A program made the translations under genes and the position numbers. Below are positions 1 through 46,607 of a stretch of DNA of 46,607 bases, in pieces. The number at the start of each line of letters is the position of its first letter. The stretch's first letter is position 1. The notes beneath the pieces were generated by a model. The model ran no database searches. It had not been told where the DNA came from and worked only from the letters and a program-made list of their open reading frames with translations. Location: the IMG/VR virus record IMGVR_UViG_3300007609_000037, positions 1-46,607 of that record; one strand, written 5' to 3'. The stretch is from a virus.

Positions 1-7
1 AACTATA

Positions 8-733
8 CTACTGTGCAGCTTTTTGTGCTTTTGCTGCACCATCGTAATCCGCAGCAGTAATGCCACGACGAGTTAGCATAGTCTTAACACCTCGAACAGT
101 TTTGCCAACCGTCTCTGCGATTTGCTCTACTGTAAGATCTGCAATGTTTTCGAGAGAAGCTAGTGGGTCTTCTTTCGCTGCAGACTTGGTGTTTTCCTGA
201 CGAGGAATCGCTTCGATCGCACCTGAGCGAAGTAGGCTAAGAGCCTTACCACGAACAGAGCTTACGCTACGACCCATTGCTTCGGCAATAGCCTCTACAA
301 ATGCGCCAGAGTTTACCATCTCAACAAACGTAGCTTCTTCAGCATCTGTATAAGTCTTTACAGCTTCTACCTTAGGAGCCGGCTTGATGTGGCCAGTAAG
401 TTCCATTGACAGAATCTTGCCTTGAATCTGCTTAGCAGAAAATGCGCCATTTTCGAAGTACTGAGCAACTTCAGCATAAGTGTAGCTGCCGCTGTTATCT
501 TCTACGAAAGTAGCAAGAGTAGCTGCTTGATCTTCTGAGAAGGCTTTACCGCCTGCTGCTGATGCAAGTTCTACTTCGTAGCCCATCTTGCGAAGCTTGC
601 TAGAAACTGAGCGGGCTGAGGTATCCAGAGTCTCTGCAGCGCCTGCTACAGTTGTTTGTGATACGGGGGTTTCGTCACCTACGTATGAGGTGAGTTCGGT
701 TGTGCGTTCGTCATTCCACTTAGGGACTGCCAT
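8..733 (-). CDS. Multi-HTH phage DNA-binding protein
   Basis: A 241-residue protein built from repeated short helix-turn-helix-like units. The first, near residues 5-55, has a SANT-like WNDERTTEL start followed by SARSVSSKLRKMGYEV. Similar units recur near 60-110, 130-170 (GRSVSSVRGKALSLL) and 195-230 (GKTVRGVKTMLTRRGI). No catalytic motif is visible. I infer a DNA-binding, perhaps nucleoid-like or regulatory, role. The ATG overlaps the ligase C-terminal stop as TAATG, with GGAG eight bases upstream, so the two genes are translationally coupled. It shares its helix pattern with the smaller HTH/SAP-like proteins elsewhere in the window. Confidence 0.7.
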   Translation of the reverse strand: MAVPKWNDERTTELTSYVGDETPVSQTTVAGAAETLDTSARSVSSKLRKMGYEVELASAAGGKAFSEDQAATLATFVEDNSGSYTYAEVAQYFENGAFSAKQIQGKILSMELTGHIKPAPKVEAVKTYTDAEEATFVEMVNSGAFVEAIAEAMGRSVSSVRGKALSLLRSGAIEAIPRQENTKSAAKEDPLASLENIADLTVEQIAETVGKTVRGVKTMLTRRGITAADYDGAAKAQKAAQ

Positions 734-1500
734 TATATATTCTCCAAAATAAAAGTTTTAAGGTTACTTACAATAAGTACGCCAGATTCTCTGGCTTTCT
801 GGGTTTTAGATGATTCTATACCACTTTCGTTTACTAGAATCTCTACATCTTTTGTTAAACTGCTCTTGACAGTATATCCTAGGGACTCAAGAGTTTTTGT
901 AGCTTCAGCCTTCGTTTTGTAACTATTTAATTTGCCTGAGATACAAACTGTACCCTTAGGTTCAACATTAACATTACTAACGGCTTTGCGAAACTTGAAG
1001 TCAAAAGGAAGTGTTCCGTCATACCAAGAGTAGAACTCTGTTTTTAGCCAAGAAACTAAACTTTCTGTCGCTTTATTTCCGAGACCGGCTTTAGCGCAGC
1101 TATCGTAGCCTATGTCTTCAATTCCATTGCAGACTTTTGATAATTTTTCTGCGGCAGTTTTGCCGATCAACGGAATACTAAAGGCAGGAAGTAAAGTTTC
1201 TAAGCCAACTTCTTTAGAGTTTTCTATCTCTTCGAACAGTTTATGTCCTAACTTCTCGGAGGAGAGCCTCTCACAAATGTCCGCTAATTCGAGTTGATAA
1301 ATCTCCTCTAAGTCGGTCAACCCGAGCTTAGTAATGGAGGCAGGGCCAAGCCCTTTAATTTTTAGCGTTTTTGCGAAGTGCTCCAGCTTTTTAGCTGATT
1401 GAGAATGACAGTTAGAATTTCTACAGTAAAGTAGATGGTTGGACCATTCAAGTGACGAGCTGCACGAAGGGCAATGTGTCGGGGCTTGAATTTCTGTCAT
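733..1500 (-). CDS. ligB: NAD-dependent DNA ligase, C-terminal subunit (zinc finger, HhH, BRCT)
   Basis: This 255-residue protein is the second half of a bacterial LigA. It has a four-cysteine zinc finger (C10, C13, C26, C31), helix-hairpin-helix repeats around 45-150 (KIKGLGPASITKLG, IPLIGKTAAEKL), and a BRCT domain from about residue 180 to the end (GTVCISGKL). It lacks the adenylation and OB domains, which are in the gene upstream at 1554-2498. Ligases split into subunits A and B are known from phage T5. The subunit probably binds nicked DNA and associates with the catalytic half. It has its own promoter at 1529-1557. Confidence 0.88.
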   Translation of the reverse strand: MTEIQAPTHCPSCSSSLEWSNHLLYCRNSNCHSQSAKKLEHFAKTLKIKGLGPASITKLGLTDLEEIYQLELADICERLSSEKLGHKLFEEIENSKEVGLETLLPAFSIPLIGKTAAEKLSKVCNGIEDIGYDSCAKAGLGNKATESLVSWLKTEFYSWYDGTLPFDFKFRKAVSNVNVEPKGTVCISGKLNSYKTKAEATKTLESLGYTVKSSLTKDVEILVNESGIESSKTQKARESGVLIVSNLKTFILENI

Positions 1501-1528
1501 TCGGGTTCTTCCTCAAAGTTGAAAAGAT

Positions 1529-2510
<982 letters not shown>

Positions 2511-2524
2511 TTATCAATACGTAT

Positions 2525-2553
2525 ATTATACTAAATAATAGGATAGCTGTCAA
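2525..2553 (-). promoter_or_regulatory. Sigma70 promoter for the ligase N-terminal gene
   Basis: On the minus strand, TTGACA (2548-2553), 17 bp, TATAAT (2525-2530), at consensus in both hexamers. Confidence 0.87.
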
Positions 2554-2556
2554 GAA

Positions 2557-2856
2557 TTATTTATAGATATCCTGTATGAGGTCCTTGAAATTTTCCTCGA
2601 TGATCTCTTTACTCTCTGCGAGAGATAGTATTTCTGTAAGTCCTATAAATAATTCTTTAGAGTTTGAAAAGTCTATAGGCATAGAAATACCTTCAGGAGT
2701 AGGCTTCCACTCCTCAAAGAAATCTAAGTAGTATTTTCGTAGACTAAGATATTCTACACCGCGAAAGGTGCTCACAGTTAAACGAATCTGAACTTCTTTT
2801 ACAGAATCGTAATGTATCACTCTCTCATAGAGTTCTGGTGCTTGGTATAAGTCCAT
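2557..2856 (-). CDS. PC4/YdbC-like ssDNA-binding protein
   Basis: A 99-residue protein whose centre, IRLTVSTFRGVEYLSLRKYY then WKPTPEGISMPI, matches the transcriptional coactivator p15 (PC4)/YdbC pattern: strand, rGxeyl.iRkyy, then W.PT..GI.lp. This fold binds single-stranded DNA as a dimer and takes part in transcription or repair. A recombination, replication or transcription role in the phage is inferred. The next gene upstream (2859-3125) ends two bases before its ATG, so they form one operon. Its stop is followed directly by the ligase promoter. Confidence 0.7.
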   Translation of the reverse strand: MDLYQAPELYERVIHYDSVKEVQIRLTVSTFRGVEYLSLRKYYLDFFEEWKPTPEGISMPIDFSNSKELFIGLTEILSLAESKEIIEENFKDLIQDIYK

Positions 2857-2858
2857 TT

Positions 2859-3125
2859 CTACCGTCCGTTTTTAAGTACAGAGGCAAGAGGAACCACACT
2901 GGTAACAGTGGAAGGCTTTAGAAGTCTATACGAATCAGTATCCCAACAGAACAAAAGCAAAGTAGTTTTATCTTCTTTTGCACGACTACTTTTATTCTGA
3001 ATGTAAGGAGTAGAAAAGTCTAATGTACAAACATTATACTTTAGCTTATTCGAGTTTTCACTTCTATAAGTTATAACAGCATCGCCATAGTCGTGTACTA
3101 GGTTAGCCAGGTCTTCTTTTTTCAT
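2859..3125 (-). CDS. Conserved phage protein, unknown function
   Basis: An 88-residue protein with no motif I can assign. The core YNVCTLDFSTPYIQ and the C-terminal segment WDTDSYRLLKPSTVTSVVPL look like a compact beta fold and recall unnamed small proteins of marine phages. It has no signal peptide or membrane segment. It lies in an operon with the PC4-like gene. No promoter is evident in the 130 bp upstream, so expression may be read-through from the HTH gene at 3260-3625. Confidence 0.6.
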   Translation of the reverse strand: MKKEDLANLVHDYGDAVITYRSENSNKLKYNVCTLDFSTPYIQNKSSRAKEDKTTLLLFCWDTDSYRLLKPSTVTSVVPLASVLKNGR

Positions 3126-3200
3126 CTATCTTTCTTCCTTCGATTGCAGGTTAGCAAAATTTTTTGCAATACTGACCTCTTTGGTGAAAGGTATAGATGC

Positions 3201-3234
3201 AAAGAAACGCTAAGGAGCGGGGAACTCCTTAGCG
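3201..3234 (-). terminator. Intrinsic terminator after the 3260-3625 gene
   Basis: A 10-bp perfect stem (CGCTAAGGAG with CTCCTTAGCG) and, in the minus direction, a T-rich TTTCTTT tail. Confidence 0.75.
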
Positions 3235-3259
3235 TCACACCATGTCCTAAGACTTGGAT

Positions 3260-3625
3260 TTAGGCATTAATAGCGGCAATTACTCCAGCAAAATACTGAG
3301 CAGCTTTACCAGTCAGCTTTTCAACAATATCATTGTCGATTTCTTGACCCGCATCTGTGAGTGCGGCTACTAATGACTCCTGAGCGGCTGCCTTGGATAC
3401 GCGTGAACCGCCACCACCAGTGCTGCCTCCAGAAGATTTACTTGAAGCTGCAGGAGTCTTCTTAACATAAACACCGGCTTTAGTCAGAATCATACGAACA
3501 CCGTTAGGCGATTCTTCATACTCATCTGCCAAATCCTTCACGATTTCCATCGAATTTTCAGGTGTTGGATCAGCTCCTTCGTAGGCTTCAATTACTGCTG
3601 CTTTCTTATCGTCGTCCCATGCCAC
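3260..3625 (-). CDS. HTH/SAP-like small DNA-binding protein
   Basis: 121 residues. The N-terminal HTH half (about 1-55) reads DDDKKAAVIEAYEG, then VKDLADEYEESPNGVRMILTKAGVYVKK. A Ser/Gly-rich flexible linker (57-75) follows, then a C-terminal helical half ending IVEKLTGKAAQYFAGVIAAI. The layout matches the proteins at 15330-15650, 16348-16665 and 20109-20417, so I treat them as paralogues. A regulatory or nucleoid-like role is inferred. It has its own promoter (3661-3690) and terminator (3201-3234), so it is a monocistron. Confidence 0.7.
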   Translation of the reverse strand: MAWDDDKKAAVIEAYEGADPTPENSMEIVKDLADEYEESPNGVRMILTKAGVYVKKTPAASSKSSGGSTGGGGSRVSKAAAQESLVAALTDAGQEIDNDIVEKLTGKAAQYFAGVIAAINA

Positions 3626-3660
3626 GATTTTTTACTCCTTGTTTCTCAATTTGAAATGAT

Positions 3661-3690
3661 ATTATATAAAATTTTTGAGCAAGTTGTCAA
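3661..3690 (-). promoter_or_regulatory. Sigma70 promoter for the 3260-3625 gene
   Basis: On the minus strand, TTGACA (3685-3690), 18 bp, TATAAT (3661-3666). Confidence 0.82.
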
Positions 3691-3700
3691 GAACTATTTT

Positions 3701-4423
3701 TTATAAGGTCTTGAGGTTCACTCCGTACTTCTCTAAGTGAGACAGCTTTCCTAGGTCATATGCAGCAGAGCTTGCGAAGAAGCCACCTGCAGATACTCCT
3801 GGAAACATTGAATCTTCACTATCTGTAGGCTCTGAGATATGAATATTGTAGCACTTGCAAGCGTACTTTTCTTCATAGTCAGTATCTGCCAGCCCTTTCT
3901 TGCTAGAAACATATTTTGAATCTAGCTCTCGCATAATCGTTCCTGCACGATGATATCGCGCTGACCATACGATCTCACCTACTTCAAAAGAATCTGCTAC
4001 ACACTCGTCAGGTAAGTAGTCTACTTCTTCCCGCTCATCTTTTGAAGTAATTCGCTGAGGTACTCCTACTCGCTCAATGATATTTTTTACGAATGAAGGA
4101 GAACGATATAAACTTTTTGCTATATCAGATACGGTCTCGCCCTGAAGATAGCTCATTACAGCTTCGCCAATTTCTACATTCGTAGCAGCTTTGCCACGAT
4201 TCATGGCTTTACGCTTAGTAATATAAGCCTGAGTATCTAGCCAATCTTCTAGAATTTTGTCCAATCTCGTAGTGTTATACGAGATATTAAGCATATCACA
4301 GGCGGCTTTTTTCGTAATCGCCGTATCTGAAGAAGCCTCTGTAGGATTCAAGAGCTGATAGACTTTTTTGATGTTTGAGGGACTCAGGTTCTCGTAGTCC
4401 TTCTTCTTTACTCCTCGCCTCAA
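3701..4423 (-). CDS. HTH domain phage regulator, TTG start
   Basis: A 240-residue protein with two HTH-like parts: KKAACDMLNISYNTTRLDKIL near 38-58 and VSDIAKSLYRSPSFVKNIIERVGVPQR near 98-124. The C-terminal half (about 140-240) is unknown; it contains EVGEIVWSARYHRAGTI and two cysteines (CKC). The start is TTG, six bases after GGAGG; no ATG occurs before residue 44. Its first 128 bp overlap the end of the DUF5664 gene in another frame. A transcription regulator is inferred from the HTH parts only. Confidence 0.68.
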   Translation of the reverse strand: MRRGVKKKDYENLSPSNIKKVYQLLNPTEASSDTAITKKAACDMLNISYNTTRLDKILEDWLDTQAYITKRKAMNRGKAATNVEIGEAVMSYLQGETVSDIAKSLYRSPSFVKNIIERVGVPQRITSKDEREEVDYLPDECVADSFEVGEIVWSARYHRAGTIMRELDSKYVSSKKGLADTDYEEKYACKCYNIHISEPTDSEDSMFPGVSAGGFFASSAAYDLGKLSHLEKYGVNLKTL

Positions 4424-4697
4424 GTTTAGCCTCCAATTTAAATAGTAAACAACATATTGCGTGTGCTTCGTGATAGCACTCAGTTTCTGGGTCTAGATCC
4501 TCGCCTTCCATAATTGCAAAGATATGTCGAAGAGACGCACCCGTATACCGATTCTGTAAGTTATCTAGCTTTTTCCAATTATCTTCATCATACTTCTGAG
4601 CACCAAAAGTCAATACTTTTGCTACTTCTTGAATTGCTTTTGGAGGAAGTAGATACATACGCGGCTTTTCGCCATCAAACTTTCGTCCTTCACTCAT
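4296..4697 (-). CDS. dATP/dGTP diphosphohydrolase-like protein (DUF5664, MazZ-related)
   Basis: From ATG 4697 (GAGG eight bases upstream) the protein begins EGRKFDGEKPRMYLLPP and continues VLTFGAQKYDEDNWKK and GASLRHIFAIMEGEDLDPETECYH, then HAICCLLFKLE. This is the DUF5664 all-alpha pattern related to the MazZ dATP/dGTP pyrophosphohydrolases of Z-genome phages. It is expected to hydrolyse dNTPs and shape the nucleotide pool. The conserved part ends near residue 95; the last 40 codons overlap the HTH gene. No PurZ or DatZ is present, so a Z genome is not supported here. Confidence 0.78.
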   Translation of the reverse strand: MSEGRKFDGEKPRMYLLPPKAIQEVAKVLTFGAQKYDEDNWKKLDNLQNRYTGASLRHIFAIMEGEDLDPETECYHEAHAICCLLFKLEAKLEARSKEEGLREPESLKHQKSLSALESYRGFFRYGDYEKSRL

Positions 4698-4863
4698 AAT
4701 CTTTATCCTCAAATAACCAAGCATAAAGCTCTACTTCGGAAACGAGACCATCATAGTCTTCCGTTTCACCTAAAAACTCTGCGATTTCACATACTATATC
4801 TACACTTACATCGTGCTCGTCTGCGAGTTTTCTCATGTACTCCAGTCTTTTTTCGCTAATCAT
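4690..4863 (-). CDS. 57-residue acidic protein, unknown
   Basis: It starts MISEKRLEYMRKLADE and contains VDIVCEIAEFLGET and EVELYAWLFEDK, an acidic alpha-helical peptide of unknown function. Its ATG overlaps the end of the 26-residue peptide gene (GATGATTAG), and its stop overlaps the start of the DUF5664 gene at 4697, so all three are coupled. Confidence 0.6.
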   Translation of the reverse strand: MISEKRLEYMRKLADEHDVSVDIVCEIAEFLGETEDYDGLVSEVELYAWLFEDKDYE

Positions 4864-4936
4864 CTTCAATTACCATCCAAGTTACCAGAATACTAGCACA
4901 CATAAGCAATCCTGCTGTGTTTAGTAAAATTTCCAT
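4856..4936 (-). CDS. 26-residue single-span membrane peptide
   Basis: It reads MEILLNTAGLLMCASILV then TWMVIEDD. One hydrophobic helix covers most of it. A GGAAAAG ribosome site precedes the ATG, and it is the first gene after the 4958-4986 promoter. Function unknown. Confidence 0.55.
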   Translation of the reverse strand: MEILLNTAGLLMCASILVTWMVIEDD

Positions 4937-4957
4937 TACTTTTCCAAATAAAAATAT

Positions 4958-4986
4958 ATTATACTGAATTTATAGCACTTCGTCAA
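4958..4986 (-). promoter_or_regulatory. Sigma70 promoter for the 4936-to-3701 operon
   Basis: On the minus strand, TTGACG (4981-4986), 17 bp, TATAAT (4958-4963). It overlaps the end of thyX. Confidence 0.82.
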
Positions 4987-5630
4987 GAAGTAAACTCAGA
5001 TACCATAGGGAAAATGCCCTTTAATTCTTCTGCACAGGCCAGTGCAATTTCTCGATGTTCTTTCTGCGTTTCGACCCCGCTACGGATTTCTATGTAATGC
5101 AGCCAGCTTCGTAGAGTTCCGTTCATATACATACGCGTAGGCGTGCAACCCTCTGGAAGAATAGCCCTAGCTTGTTCCTTTGCTATTCCCATCTTGATTG
5201 CGTGATCATAAGCCATTCTAGACGCGCTGATTATATTACGCTGAGAGTTCTCCCAGAAAGCAGCTGTCTGAGAATTATCGCATTCAATACTGTTTTGTCG
5301 ATTTTTTTCGTCTTGCATTCGAGCTTCTCGCAGTACAAAGTTTCCTAGATCATCCGGTTCTGCATATCGTTGACTAAACTCTTGAAAAGAAAAGCTACGA
5401 TGACGAAGTATTTGCTTCGATATATCACGAGTAGTTTCAATTTCCATACACACAGATACCATCTCAAATGGAGACCAATGCTTATGCTTCATAAGGTAGC
5501 GAACTAACTTTTCTGATGTAGCAGTATTGTTTTGGTTACTAGGATTTGATACTCGTGCAATATACGCAATATCTTCTAGTAGATTATTTCCTCCCAGCCC
5601 CTGAGAGTACCCGATTAGTTTAACGTTCAT
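4983..5630 (-). CDS. thyX: Flavin-dependent thymidylate synthase ThyX
   Basis: A 215-residue ThyX. The signature RHRSFSFQEFSQR (residues 76-88) fits RHRxxSxxxxSxR, the FAD/dUMP-binding motif. It converts dUMP to dTMP using methylene-THF and NADPH, supplying thymidine for phage DNA. Other family features are KHWSPFEMVSV (50-60) and the C-terminal RSWLHYIEIR region. Its ATG overlaps the stop of the 5627-6226 gene by four bases, so they are coupled. Length is normal for the family and no residue looks lost. Confidence 0.95.
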   Translation of the reverse strand: MNVKLIGYSQGLGGNNLLEDIAYIARVSNPSNQNNTATSEKLVRYLMKHKHWSPFEMVSVCMEIETTRDISKQILRHRSFSFQEFSQRYAEPDDLGNFVLREARMQDEKNRQNSIECDNSQTAAFWENSQRNIISASRMAYDHAIKMGIAKEQARAILPEGCTPTRMYMNGTLRSWLHYIEIRSGVETQKEHREIALACAEELKGIFPMVSEFTS

Positions 5631-6226
5631 TTTGCTGTAATCCTTTTATCATACATTGCGTAGTTGTCATCCCACCATTCAGGACGATCTCTGTGAGACC
5701 ATACTGCAAAAGTAGCTTTGTCAAGGTGATAGTAGTCACGATAAGACTGTATCGGATTATCGTAATCTTTCAAATCATCTGGCATTGCTAGGCCAAAAGT
5801 AGTAAATCCTTCTCTTGGCATATTTTTTGGGGCAGGTAATTTATTTACTACATCGACTATAGACTTATGCTGCTTGCCATAGCGATAATAGTATTCATCA
5901 TTGAGAGCATTGCCATAGCAGTGAGTCCACTCAAAATTGTCTAAAGATGAACGAACCCATATCGTACAAGGATGATTATACATCATTGGCAGATATGGGG
6001 TCAAAGGTCTCTCTTCTAGAGGTAGGTGTTTTATTTCTTTCTTAAGCTCGTTAAGATGATCGCGCTCTTCTTTATTCAAAGCGCGAGGAACAAAGCCTAG
6101 ATGCTCATCTACCCAGATGGCTGTACACATAAGTTGTGCTACTTCCAAAGGCATTTTCACAATGTGCTTGTCTACATGATACTCTGCACACTTGTCTAGG
6201 TCTTTGTCTAAATAAAATAAGTTCAT
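5627..6226 (-). CDS. Conserved phage protein, unknown function
   Basis: A 199-residue soluble protein starting MNLFYLDKDLDKCAEYHVDK then HIVKMPLEVAQLM, a start I recognise from unnamed proteins of T4-like and cyanophages; some related entries are loosely labelled pyrimidine-dimer glycosylases. His, Asp, Lys and Trp are abundant (HVDKHIVK, HPCTIWVRSS, DRPEWWDDNY), which suggests a nuclease or nucleic-acid enzyme, but I see no proven active site. It is first in the operon with thyX, from the promoter at 6251-6279. Confidence 0.7.
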   Translation of the reverse strand: MNLFYLDKDLDKCAEYHVDKHIVKMPLEVAQLMCTAIWVDEHLGFVPRALNKEERDHLNELKKEIKHLPLEERPLTPYLPMMYNHPCTIWVRSSLDNFEWTHCYGNALNDEYYYRYGKQHKSIVDVVNKLPAPKNMPREGFTTFGLAMPDDLKDYDNPIQSYRDYYHLDKATFAVWSHRDRPEWWDDNYAMYDKRITAK

Positions 6227-6250
6227 TAGGTTATCTCCATTTCAGAATAT

Positions 6251-6279
6251 ATTATACTAAAATGGAGATGTTTTGTCAA
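6251..6279 (-). promoter_or_regulatory. Sigma70 promoter for the 6226/thyX operon
   Basis: On the minus strand, TTGACA (6274-6279), 17 bp, TATAAT (6251-6256). It overlaps the last codons of the lysozyme gene. Confidence 0.87.
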
Positions 6280-6722
6280 GTAACATTTTCCAACTTAGTC
6301 ATTAAGCGTTCTGCGCGATTTGGTACTTGTTTATGCCAACGGCTATCCCTACCCTCTTTCGCCGCTTGCTTCCAATCTTCCTTGATTAATGCTGCTTTCA
6401 TTTTCTTGAACTTTCTCATACGAGTCCGCCCCATATTAAACATCATATTAACCAAGACCTCGTGGACGTCTCTAGGCCAACTAGAGAACCTTTCTCCGTA
6501 TATAGCTTCACAATCTCCAATTGCTGTACAGAGGTCTTTTTCGAAGGCTGCTCTAACTCTTTTTTCTGATACTGCTGTTCCAATTGGCTCCCAGTATTCT
6601 TTATCTTCTCGGGTGATTCTATGCCCGATACCAAACGTGGGATAACCGAGATGATCGATATAGATGACATACTTTACTCCTTCGTCTATCTCTAGCTGCT
6701 TTTGAATTCTATCTACGTTCAT
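6276..6722 (-). CDS. T4-type lysozyme (GH24 endolysin)
   Basis: A 148-residue muramidase. The catalytic triad spacing of T4 lysozyme (E11, D20, T26) is reproduced by E14, D23 and T29 in the segment DEGVKYVIYIDHLGYPTFGI. Family helices VLVNMMFNMG and the C-terminal RAERL are present. It cleaves peptidoglycan at the end of infection. There is no signal peptide, so it needs a holin; the gene upstream (6719-7081) is a good candidate and overlaps it by four bases. Confidence 0.92.
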   Translation of the reverse strand: MNVDRIQKQLEIDEGVKYVIYIDHLGYPTFGIGHRITREDKEYWEPIGTAVSEKRVRAAFEKDLCTAIGDCEAIYGERFSSWPRDVHEVLVNMMFNMGRTRMRKFKKMKAALIKEDWKQAAKEGRDSRWHKQVPNRAERLMTKLENVT

Positions 6723-7081
6723 TTTTTACCCATAAATCCTACTGCTGCTCGTACACCAAAAGATGCTGCAACAATTACGCTTAGTGTATATTGATACCAC
6801 GCAGGCATCTGCTCTAGTGCCTCGAAACCTGCGTGTACATAGTCCACGGTTTGAGGAAAGAAGCATAGTATCATAGGAATACTAAAAAGAAGTGTTAACC
6901 ACTCATCTTTCCAAGAAGTCCCAGAGTTGCGTGCCATGATTGATTCCCAATCTGCCTTACTCTGAGAAGCTGTTATCATTACCTGAGCTTCAGCGTCTGC
7001 CTTAGCTTTCATTTTAGCATTTTTACCTTCTAGCCAGGTTTTTCCCAACCCCGCTATAGATCCTACTATTCCGCCCCACAT
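6719..7081 (-). CDS. Holin candidate, two or three membrane spans
   Basis: A 120-residue protein with an amphipathic N-terminus (GGIVGSIAGLGKTWLEG), a charged middle (about 20-58), and hydrophobic segments near 60-82 (WLTLLFSIPMILCFFP) and 96-117 (YQYTLSVIVAASFGVRAAVG). The layout matches phage holin-type proteins with a SWKDEW motif before the first span. It overlaps the lysozyme gene by four bases, the expected holin-endolysin coupling. A hole-forming role is inferred from position and topology. Confidence 0.7.
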   Translation of the reverse strand: MWGGIVGSIAGLGKTWLEGKNAKMKAKADAEAQVMITASQSKADWESIMARNSGTSWKDEWLTLLFSIPMILCFFPQTVDYVHAGFEALEQMPAWYQYTLSVIVAASFGVRAAVGFMGKK

Positions 7082-7083
7082 AA

Positions 7084-7227
7084 TTAATCTCTAGTCTTAC
7101 GACTCTTGTGAAAAGGGTCTTTCGACCCTCTCACGTATTGTACAAAGGTTATAGCCATTATACTCCATATATATCCTGCAGCTAATAGCGTCATTACTAT
7201 CGCTAAATCTATTATAAGTTTTTCCAA
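7084..7227 (-). CDS. 47-residue membrane peptide, TTG start
   Basis: From TTG 7227 (GGAG seven bases upstream) the peptide has one hydrophobic span (LAIVMTLLAAGYIWSIMAI) and a basic tail (SKDPFHKSRKTRD). It overlaps the end of the redox gene 7212-8447 by 16 bases and ends two bases before the holin ATG. It could be a second lysis membrane protein (antiholin or spanin-like) or belong to the redox block; the sequence does not decide. Confidence 0.55.
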   Translation of the reverse strand: MEKLIIDLAIVMTLLAAGYIWSIMAITFVQYVRGSKDPFHKSRKTRD

Positions 7228-8447
7228 GTAAATGCTCCAAAAAACATTTCGTCTTCCGACATCTGTCCCCAAGGTACGAGTCTGCTGGGGTCTGGATTCA
7301 TTGGGTTGTCTGCTGAGTTGTCAAACCAACCCTCCACATGTAGCTTAGTTCCTTTCGGCAAAAACTTAGGCTCACGCCAAGTATATGAAAGTTGCCAAGC
7401 ATATTCATAGCGTGGAATGTCAATAAGTTCTTCTACCTCACCATCTGGATAGTATGCTGTTGCTCTCATTGCCTTGCCCCGAAAGTGCATATGTGGCAAG
7501 AAGGTATGCAACATTACATCATTCTTTAGTACAACATCAGCCTCTTGTTTGAAGTTGGGATCATATGGTGGAATTGGTGTCCACTTATCAGGGAAGATAC
7601 AAGCACAGTCGCCTGCCATTCTTTCTTCTGGGACTACACCTTCATCGTGAAAGTATAAACCAATTCGTGCTTTGTCAGTTCTAGGAGTACCGTCAGGCGT
7701 ATAATGTAGTTGTAGATTTACTTTACTGCCTGCCCGCAATAAACCGCCTGTGTTCTCATCATAGAAGTCTGGATCACCTCCAGGAACATAGGCACTTACA
7801 CTAGCATAGTCCATATTTTGCTGTTCACCGCCTTGTGTACCAAGAATGTTTCTGTTTCTTTCTCCTGGCACTGACACTGAGTTAAGCATATGGTGCATTA
7901 CAGTAGGCTCAGAAGGAAGAAATTCTGAACCCCGTAGCCACTTATCTTCTGTGAGACCTAAGTCTACACCTACATAACGATAAGGAATAGCACTGGGGCC
8001 TGCAGGAATCTCTTGTGGCGGTACTTCAACAATCATATCAGGCTCACCGTGAACCCACTCAGAAGTAGAGTATACTGTCTCAGTGAGAGGGTCTCTATCC
8101 CCTTCTACAGGTGCGCCCGCATTGACCCACTCTACAATCGTATCCATCTCTAGATCGCTGAGTGTTCTATGGTTCACAATCACATCAGCATACTTGCGAT
8201 TGATCTGTCCTGGTGGCATATGCAACGTAGTGACTGCTTCTTTAATGGCAGGTGCAAATGCTTGAAGCATTCGATAGTCTGTCATAGCCCAAGGTGCAAT
8301 ACCTCCCTCTCTATGACAGCTCTGACACTGCTCTACAAAGATAGGTGCTACATTTTCTGCATAATCAATTTCTGCTCCATCAGCTCGTGCGCCTGCTAAC
8401 AGCACCATCAAACTAAAGGTCCACACAGATGCGTTTAGTCTACTCAT
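7212..8447 (-). CDS. Secreted cytochrome c-copper monooxygenase-like fusion 1
   Basis: From ATG 8447 (411 residues; overlaps the cytochrome c stop) it starts with a Sec signal peptide (hydrophobic 9-20). A monohaem c domain follows: C41-x2-C44-H45, with M77 in HMPPG as likely axial ligand. From about residue 130 the chain resembles the PHM/DBM copper type II monooxygenase fold: H185-H186 (MHHM) and H248 (LQLHY) for the CuH site, H319-x-H321 (PHMH) and M401 (SEDEM) for CuM. All six copper ligands are visible. Predicted periplasmic; the reaction and substrate are unknown. In eukaryotic relatives ascorbate supplies electrons; here the fused haem could. I find it very unusual for a phage. Confidence 0.85.
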   Translation of the reverse strand: MSRLNASVWTFSLMVLLAGARADGAEIDYAENVAPIFVEQCQSCHREGGIAPWAMTDYRMLQAFAPAIKEAVTTLHMPPGQINRKYADVIVNHRTLSDLEMDTIVEWVNAGAPVEGDRDPLTETVYSTSEWVHGEPDMIVEVPPQEIPAGPSAIPYRYVGVDLGLTEDKWLRGSEFLPSEPTVMHHMLNSVSVPGERNRNILGTQGGEQQNMDYASVSAYVPGGDPDFYDENTGGLLRAGSKVNLQLHYTPDGTPRTDKARIGLYFHDEGVVPEERMAGDCACIFPDKWTPIPPYDPNFKQEADVVLKNDVMLHTFLPHMHFRGKAMRATAYYPDGEVEELIDIPRYEYAWQLSYTWREPKFLPKGTKLHVEGWFDNSADNPMNPDPSRLVPWGQMSEDEMFFGAFTWKNL

Positions 8448-8811
8448 CTTTTGATATCTCCTTAATGTACTTTGCCATGAGAGTAATTTCATCATCGCTT
8501 AAAGTTGCTGCCTGACCAAACATAATACCGCTCATATCGCCACGGTGAATCATATTCTTGTAGTCCTGCAATGCTTCTGTAATTTGATCTTCCTCTAGAA
8601 AACTAAGTCCTGGGAATCCTGGTTTACCTTCTGCTTTATTACCGTGGCACGCTGCACACGTCTTCCACTTCATCTCTACGGAGCTAAAGTCTGCTTCTTG
8701 TGCGTATAGTGTTCTTGCACCCATCAATACTACAAATTGAAAAAATAAAAGTGCTACGAATCCTATTGCGCAACCCCATAGACCTTGTCTTGCTTGCTTT
8801 ACTGTTGGCAT
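8440..8811 (-). CDS. Secreted or membrane-anchored monohaem cytochrome c
   Basis: 123 residues. An N-terminal hydrophobic segment (12-30) may be a signal peptide or anchor. A small class I cytochrome c domain follows: haem site C52-A-A-C55-H56 and likely Met ligand M93 or M97 in GDMSGIMFGQ. The final helix LSDDEITLMAKYIKEI is typical of the family. It probably shuttles electrons in the periplasm, and an obvious hypothesis is that it feeds the two copper fusions on either side. GGAG lies seven bases before ATG. The host must provide haem and the Ccm machinery. Confidence 0.88.
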   Translation of the reverse strand: MPTVKQARQGLWGCAIGFVALLFFQFVVLMGARTLYAQEADFSSVEMKWKTCAACHGNKAEGKPGFPGLSFLEEDQITEALQDYKNMIHRGDMSGIMFGQAATLSDDEITLMAKYIKEISKDE

Positions 8812-8981
8812 TCATCTTCTCCATCAATAACTGCTTGGGATTGTTCTATCCACATCTGCATAGTTTTATTTGTTTTATAATTAGACTCTTTAGCTGCTTC
8901 ACCAAAAGTGTCAATAACCCACTGAGCGCAGTCTTTGCTGCGCCCGTGGTAATTTAGTACAGTATTAATCTCCTGTTCCAT
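8799..8981 (-). CDS. 60-residue soluble protein, unknown
   Basis: A small hydrophilic protein starting MEQEINTVLNYHGRSKDC and ending IDGEDECQQ, with no signal peptide or CxxCH. Its start overlaps the end of fusion 2 (8965-10251) and its end overlaps the cytochrome c start, so it is coupled within the redox operon. Function unknown. Confidence 0.55.
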   Translation of the reverse strand: MEQEINTVLNYHGRSKDCAQWVIDTFGEAAKESNYKTNKTMQMWIEQSQAVIDGEDECQQ

Positions 8982-10251
8982 ATCTCTCCTCTTTCAACTG
9001 CGCAAAGCCTTCCTCGTCTAAATGTGTGATAGCAAGCCAAGCATGAGTCATTTCGTCCCCGGTGCGAGATCCACCCATTACATACATATCTGGGTCAGGG
9101 TTATTTGGATTTTCACTTGTGTTATCATACCATTGCTTGAGAATGATAACTGCCCCTGCCGGAATTAAGGGCGCACTATCTGGAGCATACAGGTGACTGT
9201 GGTGCCACGTAGCACTCCATTTAGAAATCTGACTTACCTGTTCGGTGCGACCTGTTTCTGGATAAAAGATTTCAAGGCTTGCTGCATTCATACGCAAGTG
9301 ACCGTGAGGCTGAAAGCTATCTAGTCGCACAGGATGATCGAATGAATGAAAGCCCTGTGTCATAGCATATCCATTGGGAGGAATAACCAAGTCGTCTTGA
9401 TCCCCGAGGCGATATAAACTCAAATCTTGTTTGTATTTCAGTTGTTCGCTTTCCTCTTCGGTGTATAACCAGAGACCAATCTCTACCACGTTGTCTTTTA
9501 TAACTGAACCTGGTGCCATTGCCCCAAGACCGCCTGGGAACATGTGAATATCCCAACTGATTTGTGCGTTTGCTGGGATTGTACGACAAACTCCTTCTGG
9601 TACAATCTCTCCCCACTTTCCCATAGCGTACTCAGTGAGCATGCCTTCACGCCCTTCTGCTGTAAGAATACTAGAGTTAGCGTGATGCACTACAGACTTC
9701 GCTGCACCTCGTGGCTTTACTTGTACTGCTTTTATACAGCGATCTTCTGTAATACCACTAGGTACTAGGTGCTTGTGCCATAGATCATTGCCATTTGCAG
9801 GAATATCAATTGCTACACTAGGAATGATTGCATTGGGTGCGCCAAAGTCCGCTTCGAAATTCCATGCTTCTGGGTCTTTCATAGTGGGGGCTTGTACTAT
9901 TGTATCAGGATCTCCATAAACTGAGCCTTCATTTACCCAGGCTACTACAGTGTCAATATCTTCTTGTGCTAGTCGCCAATCACCTTGTAAGTCTTGAATA
10001 CCAATGCCGTGATCGTAAGCATAAGGAGGCATTTCTCGTGATGCTACTTTCATAGCAATCAGTGGAGCCCATGGACGGACTTGCTCGTAAGTTTCGAAAC
10101 TCATTGGACCGATGCCGCCTTGACGATGACATACTACACAGTTCTCGTTAATAATGTTCGCTACTTCTTGTGTATATGTCTGGGAAAAGGCTTTAGTGCC
10201 TATAACTAGGCCTACGCCAAAAGCTATTGTGTGTACTATTAATTTTTTCAT
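8965..10251 (-). CDS. Secreted cytochrome c-copper monooxygenase-like fusion 2
   Basis: 428 residues, paralogous in layout to the 7212-8447 product but clearly diverged. A signal peptide (about 1-24, ending KAFSQ) precedes a c-haem site C38-x2-C41-H42 with M74 in EMPPY as probable axial ligand. The copper domain keeps H189-H190 (VVHH), H236 (WDIHMF), H316-x-H318 (PHGH) and M401 (TGDEM). The shared tail motif NPxNPDP appears in both. It is first in the redox operon. A terminator lies just upstream (10261-10291) and I see no promoter between it and the ATG, so it is probably transcribed by read-through. Substrate unknown. Confidence 0.85.
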   Translation of the reverse strand: MKKLIVHTIAFGVGLVIGTKAFSQTYTQEVANIINENCVVCHRQGGIGPMSFETYEQVRPWAPLIAMKVASREMPPYAYDHGIGIQDLQGDWRLAQEDIDTVVAWVNEGSVYGDPDTIVQAPTMKDPEAWNFEADFGAPNAIIPSVAIDIPANGNDLWHKHLVPSGITEDRCIKAVQVKPRGAAKSVVHHANSSILTAEGREGMLTEYAMGKWGEIVPEGVCRTIPANAQISWDIHMFPGGLGAMAPGSVIKDNVVEIGLWLYTEEESEQLKYKQDLSLYRLGDQDDLVIPPNGYAMTQGFHSFDHPVRLDSFQPHGHLRMNAASLEIFYPETGRTEQVSQISKWSATWHHSHLYAPDSAPLIPAGAVIILKQWYDNTSENPNNPDPDMYVMGGSRTGDEMTHAWLAITHLDEEGFAQLKEERYGTGD

Positions 10252-10260
10252 AGATTCTCC

Positions 10261-10291
10261 AAGAAAAAAGGGTCGAGATTTCTCCCGACCC
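10261..10291 (-). terminator. Strong intrinsic terminator before the redox operon
   Basis: In the minus direction, a nine-base-pair stem (GGGTCGGGA with TCTCGACCC, one G-T pair), GAAA tetraloop, then six T. It lies between the 36-residue peptide gene and the ATG of fusion 2 (10251), just after it. Confidence 0.88.
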
Positions 10292-10300
10292 CGTAGGTCT

Positions 10301-10411
10301 TTACATGCTTGTGAAAAGTACGAGTCCGGGAATTGACAAGACCAATGCCAACATTCCGAAGGTCTGAGCGACCGCTACTACCTCATACTTAGTTATTACT
10401 AACTTATTCAA
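10301..10411 (-). CDS. 36-residue membrane peptide, TTG start
   Basis: From TTG 10411, with AGGAG six bases upstream, the peptide reads MNKLVITKYEVVAVAQ followed by a hydrophobic helix (MLALVLSIPGLVLFTSM). It begins ten bases after hsp20 and is followed by the terminator. It is probably a single-span membrane peptide; function unknown. Confidence 0.6.
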   Translation of the reverse strand: MNKLVITKYEVVAVAQTFGMLALVLSIPGLVLFTSM

Positions 10412-10420
10412 TGACTTCTC

Positions 10421-10837
10421 CTAATTTATTGATATGGTAATGGGGCGATCTTCTTCTGGAATTTCTTCCTGAAGATCAATACAAAGCAATCCCCTATTCA
10501 TATACGCTTTTGAAAGTTTAATATGATCGCCTACTCGGAAATTGCGTGTAAAACATTTACCACTCAATCCCTTATAGACATATGTTTCATCCGGATTTTC
10601 TGTTTGCTTTGTAGTGCCTTTTACGCTAAGTACATTTTTATGTAGCGAGATTTCGATATCCTCTTTATGCCAGCCAGGTACTGCGATTTCAATTCTATAA
10701 TTGAAATCTCCTGCCTTTACGACATTATAACGAGGATAACCTCCATCTACTGTACTTGCAAAGAAGTCATCTTGTAAGCGGTCAAACCCAAGAAAAAATT
10801 TCGGCAGGTCTGCCATAGACAATTTATGTGTTGTCAT
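10421..10837 (-). CDS. Small heat shock protein Hsp20 (alpha-crystallin domain)
   Basis: 138 residues, IbpA type. The alpha-crystallin domain spans about 35-125: YRIEIAVPGWHKEDIEISLH, then LSVKG, the L9-like loop, and GLLCIDLQEEIPEEDRP. It has the short N-terminal arm LPKFFLGFDRL and a C-terminal ITISIN (I-x-I type) tail. It prevents aggregation of unfolded proteins; such genes are common in marine myo- and cyanophages, where a role in virion assembly is suspected. AGGAG precedes ATG. Confidence 0.93.
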   Translation of the reverse strand: MTTHKLSMADLPKFFLGFDRLQDDFFASTVDGGYPRYNVVKAGDFNYRIEIAVPGWHKEDIEISLHKNVLSVKGTTKQTENPDETYVYKGLSGKCFTRNFRVGDHIKLSKAYMNRGLLCIDLQEEIPEEDRPITISIN

Positions 10838-10971
10838 ACATATCTCCTTTCCCCCTTTCGGCGGGACTTTGAAGCCCTTTCGGCACTTCGTTTACTTACG
10901 AGAAAAAGCCCTCCTTCGTTAGAAAGAGAGCTTAGTTATAGCCCGTTGGGTAATAAGGTGGGCCAAACCCC

Positions 10972-11070
10972 ATTAAAAAAGACACTCGCTAACTAATCCT
11001 TGCAAAGATTAGTCAGAGGAGGCATCTCGTTCCTAGGTTGAGCCGGCTGATCGAACGAGTGTCTTTATTG
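10972..11070 (-). ncRNA. Structured RNA or compound terminator
   Basis: An 11-bp inverted repeat (AAAGACACTCG with CGAGTGTCTTT) encloses two smaller stems: ACTAATC/GATTAGT, and CGTTC/GAACG around the palindrome AGCCGGCT. In the minus direction the outer stem ends in TTTTTT. This looks like a multi-branched terminator for the 11121-12091 operon or a small structured RNA. I tried to fold it as a tRNA and could not. The remaining 10838-10971 stretch shows no gene. Confidence 0.5.
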
Positions 11071-11120
11071 ATGGAGCCGAGAAGGTTTGAAACCCTGTCC
11101 AAACCTCCTATTGCATACTT

Positions 11121-11330
11121 CTATTTTGACTCTTTCATCTCTTTAACAGCTTGAAGCAGCTTATTGCCCAATGTTTCCCCAGGGTCTTCCATCATATCAC
11201 CTGCGGTTGTGAACTTCATCTCTACATATTTAGAGGCAGCAGCTTCTTCGCACTCTCTTGAACAAAACTGTGCAAATTCAAGTACGAGTTTAAATTCTTT
11301 ATCACAGATAGGGCAGGTTTTAGTTGTCAT
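11121..11330 (-). CDS. Small zinc-ribbon protein
   Basis: 69 residues with CPIC near the N-terminus and CSREC at 23-27, a four-cysteine zinc site, then a helical tail with GETLGNKLLQAVKEM. Possibly nucleic-acid or protein binding; the exact role is unknown. The ATG lies inside the end of the 11320-11505 gene. Confidence 0.65.
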   Translation of the reverse strand: MTTKTCPICDKEFKLVLEFAQFCSRECEEAAASKYVEMKFTTAGDMMEDPGETLGNKLLQAVKEMKESK

Positions 11331-11505
11331 ACAAACTTTGTACTGCTTCTATTTGTTCTGTGAGATCGGTTATATTGGCACAAAACATACGTATGATTTT
11401 ATAGTTTTCGTTTTTATCTCTGCCGCTTACTTCAAGCGTATAGCCGTTTTCTAGAATTTCTATGTTAATTCCTGAATTTACTTCTTTTAGTTTCTTTTTA
11501 ATCAT
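11320..11505 (-). CDS. 61-residue protein, unknown
   Basis: A compact mixed alpha/beta sequence (SGINIEILENGYTLEVSGRD, then an ITDLTEQIEAVQSL helix). No family recognised. It overlaps both neighbours by a few bases in the MazG-zinc-ribbon operon. Confidence 0.6.
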   Translation of the reverse strand: MIKKKLKEVNSGINIEILENGYTLEVSGRDKNENYKIIRMFCANITDLTEQIEAVQSLYDN

Positions 11506-11746
11506 ACAATTGGCTCCAACTTTTTAGTTTTAGTTTCTTGAATTTTGCACGTTCTTCCATAGCTTCCCAGTCAAGATAACCCATATCTACTAACAACTTT
11601 AGCATACAGTAAACATCGCCTGCTTCGTCTACTAGATCGTTTCGGCTCTTTTCGTCCCCGTTGCGACGTAGTATTTTTGAGCAGGCTTGAGTAAGCTCTC
11701 CACACTCTTCCATAGTAATTACGAGTGCTTGTGTTGTTTTATCCAT
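11498..11746 (-). CDS. MazG-like NTP pyrophosphohydrolase (small)
   Basis: 82 residues. The motifs EECGELTQACSKI and DEAGDVYCMLKLLVDMG carry the ExxE and ExxD metal ligands of all-alpha NTP pyrophosphatases. It probably hydrolyses dNTPs or a nucleotide alarmone; the substrate cannot be read from sequence. It is the first of three overlapping genes (11746 to 11121). Confidence 0.82.
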   Translation of the reverse strand: MDKTTQALVITMEECGELTQACSKILRRNGDEKSRNDLVDEAGDVYCMLKLLVDMGYLDWEAMEERAKFKKLKLKSWSQLYD

Positions 11747-11773
11747 CGTAACCTAACTCCTTTGCTCGCTTCT

Positions 11774-12091
11774 TCAATTCAATTTGTTCCAGTCAGTGGC
11801 TTCTGGCATCAACTCAACGGCATCGCCAAACTTTTCTTTCAGTTGATTATACACTCCTGAAGTAGCCACTGTCAGCCTATATCCGTCACGATGGCAACGA
11901 TATCGACTACCGCTCGCTCCTTCGAATACCGCATGCTTGCCACCTATTGTAGCTTTTGTGATGCCACTGTTCATTCGCCAAGAGTCACCGTCAAGATAGC
12001 CGCCACTCCATCCTGCTAGGACTTTATAGAGTGTTTCATCTTCATTAACGATTTTAAGCACAACCCACGAATCGGGAGTATATTCACTCAT
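11774..12091 (-). CDS. Conserved phage protein, unknown function
   Basis: A 105-residue protein with SWVVLKI, LYKVLAGWSGGYLDGDSWRM and SGSRYRCHRDGYRL, a pattern I know from unnamed proteins of T4-like marine phages. It looks like a small beta-rich soluble domain. No enzymatic motif. It is the first gene after the 12118-12146 promoter. Confidence 0.72.
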   Translation of the reverse strand: MSEYTPDSWVVLKIVNEDETLYKVLAGWSGGYLDGDSWRMNSGITKATIGGKHAVFEGASGSRYRCHRDGYRLTVATSGVYNQLKEKFGDAVELMPEATDWNKLN

Positions 12092-12117
12092 GTTTCTTTC
12101 TCCATTTCAATAAGTAT

Positions 12118-12146
12118 ATTATACAGAGATTTTGGAGTTTTGTAAA
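12118..12146 (-). promoter_or_regulatory. Sigma70 promoter for the 12091 operon
   Basis: On the minus strand, TTTACA (12141-12146), 17 bp, TATAAT (12118-12123). Confidence 0.8.
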
Positions 12147-12153
12147 GAATTAT

Positions 12154-12354
12154 TTAGGAATATTCTTTTCTATGTACTGTATGTGAATAAGCATTATTTA
12201 CGAAAGCTTGCTCTCTCTCACTCAGGTTTCCCCAGTCTGCCATGCAATGGTTGCAGTACTCCTTCACGAGTGCTGGTCTCTCCAGATGAAGCTGAGTCAT
12301 CATCATTCTGTGAAGAATGTCCAACCTCATCTCTTTCTCTTTTCTTCCAGTCAT
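12154..12354 (-). CDS. 66-residue protein, unknown; frame uncertain
   Basis: The frame encodes LDILHRMMMTQLHLERPALV, then YCNHCMADWGNLSEREQAFV, a plausible small helical protein. The ATG at 12354 has a poor ribosome site. A second frame (ATG 12406, well coupled to the stop of the 12403-12645 gene) starts MNRYHTVRKLINSKRR and runs to 12218. The two may be one gene joined by a frameshift, or overlapping genes. Confidence 0.45.
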   Translation of the reverse strand: MTGRKEKEMRLDILHRMMMTQLHLERPALVKEYCNHCMADWGNLSEREQAFVNNAYSHTVHRKEYS

Positions 12355-12402
12355 TACAGCGTCTCTTTGAATTAATTAACTTACGTACTGTATGGTATCT
12401 AT

Positions 12403-12645
12403 TCATTTATTTCTTCCAGGAGGTGGAAAGCATACTGCGCTGAATGTATTGAACAATTTATTGAATCTTAACTCATTCATAGCTTTCATGCCAATAAGCA
12501 GATTCATCAACTTATCGCTATATTCAGCATCCAGGTCTCTGAAAACAGGATCATGTCCTAGAGCATCAAGTATAACTTTAATTTCTTCAGTCACCTGCCA
12601 GCATGACAAAATATCTTCTTCTAAATCAAACCGTGTCTTATTCAT
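12403..12645 (-). CDS. 80-residue protein, unknown
   Basis: Helical soluble protein (FDLEEDILSCWQVTEEIKVI, then YSDKLMNLLIGMKAMNELRF). No family recognised. The ATG overlaps the stop of the 12638-12784 gene, and the stop overlaps ATG 12406, so it is a tightly coupled member of the 13017-to-12154 operon. Confidence 0.6.
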   Translation of the reverse strand: MNKTRFDLEEDILSCWQVTEEIKVILDALGHDPVFRDLDAEYSDKLMNLLIGMKAMNELRFNKLFNTFSAVCFPPPGRNK

Positions 12646-12784
12646 AACTTCCCTTGTGCTTACGATATCCTCGCTTCTGAGCTTTTTTCGAGTCCATGTG
12701 CGACCCCGCCCCGCAACGCTGAGCGTGTTTTGCTACAAAGTTTCTAGCAGTCTGGGTCGAAATCGTACCACTCCTGCGCTTCAT
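12638..12784 (-). CDS. 48-residue basic phage peptide
   Basis: It contains ARNFVAKHAQRCGAG, then SKKAQKRGYRKHKGSYE. This RNFVAKH...RGY.KHKG pattern recurs in many phage genomes as an unnamed small basic protein, probably nucleic-acid binding. It overlaps the Cys-rich gene upstream in another frame. Confidence 0.6.
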   Translation of the reverse strand: MKRRSGTISTQTARNFVAKHAQRCGAGSHMDSKKAQKRGYRKHKGSYE

Positions 12785-12875
12785 CGGGTTCATATTCATC
12801 AATCTCATCTAAACAAGTTTCACAGATTAGGTCTTCACCACAATCCATTCCACAAATTTCGCATTCATTCGTCAT
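12744..12875 (-). CDS. 43-residue Cys-rich zinc-finger-like peptide
   Basis: It starts MTNECEICGMDCGEDLICET and has CxxC pairs (C5-C8, C18-C21) plus C12, then an acidic tail. Probably a small zinc-binding protein. The start may be the neighbouring in-frame ATG at 12878. It overlaps the end of the 12865-13017 gene. Confidence 0.55.
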   Translation of the reverse strand: MTNECEICGMDCGEDLICETCLDEIDEYEPDEAQEWYDFDPDC

Positions 12876-13017
12876 CATCGTGTTCCAGTTTAATATACCC
12901 TTCATCTTCTAGATGAGCAAGGCAGTCGTTTACACCTTTACGAAATCCAATCTCATAGCTAGTATACCCAGCTCCGAGGAGGCAGACCCCGTAGATACCG
13001 TACTCTATCCAATTCAT
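12865..13017 (-). CDS. 50-residue membrane-associated peptide
   Basis: It starts MNWIEYGIYGVCLLGAGYTS, a short hydrophobic helix, followed by YEIGFRKGVNDCLAHLEDEG and an acidic end. GGAAG precedes ATG. First gene after the promoter at 13049-13077. Function unknown. Confidence 0.55.
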   Translation of the reverse strand: MNWIEYGIYGVCLLGAGYTSYEIGFRKGVNDCLAHLEDEGYIKLEHDDDE

Positions 13018-13048
13018 AATTCTTCCTTACTTTTTTCAGAATATGTAT

Positions 13049-13077
13049 ATTATAGTCATTTTTGACCAGGATGTCAA
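13049..13077 (-). promoter_or_regulatory. Divergent sigma70 promoter, leftward
   Basis: On the minus strand, TTGACA (13072-13077), 17 bp, TATAAT (13049-13054). It faces away from the rightward promoter at 13118-13146. Confidence 0.87.
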
Positions 13078-13117
13078 GAAAAATTTTTCTTTGCTTTGGA
13101 CTTCGCATATTTTGTCC

Positions 13118-13146
13118 TTGACAACCATCCTCAAATTTATTATAAT
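13118..13146 (+). promoter_or_regulatory. Divergent sigma70 promoter, rightward
   Basis: TTGACA (13118-13123), 17 bp, TATAAT (13141-13146), consensus. Predicted start near 13153, next to the first ATG (13154). Confidence 0.88.
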
Positions 13147-13153
13147 ATACAAA

Positions 13154-13336
13154 ATGAAAAAACAAATGTGGAAATCAAGAGAAGTTGAGGTGTTGCGTAA
13201 GTACTATAACGAAGTACCTATGCACGAACTACTCGAAATGCTTCCAGGTAGAACAGAAAATTCTATCTACAAAAAGGTACAGTACCTTCGCAAGAAGGGT
13301 TTTATTTTAACGAGGAGAAAAGACCATGGGAATTAA
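13154..13336 (+). CDS. SANT/Myb-like HTH protein, possibly leaderless
   Basis: A 60-residue protein: MWKSREVEVLRKYYNEVPMH, then LPGRTENSIYKKVQYLRKKG. This is a SANT/Myb-like DNA-binding domain of the kind that counts positions on DNA. The ATG lies at the predicted transcript start, so the mRNA may be leaderless; ATG 13166 is an alternative. As the first gene of the operon it could be a local regulator. It overlaps the next gene. Confidence 0.7.
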   Translation: MKKQMWKSREVEVLRKYYNEVPMHELLEMLPGRTENSIYKKVQYLRKKGFILTRRKDHGN

Positions 13337-13520
13337 ATTTAAGAAGAGCGAGCCAGTACGACAGAAAGACGGTACATTGCGATACAAGCATCACTACATG
13401 AAGGCTGTTTCTACTGCAACGCTTGCACAATACCTGGAGGCAAACAATGCCAAGCCAAAGGTAAAGCAAAAGGTTCTAAATGAACTTGTAAGGAGAAATA
13501 GTGCGATCAGTAACAGTTAG
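13326..13520 (+). CDS. 64-residue conserved phage protein
   Basis: Basic protein with GTLRYKHHYMKAVSTATLAQ and KVKQKVLNELVRRN, a pattern found in unnamed small phage proteins. An AGGAG site precedes ATG. Function unknown; neighbours suggest a translation or regulation context. Confidence 0.65.
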   Translation: MGIKFKKSEPVRQKDGTLRYKHHYMKAVSTATLAQYLEANNAKPKVKQKVLNELVRRNSAISNS

Positions 13521-13689
13521 AAATGGAAATGTAGACGCAGCGCTTCGTGTATTTAAGCGCAAGGTAAACAACAGTGAAGTACTGATGGAATACCGAGAGC
13601 GACAAACTTACACGAAGCGTTCCAGTCACAAACAACGAAAAAAACAAGCGGCAATTGTTCGCGAGAGAAAAAGGCAGCAAAATGATTGA
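13501..13689 (+). CDS. rpsU: Ribosomal protein bS21, phage-encoded
   Basis: 62 residues from GTG 13501 (AAGGAG upstream). The sequence VRNGNVDAALRVFKRKV, then LMEYRERQTYTKRSSHKQRK and basic KQAAIVRERKRQ, follows bS21: a short strand, ALRxFKR helix, E.rRr.y.kps, and a Lys/Arg tail. bS21 sits on the 30S subunit near the anti-Shine-Dalgarno region. Phage copies are known (for example in pelagiphages) and are thought to alter initiation on infected-cell ribosomes. It lies in the small rightward operon, overlapping both neighbours. Confidence 0.85.
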   Translation: MRSVTVRNGNVDAALRVFKRKVNNSEVLMEYRERQTYTKRSSHKQRKKQAAIVRERKRQQND

Positions 13690-14062
13690 AGTAACGAATT
13701 TTGAGAAGGTAGGCGACTTTATGGAAGCCTGCGACCAGGACGTAAACCTAGAGCCAGATTTTCCACAAACAGAGACGATGATTCTTCGGATTGCTCTGAT
13801 TGAGGAAGAAATGGATGAGCTGATTGAAGCACAGGAGTCTAGGGACTTGGTAGGTGTAGCAGATGCACTTACAGATCTTCTTTATGTTATCTATGGTACT
13901 GGGCACGCTTATGGCATTGACCTTGATAGTTGCTTCGAAGAAGTACATCAAAGCAATATGTCAAAGCTCGTAGATGGCTATGCTCAGAAGAATGAAATGG
14001 GTAAGGTTATGAAAGGGCCTGACTATTTCGAACCTAATTTAGTAGAGGTACTTGGTCTTTGA
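13682..14062 (+). CDS. MazG-like pyrophosphohydrolase (HisE/MazG type)
   Basis: From ATG 13682 (AAGG seven bases upstream) the 126-residue protein has the phage MazG layout: VGDFMEACDQDV at the start, LIEEEMDELIEA and VADALTDLLYVIYGTGHAYG with the ExxE and D ligands, then the typical VHQSNMSKL and YFEPNL. It probably removes pyrophosphate from dNTPs or a signalling nucleotide. This is the second MazG-like gene of the window. Confidence 0.88.
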   Translation: MIEVTNFEKVGDFMEACDQDVNLEPDFPQTETMILRIALIEEEMDELIEAQESRDLVGVADALTDLLYVIYGTGHAYGIDLDSCFEEVHQSNMSKLVDGYAQKNEMGKVMKGPDYFEPNLVEVLGL

Positions 14063-14223
14063 TTAAGTGCCTTATGTGTGGAGTGGGGCATATCGTCAAA
14101 GACGTGTGCATTCACTGCAATTTTAAATATATGTCGAGGGAAGAATGGATCAAGAGATTACAGAGGAAGAAATTAGAGGAATCCTCCTCGAAGTTATCGG
14201 ACTCGTCAACGAAGCAAGACTAG
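14059..14223 (+). CDS. 54-residue zinc-finger peptide, TTG start
   Basis: It starts MIKCLMCGVGHIVKD, then VCIHCNFKYMSREEW: two CxxC pairs form a zinc ribbon, followed by a basic and Ser-rich tail. The TTG overlaps the MazG stop, with GAGG upstream; ATG 14074 is a weaker alternative. Function unknown. Confidence 0.55.
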   Translation: MIKCLMCGVGHIVKDVCIHCNFKYMSREEWIKRLQRKKLEESSSKLSDSSTKQD

Positions 14224-14324
14224 GGAATGAAAGAGAGTATAATATTGACACTGCTCTCTTTAATCTCAAAGTTTTGCAACAGGAAATGGACTTTGCAAGA
14301 ATAGCGAAGAGAGGTTATTCGTAA
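14145..14324 (+). CDS. 59-residue helical protein, unknown
   Basis: It starts MDQEITEEEIRGILLEVIG and continues with acidic helices. GAGGG precedes ATG. It overlaps the zinc-ribbon gene, and its stop overlaps the next ATG (TAATG). Confidence 0.55.
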   Translation: MDQEITEEEIRGILLEVIGLVNEARLGNEREYNIDTALFNLKVLQQEMDFARIAKRGYS

Positions 14325-14557
14325 TGAAACAACCCTATCAAAAGATAGCAAAGCATATGGTTGAGTACCTAGAGTTGCTTGATAAAAACTCCTGGCACTT
14401 TGCCAAAGTTGAAGAAGCTCCCGAAGGCCTGGATGAAGTTCAAGGCTGGGAGTGGGCTTTGAAAGAGATGAAGGAAGCTGCTGAGAATCCAAAGAAGAAG
14501 AAGTCGAAGCTAGGTTTTCAACTTATCGGGAAATACTTTCAGCATCTAAAATATTGA
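14324..14557 (+). CDS. 77-residue protein, unknown
   Basis: Starts MKQPYQKIAKHMVEYLELLD, followed by an acidic helical stretch and a Lys-rich segment (PKKKKSK). No family recognised. Coupled to the gene before it by TAATG. Confidence 0.55.
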   Translation: MKQPYQKIAKHMVEYLELLDKNSWHFAKVEEAPEGLDEVQGWEWALKEMKEAAENPKKKKSKLGFQLIGKYFQHLKY

Positions 14558-14568
14558 GGCTTTTTCGA

Positions 14569-14850
14569 ATGTATAAAATGTTAGCATTTACTCTACTTCT
14601 CACTTCCTGTGCCACAGTAGAGAGAAATGTAAAAGTTTCTTACTCAGATCCATATGCTTACTCAAATCGTAAAACATTCTGCCCTACTTCGAGCTCTCTG
14701 CTTGCGGGTGGAATGTTTGGAGGTACTCTTGCGATTGTTGCGCCTGTAGCAGTGGCTGTAGGTGTGGGAGTTGCTACTGCAATCTCAGTGTGGATAGGTA
14801 ATGATGAAATACACGGCCCTACCAAGTGTCTTGTACCTAGAGAAGAATAA
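14569..14850 (+). CDS. Phage lipoprotein with glycine-rich membrane segment
   Basis: From ATG 14569 (GAGG eight bases upstream) the first 14 residues form a lipoprotein signal with lipobox LTSC (C14). The rest is about 80 residues with a Gly/Ala/Val-rich hydrophobic segment (TLAIVAPVAVAVGVGVATAI). It is predicted to be lipid-anchored in the envelope. Position in an early-type operon, away from lysis genes, suggests a host-envelope effect such as superinfection exclusion, but that is inference. Confidence 0.7.
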   Translation: MYKMLAFTLLLTSCATVERNVKVSYSDPYAYSNRKTFCPTSSSLLAGGMFGGTLAIVAPVAVAVGVGVATAISVWIGNDEIHGPTKCLVPREE

Positions 14851-14915
14851 AAAATATTTTAGTTTCTGTGACCCCGCCCAACCCCGTCGTCTTACTACAT
14901 GAGCAAAAACAGTTC

Positions 14916-14944
14916 TTGTGTTCTGCTAAAAGTCGTGGTATAAT
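14916..14944 (+). promoter_or_regulatory. Sigma70 promoter into a gene-free region
   Basis: TTGTGT (14916-14921), 17 bp, TATAAT (14939-14944). Points into 14951-15270, where no gene follows on this strand. Confidence 0.7.
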
Positions 14945-14949
14945 AAATT

Positions 14950-15272
14950 CATATTTTGATATGCAATCAAGTCTACTTAAAACCAGAAGTGAGCATAATA
15001 GCATAGAGATATTTGTGCGTTAAGCACTCTCGAAGCGTTAGCGAGAGAGAGTGTGTACCCACAAGATTATCTCGTTGTTGCTATAAGCGAACGATAACCC
15101 AATGCCAATACGCATTAAACCACTAAGCAAGACTGATGACCAATATCAATTGGATAACCAAATACAATCACTAACCCCAACGGGGTCAAATAACCCCACT
15201 ACAACCTCTAAAACTCCTTTCCAAAGTTGCGTCTGTTCATAACGCACATAATTCTGCCCAATTCGCAAGTAC
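14950..15272 (+). ncRNA. Possible non-coding transcript
   Basis: About 320 bases between a good promoter and a terminator, with no convincing reading frame. It contains a hairpin at 15025-15054 (CACTCTC with GAGAGTG) and then a long C/A-rich, G-poor part with repeated CCAAT/CCAATA-like words. A small RNA is possible; an origin or packaging region cannot be excluded. Confidence 0.4.
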
Positions 15273-15273
15273 T

Positions 15274-15312
15274 AAAAAACCCGTTAAAGACTGTTAATCG
15301 ATAACGGGTTTA
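15274..15312. terminator. Bidirectional terminator
   Basis: Stem AAACCCGTTA with TAACGGGTTT, with six T on the minus side. It ends the leftward 15898-15330 operon and may also stop the rightward 14950 transcript. Confidence 0.8.
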
Positions 15313-15329
15313 TGGGAAATTCTTTACAA

Positions 15330-15650
15330 TTATGGTTCTTGGGCTTCTAGTTTTCCTAGAATTGTTTTGAGTACTTGCTTTGGAGCTTTTTCTAGCCCTA
15401 GTAAATCTTCTGCATCTGTCTGTAACCCCGTAGCGATTTCTGCTACTAATTCTTCTTTGGTTACAGGAGTCTCTCCGGTTTTTGTTTTATAACTCTGTCG
15501 CTGGTATACTCCTTCTCTGCTCAGCTTTCCAATTATCGACTTGATAGTCTTTTCGTATTTCTCTGCAAGCATCTCTACTGTATCTCTTGTGGGGTTACAG
15601 TTATATGCCTCGACCATTTCTAGTGTTTGCTCTTCTGTGTAATTTGACAT
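15330..15650 (-). CDS. HTH/SAP-like small DNA-binding protein
   Basis: 106 residues. N-terminal HTH half: YTEEQTLEMVEAYNCNPTRD, then VEMLAEKYEKTIKSIIGKLS and REGVYQ. A KTKTGETPVTKEEL linker follows, then a helical C-terminal half ending GLEKAPKQVLKTILGKL. It is closely similar to the 16348-16665 product. The C-terminal motif resembles a SAP-like or Rho-N-like helical hairpin. Probably a DNA-binding regulator. GGAGG precedes ATG; coupled to the gene upstream by TAATG. Confidence 0.75.
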   Translation of the reverse strand: MSNYTEEQTLEMVEAYNCNPTRDTVEMLAEKYEKTIKSIIGKLSREGVYQRQSYKTKTGETPVTKEELVAEIATGLQTDAEDLLGLEKAPKQVLKTILGKLEAQEP

Positions 15651-15898
15651 TAGTCCTCCATATTCAAAAAGTCTTCATCTGTTAGCGTTTGATTGGTAGC
15701 ATATAGCTTCCATAAAACCGGTACGGGGTTTTTCCAGTACTGCAACAAATTGTCAAAGATTTCCTGCTGCTCTTGTAGGTCTTCTTCGACCCCGTTGAGA
15801 TTTGCGTAAAGGCGATCCAACTCGATGTGAATCTCTTCAAGTTTCTGTAGCTGTCTTTCAATGCGGGGTTGTAGGTTAAATTCCACGACGTTCGTCAA
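15650..15898 (-). CDS. 82-residue coiled-coil protein, TTG start
   Basis: From TTG 15898 (GAGGAG seven bases upstream) it begins MTNVVEFNLQPRIERQLQ and continues as a coiled coil (LEEIHIELDRLYANLNGVEE). Function unknown; it shares a transcript with an HTH/SAP-like gene. Confidence 0.65.
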   Translation of the reverse strand: MTNVVEFNLQPRIERQLQKLEEIHIELDRLYANLNGVEEDLQEQQEIFDNLLQYWKNPVPVLWKLYATNQTLTDEDFLNMED

Positions 15899-15927
15899 AA
15901 TATTGCTCCTCTCATTTATAAGTATAT

Positions 15928-15956
15928 ATTATATCAAGGTTTGGGGAAACTGTCAA
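15928..15956 (-). promoter_or_regulatory. Sigma70 promoter for the 15898 operon
   Basis: On the minus strand, TTGACA (15951-15956), 17 bp, TATAAT (15928-15933). Confidence 0.87.
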
Positions 15957-15972
15957 GAACTTTTTTCAGGTA

Positions 15973-15996
15973 CAAAAAAACCCTCTTGCGAGGGTT
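15973..15996 (-). terminator. Terminator of the 16302 leader transcript
   Basis: In the minus direction, stem AACCCTC/GAGGGTT with a GCAA loop and seven T. Confidence 0.87.
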
Positions 15997-16302
15997 ATTA
16001 GGTTGAGGTTGCAGCGGGGAAGTATTCACTGCATATTAAAATCTTATCGTGTTAATTAACGTCCCTGATTGCCTCAAATAGGTTCATAGCTGCCGTCCCT
16101 GCCATGAAACTTCTCTCCTTTCTCAGAGAGAACCCGATAGTCCCGACTCACTATACTGGAGCCTCTGGCAGTTAACGTACTCCAGACAACGCCTTCTAAT
16201 TTACCTGTAGAGAAGGAAACAGGGCTCTGTATTAAGGGTATAGAGCGAACCCCTGCTGTATATATCTCTTCACGGGATAAGAGTCGCTAGTCACTCAAAT
16301 TT
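15997..16302 (-). ncRNA. Structured leader RNA with micro-ORF
   Basis: This transcript unit has its own promoter (16309-16338) and terminator (15973-15996) but only one 17-codon frame. The 5' part shows several stems: GCTCT/AGAGC, CCTGT/ACAGG, CTGGAG/CTCCAG and ATAGT/ACTAT. The ribosome site of the micro-ORF (AGGAGAGAA) can pair with an upstream TTCTCTC, so translation may be controlled by refolding. It could be a riboswitch, a peptide leader or a small RNA; no known class was recognised. Confidence 0.55.
16052..16105 (-). CDS. 17-residue micro-ORF
   Basis: It reads MAGTAAMNLFEAIRDVN, starting eight bases after a strong AAGGAGA site. It is the only frame in the structured leader transcript. 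Confidence 0.5.
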   Translation of the reverse strand: MAGTAAMNLFEAIRDVN

Positions 16303-16308
16303 ATGTAT

Positions 16309-16338
16309 ATTATATCGAATTCATACCAAATTTGTCAA
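16309..16338 (-). promoter_or_regulatory. Sigma70 promoter for the leader RNA
   Basis: On the minus strand, TTGACA (16333-16338), 18 bp, TATAAT (16309-16314). Confidence 0.83.
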
Positions 16339-16347
16339 GATTTATTT

Positions 16348-16665
16348 TTAGCAGCCCTGAATAAAGGCTGCTAGTTTCATTAGGTCTTGCTTAGTTGCTT
16401 TCTCAAGGCTAGGAGCTTCAGTTCCCATTCGTGATTGAATCACAGAAACTAGATCTACCTTGCGAACGATAGGCTCCCCAGTCTTTGTAGTACGTGGCTT
16501 GCTTTGGTATACGCCTTCGCGTACGAGCTTTGCAATTACACTACGAACGCTCTTTTCCCATTTGTCTGCAAATTCTTTTACAGTTTCTGTAGTAGGGTCA
16601 TCGTTGTAGGCAACCAGAAGCTCTTCAGTCATAGCGTCTGTGTAGTTTGTGTTTGTAGCTGTCAT
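16348..16665 (-). CDS. HTH/SAP-like small DNA-binding protein
   Basis: 105 residues from ATG 16665 (GGGAG upstream; an upstream ATG at 16695 is too close to the promoter). HTH half: MTEELLVAYNDDPTTETVKE, then KWEKSVRSVIAKLVREGVYQ. Basic linker, then the C-terminal motif SLEKATKQDLMKLAAFIQ. It is the closest paralogue of 15330-15650. Probably a DNA-binding regulator or nucleoid-like protein. Confidence 0.75.
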   Translation of the reverse strand: MTATNTNYTDAMTEELLVAYNDDPTTETVKEFADKWEKSVRSVIAKLVREGVYQSKPRTTKTGEPIVRKVDLVSVIQSRMGTEAPSLEKATKQDLMKLAAFIQGC

Positions 16666-16707
16666 AGTCTTTTTCTCCCGAAAAGGTTTTCTCAAATTTA
16701 TGTATAT

Positions 16708-16736
16708 ATTATAATAAGTTTTTAGGCTTTTGTCAA
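16708..16736 (-). promoter_or_regulatory. Sigma70 promoter for the 16665 gene
   Basis: On the minus strand, TTGACA (16731-16736), 17 bp, TATAAT (16708-16713). Confidence 0.87.
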
Positions 16737-17144
16737 CATCTTTTTTAACAATTTACCTTCTAACTTGTAGGCTTCTTTCTCCCAAGGCTGCTTTGAATAG
16801 GGAGTATCATTCTCTCTTGTTCCATCCTCCCAAGTCAGCACAGGACTGTATCCTAGCTTACCAGTTCGAAACTGTTTTACATGAACCATCTCGTGCAGAA
16901 CAGTAGCAAGAAGTGTTATTACATCTTTGTTGTGGAACAGTCTTACTTCATATTTCTTAAGGCTTTGTTGCAGTGTTAAACCTTCATACTGCTTGTTGCT
17001 CTTCTCCAGTTTAAGTTCTATTGAAGTCTTACCTGGTATCTTTAGAGCGTGGAAAGCGTACACAATTGTATTCAATACTGCTTCTACTTCGCTTTCTTTC
17101 CACTGCTTACTTTGTTTAATTATATCTAGCACATCGCGCCTCAA
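16722..17144 (-). CDS. SprT-like zinc metalloprotease
   Basis: 140 residues with the zincin motif TVLHEMVHVKQF (H84, E85, H88) and a likely third ligand or catalytic acid in PWEKEAYKLE (E122 or E124). The size and the HExxH helix after an alpha/beta core fit SprT-like or phage M78-like peptidases. It may cleave a host or phage protein, or act in DNA-protein crosslink repair like SPRTN; the target is unknown. No signal peptide. It overlaps the upstream gene 17116-17301. Confidence 0.75.
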   Translation of the reverse strand: MRRDVLDIIKQSKQWKESEVEAVLNTIVYAFHALKIPGKTSIELKLEKSNKQYEGLTLQQSLKKYEVRLFHNKDVITLLATVLHEMVHVKQFRTGKLGYSPVLTWEDGTRENDTPYSKQPWEKEAYKLEGKLLKKMLTKA

Positions 17145-17301
17145 TCATTCTATAGACTTCTGGAGATTCTACCATTGCATCTGCTAGCAAAGCCATCAGA
17201 GTACCTGCTACAATCATCCACTCTTCTTCCGTTCCATCTCGTACACCTTTCACTAGCTTCTTCACTAGATCATCACACTGACCGTAATCTCGTTTAGTCA
17301 T
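17116..17301 (-). CDS. 61-residue helical protein, unknown
   Basis: Contains DDLVKKLVKGVRDGTEEEW and TLMALLADAMVESPE. No family recognised. Overlaps both neighbours in the 17473-to-16722 operon. Confidence 0.55.
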   Translation of the reverse strand: MTKRDYGQCDDLVKKLVKGVRDGTEEEWMIVAGTLMALLADAMVESPEVYRMIEARCARYN

Positions 17302-17473
17302 CTTTTATCCACTCCTGATATCTTCCGTACAGAGCATCGTACTCATTGAGTTCCATCATATCTCGTACTTCGTCTTCACTCATGTACTTGATACATGCAA
17401 CCATAACTTCTCTGACGTTTAACCAGCCTTCGTCTACCAGCTCAACTAGGTCATCTCTCATTTCTTGCTCCAT
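17294..17473 (-). CDS. Conserved small phage protein, unknown
   Basis: 59 residues from ATG 17473. The segment VDEGWLNVREVMVACIKYMS and DEVRDMMELN recall unnamed small proteins of marine phages. Short 5' leader (about 11 bases) with no clear ribosome site. Confidence 0.58.
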   Translation of the reverse strand: MEQEMRDDLVELVDEGWLNVREVMVACIKYMSEDEVRDMMELNEYDALYGRYQEWIKDD

Positions 17474-17490
17474 TTTCAAAATATGTACAT

Positions 17491-17519
17491 ATTATACTAA
17501 ACTCAAAGCACTTTGTCAA
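17491..17519 (-). promoter_or_regulatory. Sigma70 promoter for the 17473 operon
   Basis: On the minus strand, TTGACA (17514-17519), 17 bp, TATAAT (17491-17496). Confidence 0.87.
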
Positions 17520-17647
17520 TAACTTTTTGAGGCTTGGTCATTAAGGGAACGCACCCTAATTCCGGGGGCCGACACGGGGTCGAAAAATGTCAAGAATTAT
17601 TTGCTACAATTTACTAAAATTTTCTACAATAATCCTCGCCCTGCCCA

Positions 17648-17698
17648 GGTTTGCCCCAATTTGCCTCGGTTTGCCACAAATCGGCGCAAATCGCTACG
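17648..17698. repeat. Helically phased TTTGCC repeats
   Basis: TTTGCC occurs three times at an exact 10-base period (17650, 17660, 17670), followed by an inverted CGGCGCAAATCG. Iteron-like or operator-like. The rest of 17520-17753 shows no gene. Confidence 0.55.
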
Positions 17699-17753
17699 GG
17701 GTCACAACAAGACCTGCCCTTTCACATTAAATTGTGAAAAATTTAAAAAAGAC

Positions 17754-17783
17754 TTGACAAACCCCGTGGGGGTCTGCTATAAT
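17754..17783 (+). promoter_or_regulatory. Sigma70 promoter P1 of the tandem pair
   Basis: TTGACA (17754-17759), 18 bp, TATAAT (17778-17783). Confidence 0.83.
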
Positions 17784-17897
17784 CGGCGCCGCCCACCATT
17801 TTGCGTTGTTTTTCAACTTTGCACTTCGGCGCCCTGGCGGGGTCGTTACAAAGACCTGCCCTTCCGGGACTAATTTCACCGAATGTCAAAAAAAGAC

Positions 17898-17926
17898 TTG
17901 ACAAACCCCGCTCGGTTTGGTACAAT
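17898..17926 (+). promoter_or_regulatory. Sigma70 promoter P2 of the tandem pair
   Basis: TTGACA (17898-17903), 17 bp, TACAAT (17921-17926). Confidence 0.82.
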
Positions 17927-17983
17927 GGCGCGAGCGACACCATCGCGTTTGCACTTCGCTTTCGCACTGGCGCCCGCGCGCCG

Positions 17984-18004
17984 AAATGAGAATGATTCTC
18001 ATTT
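17984..18004. promoter_or_regulatory. Fur-box-like palindrome 1
   Basis: The core AATGAGAATGATTCTCATT is a perfect inverted repeat extended to 21 bp. It fits the Fur 7-1-7 model (TGANAAT-N-ATTNTCA). It lies 51-71 bases downstream of the expected P2 start and 40 bp before the terminator. Confidence 0.72.
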
Positions 18005-18043
18005 GGGATCTGCCATTTTGGAATAAGCGTTTTTTTATCGGAC

Positions 18044-18088
18044 AAAAAAAATCCGCCTGGCATTTTATGTGCGAGGCGGATTTTTTTG
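18044..18088. terminator. Bidirectional terminator of the PPK2 cassette
   Basis: Stem AAAAAAATCCGCCT with AGGCGGATTTTTTT, strong in both directions. Ends the leftward PPK2 operon and the rightward P1/P2 transcripts. Confidence 0.9.
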
Positions 18089-18099
18089 TAACGAGTGTT

Positions 18100-18189
18100 T
18101 TAGAATGAAAGTAAAAAACTGATCGGTAAATAAAATGCCGTTCCAAAAACGAAAAGGAAAAGCAAAGCGGTGAAAAAGTTATTGTCCAT
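18100..18189 (-). CDS. 29-residue membrane peptide
   Basis: It starts MDNNFFTALLFLFVFGTAFY and is hydrophobic almost throughout. AGGA lies eight bases upstream and the ATG overlaps the PPK2 stop (ATGGACAATAA), so it is coupled to ppk2. Last gene before the terminator. Function unknown. Confidence 0.6.
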   Translation of the reverse strand: MDNNFFTALLFLFVFGTAFYLPISFLLSF

Positions 18190-18796
18190 TTTTGAGTTCC
18201 TGAATCAATCGTTCCAGTAAGGCAAGGCGACCGGCTTTCTTATCATTGAAATCTATGACAATCCAATCCGCGCCAATGCAATCTTCTTTTGCGAGTGTCA
18301 TTCGATCGAAAGAGTCGAGCGCGAGTTTATCGTTCGCCGAAAATTTCCAGTAAGTGAGCGGCGATTTTTTGCGCTTGTTTAATCGTTCGGCTTGCTCGTC
18401 TTTTGAAATTGAAAGATAAAATTTAATGACGCGCGTTCCAGTCTGGCGTTCCCATGGAATGACATTCGCTAGAAAATTTTGCGCTTGTCGTTCGCTGCAC
18501 CAAGCGTTGACGCGCTGCACCAATGCGCGGCTATACCATGAGCGATCAAAGAATCGAACCTGCCCGCGATTTGGTAAACGCTTGTTCCAATAGCCGAACC
18601 AATTCTTCATAGCTCGCTTAGTAGGCTTTTTTGAATGTTCAATTGAGAATAATTTTGGCGGCAGGTATTTTGTCAGCATTTTAATAGTGCCGCTTTTTCC
18701 TGCCGAGTCTCTTCCTTCGAAAACAATAGCGAGCGAGTCGCTATTGTTCTCAACCAGTCGGTTTAATTCCGCTAGTAATTTTTTCTTGCTAGGCAT
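18179..18796 (-). CDS. ppk2: Polyphosphate kinase 2 (PPK2)
   Basis: From ATG 18796 (GGAGG seven bases upstream) the 205-residue protein shows the PPK2 signature: Walker A in VFEGRDSAGKSGTIKML (28-35 core), Walker B region RFFDRSWYSRAL (82-91; family FDRSWYNRA), and the lid RLNKRKKSPLTYWKFS (139-153). It uses inorganic polyphosphate to phosphorylate nucleotides, or the reverse. Shorter than many cellular PPK2s but the core is complete. In a phage it could make NTPs from host polyphosphate stores. It lies in the Fur-box-flanked operon with a phosphatase and an exonuclease. Confidence 0.9.
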   Translation of the reverse strand: MPSKKKLLAELNRLVENNSDSLAIVFEGRDSAGKSGTIKMLTKYLPPKLFSIEHSKKPTKRAMKNWFGYWNKRLPNRGQVRFFDRSWYSRALVQRVNAWCSERQAQNFLANVIPWERQTGTRVIKFYLSISKDEQAERLNKRKKSPLTYWKFSANDKLALDSFDRMTLAKEDCIGADWIVIDFNDKKAGRLALLERLIQELKNGQ

Positions 18797-19463
18797 TAAC
18801 GATCCTCCAAGGCATTGCAGATTTTTTGTTGTAAGGAATTTTTGCGCCAGTAGCAAAGCATCGCGCTAGAATTTCGGTCTCGATTATCGCATCGCTCAAA
18901 GCGGTATGGTCTTCAATGAATCCCCAGTTACCCGCGCAAAAGCGGTAAGCGTATTCCGCGCCTGTGCGAATATTTCCGGCATCGCTCACCCATCCCTGAG
19001 CCTGTGCAAGCTCTTTGTAAAGGCGAGTATTCAGTTTTGTCTCACAGGCGAATTGCCAAATGCAGAGCTGGTCGAGCGAGTGAGGTAGAACCTTATCGGT
19101 GAAGCCTAGCGCCTTATGAGTGTTACGCATTACGCGAGTGTCAAACGGCAGATTATAGGCAGCGAGAATATTAACGCCATGCTTTAAAATATCCGATCGC
19201 ATTGTTTCAATGATTGTTGTCCAAGCGGTCAATTTAATGTCGCCGCGTTGCAGCATTGGAGCATAGTGCGAAAATATTTTGCCCGCATAAAATGCGCCCA
19301 TCATCTTCTTGGCATCGGTGAAAATTTCCTCGACAAGCCAATTGCGAGTGCAAGCAATGTTGCCGCGCTTGTCCGTGATAGTGTAGCCGATATCGTAAAC
19401 CGAGCCAGTGAGATCCGCGGTCTCGGTGTCGAGAACCATAATTATTTTTTTCGTGTTATTCAT
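18789..19463 (-). CDS. DnaQ/RNase T-like 3'-5' exonuclease (DEDDh)
   Basis: 224 residues with ExoI VLDTETADL (D12, E14), ExoII AAYNLPFDTRVM (D108) and ExoIII DHTALSDAIIE (H186, D191), the full DEDDh set. Extra segments (about 40-90, 125-180) suggest a phage-specific domain. It probably trims DNA or RNA 3' ends; nucleotide recycling fits the neighbours (HAD phosphatase, PPK2). The ATG overlaps the HAD stop, and the stop overlaps the PPK2 start. Confidence 0.87.
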   Translation of the reverse strand: MNNTKKIIMVLDTETADLTGSVYDIGYTITDKRGNIACTRNWLVEEIFTDAKKMMGAFYAGKIFSHYAPMLQRGDIKLTAWTTIIETMRSDILKHGVNILAAYNLPFDTRVMRNTHKALGFTDKVLPHSLDQLCIWQFACETKLNTRLYKELAQAQGWVSDAGNIRTGAEYAYRFCAGNWGFIEDHTALSDAIIETEILARCFATGAKIPYNKKSAMPWRIVNA

Positions 19464-19942
19464 TAGAGCGACTCCCTAGCATTGCAAGCGGTAGCATTGT
19501 TTACCATTATTCCCGAAGCGGAAAGCATGTCGATAACCTCTAGATTATCGTCAAACATCTCACAGCGCGAAGCGAAGCCTCGCCAAGATAGCGAGAGTTT
19601 ATTCGCAAGCTCGTACAGCTTACAGAATTTTAGCATCGCATCGCCGCGCTGATCGCCTTCCTCTCGTGAAACCATAAACTCATAACGAAGCCCATGGGAT
19701 TCGAGAAACTCATAATCCGCGCCGCTCATTACGCGAGCCGTGCAAACGATGATAAAATTGTCGCGGATATCTTGAACGGCTCGCCAGTGATCGGCAAGCG
19801 GTAGGAGTGTATCGGCGAAAATTTTCTCGCGTGTGCAGTTTTCGCGCCAGTGATTGAGGTCGAGAGAACCGTCCAAGCGAGTAAGTTTTCGGTGGTCGCT
19901 GTTGACGATTGTGCCATCGAGATCAAAGATAGTGAAAATCAT
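19463..19942 (-). CDS. HAD-family phosphatase
   Basis: 159 residues. Motif I FDLDGT (D7 nucleophile, D9), motif II IIVCTAR (T68), probable motif III lysine K105 and motif IV MFDDNLEVID (D131, D132). This resembles the 3'-phosphatase domain of T4 polynucleotide kinase and small nucleotidases. It may remove phosphates from nucleotides or DNA/RNA ends. ATG overlaps the stop of the membrane frame (ATGA). Confidence 0.82.
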   Translation of the reverse strand: MIFTIFDLDGTIVNSDHRKLTRLDGSLDLNHWRENCTREKIFADTLLPLADHWRAVQDIRDNFIIVCTARVMSGADYEFLESHGLRYEFMVSREEGDQRGDAMLKFCKLYELANKLSLSWRGFASRCEMFDDNLEVIDMLSASGIMVNNATACNARESL

Positions 19943-20112
19943 AATATATAACCTGTAATTCCAATAATGTTAAGAGCGATTAAGTTTGCTGTCTTGTTGC
20001 GTATTGCTTGGATTGTGAGAAGCGCCAAACCTGTCGCTGCTAATGCCTTGCCTTCTGGCGAGTCGATAATGAAAGGGGCGACGGCAAGAGCCGCCGCGCC
20101 TGTCCAATCTAA
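19939..20112 (-). CDS. Small membrane protein without a visible start codon
   Basis: The frame encodes TGAAALAVAPFIIDSPEGKA, then LAATGLALLTIQAIRNKTAN and a hydrophobic end (LIALNIIGITGYIL), about 57 residues with two membrane segments. The stop overlaps the HAD ATG (TTATGA), as in coupled genes. The open frame continues upstream into the HTH/SAP gene, but no ATG, GTG or TTG lies in the right place. Options are a non-standard start, a ribosomal frameshift from the upstream gene, or a sequence error. Confidence 0.5.
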   Translation of the reverse strand, partial: LDWTGAAALAVAPFIIDSPEGKALAATGLALLTIQAIRNKTANLIALNIIGITGYIL

Positions 20113-20417
20113 CCCGCTGAGAGTGAGTCTAGCAAGTTTGCCAAGCTCTGAGCGGTCGCTTTCTCTAGTCCGCTCAGTTTGGCGTTGGTCTTTTTTGCGA
20201 TGGCATCTACCAATTGCGATTTTGTTGCGCCTTTCGCGCGTTTTGCAGCCGGTGCTTTGGCAATATATTCGATGCCTTCGGCTTTGGCTTTTGCTATAAT
20301 AGATTGAGTCGAAGCAAGCTTAAAATCGCTGTCATTCGCGATCAATGCTTTCACAGTATCGAGCGAGAGAGGAGCGGCTTTGACCATTGTGTCAAGCATT
20401 TTCTTTGAGTATTCCAT
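20109..20417 (-). CDS. HTH/SAP-like small DNA-binding protein in the Fur-flanked operon
   Basis: 102 residues from ATG 20417 (GGAG seven bases upstream; the TTG at 20429 is disfavoured). It shares the family plan: helical N-terminal half (KKMLDTMVKAAPLSLDTVKA, then TQSIIAKAKAEG), basic linker (KAPAAKRAKGATKSQL), and the motif GLEKATAQSLANLLDSLSAG. The linker plus C-terminal part resembles a SAP or Rho-N-like hairpin. It is the first gene of the cassette operon and may bind its own control region. A Fur-like box lies just upstream of its ribosome site. Confidence 0.72.
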   Translation of the reverse strand: MEYSKKMLDTMVKAAPLSLDTVKALIANDSDFKLASTQSIIAKAKAEGIEYIAKAPAAKRAKGATKSQLVDAIAKKTNAKLSGLEKATAQSLANLLDSLSAG

Positions 20418-20427
20418 AATTTTCTCC

Positions 20428-20447
20428 AATTGAGAATGATTCTCGTT
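20428..20447. promoter_or_regulatory. Fur-box-like palindrome 2
   Basis: TTGAGAATGATTCTCGTTT: TGAGAAT-G-ATTCTCG, 14 of 15 core positions symmetrical. It lies just upstream of the ribosome site of the cassette operon. Confidence 0.7.
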
Positions 20448-20483
20448 TAGTCCTGAGCGACCCCATGCCGTCTCAGTGATGTA

Positions 20484-20511
20484 ATCTTAGCAAATTGGGC
20501 GAGGAGTGCAA
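20484..20511 (-). promoter_or_regulatory. Probable promoter 1 of the cassette operon
   Basis: On the minus strand, TTGCAC (20506-20511), 16 bp, TAAGAT (20484-20489), followed by ATTAC. Its -10 region repeats that of the next promoter. Confidence 0.6.
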
Positions 20512-20573
20512 GCATTATTTTGTATCAGTTTGTACCAGTTTTGTCTGCTTGCGCGTTCCCGTCCAACAAAGTA

Positions 20574-20602
20574 ATCATAGCAAAATGAGCCAAAAAGAAC
20601 AA
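20574..20602 (-). promoter_or_regulatory. Probable promoter 2 of the cassette operon
   Basis: On the minus strand, TTGTTC (20597-20602), 17 bp, TATGAT (20574-20579). A tandem copy of the element 90 bp downstream (shared TTTGCTAxGATTAC). Confidence 0.6.
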
Positions 20603-20685
20603 TGAAAAATTTCGATAATAAATCGAATTTTCGCATAGAAAAACGATCGTTCTGCAAGTCACATGAAATGCCAGGAGGGGGCGGT

Positions 20686-20704
20686 AATGAGACTCATTCT
20701 CATT
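20686..20704. promoter_or_regulatory. Fur-box-like palindrome 3
   Basis: AATGAGACTCATTCTCATT; differs from palindrome 1 by one symmetrical position (and the centre). It is flanked by a GCGCGC segment, as box 1 is, in inverted orientation. Confidence 0.65.
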
Positions 20705-20727
20705 TGGAGCTCGCGCGCTCCCCCACA

Positions 20728-20821
20728 CGTACAACTTTATAAAAATTGAAGAAAGCATAAACGGAGTCTCAACGGGGTTGTTGCGTACAACTTTATAAAA
20801 TTGAAAGAAAGCATAAAACGG
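20728..20821. repeat. Two direct repeats, 56-bp spacing
   Basis: Copies at about 20728-20764 and 20784-20820 share CGTACAACTTTATAAAA, then TTGAAGAAAGCATAAA and ACGG. The only other contents of 20448-20928 are the promoters and box 3. Confidence 0.7.
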
Positions 20822-20850
20822 GGTTAACACAAACCAGGGAAAAATTGTTC

Positions 20851-20879
20851 TTGACTTCGAATCTGCTCAAGAGTATACT
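20851..20879 (+). promoter_or_regulatory. Sigma70 promoter for the rightward structural region
   Basis: TTGACT (20851-20856), 17 bp, TATACT (20874-20879). First promoter of the rightward block. Confidence 0.85.
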
Positions 20880-20928
20880 ACTCATACAGTGAAATTCTTC
20901 ACGCAGCTGTTCGATAGAGACTGTACTC

Positions 20929-21360
20929 ATGTTAGCCGAACTCGCCGCTGCAAACGCTGCCTTTGCTATAATTAAAAAAACTATTCAAAACGGAAAGGAC
21001 ATACACGATACTGGCAGCGCAGCTATTAGTTACTTTAACAGTAAGACACAAATTCAGAAAAATTTCAATAAGAAGGGAAAACGACAAGACCTCGAAGAAT
21101 TTTTTGCACTTGAGAAGTTACGAGAGCAAGAAGAACAGCTAAAAGAGCTCATGATTTATGCTGGACGCCCCGGACTGTGGGACGATTGGTTAAAATTTCA
21201 ATCAGAAGCAAAAAGACAGAGAGACCACGAAGAATTAATGCGCCAAAAGGCCATTCTTCAACGTAATACTCAATTAAAGCAACTTGCTATGATTTTTACG
21301 GTTGGTTTATTTACAGTTGCTGCAGCTGCAGGAGCTCTCATAATTTTACTAGCTTTATGA
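20929..21360 (+). CDS. Conserved tail-anchored phage protein
   Basis: 143 residues. Start MLAELAAANAAFAIIKKTIQ, coiled-coil middle (LREQEEQLKELMIYAGRPGL with WDDWLKFQSEA) and a C-terminal membrane span (MIFTVGLFTVAAAAGALIIL). I know this pattern from unnamed proteins of marine phages. A membrane-anchored role is inferred. Its stop overlaps the next ATG. Confidence 0.72.
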   Translation: MLAELAAANAAFAIIKKTIQNGKDIHDTGSAAISYFNSKTQIQKNFNKKGKRQDLEEFFALEKLREQEEQLKELMIYAGRPGLWDDWLKFQSEAKRQRDHEELMRQKAILQRNTQLKQLAMIFTVGLFTVAAAAGALIILLAL

Positions 21361-21557
21361 TTCACGCATTCTTGCTCATCGTACTTGTAAACGGTACTGT
21401 AGATGACCAATCGATGTACTTTGCATCAATTGATCGTTGCAACTATTTCGCAAATGCGCTCACTCGTAGGCCAGCACACTCAGAACCGCCTACAGTTCGA
21501 GCGTATTGCGTTCCTAGACTAGTCGACAAAGATGCCATAGTACCCGAACTTTATTAA
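21357..21557 (+). CDS. 66-residue secreted or membrane peptide
   Basis: Hydrophobic start (MIHAFLLIVLVNG) like a signal peptide, then two cysteines (CNYF, YCVP) that may form a disulfide in the periplasm. Function unknown. ATGA overlap with the gene before. Confidence 0.6.
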   Translation: MIHAFLLIVLVNGTVDDQSMYFASIDRCNYFANALTRRPAHSEPPTVRAYCVPRLVDKDAIVPELY

Positions 21558-21575
21558 CATCGCTATAAAAATTTC

Positions 21576-21604
21576 TTGACTTTATACCTGAAGAAAAGTA
21601 TAAT
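21576..21604 (+). promoter_or_regulatory. Sigma70 promoter before terS
   Basis: TTGACT (21576-21581), 17 bp, TATAAT (21599-21604). Confidence 0.87.
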
Positions 21605-21610
21605 TCAAAA

Positions 21611-22072
21611 ATGGCAAAAGAACTAACAACAATATCTCCAGAAGGCATCGAGATAGCGAACTCCTACTTACAGTATGGAAACATTCGTGAAGTGTGCAAC
21701 TACCTCGGTGTTTCCGAGGATAAGGTTGTGTCGATGCTGAACACAAGAGAAGTAAAGACGTACATTGATACAGTGTACCTTGATATGGGCTACCGTAACC
21801 GCACCGCGATAGGGTCTGTTATGGATGACATTATAGCCTCCAAGCTTGAAGAAGCTACAGAGACTGGAATATATTCCAAAAAAGATTTAGCAGACCTATT
21901 ACAAATGGCTCACAAGATGCGTATGGATGAGATTAAAGCGCAGGCAGAACTTGAGAAAGCTTCTTCCGCTTCAATCAAAAATCAGACAAATGTACAAATC
22001 AACGAAGCTATTCCATTTGGTCAAGGCAACTACGGCAAACTAATGGAGAAACTTCTCAATGGTGGAGAGTGA
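21611..22072 (+). CDS. Terminase small subunit
   Basis: 153 residues. An N-terminal HTH (GNIREVCNYLGVSEDKVVSM) resembles the DNA-recognition part of small terminases, followed by helices with KTYIDTVYLDMGYRNR and ASKLEEATETG, then a C-terminal Asn/Gln-rich end. It is expected to bind the packaging site and recruit TerL (25292). The transcript start is close to the ATG, so the leader is very short. Several small genes lie between terS and terL. Confidence 0.72.
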   Translation: MAKELTTISPEGIEIANSYLQYGNIREVCNYLGVSEDKVVSMLNTREVKTYIDTVYLDMGYRNRTAIGSVMDDIIASKLEEATETGIYSKKDLADLLQMAHKMRMDEIKAQAELEKASSASIKNQTNVQINEAIPFGQGNYGKLMEKLLNGGE

Positions 22073-22271
22073 AAATGATCAGCGCATTCATTCGCTGGAA
22101 AATCAGTTAGACAGACACGAGGTACAGTGCGAAGAGCGTTGGAAGACTAACTTTCAGCGTCTTGGCGATATCGAGAAGGCTGTAGAACGTACTGAATCAC
22201 GAATTATTGCTGTAGGCGGAGCAGTGATCGTGTTTCTAGCGGGCCTTGTCGTAACTGTATTTTCGGGATAA
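22059..22271 (+). CDS. Coiled-coil plus membrane-span protein, holin-like
   Basis: 70 residues: a heptad-like coiled coil (HSLENQLDRHEVQCEERWKT), then one C-terminal span (IIAVGGAVIVFLAGLVVTVF). The layout recalls XhlA-type proteins. It lies directly before the SleB hydrolase gene, so it may assist hydrolase export, as a holin or accessory; this is inference. Confidence 0.6.
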   Translation: MVESENDQRIHSLENQLDRHEVQCEERWKTNFQRLGDIEKAVERTESRIIAVGGAVIVFLAGLVVTVFSG

Positions 22272-22654
22272 TGACAGTTTTGATGTGTATGGCTTTGAAT
22301 ATTTACTTCGAAGCTCGCAATCAAGACTTTGACGCCCAACTCGCAGTAGCACACGTAGTAGAAAATCGAGTTCTGGACTCTCAGTTTCCGAATAGTTACT
22401 GCGGGGTCATAAAGGACGGAGGAGAGCGCCGAAATCGCTGCCAATTTTCTTGGTATTGTGACGGAAAGAGTGATACTCCATTTGATTCATCTGCATGGGC
22501 TGCTGCTGTAAAAGTAGCGGGAAGCTACTGGAAGTACGAAGACCCTACGAATGGAGCATTGTGGTACCATGCACACTATGTAAACCCTCGATGGGCGGGA
22601 AATAATTATATTACTGTAGGAGCGCATAAATTTTACAGCGCTTTGTACGATTAG
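22271..22654 (+). CDS. Cell wall hydrolase, SleB/Hydrolase_2 family
   Basis: 127 residues with the family signature: MALNIYFEARNQDFDAQLAV (catalytic Glu in EAR), AHVVENRV, NSYCGVIKDGG, CQFSWYCDGKSD, then WYHAHYVNPRW. Family members hydrolyse peptidoglycan (transglycosylase or amidase). There is no signal peptide. The gene is with the packaging block, so it may be virion-associated or a second endolysin, distinct from the GH24 lysozyme. Confidence 0.87.
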   Translation: MTVLMCMALNIYFEARNQDFDAQLAVAHVVENRVLDSQFPNSYCGVIKDGGERRNRCQFSWYCDGKSDTPFDSSAWAAAVKVAGSYWKYEDPTNGALWYHAHYVNPRWAGNNYITVGAHKFYSALYD

Positions 22655-22663
22655 GAGAGATTT

Positions 22664-22828
22664 ATGGCTTCAGAAGCTGGAAAAGGCTCAGGCCGCCGTA
22701 AAGGACGCGACGATAAAGCGTACGCCACAGGTTGGGACTTAGCGTTTGGTCCCAAAAAGGAGAAAGAAGAATGCGAACAGTTAGACGAAAGCGAAATACT
22801 TGGTACGTCGAAGAAGCCGGAAAAGTAA
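22664..22828 (+). CDS. 54-residue basic protein, unknown
   Basis: Starts MASEAGKGSGRRKGRDDKAY, then GWDLAFGPKK; a pattern found in small phage proteins next to terminase genes. Overlaps the EF-hand gene in another frame. GGAGAG before ATG. Confidence 0.55.
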   Translation: MASEAGKGSGRRKGRDDKAYATGWDLAFGPKKEKEECEQLDESEILGTSKKPEK

Positions 22829-23010
22829 TTAACTACTTTTATGAAGAAGACCTAGCTTATGAGTTTGCAGGGATTTCAAAACCTGGCCCCGAGCCAAAAC
22901 TCGCAGGTGCAATTGTTGAGGAGACTATCCTAGAGGCCGACCTAGATAACGATGGTGTTATCGAAAAGGCAGAGCTTGAAGCATGGCTGCAAGAAAGCGA
23001 AGAAAAGTAG
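22771..23010 (+). CDS. Small EF-hand-like protein
   Basis: 79 residues from ATG 22771 (AAGGAG upstream). The N-terminus is basic (RRKRNTWYVEE). Residues 57-68, DLDNDGVIEKAE, match a canonical EF-hand loop (D1, D3, D5, G6, I8, E12) flanked by helices. Calcium binding is likely but a single loop is unusual. Role unknown. Confidence 0.65.
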   Translation: MRTVRRKRNTWYVEEAGKVINYFYEEDLAYEFAGISKPGPEPKLAGAIVEETILEADLDNDGVIEKAELEAWLQESEEK

Positions 23011-23168
23011 CAAAGAAACGACCAGTTCCAACAAATAAAAGACTTTACTCAAAAGTGAAGTCAGAGGCAAAACGTAAGTTTAAGGTATATCCTTCAGCTT
23101 ACGCAAATGGATGGCTTGTAAAAACTTATAAAGCCAGAGGCGGCAAATACCGCATGGGGAGCAAATAA
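22983..23168 (+). CDS. Conserved basic phage protein
   Basis: 61 residues: KRLYSKVKSEAKRKFKVYPS, then AYANGWLVKTYKARGGKYR, a pattern recurrent in marine phage genomes (related to the DUF5872 proteins). Probably DNA- or RNA-binding. Coupled to the next gene (TAATG). Confidence 0.7.
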   Translation: MAARKRRKVAKKRPVPTNKRLYSKVKSEAKRKFKVYPSAYANGWLVKTYKARGGKYRMGSK

Positions 23169-23320
23169 TGCCAGCACATTACGGAAAGAAAAAGCCTGCA
23201 AAGAAAAAGCCTGCAAAACGGGGCAAGAAAAAGTCAATGGGTTTGACAGCAAAGCAGAAGAAATTGCCAAAGGCTTTGCAAATGGCAATTCTTCGAAAAA
23301 AGCGTAAAGGCAAAAAATAA
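23168..23320 (+). CDS. 50-residue Lys-rich protein
   Basis: Starts MPAHYGKKKPAKKKPAKRG and has repeats of KKPA. Highly basic, nucleic-acid binding likely. TAATG overlaps on both sides. Confidence 0.6.
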   Translation: MPAHYGKKKPAKKKPAKRGKKKSMGLTAKQKKLPKALQMAILRKKRKGKK

Positions 23321-23571
23321 TGAAAGCACTATATTTAGGAAACGGTAAAGCAATTCTTACAAAAGATGGACATACAGATGTTCAGTCCGCTGAAAAAAGC
23401 ATAAAAACAATTATGCAGCACTGCGAAATGATACTTATGGCTTTTGAAGAGATGGATGCCGAGGGCTCGTTACCTACTTGGTGGACGAATAAAATAGCAG
23501 TTTCAGAGCACGAAATCGTGCAAGCGGCAAATTATTTAGCTGCGGATATGGATCATGGCGACGAAGCCTAG
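23320..23571 (+). CDS. Conserved phage protein, unknown
   Basis: 83 residues: LGNGKAILTKDGHTDVQSAE, then LPTWWTNKIAVSEHEIVQAA and NYL. The TWWTNK motif occurs in unnamed proteins of marine phages. Function unknown. Confidence 0.65.
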   Translation: MKALYLGNGKAILTKDGHTDVQSAEKSIKTIMQHCEMILMAFEEMDAEGSLPTWWTNKIAVSEHEIVQAANYLAADMDHGDEA

Positions 23572-23839
23572 TGGTGGCCTAACTAAGTGGTTTAAAGAAA
23601 AGTGGGTAGATATCTCTCGCCCGAAGAAGGGCGGCGGATATAAGCCTTGTGGTCGTAAGACTTCTAAAAAAGGAAAGTACCCAAAATGTGTGCCAGCTTC
23701 CAAAGCTGCACGAATGACTCCAGCTCAACGTAGATCTGCTATTCGTCGTAAACGAGCAGCGGGTAATCCTGGAGGCAAGCCGAGAAATGTAGCAACATTT
23801 GCTCGCAAGAGGCAAAGACGTGCCCGTAAGAAAGGTTAA
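23555..23839 (+). CDS. DUF5872-type basic phage protein
   Basis: 94 residues: TKWFKEKWVDISRPKKGGGY, PCGRKTSKKGKYPKCVPASK and AARMTPAQRRSAIRRKR, the recognisable DUF5872-type pattern. Strongly basic. Found in many cyanophages and marine phages; function not established. Confidence 0.78.
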   Translation: MATKPSGGLTKWFKEKWVDISRPKKGGGYKPCGRKTSKKGKYPKCVPASKAARMTPAQRRSAIRRKRAAGNPGGKPRNVATFARKRQRRARKKG

Positions 23840-23963
23840 AGGTGGATATAAGTGGGGTAAGTCTGGAAAGACTTACAAAACCAAGAAAGAAGCTGAAAAA
23901 CAGGCTCGAGCTATCTACGCAAGTGGGTACAAGAAGAAAAAACGTGGCAGCAAAAAGAGGTAA
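23820..23963 (+). CDS. 47-residue basic peptide, GTG start
   Basis: Starts MPVRKVKGGYKWGKSGKTYK, then TKKEAEKQARAIYASGYKKK, a small peptide common in phages. Overlaps the DUF5872-type gene and the following gene. Confidence 0.68.
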   Translation: MPVRKVKGGYKWGKSGKTYKTKKEAEKQARAIYASGYKKKKRGSKKR

Positions 23964-24246
23964 GAAGAAAGACTCTAGGCTTAAAAGAGCTCGCGTATCT
24001 GGGTATAACAAGCCTAAACGTACTCCAGGGCATCCCAAAAAGTCCCATATTGTAGTAGCAAAAGTTGGTACGAAAGTGAAGACTATTCGATTTGGGCAGC
24101 AAGGCGCTAAAACTGCTGGTAAGCCAAAGAAAGGCGAGTCAGAAGCAATGAAAAAGAAGCGTGCTTCTTTTAAAGCTCGACATGCAAAAAATATTGCAAA
24201 GGGTAAGATGAGCGCAGCTTATTGGGCCGATAAGGTGAAATGGTAA
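23944..24246 (+). CDS. Conserved basic phage protein (DUF6321-like)
   Basis: From GTG 23944 the 100-residue protein contains RTPGHPKKSHIVVAKVGTKV, KTIRFGQQG, then SFKARHAKNIAKGKMSAAYW. This pattern is strongly conserved in marine phages. Basic; role unknown. The earlier ATG 23842 would give an extra non-conserved start. Confidence 0.75.
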   Translation: MAAKRGKKKDSRLKRARVSGYNKPKRTPGHPKKSHIVVAKVGTKVKTIRFGQQGAKTAGKPKKGESEAMKKKRASFKARHAKNIAKGKMSAAYWADKVKW

Positions 24247-24938
24247 TGATAGGAAGCTACTCTTTAGATATTGCTCGTAAAGCTGAAAGAGATTATACAT
24301 TTGAACATAAATTTGGGGCAAACCCTAATCTTATTTCTGGTACTCAAACTGTTTGGACCGAAGGAGGCGATTACCCTTGGAGTGCTTTAGACTCTTCTCA
24401 AATTCTCTATATTAAAAGTTCTGCTGCCGATACAGGGTCTTTAACTGTATATGGGCTTGATAACAATTATATACTTCAGGAAGAAACAGTCACACTAACA
24501 GGTACAACTGCAGTTGCTACGCAAAATACTTTTAAGCGTATTTACCGTATGGTTTATAGTGATAGTGCTGTAAACGCGGGCACAATTACAGCTCATACCG
24601 TATCAGGTTCAGGAACAGTAGTTGGACACATGGAAGCAGAAACTTCTCAAACACTTATGTGTGTTTATACTGTTCCTGCAAATACTCGCGCGTATTTAAC
24701 ACAGTTTACTGTTGGTATTGGTAAGGGCGGAGACGCTGAGTTCAAACTCTTTATTAGAGATTTTGGAGCAGCTTTTAGGATTAGAGCACAACTAGAGCTT
24801 TATGAAACAACTTTTACTCAGACATACTCAGTACCTTTCTATCTGCCCCCTAAAATGGATATAGAACTTCGAGCAACAACCTCCGGCAATAACTTTCCAG
24901 CCACTGGCTCATTTGATTTAATATTAGACCCGATTTAA
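24246..24938 (+). CDS. Phage structural protein candidate
   Basis: 230 residues from ATG 24246 (TAATG overlap). It is beta-rich: KFGANPNLISGTQTVWTEGG, ILYIKSSAADTGSLTVYGLD and TVTLTGTTAVATQNTFKRIY. This resembles unnamed virion proteins of marine phages, possibly a head decoration or neck protein. No enzymatic motif. Confidence 0.68.
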   Translation: MIGSYSLDIARKAERDYTFEHKFGANPNLISGTQTVWTEGGDYPWSALDSSQILYIKSSAADTGSLTVYGLDNNYILQEETVTLTGTTAVATQNTFKRIYRMVYSDSAVNAGTITAHTVSGSGTVVGHMEAETSQTLMCVYTVPANTRAYLTQFTVGIGKGGDAEFKLFIRDFGAAFRIRAQLELYETTFTQTYSVPFYLPPKMDIELRATTSGNNFPATGSFDLILDPI

Positions 24939-24950
24939 TAGGAGAATATT

Positions 24951-25292
24951 TTGGAAGATACAACCCGAAACGAAGTACAAGTAGATTTAGACAAGTATAA
25001 TGCTCTTCTAAATCGCATAGATGAGCTAGAAGATGCTGCTTCAGCAGAGCCTGCGCCTGCAACCCCAGAAGCTCGATTCCAGAAAATTAAAGACTTAGCA
25101 GCTGCAGTAGATTCTTGGCGTATTTTTCCAAGAATCTTTATTACTACATATATTTACTTACTCTACTCTAGCTCAACCTGGTTTATGGCTCTTGAAGCAC
25201 CTACAATGGAGCAAGCAGGGTTAATTTCAGTAATTGTAGGAGCAGGCGCTGCTTGGTTTGGGCTGTACGCAAATAGCGGAAAGAAGGAATAA
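24951..25292 (+). CDS. Two-span membrane protein, TTG start
   Basis: 113 residues from TTG 24951 (GGAG upstream). Coiled N-terminus (VDLDKYNALLNRIDELED), then two spans (IFPRIFITTYIYLLY, AGLISVIVGAGAAWFGL). Comparable proteins in marine phages lie before terL and have been called holin-like. Function uncertain. Confidence 0.65.
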   Translation: MEDTTRNEVQVDLDKYNALLNRIDELEDAASAEPAPATPEARFQKIKDLAAAVDSWRIFPRIFITTYIYLLYSSSTWFMALEAPTMEQAGLISVIVGAGAAWFGLYANSGKKE

Positions 25293-26596
25293 TGGCAGTA
25301 CAAGTTAGTCGAAGGGACGTTCCCTCAACAGAAGTACAAGAGTTACAATCTGATCATAGATTTATCAAACTCCCAGTAGCTCCTTACCTGGATTTACTGG
25401 GAATTGATCCATTACCTTCCCAAGTAGCCTTAATAAACGCAATTAATAATCCAAAATATCGTTTTGTATCAGCAGCGCTTTCTAGGCGTCAAGGCAAAAC
25501 TTATATTGCAAATATTATTGGCCAGTTAATTTCACTCGTTCCGGGGTCGAACATACTTATTATGTCCCCCAACTATTCCTTATCCCAAATTTCCTTTGAT
25601 CTGCAAAGAAATCTCATTAAACACTTTGACCTAGAAGTTACCAGAGATAACGCAAAAGATAAAGTTATTGAAATTTCTAACGGCTCTACTGTGCGAATGG
25701 GTTCCGTAAACCAGGTAGACTCTTCTGTAGGACGTTCCTACGACCTTATTATTTTTGACGAAGCCGCACTTACAGACGGAGAAGAAGCTTTTAACGTGTC
25801 TCTTCGTCCTACTCTAGATAAAGATAATTCAAAAGCAATTTTTATCTCTACACCTCGGGGAAAGAATAACTGGTTTGCAAAGTTTTTTGACAGAGGATTT
25901 TCTGATGAGTTTCCCGAATGGATAAGCATAAAGGCTACTTATAAAGATAATCCTCGCATGAGCCAACACGATGTAGACGAAGCTAAAAAGTCGATGAGTG
26001 AATCAGAATTTAAGCAAGAGTATGAAGCCGACTTTAACACATACGAAGGACAAATTTGGAACTTTAATGCAGAGGAATGCGTGGCAGATCTTTCAGAGCT
26101 CGATACTACGGGTATGGATATTATAGGAGGACTTGACGTAGGCTTCCGAGATCCTACTGCTTTTTGTGTAATTGCATATGATTGGGACTCAGGTAAATAC
26201 TATGTTCTAGACGAATATTATGATTCAGAAAAAACTACTGAGAAGCACGCAGAAGAGATTAGAGACCATATTCATAGGCATAATATAGATTATATTTACA
26301 TAGACTCTGCAGCAGCACAAACTCGATTTGATTTTGCACAGAATTATGATATTAGCACTATAAATGCAAAGAAGTCCATTATTGATGGTATTGGACATGT
26401 AGCAGCAATAGTTGATAATAATAATTTGATTGTAGATCAGAGATGTGCAGAAACGCTTTCTTGCTTAGATCAGTACCAGTGGGATCCTAACCCTAATCTA
26501 CTGAAAGAGAAGCCCAAGCACAATAAAGCATCGCACATGGCAGATGCACTTAGGTATGGGCTCTATTCGTTTGAAACTTCGCAGACTGGCTTTTAA
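25292..26596 (+). CDS. terL: Terminase large subunit
   Basis: 434 residues. ATPase half: Walker A LSRRQGKTY (64-70 core), Walker B YDLIIFDEAA (151-159), C motif region IFISTPRGKNN (184-192). Nuclease half starts near IIGGLDVGFRDPTAFC (279-288 Asp), with a further Asp at YIYIDSAAAQ and the end DALRYGLYSF. It translocates DNA into the prohead and cuts it. Confidence 0.95.
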   Translation: MAVQVSRRDVPSTEVQELQSDHRFIKLPVAPYLDLLGIDPLPSQVALINAINNPKYRFVSAALSRRQGKTYIANIIGQLISLVPGSNILIMSPNYSLSQISFDLQRNLIKHFDLEVTRDNAKDKVIEISNGSTVRMGSVNQVDSSVGRSYDLIIFDEAALTDGEEAFNVSLRPTLDKDNSKAIFISTPRGKNNWFAKFFDRGFSDEFPEWISIKATYKDNPRMSQHDVDEAKKSMSESEFKQEYEADFNTYEGQIWNFNAEECVADLSELDTTGMDIIGGLDVGFRDPTAFCVIAYDWDSGKYYVLDEYYDSEKTTEKHAEEIRDHIHRHNIDYIYIDSAAAQTRFDFAQNYDISTINAKKSIIDGIGHVAAIVDNNNLIVDQRCAETLSCLDQYQWDPNPNLLKEKPKHNKASHMADALRYGLYSFETSQTGF

Positions 26597-26619
26597 TAAT
26601 ACATGACCAAAAATAGTGT

Positions 26620-26648
26620 TTGACAAGAAACCTCAAGTTAGCTATAAT
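26620..26648 (+). promoter_or_regulatory. Sigma70 promoter before the HNH gene
   Basis: TTGACA (26620-26625), 17 bp, TATAAT (26643-26648), consensus in both hexamers. Confidence 0.9.
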
Positions 26649-26676
26649 TTCGATATTAAAGTGGAAAAGCAAACCT

Positions 26677-27060
26677 ATGGCACAGCTAAAAAGAGATAAA
26701 GTTAAGTATATTCGAGATAAAGCAAAGTCTCAGTATGAAAAAGCAAGTGCATGTTACATTTGTAACAGTATAGAAAAGTTAGATTTTCACCACTTTTATA
26801 GTTTAAGTCCTCTGCTTTCTAAGTGGTTAAAAGAAAAACAGGCCATTCGTCCAGAGCACTACACAGATGAATACATAATAGTTTGGCGAGATGAATTCAT
26901 AAAAGAAAAGCACGCAGAACTATACGACTATACAGTAACATTGTGCCACGATCACCATTTAGAGTTGCACTCAATTTATGGAAAAGACCCTTCTTTAGCA
27001 ACTGCTAAAAAACAAGAGAATTGGGTAGAAATACAGAGAACTAAACATGGCGTGGTATGA
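26677..27060 (+). CDS. HNH endonuclease
   Basis: From ATG 26677 (127 residues). CYICNSIEKLDFHHFYSL and LCHDHHLELHSIYG give the CxxC, HH and CxxH pattern of an HNH metal-finger nuclease. Such genes next to terminases can act in packaging cleavage, or be mobile. It has its own consensus promoter and overlaps the portal ATG. Confidence 0.8.
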   Translation: MAQLKRDKVKYIRDKAKSQYEKASACYICNSIEKLDFHHFYSLSPLLSKWLKEKQAIRPEHYTDEYIIVWRDEFIKEKHAELYDYTVTLCHDHHLELHSIYGKDPSLATAKKQENWVEIQRTKHGVV

Positions 27061-28240
27061 TGCAATAATTGGCAGAAAGGCAGAGGATTTAGAAGAAAAA
27101 CTAAACCCTGCTCAGCCATACTACGACAATAAAATTGAACCTACTCGTGAGCCTACTTACTCATACGAGCGCGCCTATGAAGAGCTAGAAATAGTAAATC
27201 GCGGTGTGAATATGATTGTAGATGATGCTGCCGAAATTGGCACAATTGTAGGAATGGCCGCAAAAGGCACTGCGGTACAGAAAGGAATTAAGCGTTCTAG
27301 AGTAGACCTTCTTTTAAACTCTGAGCCTAATCCTTTTCAAGATATAAATACTTTCCGTAGAAACTGCATTATTGATCTGATTCTAGACGGAAACATTTTT
27401 ATTTATTTCGATGGCGTACACCTCTATCATCTGCCCGCAGATAAGATGGTTATTCACGCTAGCGATACTACTTACATTGAAAAATTTACTTTTAATGAGC
27501 GAATTAACTATTCTCCTAGCGAGATTATTCATGTAAAAGAAAACTCGTTCTATTCAATCTATCGCGGGGTCCCACGACTGAGCCCGGCATTGCGAACAAT
27601 GCAATTGATGACGAGCATGAGAAAATTTCAGGATAACTTCTTTAAGAATGGAGCTGTCCCCGGACTCGTACTTAAGAGCCCTAACACTTTATCAGAGAAA
27701 ATTAAAGAGCGTATGCTCATGTCTTGGCAGGCTCGATATAAGCCAGATGCAGGAGGCCGACGACCTCTAATTCTCGATGGTGGTATTGAAGTAGATAAGA
27801 TTTCAAATGTAAACTTCAAAGAGCTTGACTTTCAAAGCGCCACTGAAGAGACTGAAAAAACTATTTTGAAGGCGCTTGGCATTCCACCAATCTTACTAGA
27901 TTCTGGAAACAATGCAAATCTTCGTCCAAATATGCGTTTGTATTATTTGGAAACTGTACTACCTATAGTCAAAAAATTGAACTTTGCTCTTGAGCGGTTC
28001 TTCGGTTACGAGCTTTCAGAAGATATTACTAATATTCCAGCATTGCAACCAGAACTACGTGATTCCGCACAATATTACTCTGCACTAGTAAATGCAGGAA
28101 TTATTACCCCTAATGAAGCACGGGATAAATTAGGGTTTGAAGATGTGGAAGGTCACAGCGATTTAAGAGTTCCTGCTAATATTGCAGGAAGTGCTACCAA
28201 CCCGGATTTAGGCGGCAGACCCACAGAAGGAGAAGAGTAA
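27047..28240 (+). CDS. Portal protein (HK97 family)
   Basis: 397 residues, HK97-type portal pattern: YERAYEELEIVNRGVNMIVD, LLNSEPNPFQDINTFRRNC, FSPSEIIHVKE-like INYSPSEIIHVK, and the C-terminal QPELRDSAQYYSALVNAGII with NEARDKLGFE. Forms the dodecameric DNA gate in the capsid. Confidence 0.92.
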   Translation: MAWYDAIIGRKAEDLEEKLNPAQPYYDNKIEPTREPTYSYERAYEELEIVNRGVNMIVDDAAEIGTIVGMAAKGTAVQKGIKRSRVDLLLNSEPNPFQDINTFRRNCIIDLILDGNIFIYFDGVHLYHLPADKMVIHASDTTYIEKFTFNERINYSPSEIIHVKENSFYSIYRGVPRLSPALRTMQLMTSMRKFQDNFFKNGAVPGLVLKSPNTLSEKIKERMLMSWQARYKPDAGGRRPLILDGGIEVDKISNVNFKELDFQSATEETEKTILKALGIPPILLDSGNNANLRPNMRLYYLETVLPIVKKLNFALERFFGYELSEDITNIPALQPELRDSAQYYSALVNAGIITPNEARDKLGFEDVEGHSDLRVPANIAGSATNPDLGGRPTEGEE

Positions 28241-28600
28241 ATGTCTAACGTTAGACAGCGTAAAAAAGCACTACAAGATTTAGCAATGTATTTTGCAGAG
28301 AAAGGAAGAGTACTTAGTCAGCAAGAATACATTGATTCAAAGGATAAGCCTATACCTTTTTCAGGTATTAGAAATGTATTTCGTAGCTACTCAAGAGCAC
28401 TAACAATGCTAGAGAAAGCAGAGCCTGAACTATCTCGAATGTCGATGAAGCCGAAACCAGAGCTTCCAAAAGTAAAGATAGAAAAGCCAAAAATCGAAGT
28501 ACCAAAACCACAGCCAGTAAAGATTGAAGTACCAAAGCCTGCACCACCAAAGGCTGAGCCTGCGAAAGCAGAGGTAAAAGAAGATGGAAAAGATATTTAA
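28241..28600 (+). CDS. 119-residue protein with Pro/Lys-rich tail
   Basis: N-terminal helical part (RKKALQDLAMYFAEKGRVLS) and a C-terminal low-complexity tail of KPKxEVPKP repeats (about 70-115). Function unknown; lies between portal and protease, so a scaffold or head accessory role is possible. Overlaps the next gene start. Confidence 0.6.
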   Translation: MSNVRQRKKALQDLAMYFAEKGRVLSQQEYIDSKDKPIPFSGIRNVFRSYSRALTMLEKAEPELSRMSMKPKPELPKVKIEKPKIEVPKPQPVKIEVPKPAPPKAEPAKAEVKEDGKDI

Positions 28601-30572
28601 TTTAACATCCACATTCAAATCTCACGCAGCAGAAGACGGCAGCGTAATGATTCGTGGCATGGCAAGTACTGCCGATTTTGATCGTGCGGGGGATTCTATC
28701 TCTCATGAGGCATGGACAAAAGGTGGTCTTGCAAACTTTGAAAAGAATCCTATTATTCTTTTTAATCATGATTATGACAAGCCAATCGGTCGCGCTACGG
28801 GGTTGAAAGTAGGCCCTAACGGATTGGAACTTGAAGCAAAAATTAGCAAATCTGCTCCCGCAGCAGTTTGCGAACTCGTAAAAGACGGTGTTCTTGGAGC
28901 CTTTTCAGTTGGTTTCCGAGTCAAGGACGCTGATTATATCCAGGAAACCGACGGATTGATGATTAAGGACGCTGAGTTGTTTGAAGTTTCGGTTGTTTCC
29001 GTTCCTTGCAATCAGGCAGCTACTTTTTCTTTGGCGAAGTCTTTTGACTCTATGTCAGAGTACGAAGAATTCAAGAAAACTTTCACAAATCGTGTAGATC
29101 TAGCCGGTCAGACTCTGGCTAAGGACGAGGTCAATACCTCTAGCGTAGCTAGTGACACACCGGAAAAGGCGGAATTACCCGCACAACAGGAGATCAAAAT
29201 GTCTGAAGTTAATACTCCAGAAATCGACTTGGAAGCTTTTGCTAAAAAAGTAGCGGAGCAAACTGCTGCTAATATCGCAATGAAGCAAGCCGAGCAGAAA
29301 GCAGCTGAAAAAGCTGAACAAGAAAAAGCTGCTGCAGAAGCAGAAGCTAAAGTAGCTCAGGAAGAGCAAGTCAAGGCTGCAGTAGTTACTGCTGTTGAGT
29401 CTGGTGCCGAGCGTCTTGAAAAAGACCTCGAAGAAAAGCTTGCTGAGAAAGATGCTAACTACAACGAAGTTCTTAATTCTTTCAAGAAAGAACTCGAAGA
29501 GAAGAGCGAAGAGCTTGCCAAAATGCGTGACTCTAAGCGTACTTTCTCTGACCGTGGCGCAACTGGCGACCTCTCCAAGTGGGGCCAGGACTTCATGCAC
29601 GCACATCTTCTAGGTGTTATGACTGGCAAAGGTATGAACACTAACTTTGCACAGGGCGTAATGCAGAAGGCTGGCATTGATTATGCTACTAACGCTGGCG
29701 ATATCGATCAAGAAGTTTCACGTATGATCGAGAAGGAAGTTACTCTTAACCTCCGTACTGCTGGTCTGTTCCGTGAAATCCAGGTAAATGGTGCAGCAAC
29801 TGTACTACCAATTCAGCCTGATGTTGAAGCTGCAACTTTCCAAACTGGTGCGGCAGCTGCTGGTAACCTTGAGAATCGTGATGCCTCTGACAACACTTAC
29901 AAGCCTTCACAGGTTATTCTCAACGCTTATCGTCTGATCTCTCAGACTTTCATGGACAACCATGTAGACGAAGAAGTTCTTGTCAACCTGATGCCTATGC
30001 TTGTTGATTCAGTTGCTCGTGCACACGCTCGTGCGGTTGATGGTGCTATCATTAATGGTGCTGGTTCAATCACTGGTCTTACTGGCTACGCAACTGCTAA
30101 TGCAGACGCTCTCGACATCTCCGATGGTGAGGCTCTTACTGCAGCTAAGCTACTTGCAGCACGTAAAGACATGGGTAAGTATGGTATTAACCCAACTGAC
30201 GTTGCGTACATCGTTTCTCAGGCACGTTACTACGAGCTTATCGAAGATTCAGGTTTTGCCGACATTACTGATGTAGGTTCTGATATCGCTACTAAGATTA
30301 CTGGTGCAATCGGTGCAGTTTATGGCTCACCTGTTATCGTTTCTGACAGCTTCGCTGCAGAAGGTGATGGCAGTACTCCAGTACCTGCGGCATTTGCTGT
30401 TAACACACGCAACTACGCTATCCCACGTCTACGTGGTGTTGCAGTAGAGCAGGATTACGAAGTTGGTAATCAGCGTCGTGTTATCGTTGCAACTCAGTCT
30501 CTCGGTTTCGAAGAGCTTGTTGCTGATACAGCGGGCAATCGTTCAGCGGTTAAGATCGTTACTGCGGCTTAA
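28584..30572 (+). CDS. Prohead protease-scaffold-major capsid fusion
   Basis: 662 residues in one frame. Protease domain about 1-150 (HK97 S78 type): likely triad H62 (FNHDYD), S108 (GAFSVGF), E134 (LFEVSVV). A coiled-coil, Ala/Lys/Glu-rich scaffold-like part covers about 206-330, followed by an HK97-fold capsid (about 340-662), including FAQGVMQKAG, VTLNLRTAGLFR and the late GNRSAVKIVTAA. HK97-type phages usually keep protease and capsid as separate genes. An internal start at 29199 may give the scaffold-capsid alone. Confidence 0.9.
   Translation: MEKIFNLTSTFKSHAAEDGSVMIRGMASTADFDRAGDSISHEAWTKGGLANFEKNPIILFNHDYDKPIGRATGLKVGPNGLELEAKISKSAPAAVCELVKDGVLGAFSVGFRVKDADYIQETDGLMIKDAELFEVSVVSVPCNQAATFSLAKSFDSMSEYEEFKKTFTNRVDLAGQTLAKDEVNTSSVASDTPEKAELPAQQEIKMSEVNTPEIDLEAFAKKVAEQTAANIAMKQAEQKAAEKAEQEKAAAEAEAKVAQEEQVKAAVVTAVESGAERLEKDLEEKLAEKDANYNEVLNSFKKELEEKSEELAKMRDSKRTFSDRGATGDLSKWGQDFMHAHLLGVMTGKGMNTNFAQGVMQKAGIDYATNAGDIDQEVSRMIEKEVTLNLRTAGLFREIQVNGAATVLPIQPDVEAATFQTGAAAAGNLENRDASDNTYKPSQVILNAYRLISQTFMDNHVDEEVLVNLMPMLVDSVARAHARAVDGAIINGAGSITGLTGYATANADALDISDGEALTAAKLLAARKDMGKYGINPTDVAYIVSQARYYELIEDSGFADITDVGSDIATKITGAIGAVYGSPVIVSDSFAAEGDGSTPVPAAFAVNTRNYAIPRLRGVAVEQDYEVGNQRRVIVATQSLGFEELVADTAGNRSAVKIVTAA
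29199..30572 (+). CDS. Internal-start scaffold-capsid product
   Basis: ATG 29199 is in frame with the fusion (residue 206) and has AGGAG six bases upstream, with a natural N-terminus MSEVNTPEIDLEAFAKKV. It would make a 457-residue scaffold-plus-capsid polypeptide in excess of the protease fusion. This is inferred from the ribosome site and the domain boundary. Confidence 0.6.
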   Translation: MSEVNTPEIDLEAFAKKVAEQTAANIAMKQAEQKAAEKAEQEKAAAEAEAKVAQEEQVKAAVVTAVESGAERLEKDLEEKLAEKDANYNEVLNSFKKELEEKSEELAKMRDSKRTFSDRGATGDLSKWGQDFMHAHLLGVMTGKGMNTNFAQGVMQKAGIDYATNAGDIDQEVSRMIEKEVTLNLRTAGLFREIQVNGAATVLPIQPDVEAATFQTGAAAAGNLENRDASDNTYKPSQVILNAYRLISQTFMDNHVDEEVLVNLMPMLVDSVARAHARAVDGAIINGAGSITGLTGYATANADALDISDGEALTAAKLLAARKDMGKYGINPTDVAYIVSQARYYELIEDSGFADITDVGSDIATKITGAIGAVYGSPVIVSDSFAAEGDGSTPVPAAFAVNTRNYAIPRLRGVAVEQDYEVGNQRRVIVATQSLGFEELVADTAGNRSAVKIVTAA

Positions 30573-30585
30573 TCTTTGTACAATA

Positions 30586-30618
30586 ACTCGGGGGAGTTCG
30601 CTCCCCCAAGTTTTTATT
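30586..30618 (+). terminator. Terminator after the capsid gene
   Basis: Stem ACTCGGGGGAG with CTCCCCCAAGT (one mismatch), UUCG tetraloop, then TTTTT. Confidence 0.85.
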
Positions 30619-30627
30619 TATTGACTT

Positions 30628-31218
30628 ATGGCAAATTTAATCACTTTAGAAGAGTATAAAGAAGCTGAAGGTATTCAATCTCCGAAAGAAGATTTGCGTA
30701 TCGAAGCTTTGATTCCGTCTGTAAGTCAATTAATAAAAACTTATTGTGGAAATAGTATTGTAGATTACTACTCTACTAATAAAACAGAAGTTATTAATAT
30801 TAATTGGGACACTCATTTAGTTCAGCTTACTGAAAGCCCTGTAAATACCATTGTATCCGTAGAAGAGCGTGACTCTTATCAAGATAGCTATGTTGAACTT
30901 ACAGAAGCTTCTCATGAGTTTTACTTCGATAGTAGCACTGATAGTATTATGCGTACTACTGGCGGAAGAAATTATCGAAACTGGTCAAAGGGGCCAGGAG
31001 CTGTTCGTGTAATTTATACTGCTGGATACTCAACTGTTCCTGCAGATTTACAACTTGCTGTTATTGATTTGATTACTTACTATATTAAAGATGAGCACAA
31101 AGAACGAAAAACTTTAGCAGGTGCTACAGTACAAAATCAGGCAAGCACAAGCCAACGAAATAATGTTGCATTTCCTGACCATATTAAGCGCGTGCTAGAC
31201 CTGTATAAAAACTTCTAA
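30628..31218 (+). CDS. Head-tail connector (HK97 gp6-like)
   Basis: 196 residues: MANLITLEEYKEAEGIQSPK, then RIEALIPSVSQLIKTYCGNS and ADLQLAVIDLITYYIKDEHK, the gp6-like adaptor pattern. Forms a ring below the portal. No clear ribosome site precedes ATG. Confidence 0.83.
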   Translation: MANLITLEEYKEAEGIQSPKEDLRIEALIPSVSQLIKTYCGNSIVDYYSTNKTEVININWDTHLVQLTESPVNTIVSVEERDSYQDSYVELTEASHEFYFDSSTDSIMRTTGGRNYRNWSKGPGAVRVIYTAGYSTVPADLQLAVIDLITYYIKDEHKERKTLAGATVQNQASTSQRNNVAFPDHIKRVLDLYKNF

Positions 31219-32549
31219 TGAGTGCGTCAAATGTAAGAAAGAAATTTACTACTCCTTTACTTAGAAAATTAGAAAAAGAAATGCGCAGAGGAGTAGAAAG
31301 ACAAGGCGGACAGGTACTAATTCTAAAAGATATAGAAGCGTTTATTACCGTAATAGAAGCATCTTATCCAGATATAAAAATAAGTAAATCCGAGGCAAAA
31401 AAAGCAGTAGATGCAGGAAAGAAAAAAGCTTTAGAGCTCTCCAATAGATTTAAGAAGAGAAAGCCTCGAAGGTATAATGCTGTAGTAGCAAAAATAGAAA
31501 AGATACTCCCTATGAACGAGTACTCTTGGAATAATAATATTTTTGTAGTATCTACATTTAAAAGATCCATAGGAGCAGTCAAAACTGCTATTTTAAAGGA
31601 ACTACAAACTGCAAAAGTTATTACTACGGGTCAATCAGATCAAGTAAAGAAAGATATTCATAAAGGACACGGAGTAAAAGGTACAGCAGTATCTCAAGTA
31701 CAAATTGCTAATACTTTAATGGCTGCTCAACAGCTTGATATTAATGGAAAGTCCGGAGTAGATTTTTTAAGGAGTAACTTAGATAATTTCTTTAAAGTTT
31801 CAGAAACTCCTACAAATATACAAGAAGAGATTACTGCTCTAACTACAAAGTACAGATCAATTGTTACAAAAGAAGGAAAGCTACGAGCTGATTACGCCTC
31901 TATAGTTGATTTTCAAAGCGGTACAGAGAATATAAAAGACTCTGTTTTAGAAAAGAAAATTAAAGCTACTTTTAGAGAATTTGTATCTGAGTATTTAACA
32001 GATGAAATAGTTAAAATGAAAGGCTCAGGCTCTTTAGAGGAAAAAATAGAGAAGGTAGTAGTCGATAAGTTGACAAAAGGAATAAAGAAAGCAAAAGTTA
32101 CTACAAAAACTAAACGTATAAAAACCTCCTCTAAAGGAAAAGTGCAGGTTACAGGTACAAAAGCAAAGAGTACAGCACGAGTTAGAGATGCAGGGGCATT
32201 AAAGAGAGCACCTAAAAGGAAAACAAAAGATACTGCGTTTTCCCAAACAAAACTTTATGCAGCTTTATCTACTAGAATTAATAGTGTAGTTGCAAAGAAT
32301 ATGGGAGACCCAGCACTTAATTTTCAGTCGGGAAGATTTGCAGGAAGCGTAAAAATTACAGATGTAGGCGCTACTCCTCAAGGATTTCCTTCCGTGGGAT
32401 ATACTTACCAACTATATCCATATCAAACATTTGAGCCAGGGTTTCAGCAAGGAAGCCCCGAAAGAGATCCTAGAAAGTTAATCGATAGATCTATACGAGA
32501 AATAGCAGCACAAATGCTTACTGGAAGACTTTACACTAGGAGACAATAA
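31218..32549 (+). CDS. Head-tail joining protein candidate
   Basis: 443 residues. Lys-rich N-terminal and middle region, then a C-terminal part (about 340-443) with FAGSVKITDVGATPQGFPSV, YQLYPYQTFEPGFQQGSPER and DPRKLIDRSIREIA. Position between connector and tail terminator suggests a neck or head-completion protein (HK97 gp10-like), but the long N-terminal part is unexplained. Confidence 0.6.
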   Translation: MSASNVRKKFTTPLLRKLEKEMRRGVERQGGQVLILKDIEAFITVIEASYPDIKISKSEAKKAVDAGKKKALELSNRFKKRKPRRYNAVVAKIEKILPMNEYSWNNNIFVVSTFKRSIGAVKTAILKELQTAKVITTGQSDQVKKDIHKGHGVKGTAVSQVQIANTLMAAQQLDINGKSGVDFLRSNLDNFFKVSETPTNIQEEITALTTKYRSIVTKEGKLRADYASIVDFQSGTENIKDSVLEKKIKATFREFVSEYLTDEIVKMKGSGSLEEKIEKVVVDKLTKGIKKAKVTTKTKRIKTSSKGKVQVTGTKAKSTARVRDAGALKRAPKRKTKDTAFSQTKLYAALSTRINSVVAKNMGDPALNFQSGRFAGSVKITDVGATPQGFPSVGYTYQLYPYQTFEPGFQQGSPERDPRKLIDRSIREIAAQMLTGRLYTRRQ

Positions 32550-33001
32550 TGGCTACAAGACCCTATACAACTAGACGGCAGGCGATTGTAAATGCTATAG
32601 TAGGTAAGCTAAAAGAAATAAATGGCACTGGAACATATCTAACAAATTTATTTGAAAATGCACACCCAAGACTTAAGTTTTGGGACGAGATAGAAGAGTT
32701 TCCAGCAGTACATTTAAACGCGGGATCAGAAACACGAGAGTATCAGGGGGGAGGCTACAAAGATCGCTTTATGAGCATAACAATTAGATGTTATGTAAAT
32801 TCAGAGGATGCAGTAGACGATCTTGATAAGTTAATGGAAGATGTAGAAGTAGTTTTAGAAGATAATTCTAGATTACCTTATACAGACAGAAACGGCGCAA
32901 CACAATATGCGCACCAAATCACAATCATCAGTATTGACACGGATGAGGGTGTACTTGAACCTTTCGGCGTCGGAGAGATGATAATCGAGGTTCGATACTA
33001 G
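32549..33001 (+). CDS. Tail terminator-like protein
   Basis: 150 residues: RQAIVNAIVGKLKEINGTG, FPAVHLNAGSETREYQGGG, RFMSITIRCYVNSEDAVDDL and EPFGVGEMIIEVRY, the short alpha/beta plan of tail terminators (gpU-like). Caps the tail tube. Confidence 0.72.
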   Translation: MATRPYTTRRQAIVNAIVGKLKEINGTGTYLTNLFENAHPRLKFWDEIEEFPAVHLNAGSETREYQGGGYKDRFMSITIRCYVNSEDAVDDLDKLMEDVEVVLEDNSRLPYTDRNGATQYAHQITIISIDTDEGVLEPFGVGEMIIEVRY

Positions 33002-33061
33002 AAAATACTGGCACGAACAAACGTTCAAGTCCAAGTCTTTTCAAGATTATAGGAGACAATA

Positions 33062-34183
33062 ATGGCACAACAATTATATTTTAGCCGAGATACGAAAGTA
33101 TATGTTGAGATAGGCGCTGCAGTATGGGAAATCCCTGTGCTCGATGGTTTTAGTTTTTCTCAGGCTACAAATGTATCTGAAATAGCTCTTTCAGAGATGG
33201 AAGACTCAGCCGGCAACAGTAAGCGTGGTCGTCGCGCATTTAATGACTCTTTGGCTCCTGCTGAATGGTCATTTTCTACGTATGTACGTCCTTTCATATC
33301 TGCAGGAACTGGTACGGGTGCGGCAGATACAGCGGCAAACCATCACGCAGTAGAAGAAGTATTGTGGGCACTAATGGCAGGTGATGCTGCTTATGCGTCA
33401 AATACTTTCACAGGCTTTACTGCAGATACTACAGACTTGAATATTGATTTTGATAGCTCAAATAAGTCTACACTAGGTACTGCAAGTATTTACTTTGTTG
33501 TAGGCGATGCAAACAAGAAAATCTATAAGCTATCAAGCGCAGTTGTAAACGAAGCAACAATCAATTTTGAAATCGATGGTATTGCAATGATTGATTGGTC
33601 GGGCTTTGCATCAGAAGTTACTGATGATACTGCAAGTGGTGAGCCTACTGCTACTGTTACTGAGGCTATTACCGATACAGATAATTTTATTCGTAATCGC
33701 CTAACGCAGCTCACAATTGTACCTACTAGCCAAGATCCAGACGGGGATTCTACTGATGAGCTAGAAGCATCGTATGATTTGACTTTAACGGGTGGTAATA
33801 TTACGATTAGTAATAATATTACTTACATTACTCCAGAAGAGCTTGGTATAGTAAATGTTCCTGTAGGCCATGTAACTGGAGGCAGAGCCGTTTCTGGTAG
33901 CTTTACTTGTTACTTGTTAAAAGATACTTCAGCAACTAATAAGTCTACAGACTTCTTCGAAGATGTTAGGTCAATAACAAATGTTGTTACAAATTCTTTT
34001 GCTCTTACGTTTAAGGTAGGTGGAACTACTGCACCTTTCTTTAATCTTGCTATGACAACAGCTCACCTTGATATTCCTACTCACTCTATTGAGGACGTTA
34101 TCTCACTTGAGACAAACTTCAATGCGCTACCAAGCACTATTGATGAGACAGACGAAGTTGTTCTAACTTATAAAGGAGCATAG
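33062..34183 (+). CDS. Major tail tube protein
   Basis: 373 residues: beta-rich, TKVYVEIGAAVWEIPVLDGF, LSEMEDSAGNSKRGRRAFND, WSFSTYVRPFI, then C-terminal VVLTYKGA. Position after the tail terminator and before the chaperones fits the tube subunit. Larger than most (extra domain about 90-290). Confidence 0.8.
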   Translation: MAQQLYFSRDTKVYVEIGAAVWEIPVLDGFSFSQATNVSEIALSEMEDSAGNSKRGRRAFNDSLAPAEWSFSTYVRPFISAGTGTGAADTAANHHAVEEVLWALMAGDAAYASNTFTGFTADTTDLNIDFDSSNKSTLGTASIYFVVGDANKKIYKLSSAVVNEATINFEIDGIAMIDWSGFASEVTDDTASGEPTATVTEAITDTDNFIRNRLTQLTIVPTSQDPDGDSTDELEASYDLTLTGGNITISNNITYITPEELGIVNVPVGHVTGGRAVSGSFTCYLLKDTSATNKSTDFFEDVRSITNVVTNSFALTFKVGGTTAPFFNLAMTTAHLDIPTHSIEDVISLETNFNALPSTIDETDEVVLTYKGA

Positions 34184-34194
34184 AAAAATAATCC

Positions 34195-34223
34195 TTGACT
34201 TTTATGTTGAGATCTTCTATACT
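34195..34223 (+). promoter_or_regulatory. Sigma70 promoter before the chaperone genes
   Basis: TTGACT (34195-34200), 17 bp, TATACT (34218-34223). A terminator begins at the expected start (34236). Confidence 0.82.
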
Positions 34224-34235
34224 AATAACAATAAA

Positions 34236-34267
34236 AGTGGGGGTGTAAAAACCCCCGCTCTTTTTCA
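34236..34267 (+). terminator. Terminator after the tail tube gene
   Basis: Stem AGTGGGGGT with AACCCCCGCT, GTAAA loop, then TCTTTTT. It is just downstream of the 34195 promoter. Confidence 0.82.
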
Positions 34268-34290
34268 TAAAAATAACAAAAGGATATACG

Positions 34291-34731
34291 ATGACAGATT
34301 CAGCAACCCCTAAAGCAGCACCAGTATCTTTGGCAACTTTATTAACGCCAAGTAAGACAGTAAATATTGATTTTCCAGGGTACAAAGATTTTAGTTTAGA
34401 TATTTGTTATTTAGGTAGAGATGAATTGCTTAAACTTCGTAAGAAGTGTGTTAGTACAAAATTCAATAAGCGTACTCATCAGCCAGAAGAGGCTTTAGAT
34501 GAAGAAAAGTTTCTTGAAGAATATGTTAATGCAGTAATTAAAGGTTGGTCAGGATTGAAATTTTCATACTTAGAAGAGTTTCTTTTGGTGGATGTTTCAA
34601 AGTTTGACCCTGATGATGAACTGCCGTTTACACAGGAAAACGCGGAGTTATTAATGCGTAACTCTAATAGCTTTGATTCTTGGATTACTGATACTGTTTC
34701 AAATCTTGAAAATTTTACTGGGGGCAAGTAG
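34291..34731 (+). CDS. Tail assembly chaperone (gpG-like)
   Basis: 146 residues. LATLLTPSKTVNIDFPGYKD, LDICYLGRDELLKLRKKCVS and NAVIKGWSGLKFSYLEEFLL fit siphovirus gpG-like chaperones. It coats the tape measure during tail assembly. The -1 slippery site AAATTTT at 34710 gives the longer GT form. Confidence 0.82.
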   Translation: MTDSATPKAAPVSLATLLTPSKTVNIDFPGYKDFSLDICYLGRDELLKLRKKCVSTKFNKRTHQPEEALDEEKFLEEYVNAVIKGWSGLKFSYLEEFLLVDVSKFDPDDELPFTQENAELLMRNSNSFDSWITDTVSNLENFTGGK

Positions 34732-35144
34732 CCCGAATCCAAGATTTACTTGCTCGTTATGTAAAGGATCAGTCTAGCCCTGTTTCTTTGGAGCAATACT
34801 ATCAGGTCTGTGAGCAGTTAGGCACAGAGCCAGACCCCCAAAAGATGCCACTTACCGAGTCGGATTTTCCGAGTGAGGTACAAGTGGCATTTTTTATGTT
34901 TAATTTACTCTCAGATGTATGGGAGGGAATGTCAGGAACTTATTGCGGCAAGGATTGGTCTCAATGTTCTCAGTTATTTGATATTTATGGCGTAGACGAT
35001 CCCAAAACAACAATGTATTTTATGAAGCTTTATGAACGAACACTAATGAATCACAGAGCCGAAGAAGCGGATAGAAAACGAAAAGCAGAAGAGCGTAAAG
35101 CTAAAAGCGGTGGCAAAAATTACACCCATAATGTACAAGGCTAA
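34291..35144 (+). CDS. GT fusion chaperone made by -1 frameshift
   Basis: At AAATTTT (34710-34716; codons A AAT TTT), a -1 slip leads into the frame YWGQVARIQDLLARYVKDQ, which runs to 35144. The second frame has no good start of its own. Expected product 284 residues. This is the lambda gpG-gpGT arrangement. Confidence 0.8.
34710..34716 (+). promoter_or_regulatory. -1 ribosomal slippery heptamer
   Basis: A AAT TTT, canonical XXXYYYZ, in frame with the chaperone codons and 13 bases before its stop. Confidence 0.75.
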
Positions 35145-38100
35145 TGGCTAAAAATACGATACAAATAGATATTGAAGTAAATGGCAAAATGCAAAAAGCC
35201 ACCGTTCAAGCAGAAAAGCTGAATAAGGCTTTAGATAAGACAGCTAAGGGTGCTCAAACTACCGATAGAACCTTAAAAGGTACTGCTCAAGCCTCTTCAA
35301 ATACTACTAAAAACTTTTCTAAAATGGCTCAAGGCATAAATGGAGGACTTGTTCCTGCGTATGCTACTCTTGCGGCTAATCTCTTTGCAGTGTCCGCAGC
35401 CTTTTTATTCTTAAAAGATGCAGGAAACTTAGTAACTCTTCAAAAAGGTCAAGAAGCATATGCCGGTGCAACTGGCGTAGCCCTTCGATCTTTATCAAAT
35501 GATATTATTGCAGCTACTGAAGCTCAGATTAACTTCACAGATGCTTCCCAGGCAGCTGCAATTGGTACAGCTTCAGGACTTTCTGGAGAACAGCTAACAA
35601 AACTTGGAACAGCAGCAAAAGATGCTTCTCTTATTCTTGGAAGAGATGTAACGGATTCTTTTAATCGTTTAGTGCGCGGTGTCACAAAAGCAGAGCCAGA
35701 ACTTTTGGACGAATTAGGTATTATACTTCGACTAGAAGATGCAACTCAAAAATATGCTGAATCTTTAGGTAGAAACAGAGAAAGCTTAACAGCTTTTGAA
35801 AGATCTCAAGCAGTAGCAAATGATGTATTAGAACAGGCGGAGCAGAAATACTCTAGAATTATAGCCGTTGTAGACCCTGGGGTAAATACTTTTAATAAGC
35901 TAGGAAAGTCTTTTGATGATATTATTAATAAAATTAAAGAGTTTGCTGCAGTAACTCTCGGCCCTTTTGCGGAGGCTGTAACTCAATTCCCTGCGTTAGG
36001 TGTAGCACTACTAGGTGTATTCGGAAAGGGAGTACTAACCGCAGCTCTACCAGGATTGCGAGATATTGGAGAGAATGCAAAATTAAGCGCAGAAAAGTCT
36101 AAGGAATCTTTTGATGAAGCAAAAGCCTCTTTAAAAGCCTATACTACTGAAACTCGAGTTGCTAACAAAGCTGCAGCCGCCTCAAGAGCACAAGCATTGG
36201 GAGACGCAGGGTTTAAAACAAAAAGTCCTACTAGTGGTTTTGAAATGATTAAGCAAGGAAGAGGAGGTGACTTAACTTCTCAACAGCTAGTAGGAATGCA
36301 AAGAGCTGTTGCGAATAGTAAAACTTTAAGTAAGGAAATGAAAAGAGAGTGGCAGTCTGCTTTAGGTGAAATGTTACTCGCAACGAAGAAAAGCACTAAA
36401 GGTATAGAACAAGAATTTAAAAAGACCACAGGTAAAATTTCATTATTTTTTAAACAGACAGAAGTTAAGGTTAAAGGAGCTTTTGCGTCTATGAAGCTAG
36501 CCGCAGCTAGTTTTGCGGGCTTTGCTGCTACCGCGCTTTCTGTTATTTCCTGGGTGTCGCTTATTGCCACTTTAGGTGTTACAGTCTATCAGTTTTTTAA
36601 GGCAAAGAAAGCATCTGACGAAACTGCCCAAGCATTAGATTATGCGGCTGAAAAAGTTTCTGCTCTAAATGATGAGTTTAAAGATTTTAACAAAATTCAA
36701 AATATAATAACAGAGGACGGTGCAGGCTCTTTAAAATACTTCACGGCATTAGGAGAAAGAATAGGGTCCGTAGGATTGAGTGCCTTAGAACCTTTGTTTA
36801 AAGAAGCAATTAGTGAAGAGTCTTTAAATAATTTTTCAAATAAAGTGAAAGAAGAAGCAGAAAAAGTATCTTCCCAGTTAGGAGCATTAACTAGCGATGC
36901 AGCAGCTGCAGCTGCAGGCATTAATGATCTAGCACAAAACTCAGAGAGTTGGATAGTAAAATTGGGCGCTCTTATGGCTATAGGGCAGGGTGGTACCAAT
37001 GGAATTACTCAAACAACACAAGAGCTAAAAGAGTTACAAACAGAGCTAGAGGCCACTACTTATACTTTTGCAGATTTTTTAAATACAAGTGACGACCAAA
37101 GGTTAAAAGACTTAGGTAAGTATTTTACAGATCAAGTAGCCGCTCTTACTACAGTTAATGAAAATTTTGGAGGCCAAGGCTCTTCAGCAATTTTAAGTTA
37201 TTTAGATACTTTAAACCAGCTTACAAATGCTAGTGATTTATCCGCAGAATCTTTCCAAGAGCTATTCAATAAATTAAAAACACAACAATTAGAAGTAAAT
37301 AGAGTAACTCAATTATTTAAAGATTATGAGCGTGGGTTACAAGACGTTAATACTCAGTCTAAGCAACTTCGTACGGGATTTTTAAATGTAACAAAAGAAG
37401 AAGCTGCTGCAGACGCTTTACGAACTCAAATAAGATTAACTCAAGAACTTAACGAAGAAATGCGAGGGGACAAAGAAGGGCGTTTAGCCGGTCTAAGTCC
37501 CGAGCAAATAAAAGCTCTTGAACAAAATAAAAGAGACTTAGAATTTGCAGAGTCTCTTGATAACCTTGAAAAAGATAAACTAGCCAGAGCAAAGGAACTG
37601 GCTTTACGCACAGAAAAAGATTTACGAGGCCGTACAAAGCGTCAACAAAATTTAATAAATCTTGAGCTAAAGTCGGTTGGTTTATCAAATGAGGAAGCGT
37701 ATATACAAGATCAAATTACTATACTTGAGAATGAAAGAATTGCAAATGGCGGAACATTAAATAATCAAGAGCAAACTCGCTTAGATAACTTAGAGCAAGA
37801 GCTAAAGCTAAATAAAGAAAAAGAAAAATCATTAGAGAGGCAAAGAGACTTATCTTTTCAAGTAATAGACGCAGCGAATCAAGCATTAGAAAGTAACTTG
37901 CAGTCTAATATTGCTGCAATTATTAAAGGAAGTGAGAAAAGTTTTAAAGACGCAATCCTTAATATCGGAAAAGGGGTTCTAGAAGGCATAGCAGATACCC
38001 TTGCTGGGCAGCTTACTGATATTATTATGGGAACAGACCCTCTTATGAAAGCGCAGCAGGGAGCAATAAAAGTTGCAGGCGCTCTAAGTGAGGGGGCCGC

Positions 38101-38974
38101 TGCTGTAGGTGCTGCTATTAAGCAAGCTTTTGGAGAGGCAGCTGCATTGATGAGCTCCACCAAAGACTCTGCAAAAGGTGCTTTGTCCGATATATTGGGA
38201 GAAGATTTTGTAGGCCCTCCAGAAAAAAGAACTACCCCTGAAACAGCTTCTACCCCCGAGGAGTATGTAGAATCTATACTGGGCGACTTTTTCAAAGGAG
38301 GAGCAAAATTTAAAAAGAAAGGGCCTTTAGACGGTATTGCAGGGGCTATGGAAGGGATTGGAGCAGTATTGTTTGGTAGAAGAGTATCTACTTCTGTAGA
38401 AGGAGATGATGGAGCTATTGCTTCTTCCGGGATTAGCAGGGTTGGAGGCCTTTTCTCTCCTCTTATAAATTTCTTTTCTCAGGCCGAAAACCCATTCTTT
38501 CAAGGACTTAAAGGAATTTTCTCAAAAGATAACCCTTTAGTACAAGGTTTTGGTAAATTGTTTCAATCTGCACTTCCATTACTTGGGAAGCTCTTCACGG
38601 GAGGAGTAGGGCTTCTAGGAGGGTTTTTAGGGTTTGCTAACGGTGGAATGGCAAAAGGCGGGTTCCAAGCATATGCAAATGGCGGCATTGCTACCAAACC
38701 TACACTAGGATTAGTAGGTGAAGGTAGATACAATGAAGCAATAGTGCCTATGCCAAATGGAAAAGCAATACCAGTAGATATGAAAGGGGCAGGGCAACAA
38801 AATAATGTTACTGTGAATGTATCAGTAGATAGTCAAGGTAATGCCTCTACAAATATGCAACAAGACTCGGCACAGGCAGGAAATCTTGGCCAAATCATCG
38901 CACGAGCAGTTCAACAAGAACTTCAAAATCAAAAACGGTCTGGCGGCATACTTAGCCCGTATGGAGCAACATAA
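35144..38974 (+). CDS. Tape measure protein
   Basis: 1276 residues. N-terminal KNTIQIDIEVNGKMQKATVQ, long coiled-coil, hydrophobic segments (about 85-100, 450-490), and Gly-rich FANGGMAKGGFQAYANGGIA with LGLVGEGRYNEAIVPMPNGK at the C-terminus, as in lambda-like tape measures. Sets the tail length and helps DNA cross the envelope. Confidence 0.93.
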   Translation: MAKNTIQIDIEVNGKMQKATVQAEKLNKALDKTAKGAQTTDRTLKGTAQASSNTTKNFSKMAQGINGGLVPAYATLAANLFAVSAAFLFLKDAGNLVTLQKGQEAYAGATGVALRSLSNDIIAATEAQINFTDASQAAAIGTASGLSGEQLTKLGTAAKDASLILGRDVTDSFNRLVRGVTKAEPELLDELGIILRLEDATQKYAESLGRNRESLTAFERSQAVANDVLEQAEQKYSRIIAVVDPGVNTFNKLGKSFDDIINKIKEFAAVTLGPFAEAVTQFPALGVALLGVFGKGVLTAALPGLRDIGENAKLSAEKSKESFDEAKASLKAYTTETRVANKAAAASRAQALGDAGFKTKSPTSGFEMIKQGRGGDLTSQQLVGMQRAVANSKTLSKEMKREWQSALGEMLLATKKSTKGIEQEFKKTTGKISLFFKQTEVKVKGAFASMKLAAASFAGFAATALSVISWVSLIATLGVTVYQFFKAKKASDETAQALDYAAEKVSALNDEFKDFNKIQNIITEDGAGSLKYFTALGERIGSVGLSALEPLFKEAISEESLNNFSNKVKEEAEKVSSQLGALTSDAAAAAAGINDLAQNSESWIVKLGALMAIGQGGTNGITQTTQELKELQTELEATTYTFADFLNTSDDQRLKDLGKYFTDQVAALTTVNENFGGQGSSAILSYLDTLNQLTNASDLSAESFQELFNKLKTQQLEVNRVTQLFKDYERGLQDVNTQSKQLRTGFLNVTKEEAAADALRTQIRLTQELNEEMRGDKEGRLAGLSPEQIKALEQNKRDLEFAESLDNLEKDKLARAKELALRTEKDLRGRTKRQQNLINLELKSVGLSNEEAYIQDQITILENERIANGGTLNNQEQTRLDNLEQELKLNKEKEKSLERQRDLSFQVIDAANQALESNLQSNIAAIIKGSEKSFKDAILNIGKGVLEGIADTLAGQLTDIIMGTDPLMKAQQGAIKVAGALSEGAAAVGAAIKQAFGEAAALMSSTKDSAKGALSDILGEDFVGPPEKRTTPETASTPEEYVESILGDFFKGGAKFKKKGPLDGIAGAMEGIGAVLFGRRVSTSVEGDDGAIASSGISRVGGLFSPLINFFSQAENPFFQGLKGIFSKDNPLVQGFGKLFQSALPLLGKLFTGGVGLLGGFLGFANGGMAKGGFQAYANGGIATKPTLGLVGEGRYNEAIVPMPNGKAIPVDMKGAGQQNNVTVNVSVDSQGNASTNMQQDSAQAGNLGQIIARAVQQELQNQKRSGGILSPYGAT

Positions 38975-39357
38975 TGGCACTAGGATTTACAACATCAGCA
39001 ACTTATGGAAGTCGTACAATTTCTCCAGATAGAGGTATAGCAAGACAGTCTAATCCACGAGTTTTAGTAGCTAAATTTGGAGATGGATATGAACAACGTA
39101 TTGCCGATGGTATTAACTCTGTGGACGAAGTATTTAGCGTAACTTTTAACAATCGTTCCGCAGCAGAGATAGACGATATAACTGGATATTTTGCTTCTTT
39201 AAAGGGAGCAACTTCATTTACTTATACAATACCAGATGATAATGCTTCAGGAGATGAATTAGCGATTAAAGTAGTATGTCAAACTTATAATCAAAGCTAT
39301 AACTATGATGGGTTTTATTCAGTATCAGCAGTATTTAAAAGAGTTTATGAACCATGA
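38974..39357 (+). CDS. Minor tail protein, gpM-like
   Basis: 127 residues: NPRVLVAKFGDGYEQRIADG, VTFNNRSAAEIDDITGYFAS, ATSFTYTIPDDNA and a final YSVSAVFKRVYEP; the phage_min_tail (gpM) pattern. Part of the tail tip. Confidence 0.88.
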   Translation: MALGFTTSATYGSRTISPDRGIARQSNPRVLVAKFGDGYEQRIADGINSVDEVFSVTFNNRSAAEIDDITGYFASLKGATSFTYTIPDDNASGDELAIKVVCQTYNQSYNYDGFYSVSAVFKRVYEP

Positions 39358-40355
39358 GTGAATTAATTGAAGCAGTACAACTATTAGAGCCTGGAAGTGA
39401 ATTAGTAGAGCTGTATGAGCTTACTATAGATGGTACAATTTTATACTTTCATTCAGGCTTAGAAGAAGATTTAAGCAGCGTTCAGTTTAGAGAGCGTACT
39501 AGTCCTTATACTGTAAGAGAGTACACAGCTTTTCCTATTATAATGGAAGGGGTAGAGCTAGGGGCTGATGGTGCTATTAATAGGCCAAGCCTAACAGTTG
39601 CAAATGTAGCAAATACGTTTTCTGCAGCTCTTGGCAATATTAAGGCAGAAAATTTAGTAGGAGAAAGACTTACAAAAAGAACTACTCTTAAAAAATACTT
39701 ATACGGAGAAACAGGAGACGCTAGTCCTCCCATAGAGTTTCCAATACGTAAATTTATTATTGATAGAATTTCTGGAGAAACTAATACTGCTGTAACTTAT
39801 GAGCTTGCCGCTCCCTATGACTTAGAAGGAATAACTTTGCCCAACAGGAAAGTTATAGGAAAATATTGTTCTTGGCAGTACCAAGGGTATAGCTTAGATC
39901 AAAAAGGTGGTTGTATATGGGATAAAGATAGTACAGTTTCTTACGCAGATGGCTCTGGCGGGGTCAATACGCATAAAGCATATTTTACAGAAGACGACGA
40001 ACCAGTAGTCCCTTCTAGCGCTACAATGACGGGCTGGACAGTGGGACAATATAAAACTTATACTACTTATAGCGCTAGCACTGGCTACTCAGTAGGTGAT
40101 TACGTAGAGTATGATGACGGAAACCAAACAACAGTATGGAAATGTACTCTTGCGAGCACAGGAAATGATCCTGGTTTAAATTCTATTTATTGGTCAAAAG
40201 GAGATGTATGCGGCAAAAAGCTATCTTCTTGTAAATGTAGATTCCAATTCAAACCTCAATCTGCTGGTAGCAGTAATTCAGATCCTTCTACTGAGAAAAA
40301 TACAGGCAAAATATTACCTTTCGGAGCATTTATAGGAAGTAGAAAGTTTAGATGA
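39354..40355 (+). CDS. Tail tip protein, gpL-like with Fe-S cysteines
   Basis: 333 residues. N-terminal gpL-like part (LYFHSGLEEDLSSVQFRERT), and a C-terminal set of cysteines: KYCSWQY, GGCIWD, CGKKLSSCKC. Lambda gpL-like proteins bind an iron-sulfur cluster through such cysteines. The region about 215-265 carries a WxVGxY-type insert (YSVGDYVEYDDGNQTTVWKC) resembling a carbohydrate-binding module. Confidence 0.88.
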   Translation: MSELIEAVQLLEPGSELVELYELTIDGTILYFHSGLEEDLSSVQFRERTSPYTVREYTAFPIIMEGVELGADGAINRPSLTVANVANTFSAALGNIKAENLVGERLTKRTTLKKYLYGETGDASPPIEFPIRKFIIDRISGETNTAVTYELAAPYDLEGITLPNRKVIGKYCSWQYQGYSLDQKGGCIWDKDSTVSYADGSGGVNTHKAYFTEDDEPVVPSSATMTGWTVGQYKTYTTYSASTGYSVGDYVEYDDGNQTTVWKCTLASTGNDPGLNSIYWSKGDVCGKKLSSCKCRFQFKPQSAGSSNSDPSTEKNTGKILPFGAFIGSRKFR

Positions 40356-41041
40356 TTGATGATATTCAGTGGCACTTTGAAAAGGAGTTTCCTCGAGAAG
40401 CGTGCGGTATAATTGGTATAGTAAAAGGTAAAAAGCAATATTTTCCCTGTAGAAACTTAGCAAAAGAAAATGAAGATTTTATACTCGATCCAACAGACTA
40501 TATTTCGGTAAAGAGGCGCGCGGATATCTTCGCAATAGTCCATAATCATATAGATTGGACAAATGAAGCAAGTGACAACGATAAAAAATATTGTAACTCT
40601 TTAGGTATATCTTACTATATTTTTAGCTACCCAGATATGCAATTAAATATACTAGAGCCAGAAATAAAAGTAAATGCTTTAACAGGACGAGAATATGAGT
40701 TTGGTAAATTCGACTGTCTTGAAGCGTGTAAAGATTACTATAAAGAAACTCTTAGTATAACTTTACAGAATAGATTGCCCTACTTAGACGACTGGTGGGA
40801 GCATGGACATAATTATTTTACTGACGATCATATAAAAGAATGGGGCTTTGTTAAAGTTGAAGATTTACAGCCCCATGATTTATTAATATTTACAATGGGA
40901 GCGCTAGTTCCTAACCATTGCGGGGTCTATATAGGTAATGATGTTTTCTTTCATCATGCCGTAAATAGGCTCTCTTGTAGAGAAAACTTATATCCTTTAT
41001 GGAAAAAGTATTTAACTGGAATATACCGATATGACACGTAA
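40352..41041 (+). CDS. Tail tip protein, gpK-like (JAMM plus NlpC/P60)
   Basis: 229 residues with two domains. JAMM: E16 (REACGII), HNHIDWTNEASDND with H64, H66, S74, D77. NlpC/P60: FDCLEACKDYY (C122) and PNHCGVYIG (H189). Lambda gpK has the same arrangement; the peptidase may open the cell wall during entry. Overlaps gpL-like and I-J genes. Confidence 0.9.
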   Translation: MIDDIQWHFEKEFPREACGIIGIVKGKKQYFPCRNLAKENEDFILDPTDYISVKRRADIFAIVHNHIDWTNEASDNDKKYCNSLGISYYIFSYPDMQLNILEPEIKVNALTGREYEFGKFDCLEACKDYYKETLSITLQNRLPYLDDWWEHGHNYFTDDHIKEWGFVKVEDLQPHDLLIFTMGALVPNHCGVYIGNDVFFHHAVNRLSCRENLYPLWKKYLTGIYRYDT

Positions 41042-44000
41042 CATTTATCTTGAAGGCGAACTCGCTTTAAAATTTGGAGCACAGCACTCTTTTCACGGAG
41101 ATAGTGTTAAAGATGCGCTGCGTCTGTTAGATGCGAACAAGCCTGGATTTAAAAAATATTTTATAGATGCTACGGACTGTGATATTGGTTTTCATATTGA
41201 AGTTGGCGGACAAGAAATTGACAATCCTTTAGAGTGTATATTGCCTCTTCGAGAAGGGGACATAATTATTACTCCTATCGCTGCAGGCTCTAAGTCTGGT
41301 GCGGGTAAGATTCTTGCGGCTGTAGCTATTGCTTCTTTATTTTTTATAGGGCCTGCAGGAGTTCCTTTATTGAGTTTAAGTGCTCAAGGTCTCGCAGGGG
41401 GCGTAGCAAATATAGCAGCGGCTTTAGCAACAAATTTAGCTCTTACAGGCATTCAACAACTTATGGCCCCAGATCCTGGCGTAGATGAGGAAGATGAAGG
41501 CTACTTATTTAATGGAGCAGAGCAGAATATTGTAGAGGGTATGCCTGTTCCTCTTCTTTATGGAGAGCTTCGCGTTGCGGGATACCCTGTATCTTTTGAA
41601 ATGATCCATGGAGCTAAAAGAATTACCTCTAGTGATAATACTGTAACATTTAATGGAGAAATTCTAAATCTTCCAAAAGGTGATATAGAAAGTTATTATC
41701 AAGATCAGATGGAAAGAAATGGTGGAAATATAGAGCGAGTAATAGACCCTATATCAGGCGCAAGCGTTTCTAGAAATAGCCAAGATATTCTTTTTACTGA
41801 TGTTATTTCAGAAGGGCCGATCTACGGATTAGTAGATGGAGGAACTTCTGTATTTTTAAATGATGACGCTGCTCAAGTAACTGCACAAAGTTTTGTAAGA
41901 CTGTCTGAAACTCCAGTAGAGTTTGACTTTACTTTAAATAGTACTTCTGTAACTATTGATAGAAATGGGCATTCAAAAGACATACAAGCAGATACTGAAA
42001 ATGGTACTAAGTTTATCATCGTAAGAAGCTATGCTTCGAGTGCATCTTCTATTGTTCGTAGTTCCGCAACTGGATCTGCTAATTCTGTAACAATTACTTC
42101 TACTAATGCAATATTTACCCCCTCAATGGAGTATGATAGAACAAATGCTAATTCAGCAGCTATAGTTAGACTACTCGATTCAAACTCTATTACAATATTC
42201 GAAGGCTATATAGAAAATTATACTTCTAGTACCGTAGTTAAATGTATTCCCTTACCCGGCACAGATATTAATCCTGCTTTATCAAATGGCAGCTATACGA
42301 CAGTTATTGACGGAAAGTTTCAAGTAAGCTCTATATCTTCTAACTCTTTAACGCTTACATCAAACTTTCTAGGAGATACCGGGAGTTATAAATGTGACTT
42401 AAGTGGTACAAACTATGACACTGTCTCTCTTATTGATAGAGTTTCTAGTGGTTCAAAACACAACAGTTTTGATGTACAATTTAGAAATGGTAACTTAATA
42501 CAGCCTGCTTTTGCTGATGCAGCTGGAACAGGGGTAGGCTCTATATCTGTAGGTCCAGGAGGCTCTTTTGCAGCTTTTAGTCCTGTACTATATGCTGACT
42601 CTGGAGAAACAGACAATCCAACTGTTGAGTATACAGGTACTTCTGCATCAGGATTTGGTCTTACTGCTGCACAAGCAGAAGAAGTTGATGAAATTCGAGT
42701 AACTTTTACGTATCCTCAACTATGGAATCGTAATGAAAAAGGAGAACAGACCGCAGCAACTGTAAGATATAATATGTATGTTGCTGTAGAGAGAAATGGC
42801 TCCTTTGACTCTTATCAGTCCATAACTCAAAACGTAGAACATTTAGCAAAAAGTAACGCGCCTCGTATATTTGAAGAAGTAATTGATATGCGACAATATC
42901 AACCTTTTACAGATTTTAAAGTAAAAATAACTAGGACTACAAACAACGATCAAGCCTATGACTCTGGCACAAATAGAGTAAATACTAACTATACTACTCA
43001 GTCTAACGGGTCTATTAGTTCTTTAAATAGTATTATTAAAGAAAACCTTTCTTACCCTCTTACTGCGATGGCGAAGGTACGAATAAATTCCAAGGATTTT
43101 CAAAATGTTCCTACTCGAACATATCATTGTAAAGGTTTAAAAGTAAAAGTACCTTCAAACTATATTACAAGAGATGAAGGCGTTAATAGTGTTGCTACTT
43201 ACAATCGAAACGTATCTACGGGTGCAGTAACTTCATCCTATCAAGACTGGGATGGAAGCTTCCGTGCGGATAAAATTTATACAAATAATCCTGCATGGGT
43301 ATTCTATGACATTCTTACAAATAATCGTTATGGCCTTGGAGACTGGCTAAATGAAGATGAAATTGATAAGTATGCACTTTATCGAATTGCAAGATATTGT
43401 GATGAGCTAGTTCCTGATGGTAATGGAGGCTTTGAGCCTCGCTTTACAACAAATGCTTACTTCACAAAAGCTTCAGATGCTTATAAGATAGTAAAAGACC
43501 TAGCTACTGTATTCCGCAGTATGATCTATTGGATGGATGGAGAAGTATATACCGTAATTGATCAGCCAGGTGATCCTATCTATAATTTCTCAAAATCAAA
43601 TGTTATTGATGGAGCGTTTGGGTATGAGACTACTGGCAGTAAAACTCGCGCAAATCAAATAATTGTAACTTGGAATAATCCTGCTGCAAATTATAAGCTA
43701 GAGAATTTAATAGTAGAAGACCGTGATAATATTATTAATACAGGCAGAATTATATCTGAAGAAGCCGTAGCTTTTGGCGCAACTACAGAAGGCCAAGCAC
43801 TTCGATATGGTCGCTGGAAGTTATGGACTGCTGTTAATCAAACTGAAATTATCTCTTTTAAGACAGCAATCAATGCAGCTTTTATAGCTCCTGGTGATAT
43901 TATCAATGTTCAAGATTCTGATCGCTACCCAGGAAACTTAAAGTATAGTGGACGAGTAAGTAATACTGGTACTCGTAATACTACAACAATACCTTTAGAT

Positions 44001-46607
44001 CGTGAAATAGAGTTAAACTCTGGGTCAGATTACGAACTGAGCATTTTATTCACTGACAGCGTTGCTACTCTTGCCCAGGATTCTGCTACTATTGATTCGG
44101 TTAGTTACTCCCGCGGAGATATAATTGATGGAGCAACTATTGATACAGAAACGGAAGCTAGTAACATATTGGATGATAGTGGAGATTATGTAGATATAAC
44201 TTGGAAGCCTTATACCAATGTAGAGACTCAAACAGTTTCTACGGCCTCAGGCACAGGAATAACTTCTCTTACTGTTAGCTCTGCATTTTCTGCCGCCCCA
44301 GCTTCAGAAAGTATATGGGTACTTAAAGAAAGTATCTCAAGCGTAGAAGTAAAAGGCTCTAAGAAGATGTATAAGATTCTTTCTATAGGAGAGGATTCTA
44401 AAAATACTTATTCAATTACTGCCGTAGAATTTTACAATGAAAAATATGATGCTATAGATGAAGATTTTGTACTTTCTATCCAAGATCCTATCTTTAGCCC
44501 TCCTGACTCGATAGAAGCTATTCCAGTGCCTCAAAATGCTTATGTTATAGTAAGCAACTTAAACTCTGGACAAGTAAAAAATGATGTTGTACTATCTTGG
44601 GATAACCCTATAGATTCAAACGGTGATTTTTATGACTATGTAGACTATTTTGAAGTTTCTTCAAATATTCCTGGGGTTCCTAATACCCTAAAAGTGCCTA
44701 GAAATCAAACTAGCTTATCTGGACTAGACCTTCCTATTGGTACTTTTACTGTGGCTGTTCGTACAATAGCTCAAAATGGTAGAAGATCAGATGCTACAAA
44801 AACAACTTTTACAATAGAAGATCCTGCAAAGCAGGCAATTCCTCGTGCCTATGGAATGGCTCTTGGAGGAGTTTTATCTTCTCCTGCATTTATAACTTCA
44901 GCAGGTACTTTTACTTTAGAGGACAAAGAATACTCGTTGTCTCCTGCAGGTAACCCACAATTAGTAAGAACATTTGACGGAAGCCCTGCGTCGGAATATA
45001 CACAAGATTGCAGTAATATTCCTTCTCTAGATTTTTCCACTTTTACTAATGATGAAGCGGAAGCTGCGTCCCATTACATAATGATTGATGGAGATGCTAG
45101 TGATCCACTTAAACTTATTAAACACTATAAAGATGAGGACTTAGGCTACTCATATTTTTATAATGCAGGAACCGGAAGCACTACTCATACTAGTAATTGG
45201 ACTTCTATAGGAACCGTAAGTGTTGCTGCAGAATCAAACAAAGTTACGGGCAGTGGATTTGATAGCTCTTTACAGGTAGGAGACATTATCAAATTTAGTA
45301 GTACTCAGGCTGCAAAAGTAGTTTATATTGCTTCAGCTACGGATGTTCGTATAGATAAAAGTTTTACTACTGCTATATCCTCCGTAACAGCATATAGGAA
45401 TGCGTTTCGATTTAATAAGAACGATGATTCTGTAATTTACTCTGTTAGAAATGATGGAGGTACTTTTAAAGCATACCCAGTAAATCTAATTATTAATCCA
45501 GATCTAGGTAAACTAGCAAGAAGTACAATACTTACTGTAAACCCTACATTTCTTAACTTTGATGGAGATGAGACTTTAACTACAGATTATACTAATCTTG
45601 TATTAACAGCTACTGCTTTTGGGTACAAAAATCCTGTATTTAAATTTACGGGAGCAGGATTTAATAACTCTGAAATATCTCAAACAGCAGATACTGTTTT
45701 TTCTGCTGGAGATAGCACTTTTGTTGCAATAAAAACTCTTGATAAAGTAGATCAGTATAGCCTAACTGATTTAGTATTCTCTGTTACAGTAGCAGAGGAG
45801 TTAGATGAGACTAACACAGATAAACAATCTACTGCTGATATTACCATTCCTTTTGTTAAAGACGGGGCAGGAGGTGATGCAGGAAAATTAGTGAGATTGA
45901 CTTCAGATGATTATTCTGTAGTTTATGATAATACAGGCGCAAACCCTTCACCAAGCGGTACCTTAACATTTACTGCAACGGCGTCAAATTTTACAGATCC
46001 TTACTTTAAATTTACAGGTGATGGAATTACAGACGAAACAAGCTATACAGATGGTACAGGCAATACTGATACTTTTACATATAGCATACCATCTACTACT
46101 GCCGGGTGGGCAGGTAATCCGCTAACAATTCGCGTAGGGGTATCAGAAGCTGAGTCTTCTACTACAGAGATAGCTTTTGATACAATTTCTATATTTTTTG
46201 TCGCTGATGGCGAGGACGGAGATGACGGTATTGATGGCTATACAGTAGTTACAACCAATGCAGCTCATTCTTTTACTGCAGATAGCTCTGGAACTATAAG
46301 TAGCTACTCAGACTCAGGCACTTCTATAGAGGTATATAAAGGCGGGGTAGAATTAAATAGTGTAACAGGAACTCCAACGGCAGGACAATTTTCGGTTAGT
46401 GTTAGTGCTAGTAATATTACTGCGGGAACGACAAGTGTTTCAGGAGATCCTTTTACAATAGGAGATCACAGTAATATGACTGCTGATACTGCAGTTATTA
46501 CTTATACCTTGAACATAGAAAATCTTGTAACAGGAACTCAAAAGCAAACTTTTAGTAAATCAAGCGCTGGCGTAGATGGAGTTGCGGGAGCCGATGGTGC
46601 AGATGGA
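41031..46607 (+). CDS. Fused gpI-gpJ tail tip/fibre protein (partial)
   Basis: 1859 codons, open to the window edge. Residues 1-140 resemble lambda gpI (IYLEGELALKFGAQHSFHGD, AAGSKSGAGKILAAVAIASL); J-like central parts follow (DVISEGPIYGLVDGG, LFNGAEQNIVEGMPVPLLYG, YDILTNNRYGLGDWLN-like). Fibronectin-like and beta domains continue to the end. Short collagen-like G-x-x stretches occur (GEDGDDGIDG, GAGGDAG, GVAGADGADG at the cut end). Receptor binding is the expected role. Confidence 0.88.
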   Translation, partial: MTRNIYLEGELALKFGAQHSFHGDSVKDALRLLDANKPGFKKYFIDATDCDIGFHIEVGGQEIDNPLECILPLREGDIIITPIAAGSKSGAGKILAAVAIASLFFIGPAGVPLLSLSAQGLAGGVANIAAALATNLALTGIQQLMAPDPGVDEEDEGYLFNGAEQNIVEGMPVPLLYGELRVAGYPVSFEMIHGAKRITSSDNTVTFNGEILNLPKGDIESYYQDQMERNGGNIERVIDPISGASVSRNSQDILFTDVISEGPIYGLVDGGTSVFLNDDAAQVTAQSFVRLSETPVEFDFTLNSTSVTIDRNGHSKDIQADTENGTKFIIVRSYASSASSIVRSSATGSANSVTITSTNAIFTPSMEYDRTNANSAAIVRLLDSNSITIFEGYIENYTSSTVVKCIPLPGTDINPALSNGSYTTVIDGKFQVSSISSNSLTLTSNFLGDTGSYKCDLSGTNYDTVSLIDRVSSGSKHNSFDVQFRNGNLIQPAFADAAGTGVGSISVGPGGSFAAFSPVLYADSGETDNPTVEYTGTSASGFGLTAAQAEEVDEIRVTFTYPQLWNRNEKGEQTAATVRYNMYVAVERNGSFDSYQSITQNVEHLAKSNAPRIFEEVIDMRQYQPFTDFKVKITRTTNNDQAYDSGTNRVNTNYTTQSNGSISSLNSIIKENLSYPLTAMAKVRINSKDFQNVPTRTYHCKGLKVKVPSNYITRDEGVNSVATYNRNVSTGAVTSSYQDWDGSFRADKIYTNNPAWVFYDILTNNRYGLGDWLNEDEIDKYALYRIARYCDELVPDGNGGFEPRFTTNAYFTKASDAYKIVKDLATVFRSMIYWMDGEVYTVIDQPGDPIYNFSKSNVIDGAFGYETTGSKTRANQIIVTWNNPAANYKLENLIVEDRDNIINTGRIISEEAVAFGATTEGQALRYGRWKLWTAVNQTEIISFKTAINAAFIAPGDIINVQDSDRYPGNLKYSGRVSNTGTRNTTTIPLDREIELNSGSDYELSILFTDSVATLAQDSATIDSVSYSRGDIIDGATIDTETEASNILDDSGDYVDITWKPYTNVETQTVSTASGTGITSLTVSSAFSAAPASESIWVLKESISSVEVKGSKKMYKILSIGEDSKNTYSITAVEFYNEKYDAIDEDFVLSIQDPIFSPPDSIEAIPVPQNAYVIVSNLNSGQVKNDVVLSWDNPIDSNGDFYDYVDYFEVSSNIPGVPNTLKVPRNQTSLSGLDLPIGTFTVAVRTIAQNGRRSDATKTTFTIEDPAKQAIPRAYGMALGGVLSSPAFITSAGTFTLEDKEYSLSPAGNPQLVRTFDGSPASEYTQDCSNIPSLDFSTFTNDEAEAASHYIMIDGDASDPLKLIKHYKDEDLGYSYFYNAGTGSTTHTSNWTSIGTVSVAAESNKVTGSGFDSSLQVGDIIKFSSTQAAKVVYIASATDVRIDKSFTTAISSVTAYRNAFRFNKNDDSVIYSVRNDGGTFKAYPVNLIINPDLGKLARSTILTVNPTFLNFDGDETLTTDYTNLVLTATAFGYKNPVFKFTGAGFNNSEISQTADTVFSAGDSTFVAIKTLDKVDQYSLTDLVFSVTVAEELDETNTDKQSTADITIPFVKDGAGGDAGKLVRLTSDDYSVVYDNTGANPSPSGTLTFTATASNFTDPYFKFTGDGITDETSYTDGTGNTDTFTYSIPSTTAGWAGNPLTIRVGVSEAESSTTEIAFDTISIFFVADGEDGDDGIDGYTVVTTNAAHSFTADSSGTISSYSDSGTSIEVYKGGVELNSVTGTPTAGQFSVSVSASNITAGTTSVSGDPFTIGDHSNMTADTAVITYTLNIENLVTGTQKQTFSKSSAGVDGVAGADGADG

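Follow-up and report, generated by a model that had tools for sequence, protein, structure and literature searches.

The phage record analysed here carries a module of overlapping genes encoding two fusions of a cytochrome c with a dicopper monooxygenase domain, designated CCM1 and CCM2, together with a small cytochrome c, cytC, which suggests that phages with this module alter oxidation chemistry in the host periplasm during infection. The best explanation, to which we give a probability of about 0.62, is that the genes form an auxiliary metabolic module whose products, dicopper monooxygenases that are fed by haem and use O2, act in the periplasm of the infected cell. The stretch of DNA analysed (the window) is IMG/VR record IMGVR_UViG_3300007609_000037 (46,607 nt, positions 1 to 46,607), a tailed-phage record in which TerL, portal, capsid, tape measure and tail genes are all present. 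The module ORFs all lie on the minus strand and overlap end to start in the order CCM1, 60-aa ORF, cytC, CCM2:

10421-10837, minus strand: Hsp20 small heat-shock protein, upstream neighbour of the module (Pfam HSP20, 1.1e-15; phrog_432)
10269-10292, minus strand: terminator-like hairpin between Hsp20 and the CCM1 start, 10 pairs and a T run (a consensus match only)
8965-10251, minus strand: CCM1, 428 aa, predicted secreted cytochrome c fused to a putative PHM-type dicopper monooxygenase domain; haem motif CVVCH (C38/C41/H42) with distal M74; copper ligands H189, H190, H236 (CuH) and H316, H318, M401 (CuM)
8799-8981, minus strand: 60-aa ORF lacking a haem motif, overlapping CCM1 and cytC
8440-8811, minus strand: cytC, 123 aa, small cytochrome c with one haem (CAACH) and a hydrophobic segment at its N-terminus
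7212-8495, minus strand: CCM2, 427 aa from the first ATG, predicted secreted cytochrome c with a putative PHM-type dicopper monooxygenase domain; haem motif CQSCH (C57/C60/H61) with distal M93; copper ligands H201, H202, H264 (CuH) and H335, H337, M417 (CuM)
7084-7272, minus strand: one-helix membrane protein of 62 aa, putatively holin-like
6719-7081, minus strand: membrane protein of the lysis neighbourhood (phrog_2524, PHROGs E 2.8e-36)
6276-6722, minus strand: T4-type phage lysozyme (endolysin; Pfam Phage_lysozyme, 5.6e-8)

The preliminary description had reported three overlapping genes beside lysis and Hsp20 genes. Their overlap and position were correct, and Pfam and PHROGs identify Hsp20, the holin-like gene, phrog_2524 and the T4-type lysozyme as neighbours, but a fourth small ORF, of 60 aa, lies between CCM1 and cytC. 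This ORF is kept at 83-94% in several related phages, and its comparison with Pfam and PHROGs gave no convincing family; PHROGs likewise has no family for CCM1, cytC or CCM2. Translation of CCM2 may instead begin at the ATG at 8447 (411 aa), the start used in the preliminary description. All twelve copper residues named there are present, but those of CCM2 were numbered 16 lower: H185/H186/H248/H319/H321/M401 of the shorter form are H201/H202/H264/H335/H337/M417 of the longer ORF.

The CxxCH motif occurs in 100% of the distinct phage copies (67 of CCM1 and 33 of CCM2), and the distal methionine (M74 in CCM1, M93 in CCM2) is invariant in the alignments. A hydrophobic N-terminus precedes the haem in every distinct CCM2 and cytC copy and in 64 of the 67 of CCM1, in keeping with the initial view that these are secreted or membrane-anchored haem proteins. 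Judged by their sequences, CCM1 and CCM2 each combine a signal-peptide-like start, as a predicted export signal, with the CxxCH and distal methionine of c-type cytochromes. Their N-terminal domains match Cytochrome_CBB3/Cytochrom_C under the Pfam cut-off. cytC exceeds the Pfam Cytochrom_C cut-off (32.9 vs 21.3 bits) and is a real monohaem cytochrome c, as first proposed from its CAACH motif. It has 11 distinct full-length phage copies and is 84% identical in L037, a myovirus-type contig that is unrelated but shares the gene order; a search of eight host genomes gave weak matches only, the best at 36%. Only a minority of modules contain cytC, so it is not essential, which counts against our preferred reading.

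Across the distinct phage sequences, 67 for CCM1 and 33 for CCM2, the six copper ligands are 100% conserved. An alignment of 26 sequences, comprising both paralogues and diverse cellular relatives, retains only 27 invariant columns, which include the haem residues C57, C60, H61 and M93 and the copper ligands H201, H202, H264, H335, H337 and M417 (CCM2 numbering). Such conservation of ligands would also be expected from copper binding alone, as in a non-catalytic role in which the secreted haem/copper proteins chelate or buffer metals or are associated with the virion. We consider this quite improbable, however, given that conservation extends to the haem ligands as well as to those of the O2 site, that the genes persist in pairs, and that in the siphovirus lineage nothing connects the module to structural genes.

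Structural comparison with PHM had been named beforehand as a check on the copper-domain assignment. AlphaFold models of CCM1 and CCM2 were built untemplated (mean pLDDT 67 and 73, low near the haem). For both, the first 31 Foldseek matches in the PDB were all PHM or DBH at probability 1.00 (E 1.7e-11 and 2.7e-8 for the two models), with the target-normalised TM for PHM matches mostly 0.5-0.6 and the models themselves moderately confident. A fold search of the viral models in BFVD gave low-TM matches only. Searches of PDB sequences with phmmer and profiles did not reach PHM, and the link to PHM therefore rests on the fold search, the ligands and the relatives; a profile that included cellular relatives matched ResA-like redoxins in the PDB via their N-terminus. 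Against Pfam Cu2_monoox_C, CCM2 scores 11.3 bits vs a cut-off of 23 and CCM1 gives no match, so the window proteins are filed as PHM-like rather than as members of the Pfam family. Cellular relatives exceed that cut-off in 35 of 59 host-family genomes vs 0 of 14 controls.

The ligands of PHM include H107, H108, H172, H242 and H244 (PMC6123673). Ligand spacing in CCM2 is near that of rat PHM (62/133/80 vs 64/134/70 residues), whereas the CuH spacing of CCM1 is 46 residues vs 64 in PHM, which counts against the preferred reading. The sub-threshold Pfam scores of the window proteins (Cu2_monoox_C and Cytochrom_C) and the moderate confidence of the models were also counted against it. Fold and conservation support the convergence of the six ligands on two predicted copper sites. 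The original proposal of two cytochrome c-PHM/DBM-like fusions, each with six copper ligands, is thus supported by invariant ligands, by a fold search leading to PHM and DBH, and by cellular relatives that pass Cu2_monoox_C.

By analogy with PHM and DBH, we propose that CCM1 and CCM2 are exported to the periplasm as oxygenases. There the N-terminal domain of each would receive its c-type haem from the host Ccm system, and two copper ions would bind to the C-terminal domain. The fused cytochrome is the obvious point of electron entry. Electrons would pass from host periplasmic cytochromes, or from phage cytC (a candidate donor) where present, to the fused haem and on to CuH, a route that would replace the ascorbate used by the animal enzymes. 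CuM would then activate O2, leading to hydroxylation, or thereby dealkylation, of a C-H bond in a periplasmic substrate. The phage would keep the module to maintain or redirect one host periplasmic oxidation during infection; as had been suggested at the outset, the module may change how electrons flow in the periplasm or oxidise a substrate there.

The preliminary description knew of no comparable phage operon. That holds for deposited phages, since tblastn against 50,697 deposited phage records found no relative, and we found no earlier report of such a phage module among open-access papers, but many uncultivated phages carry it. IMG/VR contains at least 246 relatives of CCM1 and at least 115 of CCM2, spanning about ten unrelated phage neighbourhoods, among them siphovirus, T4-like, T7-like and >200-kb contigs. 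The two genes are immediate neighbours in 54 of the 69 non-redundant loci. As expected of phage auxiliary genes, the module genes have cellular homologues in host-type bacteria, reside in bona fide phages and, with dN/dS at 0.06-0.14, evolve under purifying selection.

The genomes of a single GTDB family of Pseudomonadales, that of MAG contig JALRBG010000283, are full of cellular relatives, and homology together with one MAG contig makes members of this family the probable hosts. CCM1 occurs in 104 of 137 genomes of this family and CCM2-like proteins in 98 of 119, and the genomes hold dozens of such enzymes as tens of diverged paralogues. The closest cellular relatives reach 82% identity for CCM1 and 48-53% for CCM2. 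The CCM2 sequences from phages group in a single clade without cellular members, and all but one lack the N-terminal redoxin domain of the cellular homologues; CCM2 is, on sequence comparison, a phage-only lineage that has lost this domain. The phages apparently took their CCM genes from Pseudomonadales bacteria, and the donors would be hosts with dozens of these enzymes. A scan of genome contigs with strict patterns found only one contig, L153 from a Pseudomonadales MAG, which is probably chimeric and joins host genes to a truncated copy.

Such a contig, like the close cellular relatives of CCM1, might suggest that the window is a product of misassembly or is bacterial sequence wrongly classed as viral. 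This was refuted by synteny and is extremely improbable: at 55-98% identity, the order Hsp20-module-lysis-ligase recurs in no fewer than seven further viral contigs (L003, L018, L023, L040, L122, L137 and L140), the CCM2 clade is exclusive to phages, and in other contigs the module is flanked by phage genes (tail fibres, gp46/47-like genes, or a polymerase and helicase of T7 type).

Two further catalytic readings concern the purpose of the oxidation. The module might act as an electron sink, draining host cytochromes to O2 with loose substrate coupling, an oxidase-like periplasmic bypass that keeps respiration or redox balance while membranes fail; such a role would resemble that of plastoquinol oxidase genes in cyanophages. 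The fusion of haem to an O2-activating copper domain and the presence of a cytochrome c in some operons are compatible with this, as are the HesB/IscA and NifU (Fe-S assembly) genes and the FNR-type reductase beside the module in several myovirus-type groups, which point to redox housekeeping in infection. We nevertheless regard a sink as unlikely: it would not need strict conservation of the six-ligand PHM site, and the tens of diverged host paralogues are as expected for substrate diversity. Similarly doubtful is the idea that the enzymes oxidise a component of the host surface or envelope (a lipid, glycan or receptor, for example), blocking competing phages or weakening the envelope before lysis. 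It would suit predicted export, carriage by unrelated phages that seem to share hosts, the frequent position of the module beside lysis or tail-fibre genes, and the MMPL/RND-type exporter found near the cellular CCM2 relative in 9 of 9 regions examined. However, nothing links the substrate to the cell surface, and the MFS transporters that accompany host CCM1 arrays, with GMC/gluconate-dehydrogenase genes in some genomes, better fit the use of small organic compounds.

Ideas about phage control over the energy metabolism of the host were changed by viral genes for photosynthesis and for the oxidation of nitrogen or sulfur. If our preferred reading, that of periplasmic monooxygenases, is true, a dicopper monooxygenase with a built-in cytochrome would add a further enzyme class to viral metabolic genes, in a module that is shared across phage tail types and that none of the deposited phage records searched contains. 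The odds are even that this is a psbA-like case outside cyanophages, in which paired haem-copper monooxygenases, with CCM2 phage-specific, are common to siphoviruses, podoviruses and myoviruses of one aquatic Pseudomonadales group and oxidise a periplasmic compound on which the hosts depend. The module also points to a host physiology that appears uncharacterised, with dozens of exported haem-copper oxygenases per genome; the phage genes, being compact, conserved and probably soluble in product, could offer a route to the chemistry of a whole bacterial family.

Marine viruses carry amoC, nirK and norB as oxidative auxiliary metabolic genes (PMC8115048). Like the module, these are virus-carried, host-derived genes for copper or haem enzymes of respiration or oxidation, but they belong to other enzyme families, none of them a PHM-type dicopper monooxygenase or a comparable haem-copper fusion. 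The cellular CCM1 orthologue from the same bacterial family (L182:10736-12064) is nearly equal in length to CCM1 at 82% identity; such orthologues lie in tandem arrays beside a secreted protein of ~310 aa and MFS transporters, unpaired with a phage-type CCM2. The closest cellular relatives of CCM2, the Pseudomonadales redoxin-cytochrome c-Cu2_monoox_C proteins (L187:958-2667 and L186:16301-18082), have the same haem and copper ligands, and their N-terminal AhpC/TSA-like domain is the one absent from all but one phage CCM2. PHM and DBH themselves are type II copper, ascorbate-dependent monooxygenases (PF01082/PF03712), which both models match in fold and which share the HH...H, HxH and M ligands in the same order at similar spacing, albeit at about 10-15% identity and with the CCMs below the Pfam cut-off. 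CCM1 and CCM2 differ from them in being bacterial and phage proteins, predicted to be exported, with an N-terminal c-type haem domain in place of ascorbate use.

The 46,607-bp window is a viral entry in IMG/VR. Its right side carries TerL, portal, head protease/capsid, tail tape measure and minor tail genes, while ThyX, a split NAD-dependent DNA ligase and lysis genes occupy the left. The ligase (733-2498, minus strand) is divided over adjacent ORFs at 1554-2498 and 733-1500, each with a separate PHROG, and two divergent, perfect sigma-70 consensus promoters lie between the two arms (13049-13146). The module and its neighbours are arranged as follows.

10837-10421, minus strand: Hsp20
10251-8965, minus strand: CCM1, a cytochrome c domain fused to a dicopper monooxygenase domain
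8981-8799, minus strand: 60-aa ORF
8811-8440, minus strand: cytC, a small monohaem cytochrome c
8495-7212, minus strand: CCM2, a fusion of the same type as CCM1
after CCM2, minus strand, in this order: small membrane protein, phrog_2524, T4-type lysozyme

Neighbouring module genes overlap by a few bases, the pattern expected for a single transcript. A strong terminator-like hairpin (10269-10292, minus strand) lies directly upstream of CCM1, after Hsp20, and may give the module its own regulation. The preliminary description had considered a host contig joined by misassembly; this is contradicted by the gene order Hsp20-CCM1-CCM2-phrog_2524-lysozyme-...-ligase, which is retained whole or largely in six contigs (L018, L023, L040, L122, L137, and L140) that come from separate data sets and whose flanking genes have diverged to as little as ~55%. 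Misassembly was therefore rejected.

The haem and copper residues named in that description proved real: CxxCH and the six copper ligands are 100% conserved across the distinct phage proteins (67 CCM1 and 33 CCM2). CCM1 and CCM2 share only ~27-30% identity, yet every ligand is aligned. Among 26 aligned sequences, including cellular relatives down to 25% identity, 27 columns are invariant and ten of these are ligands: in CCM2 numbering, C57, C60, H61, and M93 for haem, and H201, H202, H264, H335, H337, and M417 for copper. The sites of rat peptidylglycine alpha-hydroxylating monooxygenase (PHM) include H107, H108, H172, H242, and H244 (PMC6123673). The ligands of CCM2 are spaced much as in the rat enzyme.

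The proposed PHM-like fold is supported by prediction. AlphaFold2 models built without templates (mean pLDDT 73 for CCM1 and 67 for CCM2) each gave PHM or dopamine beta-hydroxylase structures as the first 31 PDB matches with probability 1.00 (best E 1.7e-11 and 2.7e-8, respectively), followed by matches of low TM-score. The PDB matches of CCM1 include 1yi9, an M314I structure; M314 also belongs to the sites of rat PHM. Both window proteins score below Pfam cut-offs, but cellular relatives in 35 of 59 genomes of the probable host family exceed that of Cu2_monoox_C (0 of 14 control genomes do so); accordingly, we name CCM1 and CCM2 PHM-like oxygenases rather than Pfam members.

The claim that no phage operon of this kind was known stands for deposited phage records, none of those searched containing either gene, but not for IMG/VR, where at least 246 stretches encode relatives of CCM1 and at least 115 encode relatives of CCM2 (the best 80 of each were retained). 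Flanking genes sort the loci into seven groups of at least two and four single loci, and thus about ten unrelated neighbourhoods. These include the siphovirus lineage of the window (13 loci) and lineages with a T7-type DNA polymerase and primase-helicase (L142), SbcCD-like (gp46/47-type) genes (L072) or tail fibres adjoining the module (L037). L030 and its relatives, at 217-340 kb, are also among them. CCM2 adjoins CCM1 in 54 of the 69 non-redundant CCM1 loci with enough downstream DNA (52 counted directly and two overlapping by 61 bp). The CCM1-cytC-CCM2 order recurs in the unrelated contig L037, with cytC 84% identical, which indicates that the trio can move as one cassette. Comparisons with the window in which dS is unsaturated give dN/dS values of 0.06-0.14.

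Genes for HesB/IscA (PF01521), NifU_N and an FNR-type reductase lie near the module in other phages (L037:13236-13595; L049:11253-11627; L059:6201-6923); the phage FNR is 39-49% identical to the one near a cellular CCM2 relative. Upstream of the module in L030 (5531-9388), a CsgG-like lipoprotein and curlin-repeat-like secreted proteins were read by eye; the single curlin-like protein checked against Pfam had no match.

The only hit in one scan of named genomes was a Pseudomonadales MAG contig (L153), in which host genes are seemingly joined to a truncated module. Around 4750-4881 it carries DUF1552-like host genes, a CCM1 cut in its 5' part and an 81% CCM2; the junction is either an assembly chimera or a recent transfer. 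Starting from this contig, searches by GTDB group pointed to one family, in which 104 of 137 genomes have CCM1 orthologues and 98 of 119 have CCM2-like proteins, often in tandem arrays (a first, loose count reached 69 candidate frames in a genome). The closest cellular CCM1 relative is 82% identical. In a quick tree, window CCM1 falls within a set of 16 phage and five cellular sequences (SH-aLRT support 99); the phage label switches at least three times, so CCM1 has moved more than once between phages and cells. Phage CCM2 forms a single clade apart from all cellular sequences (support 88 with L321, a phage locus, and 100 without it), set apart by a long branch, with long-branch effects possible. 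Its cellular relatives (48-53%) have an additional N-terminal redoxin domain, which the 534-aa CCM2 of L321 appears to retain, judging by length and haem position; Pfam gave no match for it.

Cellular CCM1 arrays lie next to a secreted protein of ~310 aa without a Pfam match, often with a CCM2-like gene and an MFS transporter and in some cases GMC and gluconate-2-dehydrogenase-type genes. The secreted protein (L182:9554-10480 and relatives) accompanies CCM1 in 17 of 18 host regions but was not observed beside the module in phages; it is possibly a partner or chaperone. CCM2-like paralogues beside these arrays (L182:7412-9280, L353:11890-13707, L186:5049-6731, and others) keep the HH of the CuH copper site and have ARM in place of the HxH of CuM, which suggests that they are one-copper or regulatory forms. 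The cellular sequences closest to phage CCM2 are encoded elsewhere, with an MMPL transporter gene nearby in 9/9 regions and an FNR-type reductase gene in seven. The host neighbourhoods suggest that small organic or lipid compounds are oxidised.

From these parts and established PHM chemistry, we propose that CCM1 and CCM2 would be exported and receive haem from host Ccm. Cytochromes would donate electrons to the fused haem, which would relay them to CuH and CuM; O2 would then be activated for C-H oxidation of a periplasmic substrate. All metal- and haem-loading genes would have to be supplied by the host. The phage could gain an electron sink or a change to the envelope; we favour a gain in nutrition or energy.

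In the open-access papers searched we found no report that phages encode PHM-type enzymes or fusions of a cytochrome with PHM. Viral genes for copper and haem enzymes are already known in amoC, nirK, and norB (PMC8115048); beside these, we rate the module as a new enzyme class of auxiliary metabolic gene, and an unusually widespread one.

Follow-up and report, generated by a model that had tools for sequence, protein, structure and literature searches.

Fur-box-like palindromes in the predicted terminal repeat of a small T5-type phage, and a possible part for host Fur in first-step DNA entry

Entry of T5 DNA into the host cell halts at about 8%, and the cause of this pause is an old question. 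The second step of transfer is still poorly understood; the injection stop signal (ISS) is described as a tract of palindromes, repeats and DnaA boxes to which components of the host may bind (PMC13250531, 2026). A host protein that acts on a phage genome is known from temperate lambda-like coliphages carrying sitABCD, where an upstream Fur box places a phage gene under host Fur control (PMC6969025), so that such control is not undescribed, as a preliminary description of the DNA studied here had supposed. In bacteria, Fur boxes such as those of E. coli fecI, fhuA, entC, cirA and others in Gammaproteobacteria follow a 19-bp 7-1-7 consensus with tolerated changes in the half-sites.

The whole stretch analysed, called the window below, is 46,607 nucleotides of viral DNA. 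Its TerL is 48% identical to that of T5 (E 1e-132), and it is collinear with T5 through TerS, TerL, an HNH gene, portal, head and tail genes, a split NAD ligase and Dmp. By its sequence, the window is a small T5-type, Demerecviridae-like phage, a 47-kb environmental relative of the large enteric ones. T5 A1 and A2 had no match in any window ORF at E 0.1, and the contig may be incomplete. The region considered here contains the following features:

17560-17605, minus strand: predicted inner (right) terminal-repeat end, TGTAGCAAATAATTCTTGACA-N20-GGCCCCC
17567-18045, no strand: noncoding tract matching the ISS of T5 by position (predicted)
17984-18004, no strand: site 1, AAATGAGAATGATTCTCATTT, perfect 21-bp odd palindrome in the predicted ISS tract
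18045-18087, no strand: hairpin flanked on each side by a T-run (inverted repeat I5, arms 94% complementary)
18179-18796, minus strand: polyphosphate kinase 2, PPK2 (Pfam PF03976, E 3e-48)
18789-19463, minus strand: DnaQ-like exonuclease (phrog_20187, E 4.5e-47; phrog_192 'DNA polymerase exonuclease subunit', E 1.6e-5)
19463-19942, minus strand: HAD phosphatase, relative of T5 Dmp (deoxynucleoside-5'-monophosphatase)
20109-20417, minus strand: SAP-like protein of 102 aa, encoded by the first gene of the predicted first-step-transfer operon
20428-20447, minus strand: site 2, AATTGAGAATGATTCTCGTT, Fur-box-like operator between the promoter of the leftward operon and its Shine-Dalgarno sequence
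20484-20512, minus strand: promoter-like TTGCAC-N17-TAAGAT of the leftward operon, read by eye and not listed by the consensus scan
20674-20748, minus strand: left-end (terminase cut) element of the terminal repeat, AAAGTTGTACGTG-TGGGGG / AGCGCGCGAGCTCCA-AATGAGAATGAGTCTCATTACCGCCCCC, predicted cut 20719/20720
20686-20704, minus strand: site 3, AATGAGACTCATTCTCATT (AATGAGAATGAGTCTCATT read leftwards), embedded in the left-end element

All three palindromes are present where the preliminary description had placed them, and the first is indeed a perfect 21-bp inverted repeat. Compared with AATGAGAATNATTCTCATT, site 2 has two mismatches and site 3 has one. The literal pattern TGANAATNATTNTCA with up to two mismatches occurs 7 times in the window against 4.5 expected, a count that alone is not unusual; the three best matches have 0, 1 and 1 mismatches. 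A Fur matrix whose sole source was nine Fur promoters of E. coli, and which was stable in leave-one-out tests, gives scores of 24.4, 21.9 and 19.5 to sites 1, 2 and 3. The proposed fit to the Fur model holds, these being the three best scores in the window (the fourth is 13.5) and above the highest value of 17.2 reached by 60 Markov-1 windows (mean maximum 13.8, sd 1.6). The same matrix scores E. coli's own Fur promoters at 18.2-22.1, so that the three sites lie within or above the range of host sites, E. coli serving as a stand-in host. Reading the palindromes as Fur boxes is strongly supported by these scores, which resemble those of true Fur boxes of the stand-in host. Site 3 is a Fur-type palindrome but not a free-standing box: it overlaps the core of the terminal-repeat end element, and its lone deviation (ATT to AGT in the leftward reading) fits the overlapping conserved core GTCT-NN-(T/A)TA(A)CCGCCCC.

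An HMM made from marine copies of the left-end element matches the annotated or PhageTerm-placed starts of the terminal repeats of Sw2 (repeat end placed by PhageTerm), EscoHU1 and My1 with E-values from 1.6e-11 to 7e-14, and, in the same range, PG07 and the element adjoining the annotated repeat of phiR2-01. Its match in T5 is at the right place with E 0.69, the core element being present at the T5 left end and the palindrome absent; no E. coli decoy fell below E 8. The left end in the window is thus homologous to experimentally placed T5-type repeat starts. The block at the predicted inner end is common to the window and seven relatives (L005, L006, L013, L016, L096, L164 and L173), and lies on the strand of the left-end element, about 2.7-4.1 kb inside it in relatives with both, the cut being expected about 26-30 bases past the start of TTGACA (about 17567). 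Run over about 0.35 Mb, the inner-end HMM ranks the annotated inner end of phiR2-01 (E 0.45) first and that of EscoHU1 (E 3.3) second, although these E-values are weak. With the left-end element at site 3 and an inner-end-like element at about 17570, the three sites fall in a predicted 3.15-kb repeat, site 3 at its end, site 2 ahead of the operon and site 1 in the noncoding ISS-like tract. This repeat of about 3.15 kb is predicted to be the first-step-transfer DNA, which in T5 enters the cell first.

The predicted first-step-transfer operon contains, after the SAP-like gene, the HAD phosphatase, which matches T5 Dmp at 47% over 85 aa (E 9e-19) and PG07 Dmp at 32% (E 2e-22), the exonuclease and PPK2, and the hairpin at its end is likely to be a bidirectional terminator. 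The site said to lie just upstream of the operon's ribosome site is site 2, in the interval between promoter and Shine-Dalgarno sequence; its position is conserved in L004-L008, where the half-sites show Fur-type changes. The SAP-like protein, without a match in Pfam or PHROG, had been offered as another possible ligand of the palindromes. We found no support for this: T5-like phages share the motif, and Dmp is the sole first-step-transfer protein of T5 for which the window encodes a relative.

The noncoding tract at 17567-18045 has the pre-early operon on one side and the repeat's predicted inner end on the other, a position comparable to that of the ISS of T5 (9140-10149) and of the PG07 gap (109609-111074). 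Like an ISS it holds both a palindrome, site 1, and direct repeats (D11 and D19, forming a duplicated block). Site 1 is found in the same place in L006 and as two copies 35 bp apart in L013, and L017 has a Fur-like site plus parS. The PG07 gap contains DnaA boxes, as does T5 when read by eye; a search of the window with the exact pattern TTATCCACA found none.

The same type of site is widespread in T5-like phages. In T5, the best Fur-type sites of the matrix are in the ISS (25.5, 20.9 and 20.3); many T5-like phages carry such sites in regular 35-bp arrays, and nine Demerecviridae have 3 to 9 distinct places each. T4, N4 and lambda gave none. In loci of relatives fetched without using the motif, there were 23 Fur-type sites in 116 kb on the repeat side versus 1 in 240 kb on the other side, and the exact motif occurs in at least 120 viral stretches, compared with 1 for the reversed control. 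The matrix null, the reversed-motif control and the repeat-side count rule out a chance origin of the three palindromes. Furthermore, a reciprocal matrix made from the phage sites was applied to 294 kb of E. coli K-12, in six chunks of which five were chosen for Fur genes and one was a control; Fur promoters were among its top 13 matches, namely fecI, fhuA, entC/fepB (two sites), fecA, cirA, fepA/fes, fepD/entS and fiu. Several relatives (L009, L016) lack a Fur-like site, which is therefore dispensable for the architecture.

The locus thus resembles the repeat and ISS of T5 in its left-end element, in Dmp near the end with the terminase genes on the other side, and in pre-early genes followed by a noncoding tract in which the same 19-bp palindromes occur. 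Unlike T5, whose repeat measures 10.2 kb, the window has a predicted repeat of about 3.15 kb that carries PPK2 and an exonuclease, and A1/A2 relatives were not found in the window. Its tract holds one palindrome, site 1, and no array as in T5, with extra palindromes at the repeat end and the operon start. The phage sites share the consensus and the tolerated changes of bacterial Fur boxes, but lie mostly outside promoters, in first-entering DNA and often in 35-bp arrays. The sitABCD phages likewise bear a host Fur site; there, however, it serves an iron/manganese uptake operon of a lysogen, whereas the window is a T5-type relative with no iron gene seen in its repeat.

Our preferred reading, to which we give a probability of about 0.5, is that the palindromes are host Fur sites placed in the terminal repeat as part of the entry control exerted by the ISS of a T5-type phage. 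Host Fur is the likeliest ligand, and ISS or entry-control DNA the likeliest role. What the sequence shows directly is that the phage is related to T5, that it has the left-end element and Fur-type sites, that such sites are almost confined to the repeat side, and that T5 has them in its ISS, as many T5-like phages have them with 35-bp spacing. Since T5 carries the same sites in its ISS, stepwise DNA entry may be controlled in part by the host's iron regulator. Fur-Fe(II) would bind the palindromes as the first-step DNA enters, and, near the inner end, site 1 of the window or the array of several sites in T5-like phages would combine with sites for other host proteins (DnaA boxes in the case of T5 and PG07, parS in that of some marine relatives) into a nucleoprotein block at the ISS, pausing transfer until released by pre-early proteins. 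Site 2 could allow Fur to repress or time the pre-early operon, and site 3 could add Fur to the packaging end. A broader proposal, that the latch of T5-type two-step injection consists of host global DNA-binding proteins, chiefly Fur, joined in some lineages by DnaA and ParB, and that the pause depends on both Fur and the cell's iron state, is put forward tentatively and is rather doubtful.

Naming the palindromes as Fur boxes would provide a concrete host protein for the T5 entry pause, and, if true, would tie phage entry to iron status. This link was not found in the literature searched, although Heusterspreute 1987 and Davison 2015/2020 on the ISS could mention the likeness to Fur. The window also widens the range of this architecture, from large enteric phages to an environmental relative of 47 kb.

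Other explanations deserve consideration. Host Fur might simply repress the pre-early operon through site 2 and a short rightward transcript by site 1, with expression tracking iron. The position of site 2 and its conservation in relatives with Fur-type changes, a Fur-like site of PG07 (106872) in the gap between divergent pre-early genes, two strong promoters directed at site 1 and the sitABCD precedent (PMC6969025) all agree with this. However, no obvious promoter overlaps site 1, site 3 or the regular 35-bp arrays of T5-like phages, and no iron gene was seen in the predicted repeat; we regard iron-responsive transcription as unlikely. Another use of the palindromes could be in packaging, with the phage terminase or another phage protein reading them at both repeat ends and the likeness to Fur due to coincidence or ancestry. 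Site 3 is fused with the left-end element, and in T5, Sw2, phiR2-01, EscoHU1 and My1, whose repeats span 9.8-12.9 kb, a stretch of 510-521 bp separates the last palindrome from the inner end; this near-constant distance may nevertheless reflect no more than one homologous block shared by the four closest phages. The absence of the palindrome from T5's left end, the element without palindrome in several relatives, a half-site tolerance (GAG/GAT/GCG/GCA) that is that of Fur, and the recovery of E. coli Fur promoters by the phage matrix make packaging marks a still less probable explanation.

Titration, in which the sites would absorb host Fur so that iron uptake or its outer-membrane receptors escape repression, would suit several high-scoring copies. 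Many T5-like phages enter via TonB-dependent receptors, and the E. coli record lists FhuA as a phage receptor. But an incoming genome brings few sites against thousands of Fur molecules, and titration would be relevant only after replication, which leaves it very improbable. DNA or RNA cruciforms or hairpins might jam the injection channel or shape a transcript; the palindromes are inverted repeats, and secondary structure has already been proposed for the T5 ISS (PMC13250531). Compensatory arm changes are absent, though, and sequence identity is kept across very different phages. Among instances preselected for palindrome likeness, the arms show no covariation (228 paired positions versus 234 expected), which favours protein half-sites over hairpins, for which the chances seem equally slim. 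An RNA element was rejected, as there was no Rfam match and no arm covariation, and the G-run/C-run pairing around site 3 is not conserved in relatives such as L143, L148 and L163.

The left-end 27-mer, which occurs exactly in 35 IMG/VR stretches, was dropped as a candidate attachment site because it matched T5-type repeat ends; a plasmid collection gave no meaningful match. The sequence markers obtained for the left and inner ends of the repeat offer a means of locating termini in contigs from metagenomes.

The three Fur-box-like palindromes of the preliminary description were all found at their described places when the sequence was re-checked, at 17984-18004 (site 1), 20428-20447 (site 2) and 20686-20704 (site 3) of the window. 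Their claimed fit to the Fur model is borne out by scores of 24.4, 21.9 and 19.5, respectively, against 18.2-22.1 for E. coli's own Fur sites, using a matrix that stands in for the host's own, whose motif may differ, and that comes from nine E. coli Fur promoters only, drawn from phage-matrix matches in E. coli. With this matrix the fourth-best place in the window scored 13.5 and the maximum among 60 simulated windows was 17.2; leave-one-out versions changed the scores little. Loose matches to the Fur pattern (two mismatches or fewer) are not rare, with 7 in the window versus 4.5 expected; the three best are exceptional. Phage half-sites vary among GAG, GAT, GCG and GCA, which is what Fur boxes should show, and a hairpin reading is disfavoured because the palindrome arms do not covary.

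A matrix made from the phage palindromes was applied to six chunks of E. coli K-12 DNA, 294 kb in total, five of them picked for holding Fur-regulated genes and the sixth serving as control. The top 13 matches include the promoters of fecI, fhuA, fepB/entC (two sites), fecA, cirA, fepA/fes, fepD/entS and fiu; the remaining four lie between map and rpsB (rank 1), upstream of dps, in the intergenic region at 2233861 and within fruA. No score above 8.4 was found in the control chunk, the reversed matrix gave a single 12 and then 6.9 in the scanned DNA, and a matrix from the T5-like phages alone behaved in the same way. The best match, at 189581 between map and rpsB, reads ATTGAGAATCATTCTGAAT; it is not known to be a Fur target.

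By its genes, the window, an IMG/VR virus record, represents a T5-type phage of small size: TerL shares 49% identity with its counterpart in Vibrio phage PG07 and 48% with the one in T5, relatives of the T5 TerS, TerL, HNH, portal, head and tail proteins keep the T5 order, and the two-part NAD ligase region of T5 is also present. At site 3 lies the 27-mer AATGAGAATGAGTCTCATTACCGCCCC, of which 35 IMG/VR stretches contain exact copies amid widely differing flanks. GTACGTG-NGGGG precedes it at near-constant spacing, and palindrome-free variants retain the GTCT..TAACCGCCCC core as well as the flanks. In a BLAST search of phage records, the matches in T5-like phages fell on bases 14-44 of their long terminal repeat; for Sw2, the start of that repeat was located by PhageTerm. 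An HMM of the marine copies found the repeat starts of PG07, Sw2, phiR2-01, EscoHU1 and My1 at E values of 7e-14 to 1.6e-11, and that of T5, in the correct place, at 0.69; no E. coli decoy fell below E 8. The junction (/) is ACATGAAGGTG/TGTCC...GTCTGCTAACCGCC in T5 and ACGTGTGGGGG/AGCGC...GTCTCATTACCGCC in the window. These comparisons with T5-like repeat starts indicate that site 3 joins a Fur-type palindrome to a terminase cut element, with the left end of the repeat predicted at 20719/20720. Left-end elements of viral loci L009-L012, L016, L023, L027, L052, L057, L076, L077, L090, L091 and L098 carry GTACGTG...GTCT..TAACCGCC but have other sequence in place of the palindrome (in L009, for instance, CGTCAAAATTTTGACG), where other host proteins may bind.

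Inward from the left end lie genes for a SAP protein, a relative of Dmp (47% to the T5 protein over 85 aa), an exonuclease and PPK2, followed by a terminator and the noncoding tract that contains site 1. Two features mark the region of the inner end:

17605-17560, same strand as the left-end element: candidate inner-end block GTAGCAAATAATTCTTGACA-N20-GGCCCCCGGAATT, common to relatives
17491-17519, minus strand: perfect sigma-70 consensus promoter TTGACA-17-TATAAT of the next leftward operon, just outside the predicted inner end

The block also occurs in viral loci L005, L006, L013, L016, L096, L164 and L173, about 2.7-4.1 kb inward of the left-end element where both are present. In T5-type repeats the annotated inner end is GGGGCAAAATAGCTTGACAAGTGAAAATTTCTGTGGCTC/TAAAAAC, and two of these ends were the two best matches of a marine inner-end HMM in about 0.35 Mb, at weak E values of 0.45 and 3.3. 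From the block and the left-end element we predict a repeat that runs from about 17567 to 20719 and makes up 6.8% of the contig, versus 8% of the genome in T5. The PPK2-type polyphosphate kinase (18179-18796), within the predicted first-step-transfer DNA, is conserved in eight viral loci with ~47-90% identity. Within 17754-18087, a duplicated block carries two strong rightward promoters (TTGACA/TATAAT and TTGACA/TACAAT) that lead into site 1 and then a terminator hairpin; no convincing ORF was found in this tract, a candidate for a short noncoding transcript of ~155 nt.

In T5, the Fur-like sites at 9552, 9587, 9656 and 9691 all lie inside the annotated injection stop signal (ISS, 9140-10149), and the six top scores in the record with the E. 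coli matrix are ISS sites, three per repeat copy (25.5, 20.9 and 20.3). Sw2, phiR2-01, EscoHU1, My1, PG07 and X1 have sites clustered close to the inner repeat end, in many cases 35 bp apart, and the PG07 cluster occupies a gap without genes in which DnaA boxes are present too; AhSzq-1 and pVp-1 have fewer sites than these phages, and T4, N4 and lambda have zero. Among relatives retrieved via the left-end 27-mer or protein, not via the motif, the repeat side has 23 Fur-like sites in 116 kb (end palindrome excluded) and the other side has 1 in 240 kb. We regard motif, location and conservation as established. Exact AATGAGAATNATTCTCATT was found in at least 120 IMG/VR stretches (L021-L140) versus 1 for the reversed control, and 74 of 132 sites lie outside predicted ORFs, though ORFs make up 87% of the sequence. 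The ISS-equivalent tracts of L009, L016 and L017 hold the parS (ParB site) sequence GTTTCACGTGAAAC; exact parS-like copies in such tracts of marine relatives are at 8402 (L009 and L011/L012), 7105 and 7129 (L016), 6693 (L017/L018) and 3202 (L099), with a Fur-like site 25-53 bp away in some cases, and there are none in eight Demerecviridae records tested.

T5-type repeats and the ISS are already known, as are phage-borne host Fur boxes at the sit operons of lambda-like phages (PMC6969025); the open literature, searched without the primary ISS papers, yielded no account in which Fur-type sites characterise the first-step-transfer DNA of T5-type phages. Host Fur would bind the palindromes and, with other host proteins, form a nucleoprotein block in the ISS that pre-early proteins may release, a proposal in line with the published suggestion that secondary structure or host components may underlie the action of the ISS (PMC13250531). 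A role of the palindromes in packaging only is a rival to be taken seriously, because in five phages 510-521 bp separate the last palindrome from the inner end; the left ends of T5 and of several relatives, which lack a palindrome, speak against it. Fur control of the pre-early operon is plausible as an added or alternative role since site 2, the one that had been placed just upstream of a ribosome site, does lie between promoter and ribosome site. Titration of Fur is the weakest option.

Elsewhere in the window, three minus-strand ORFs at 7212-10251 contain CxxCH haem-type motifs, and one of them matches cytochrome c (PF00034); they resemble a cluster of redox auxiliary genes, adjoined by a small heat-shock-like protein at 10421-10837.
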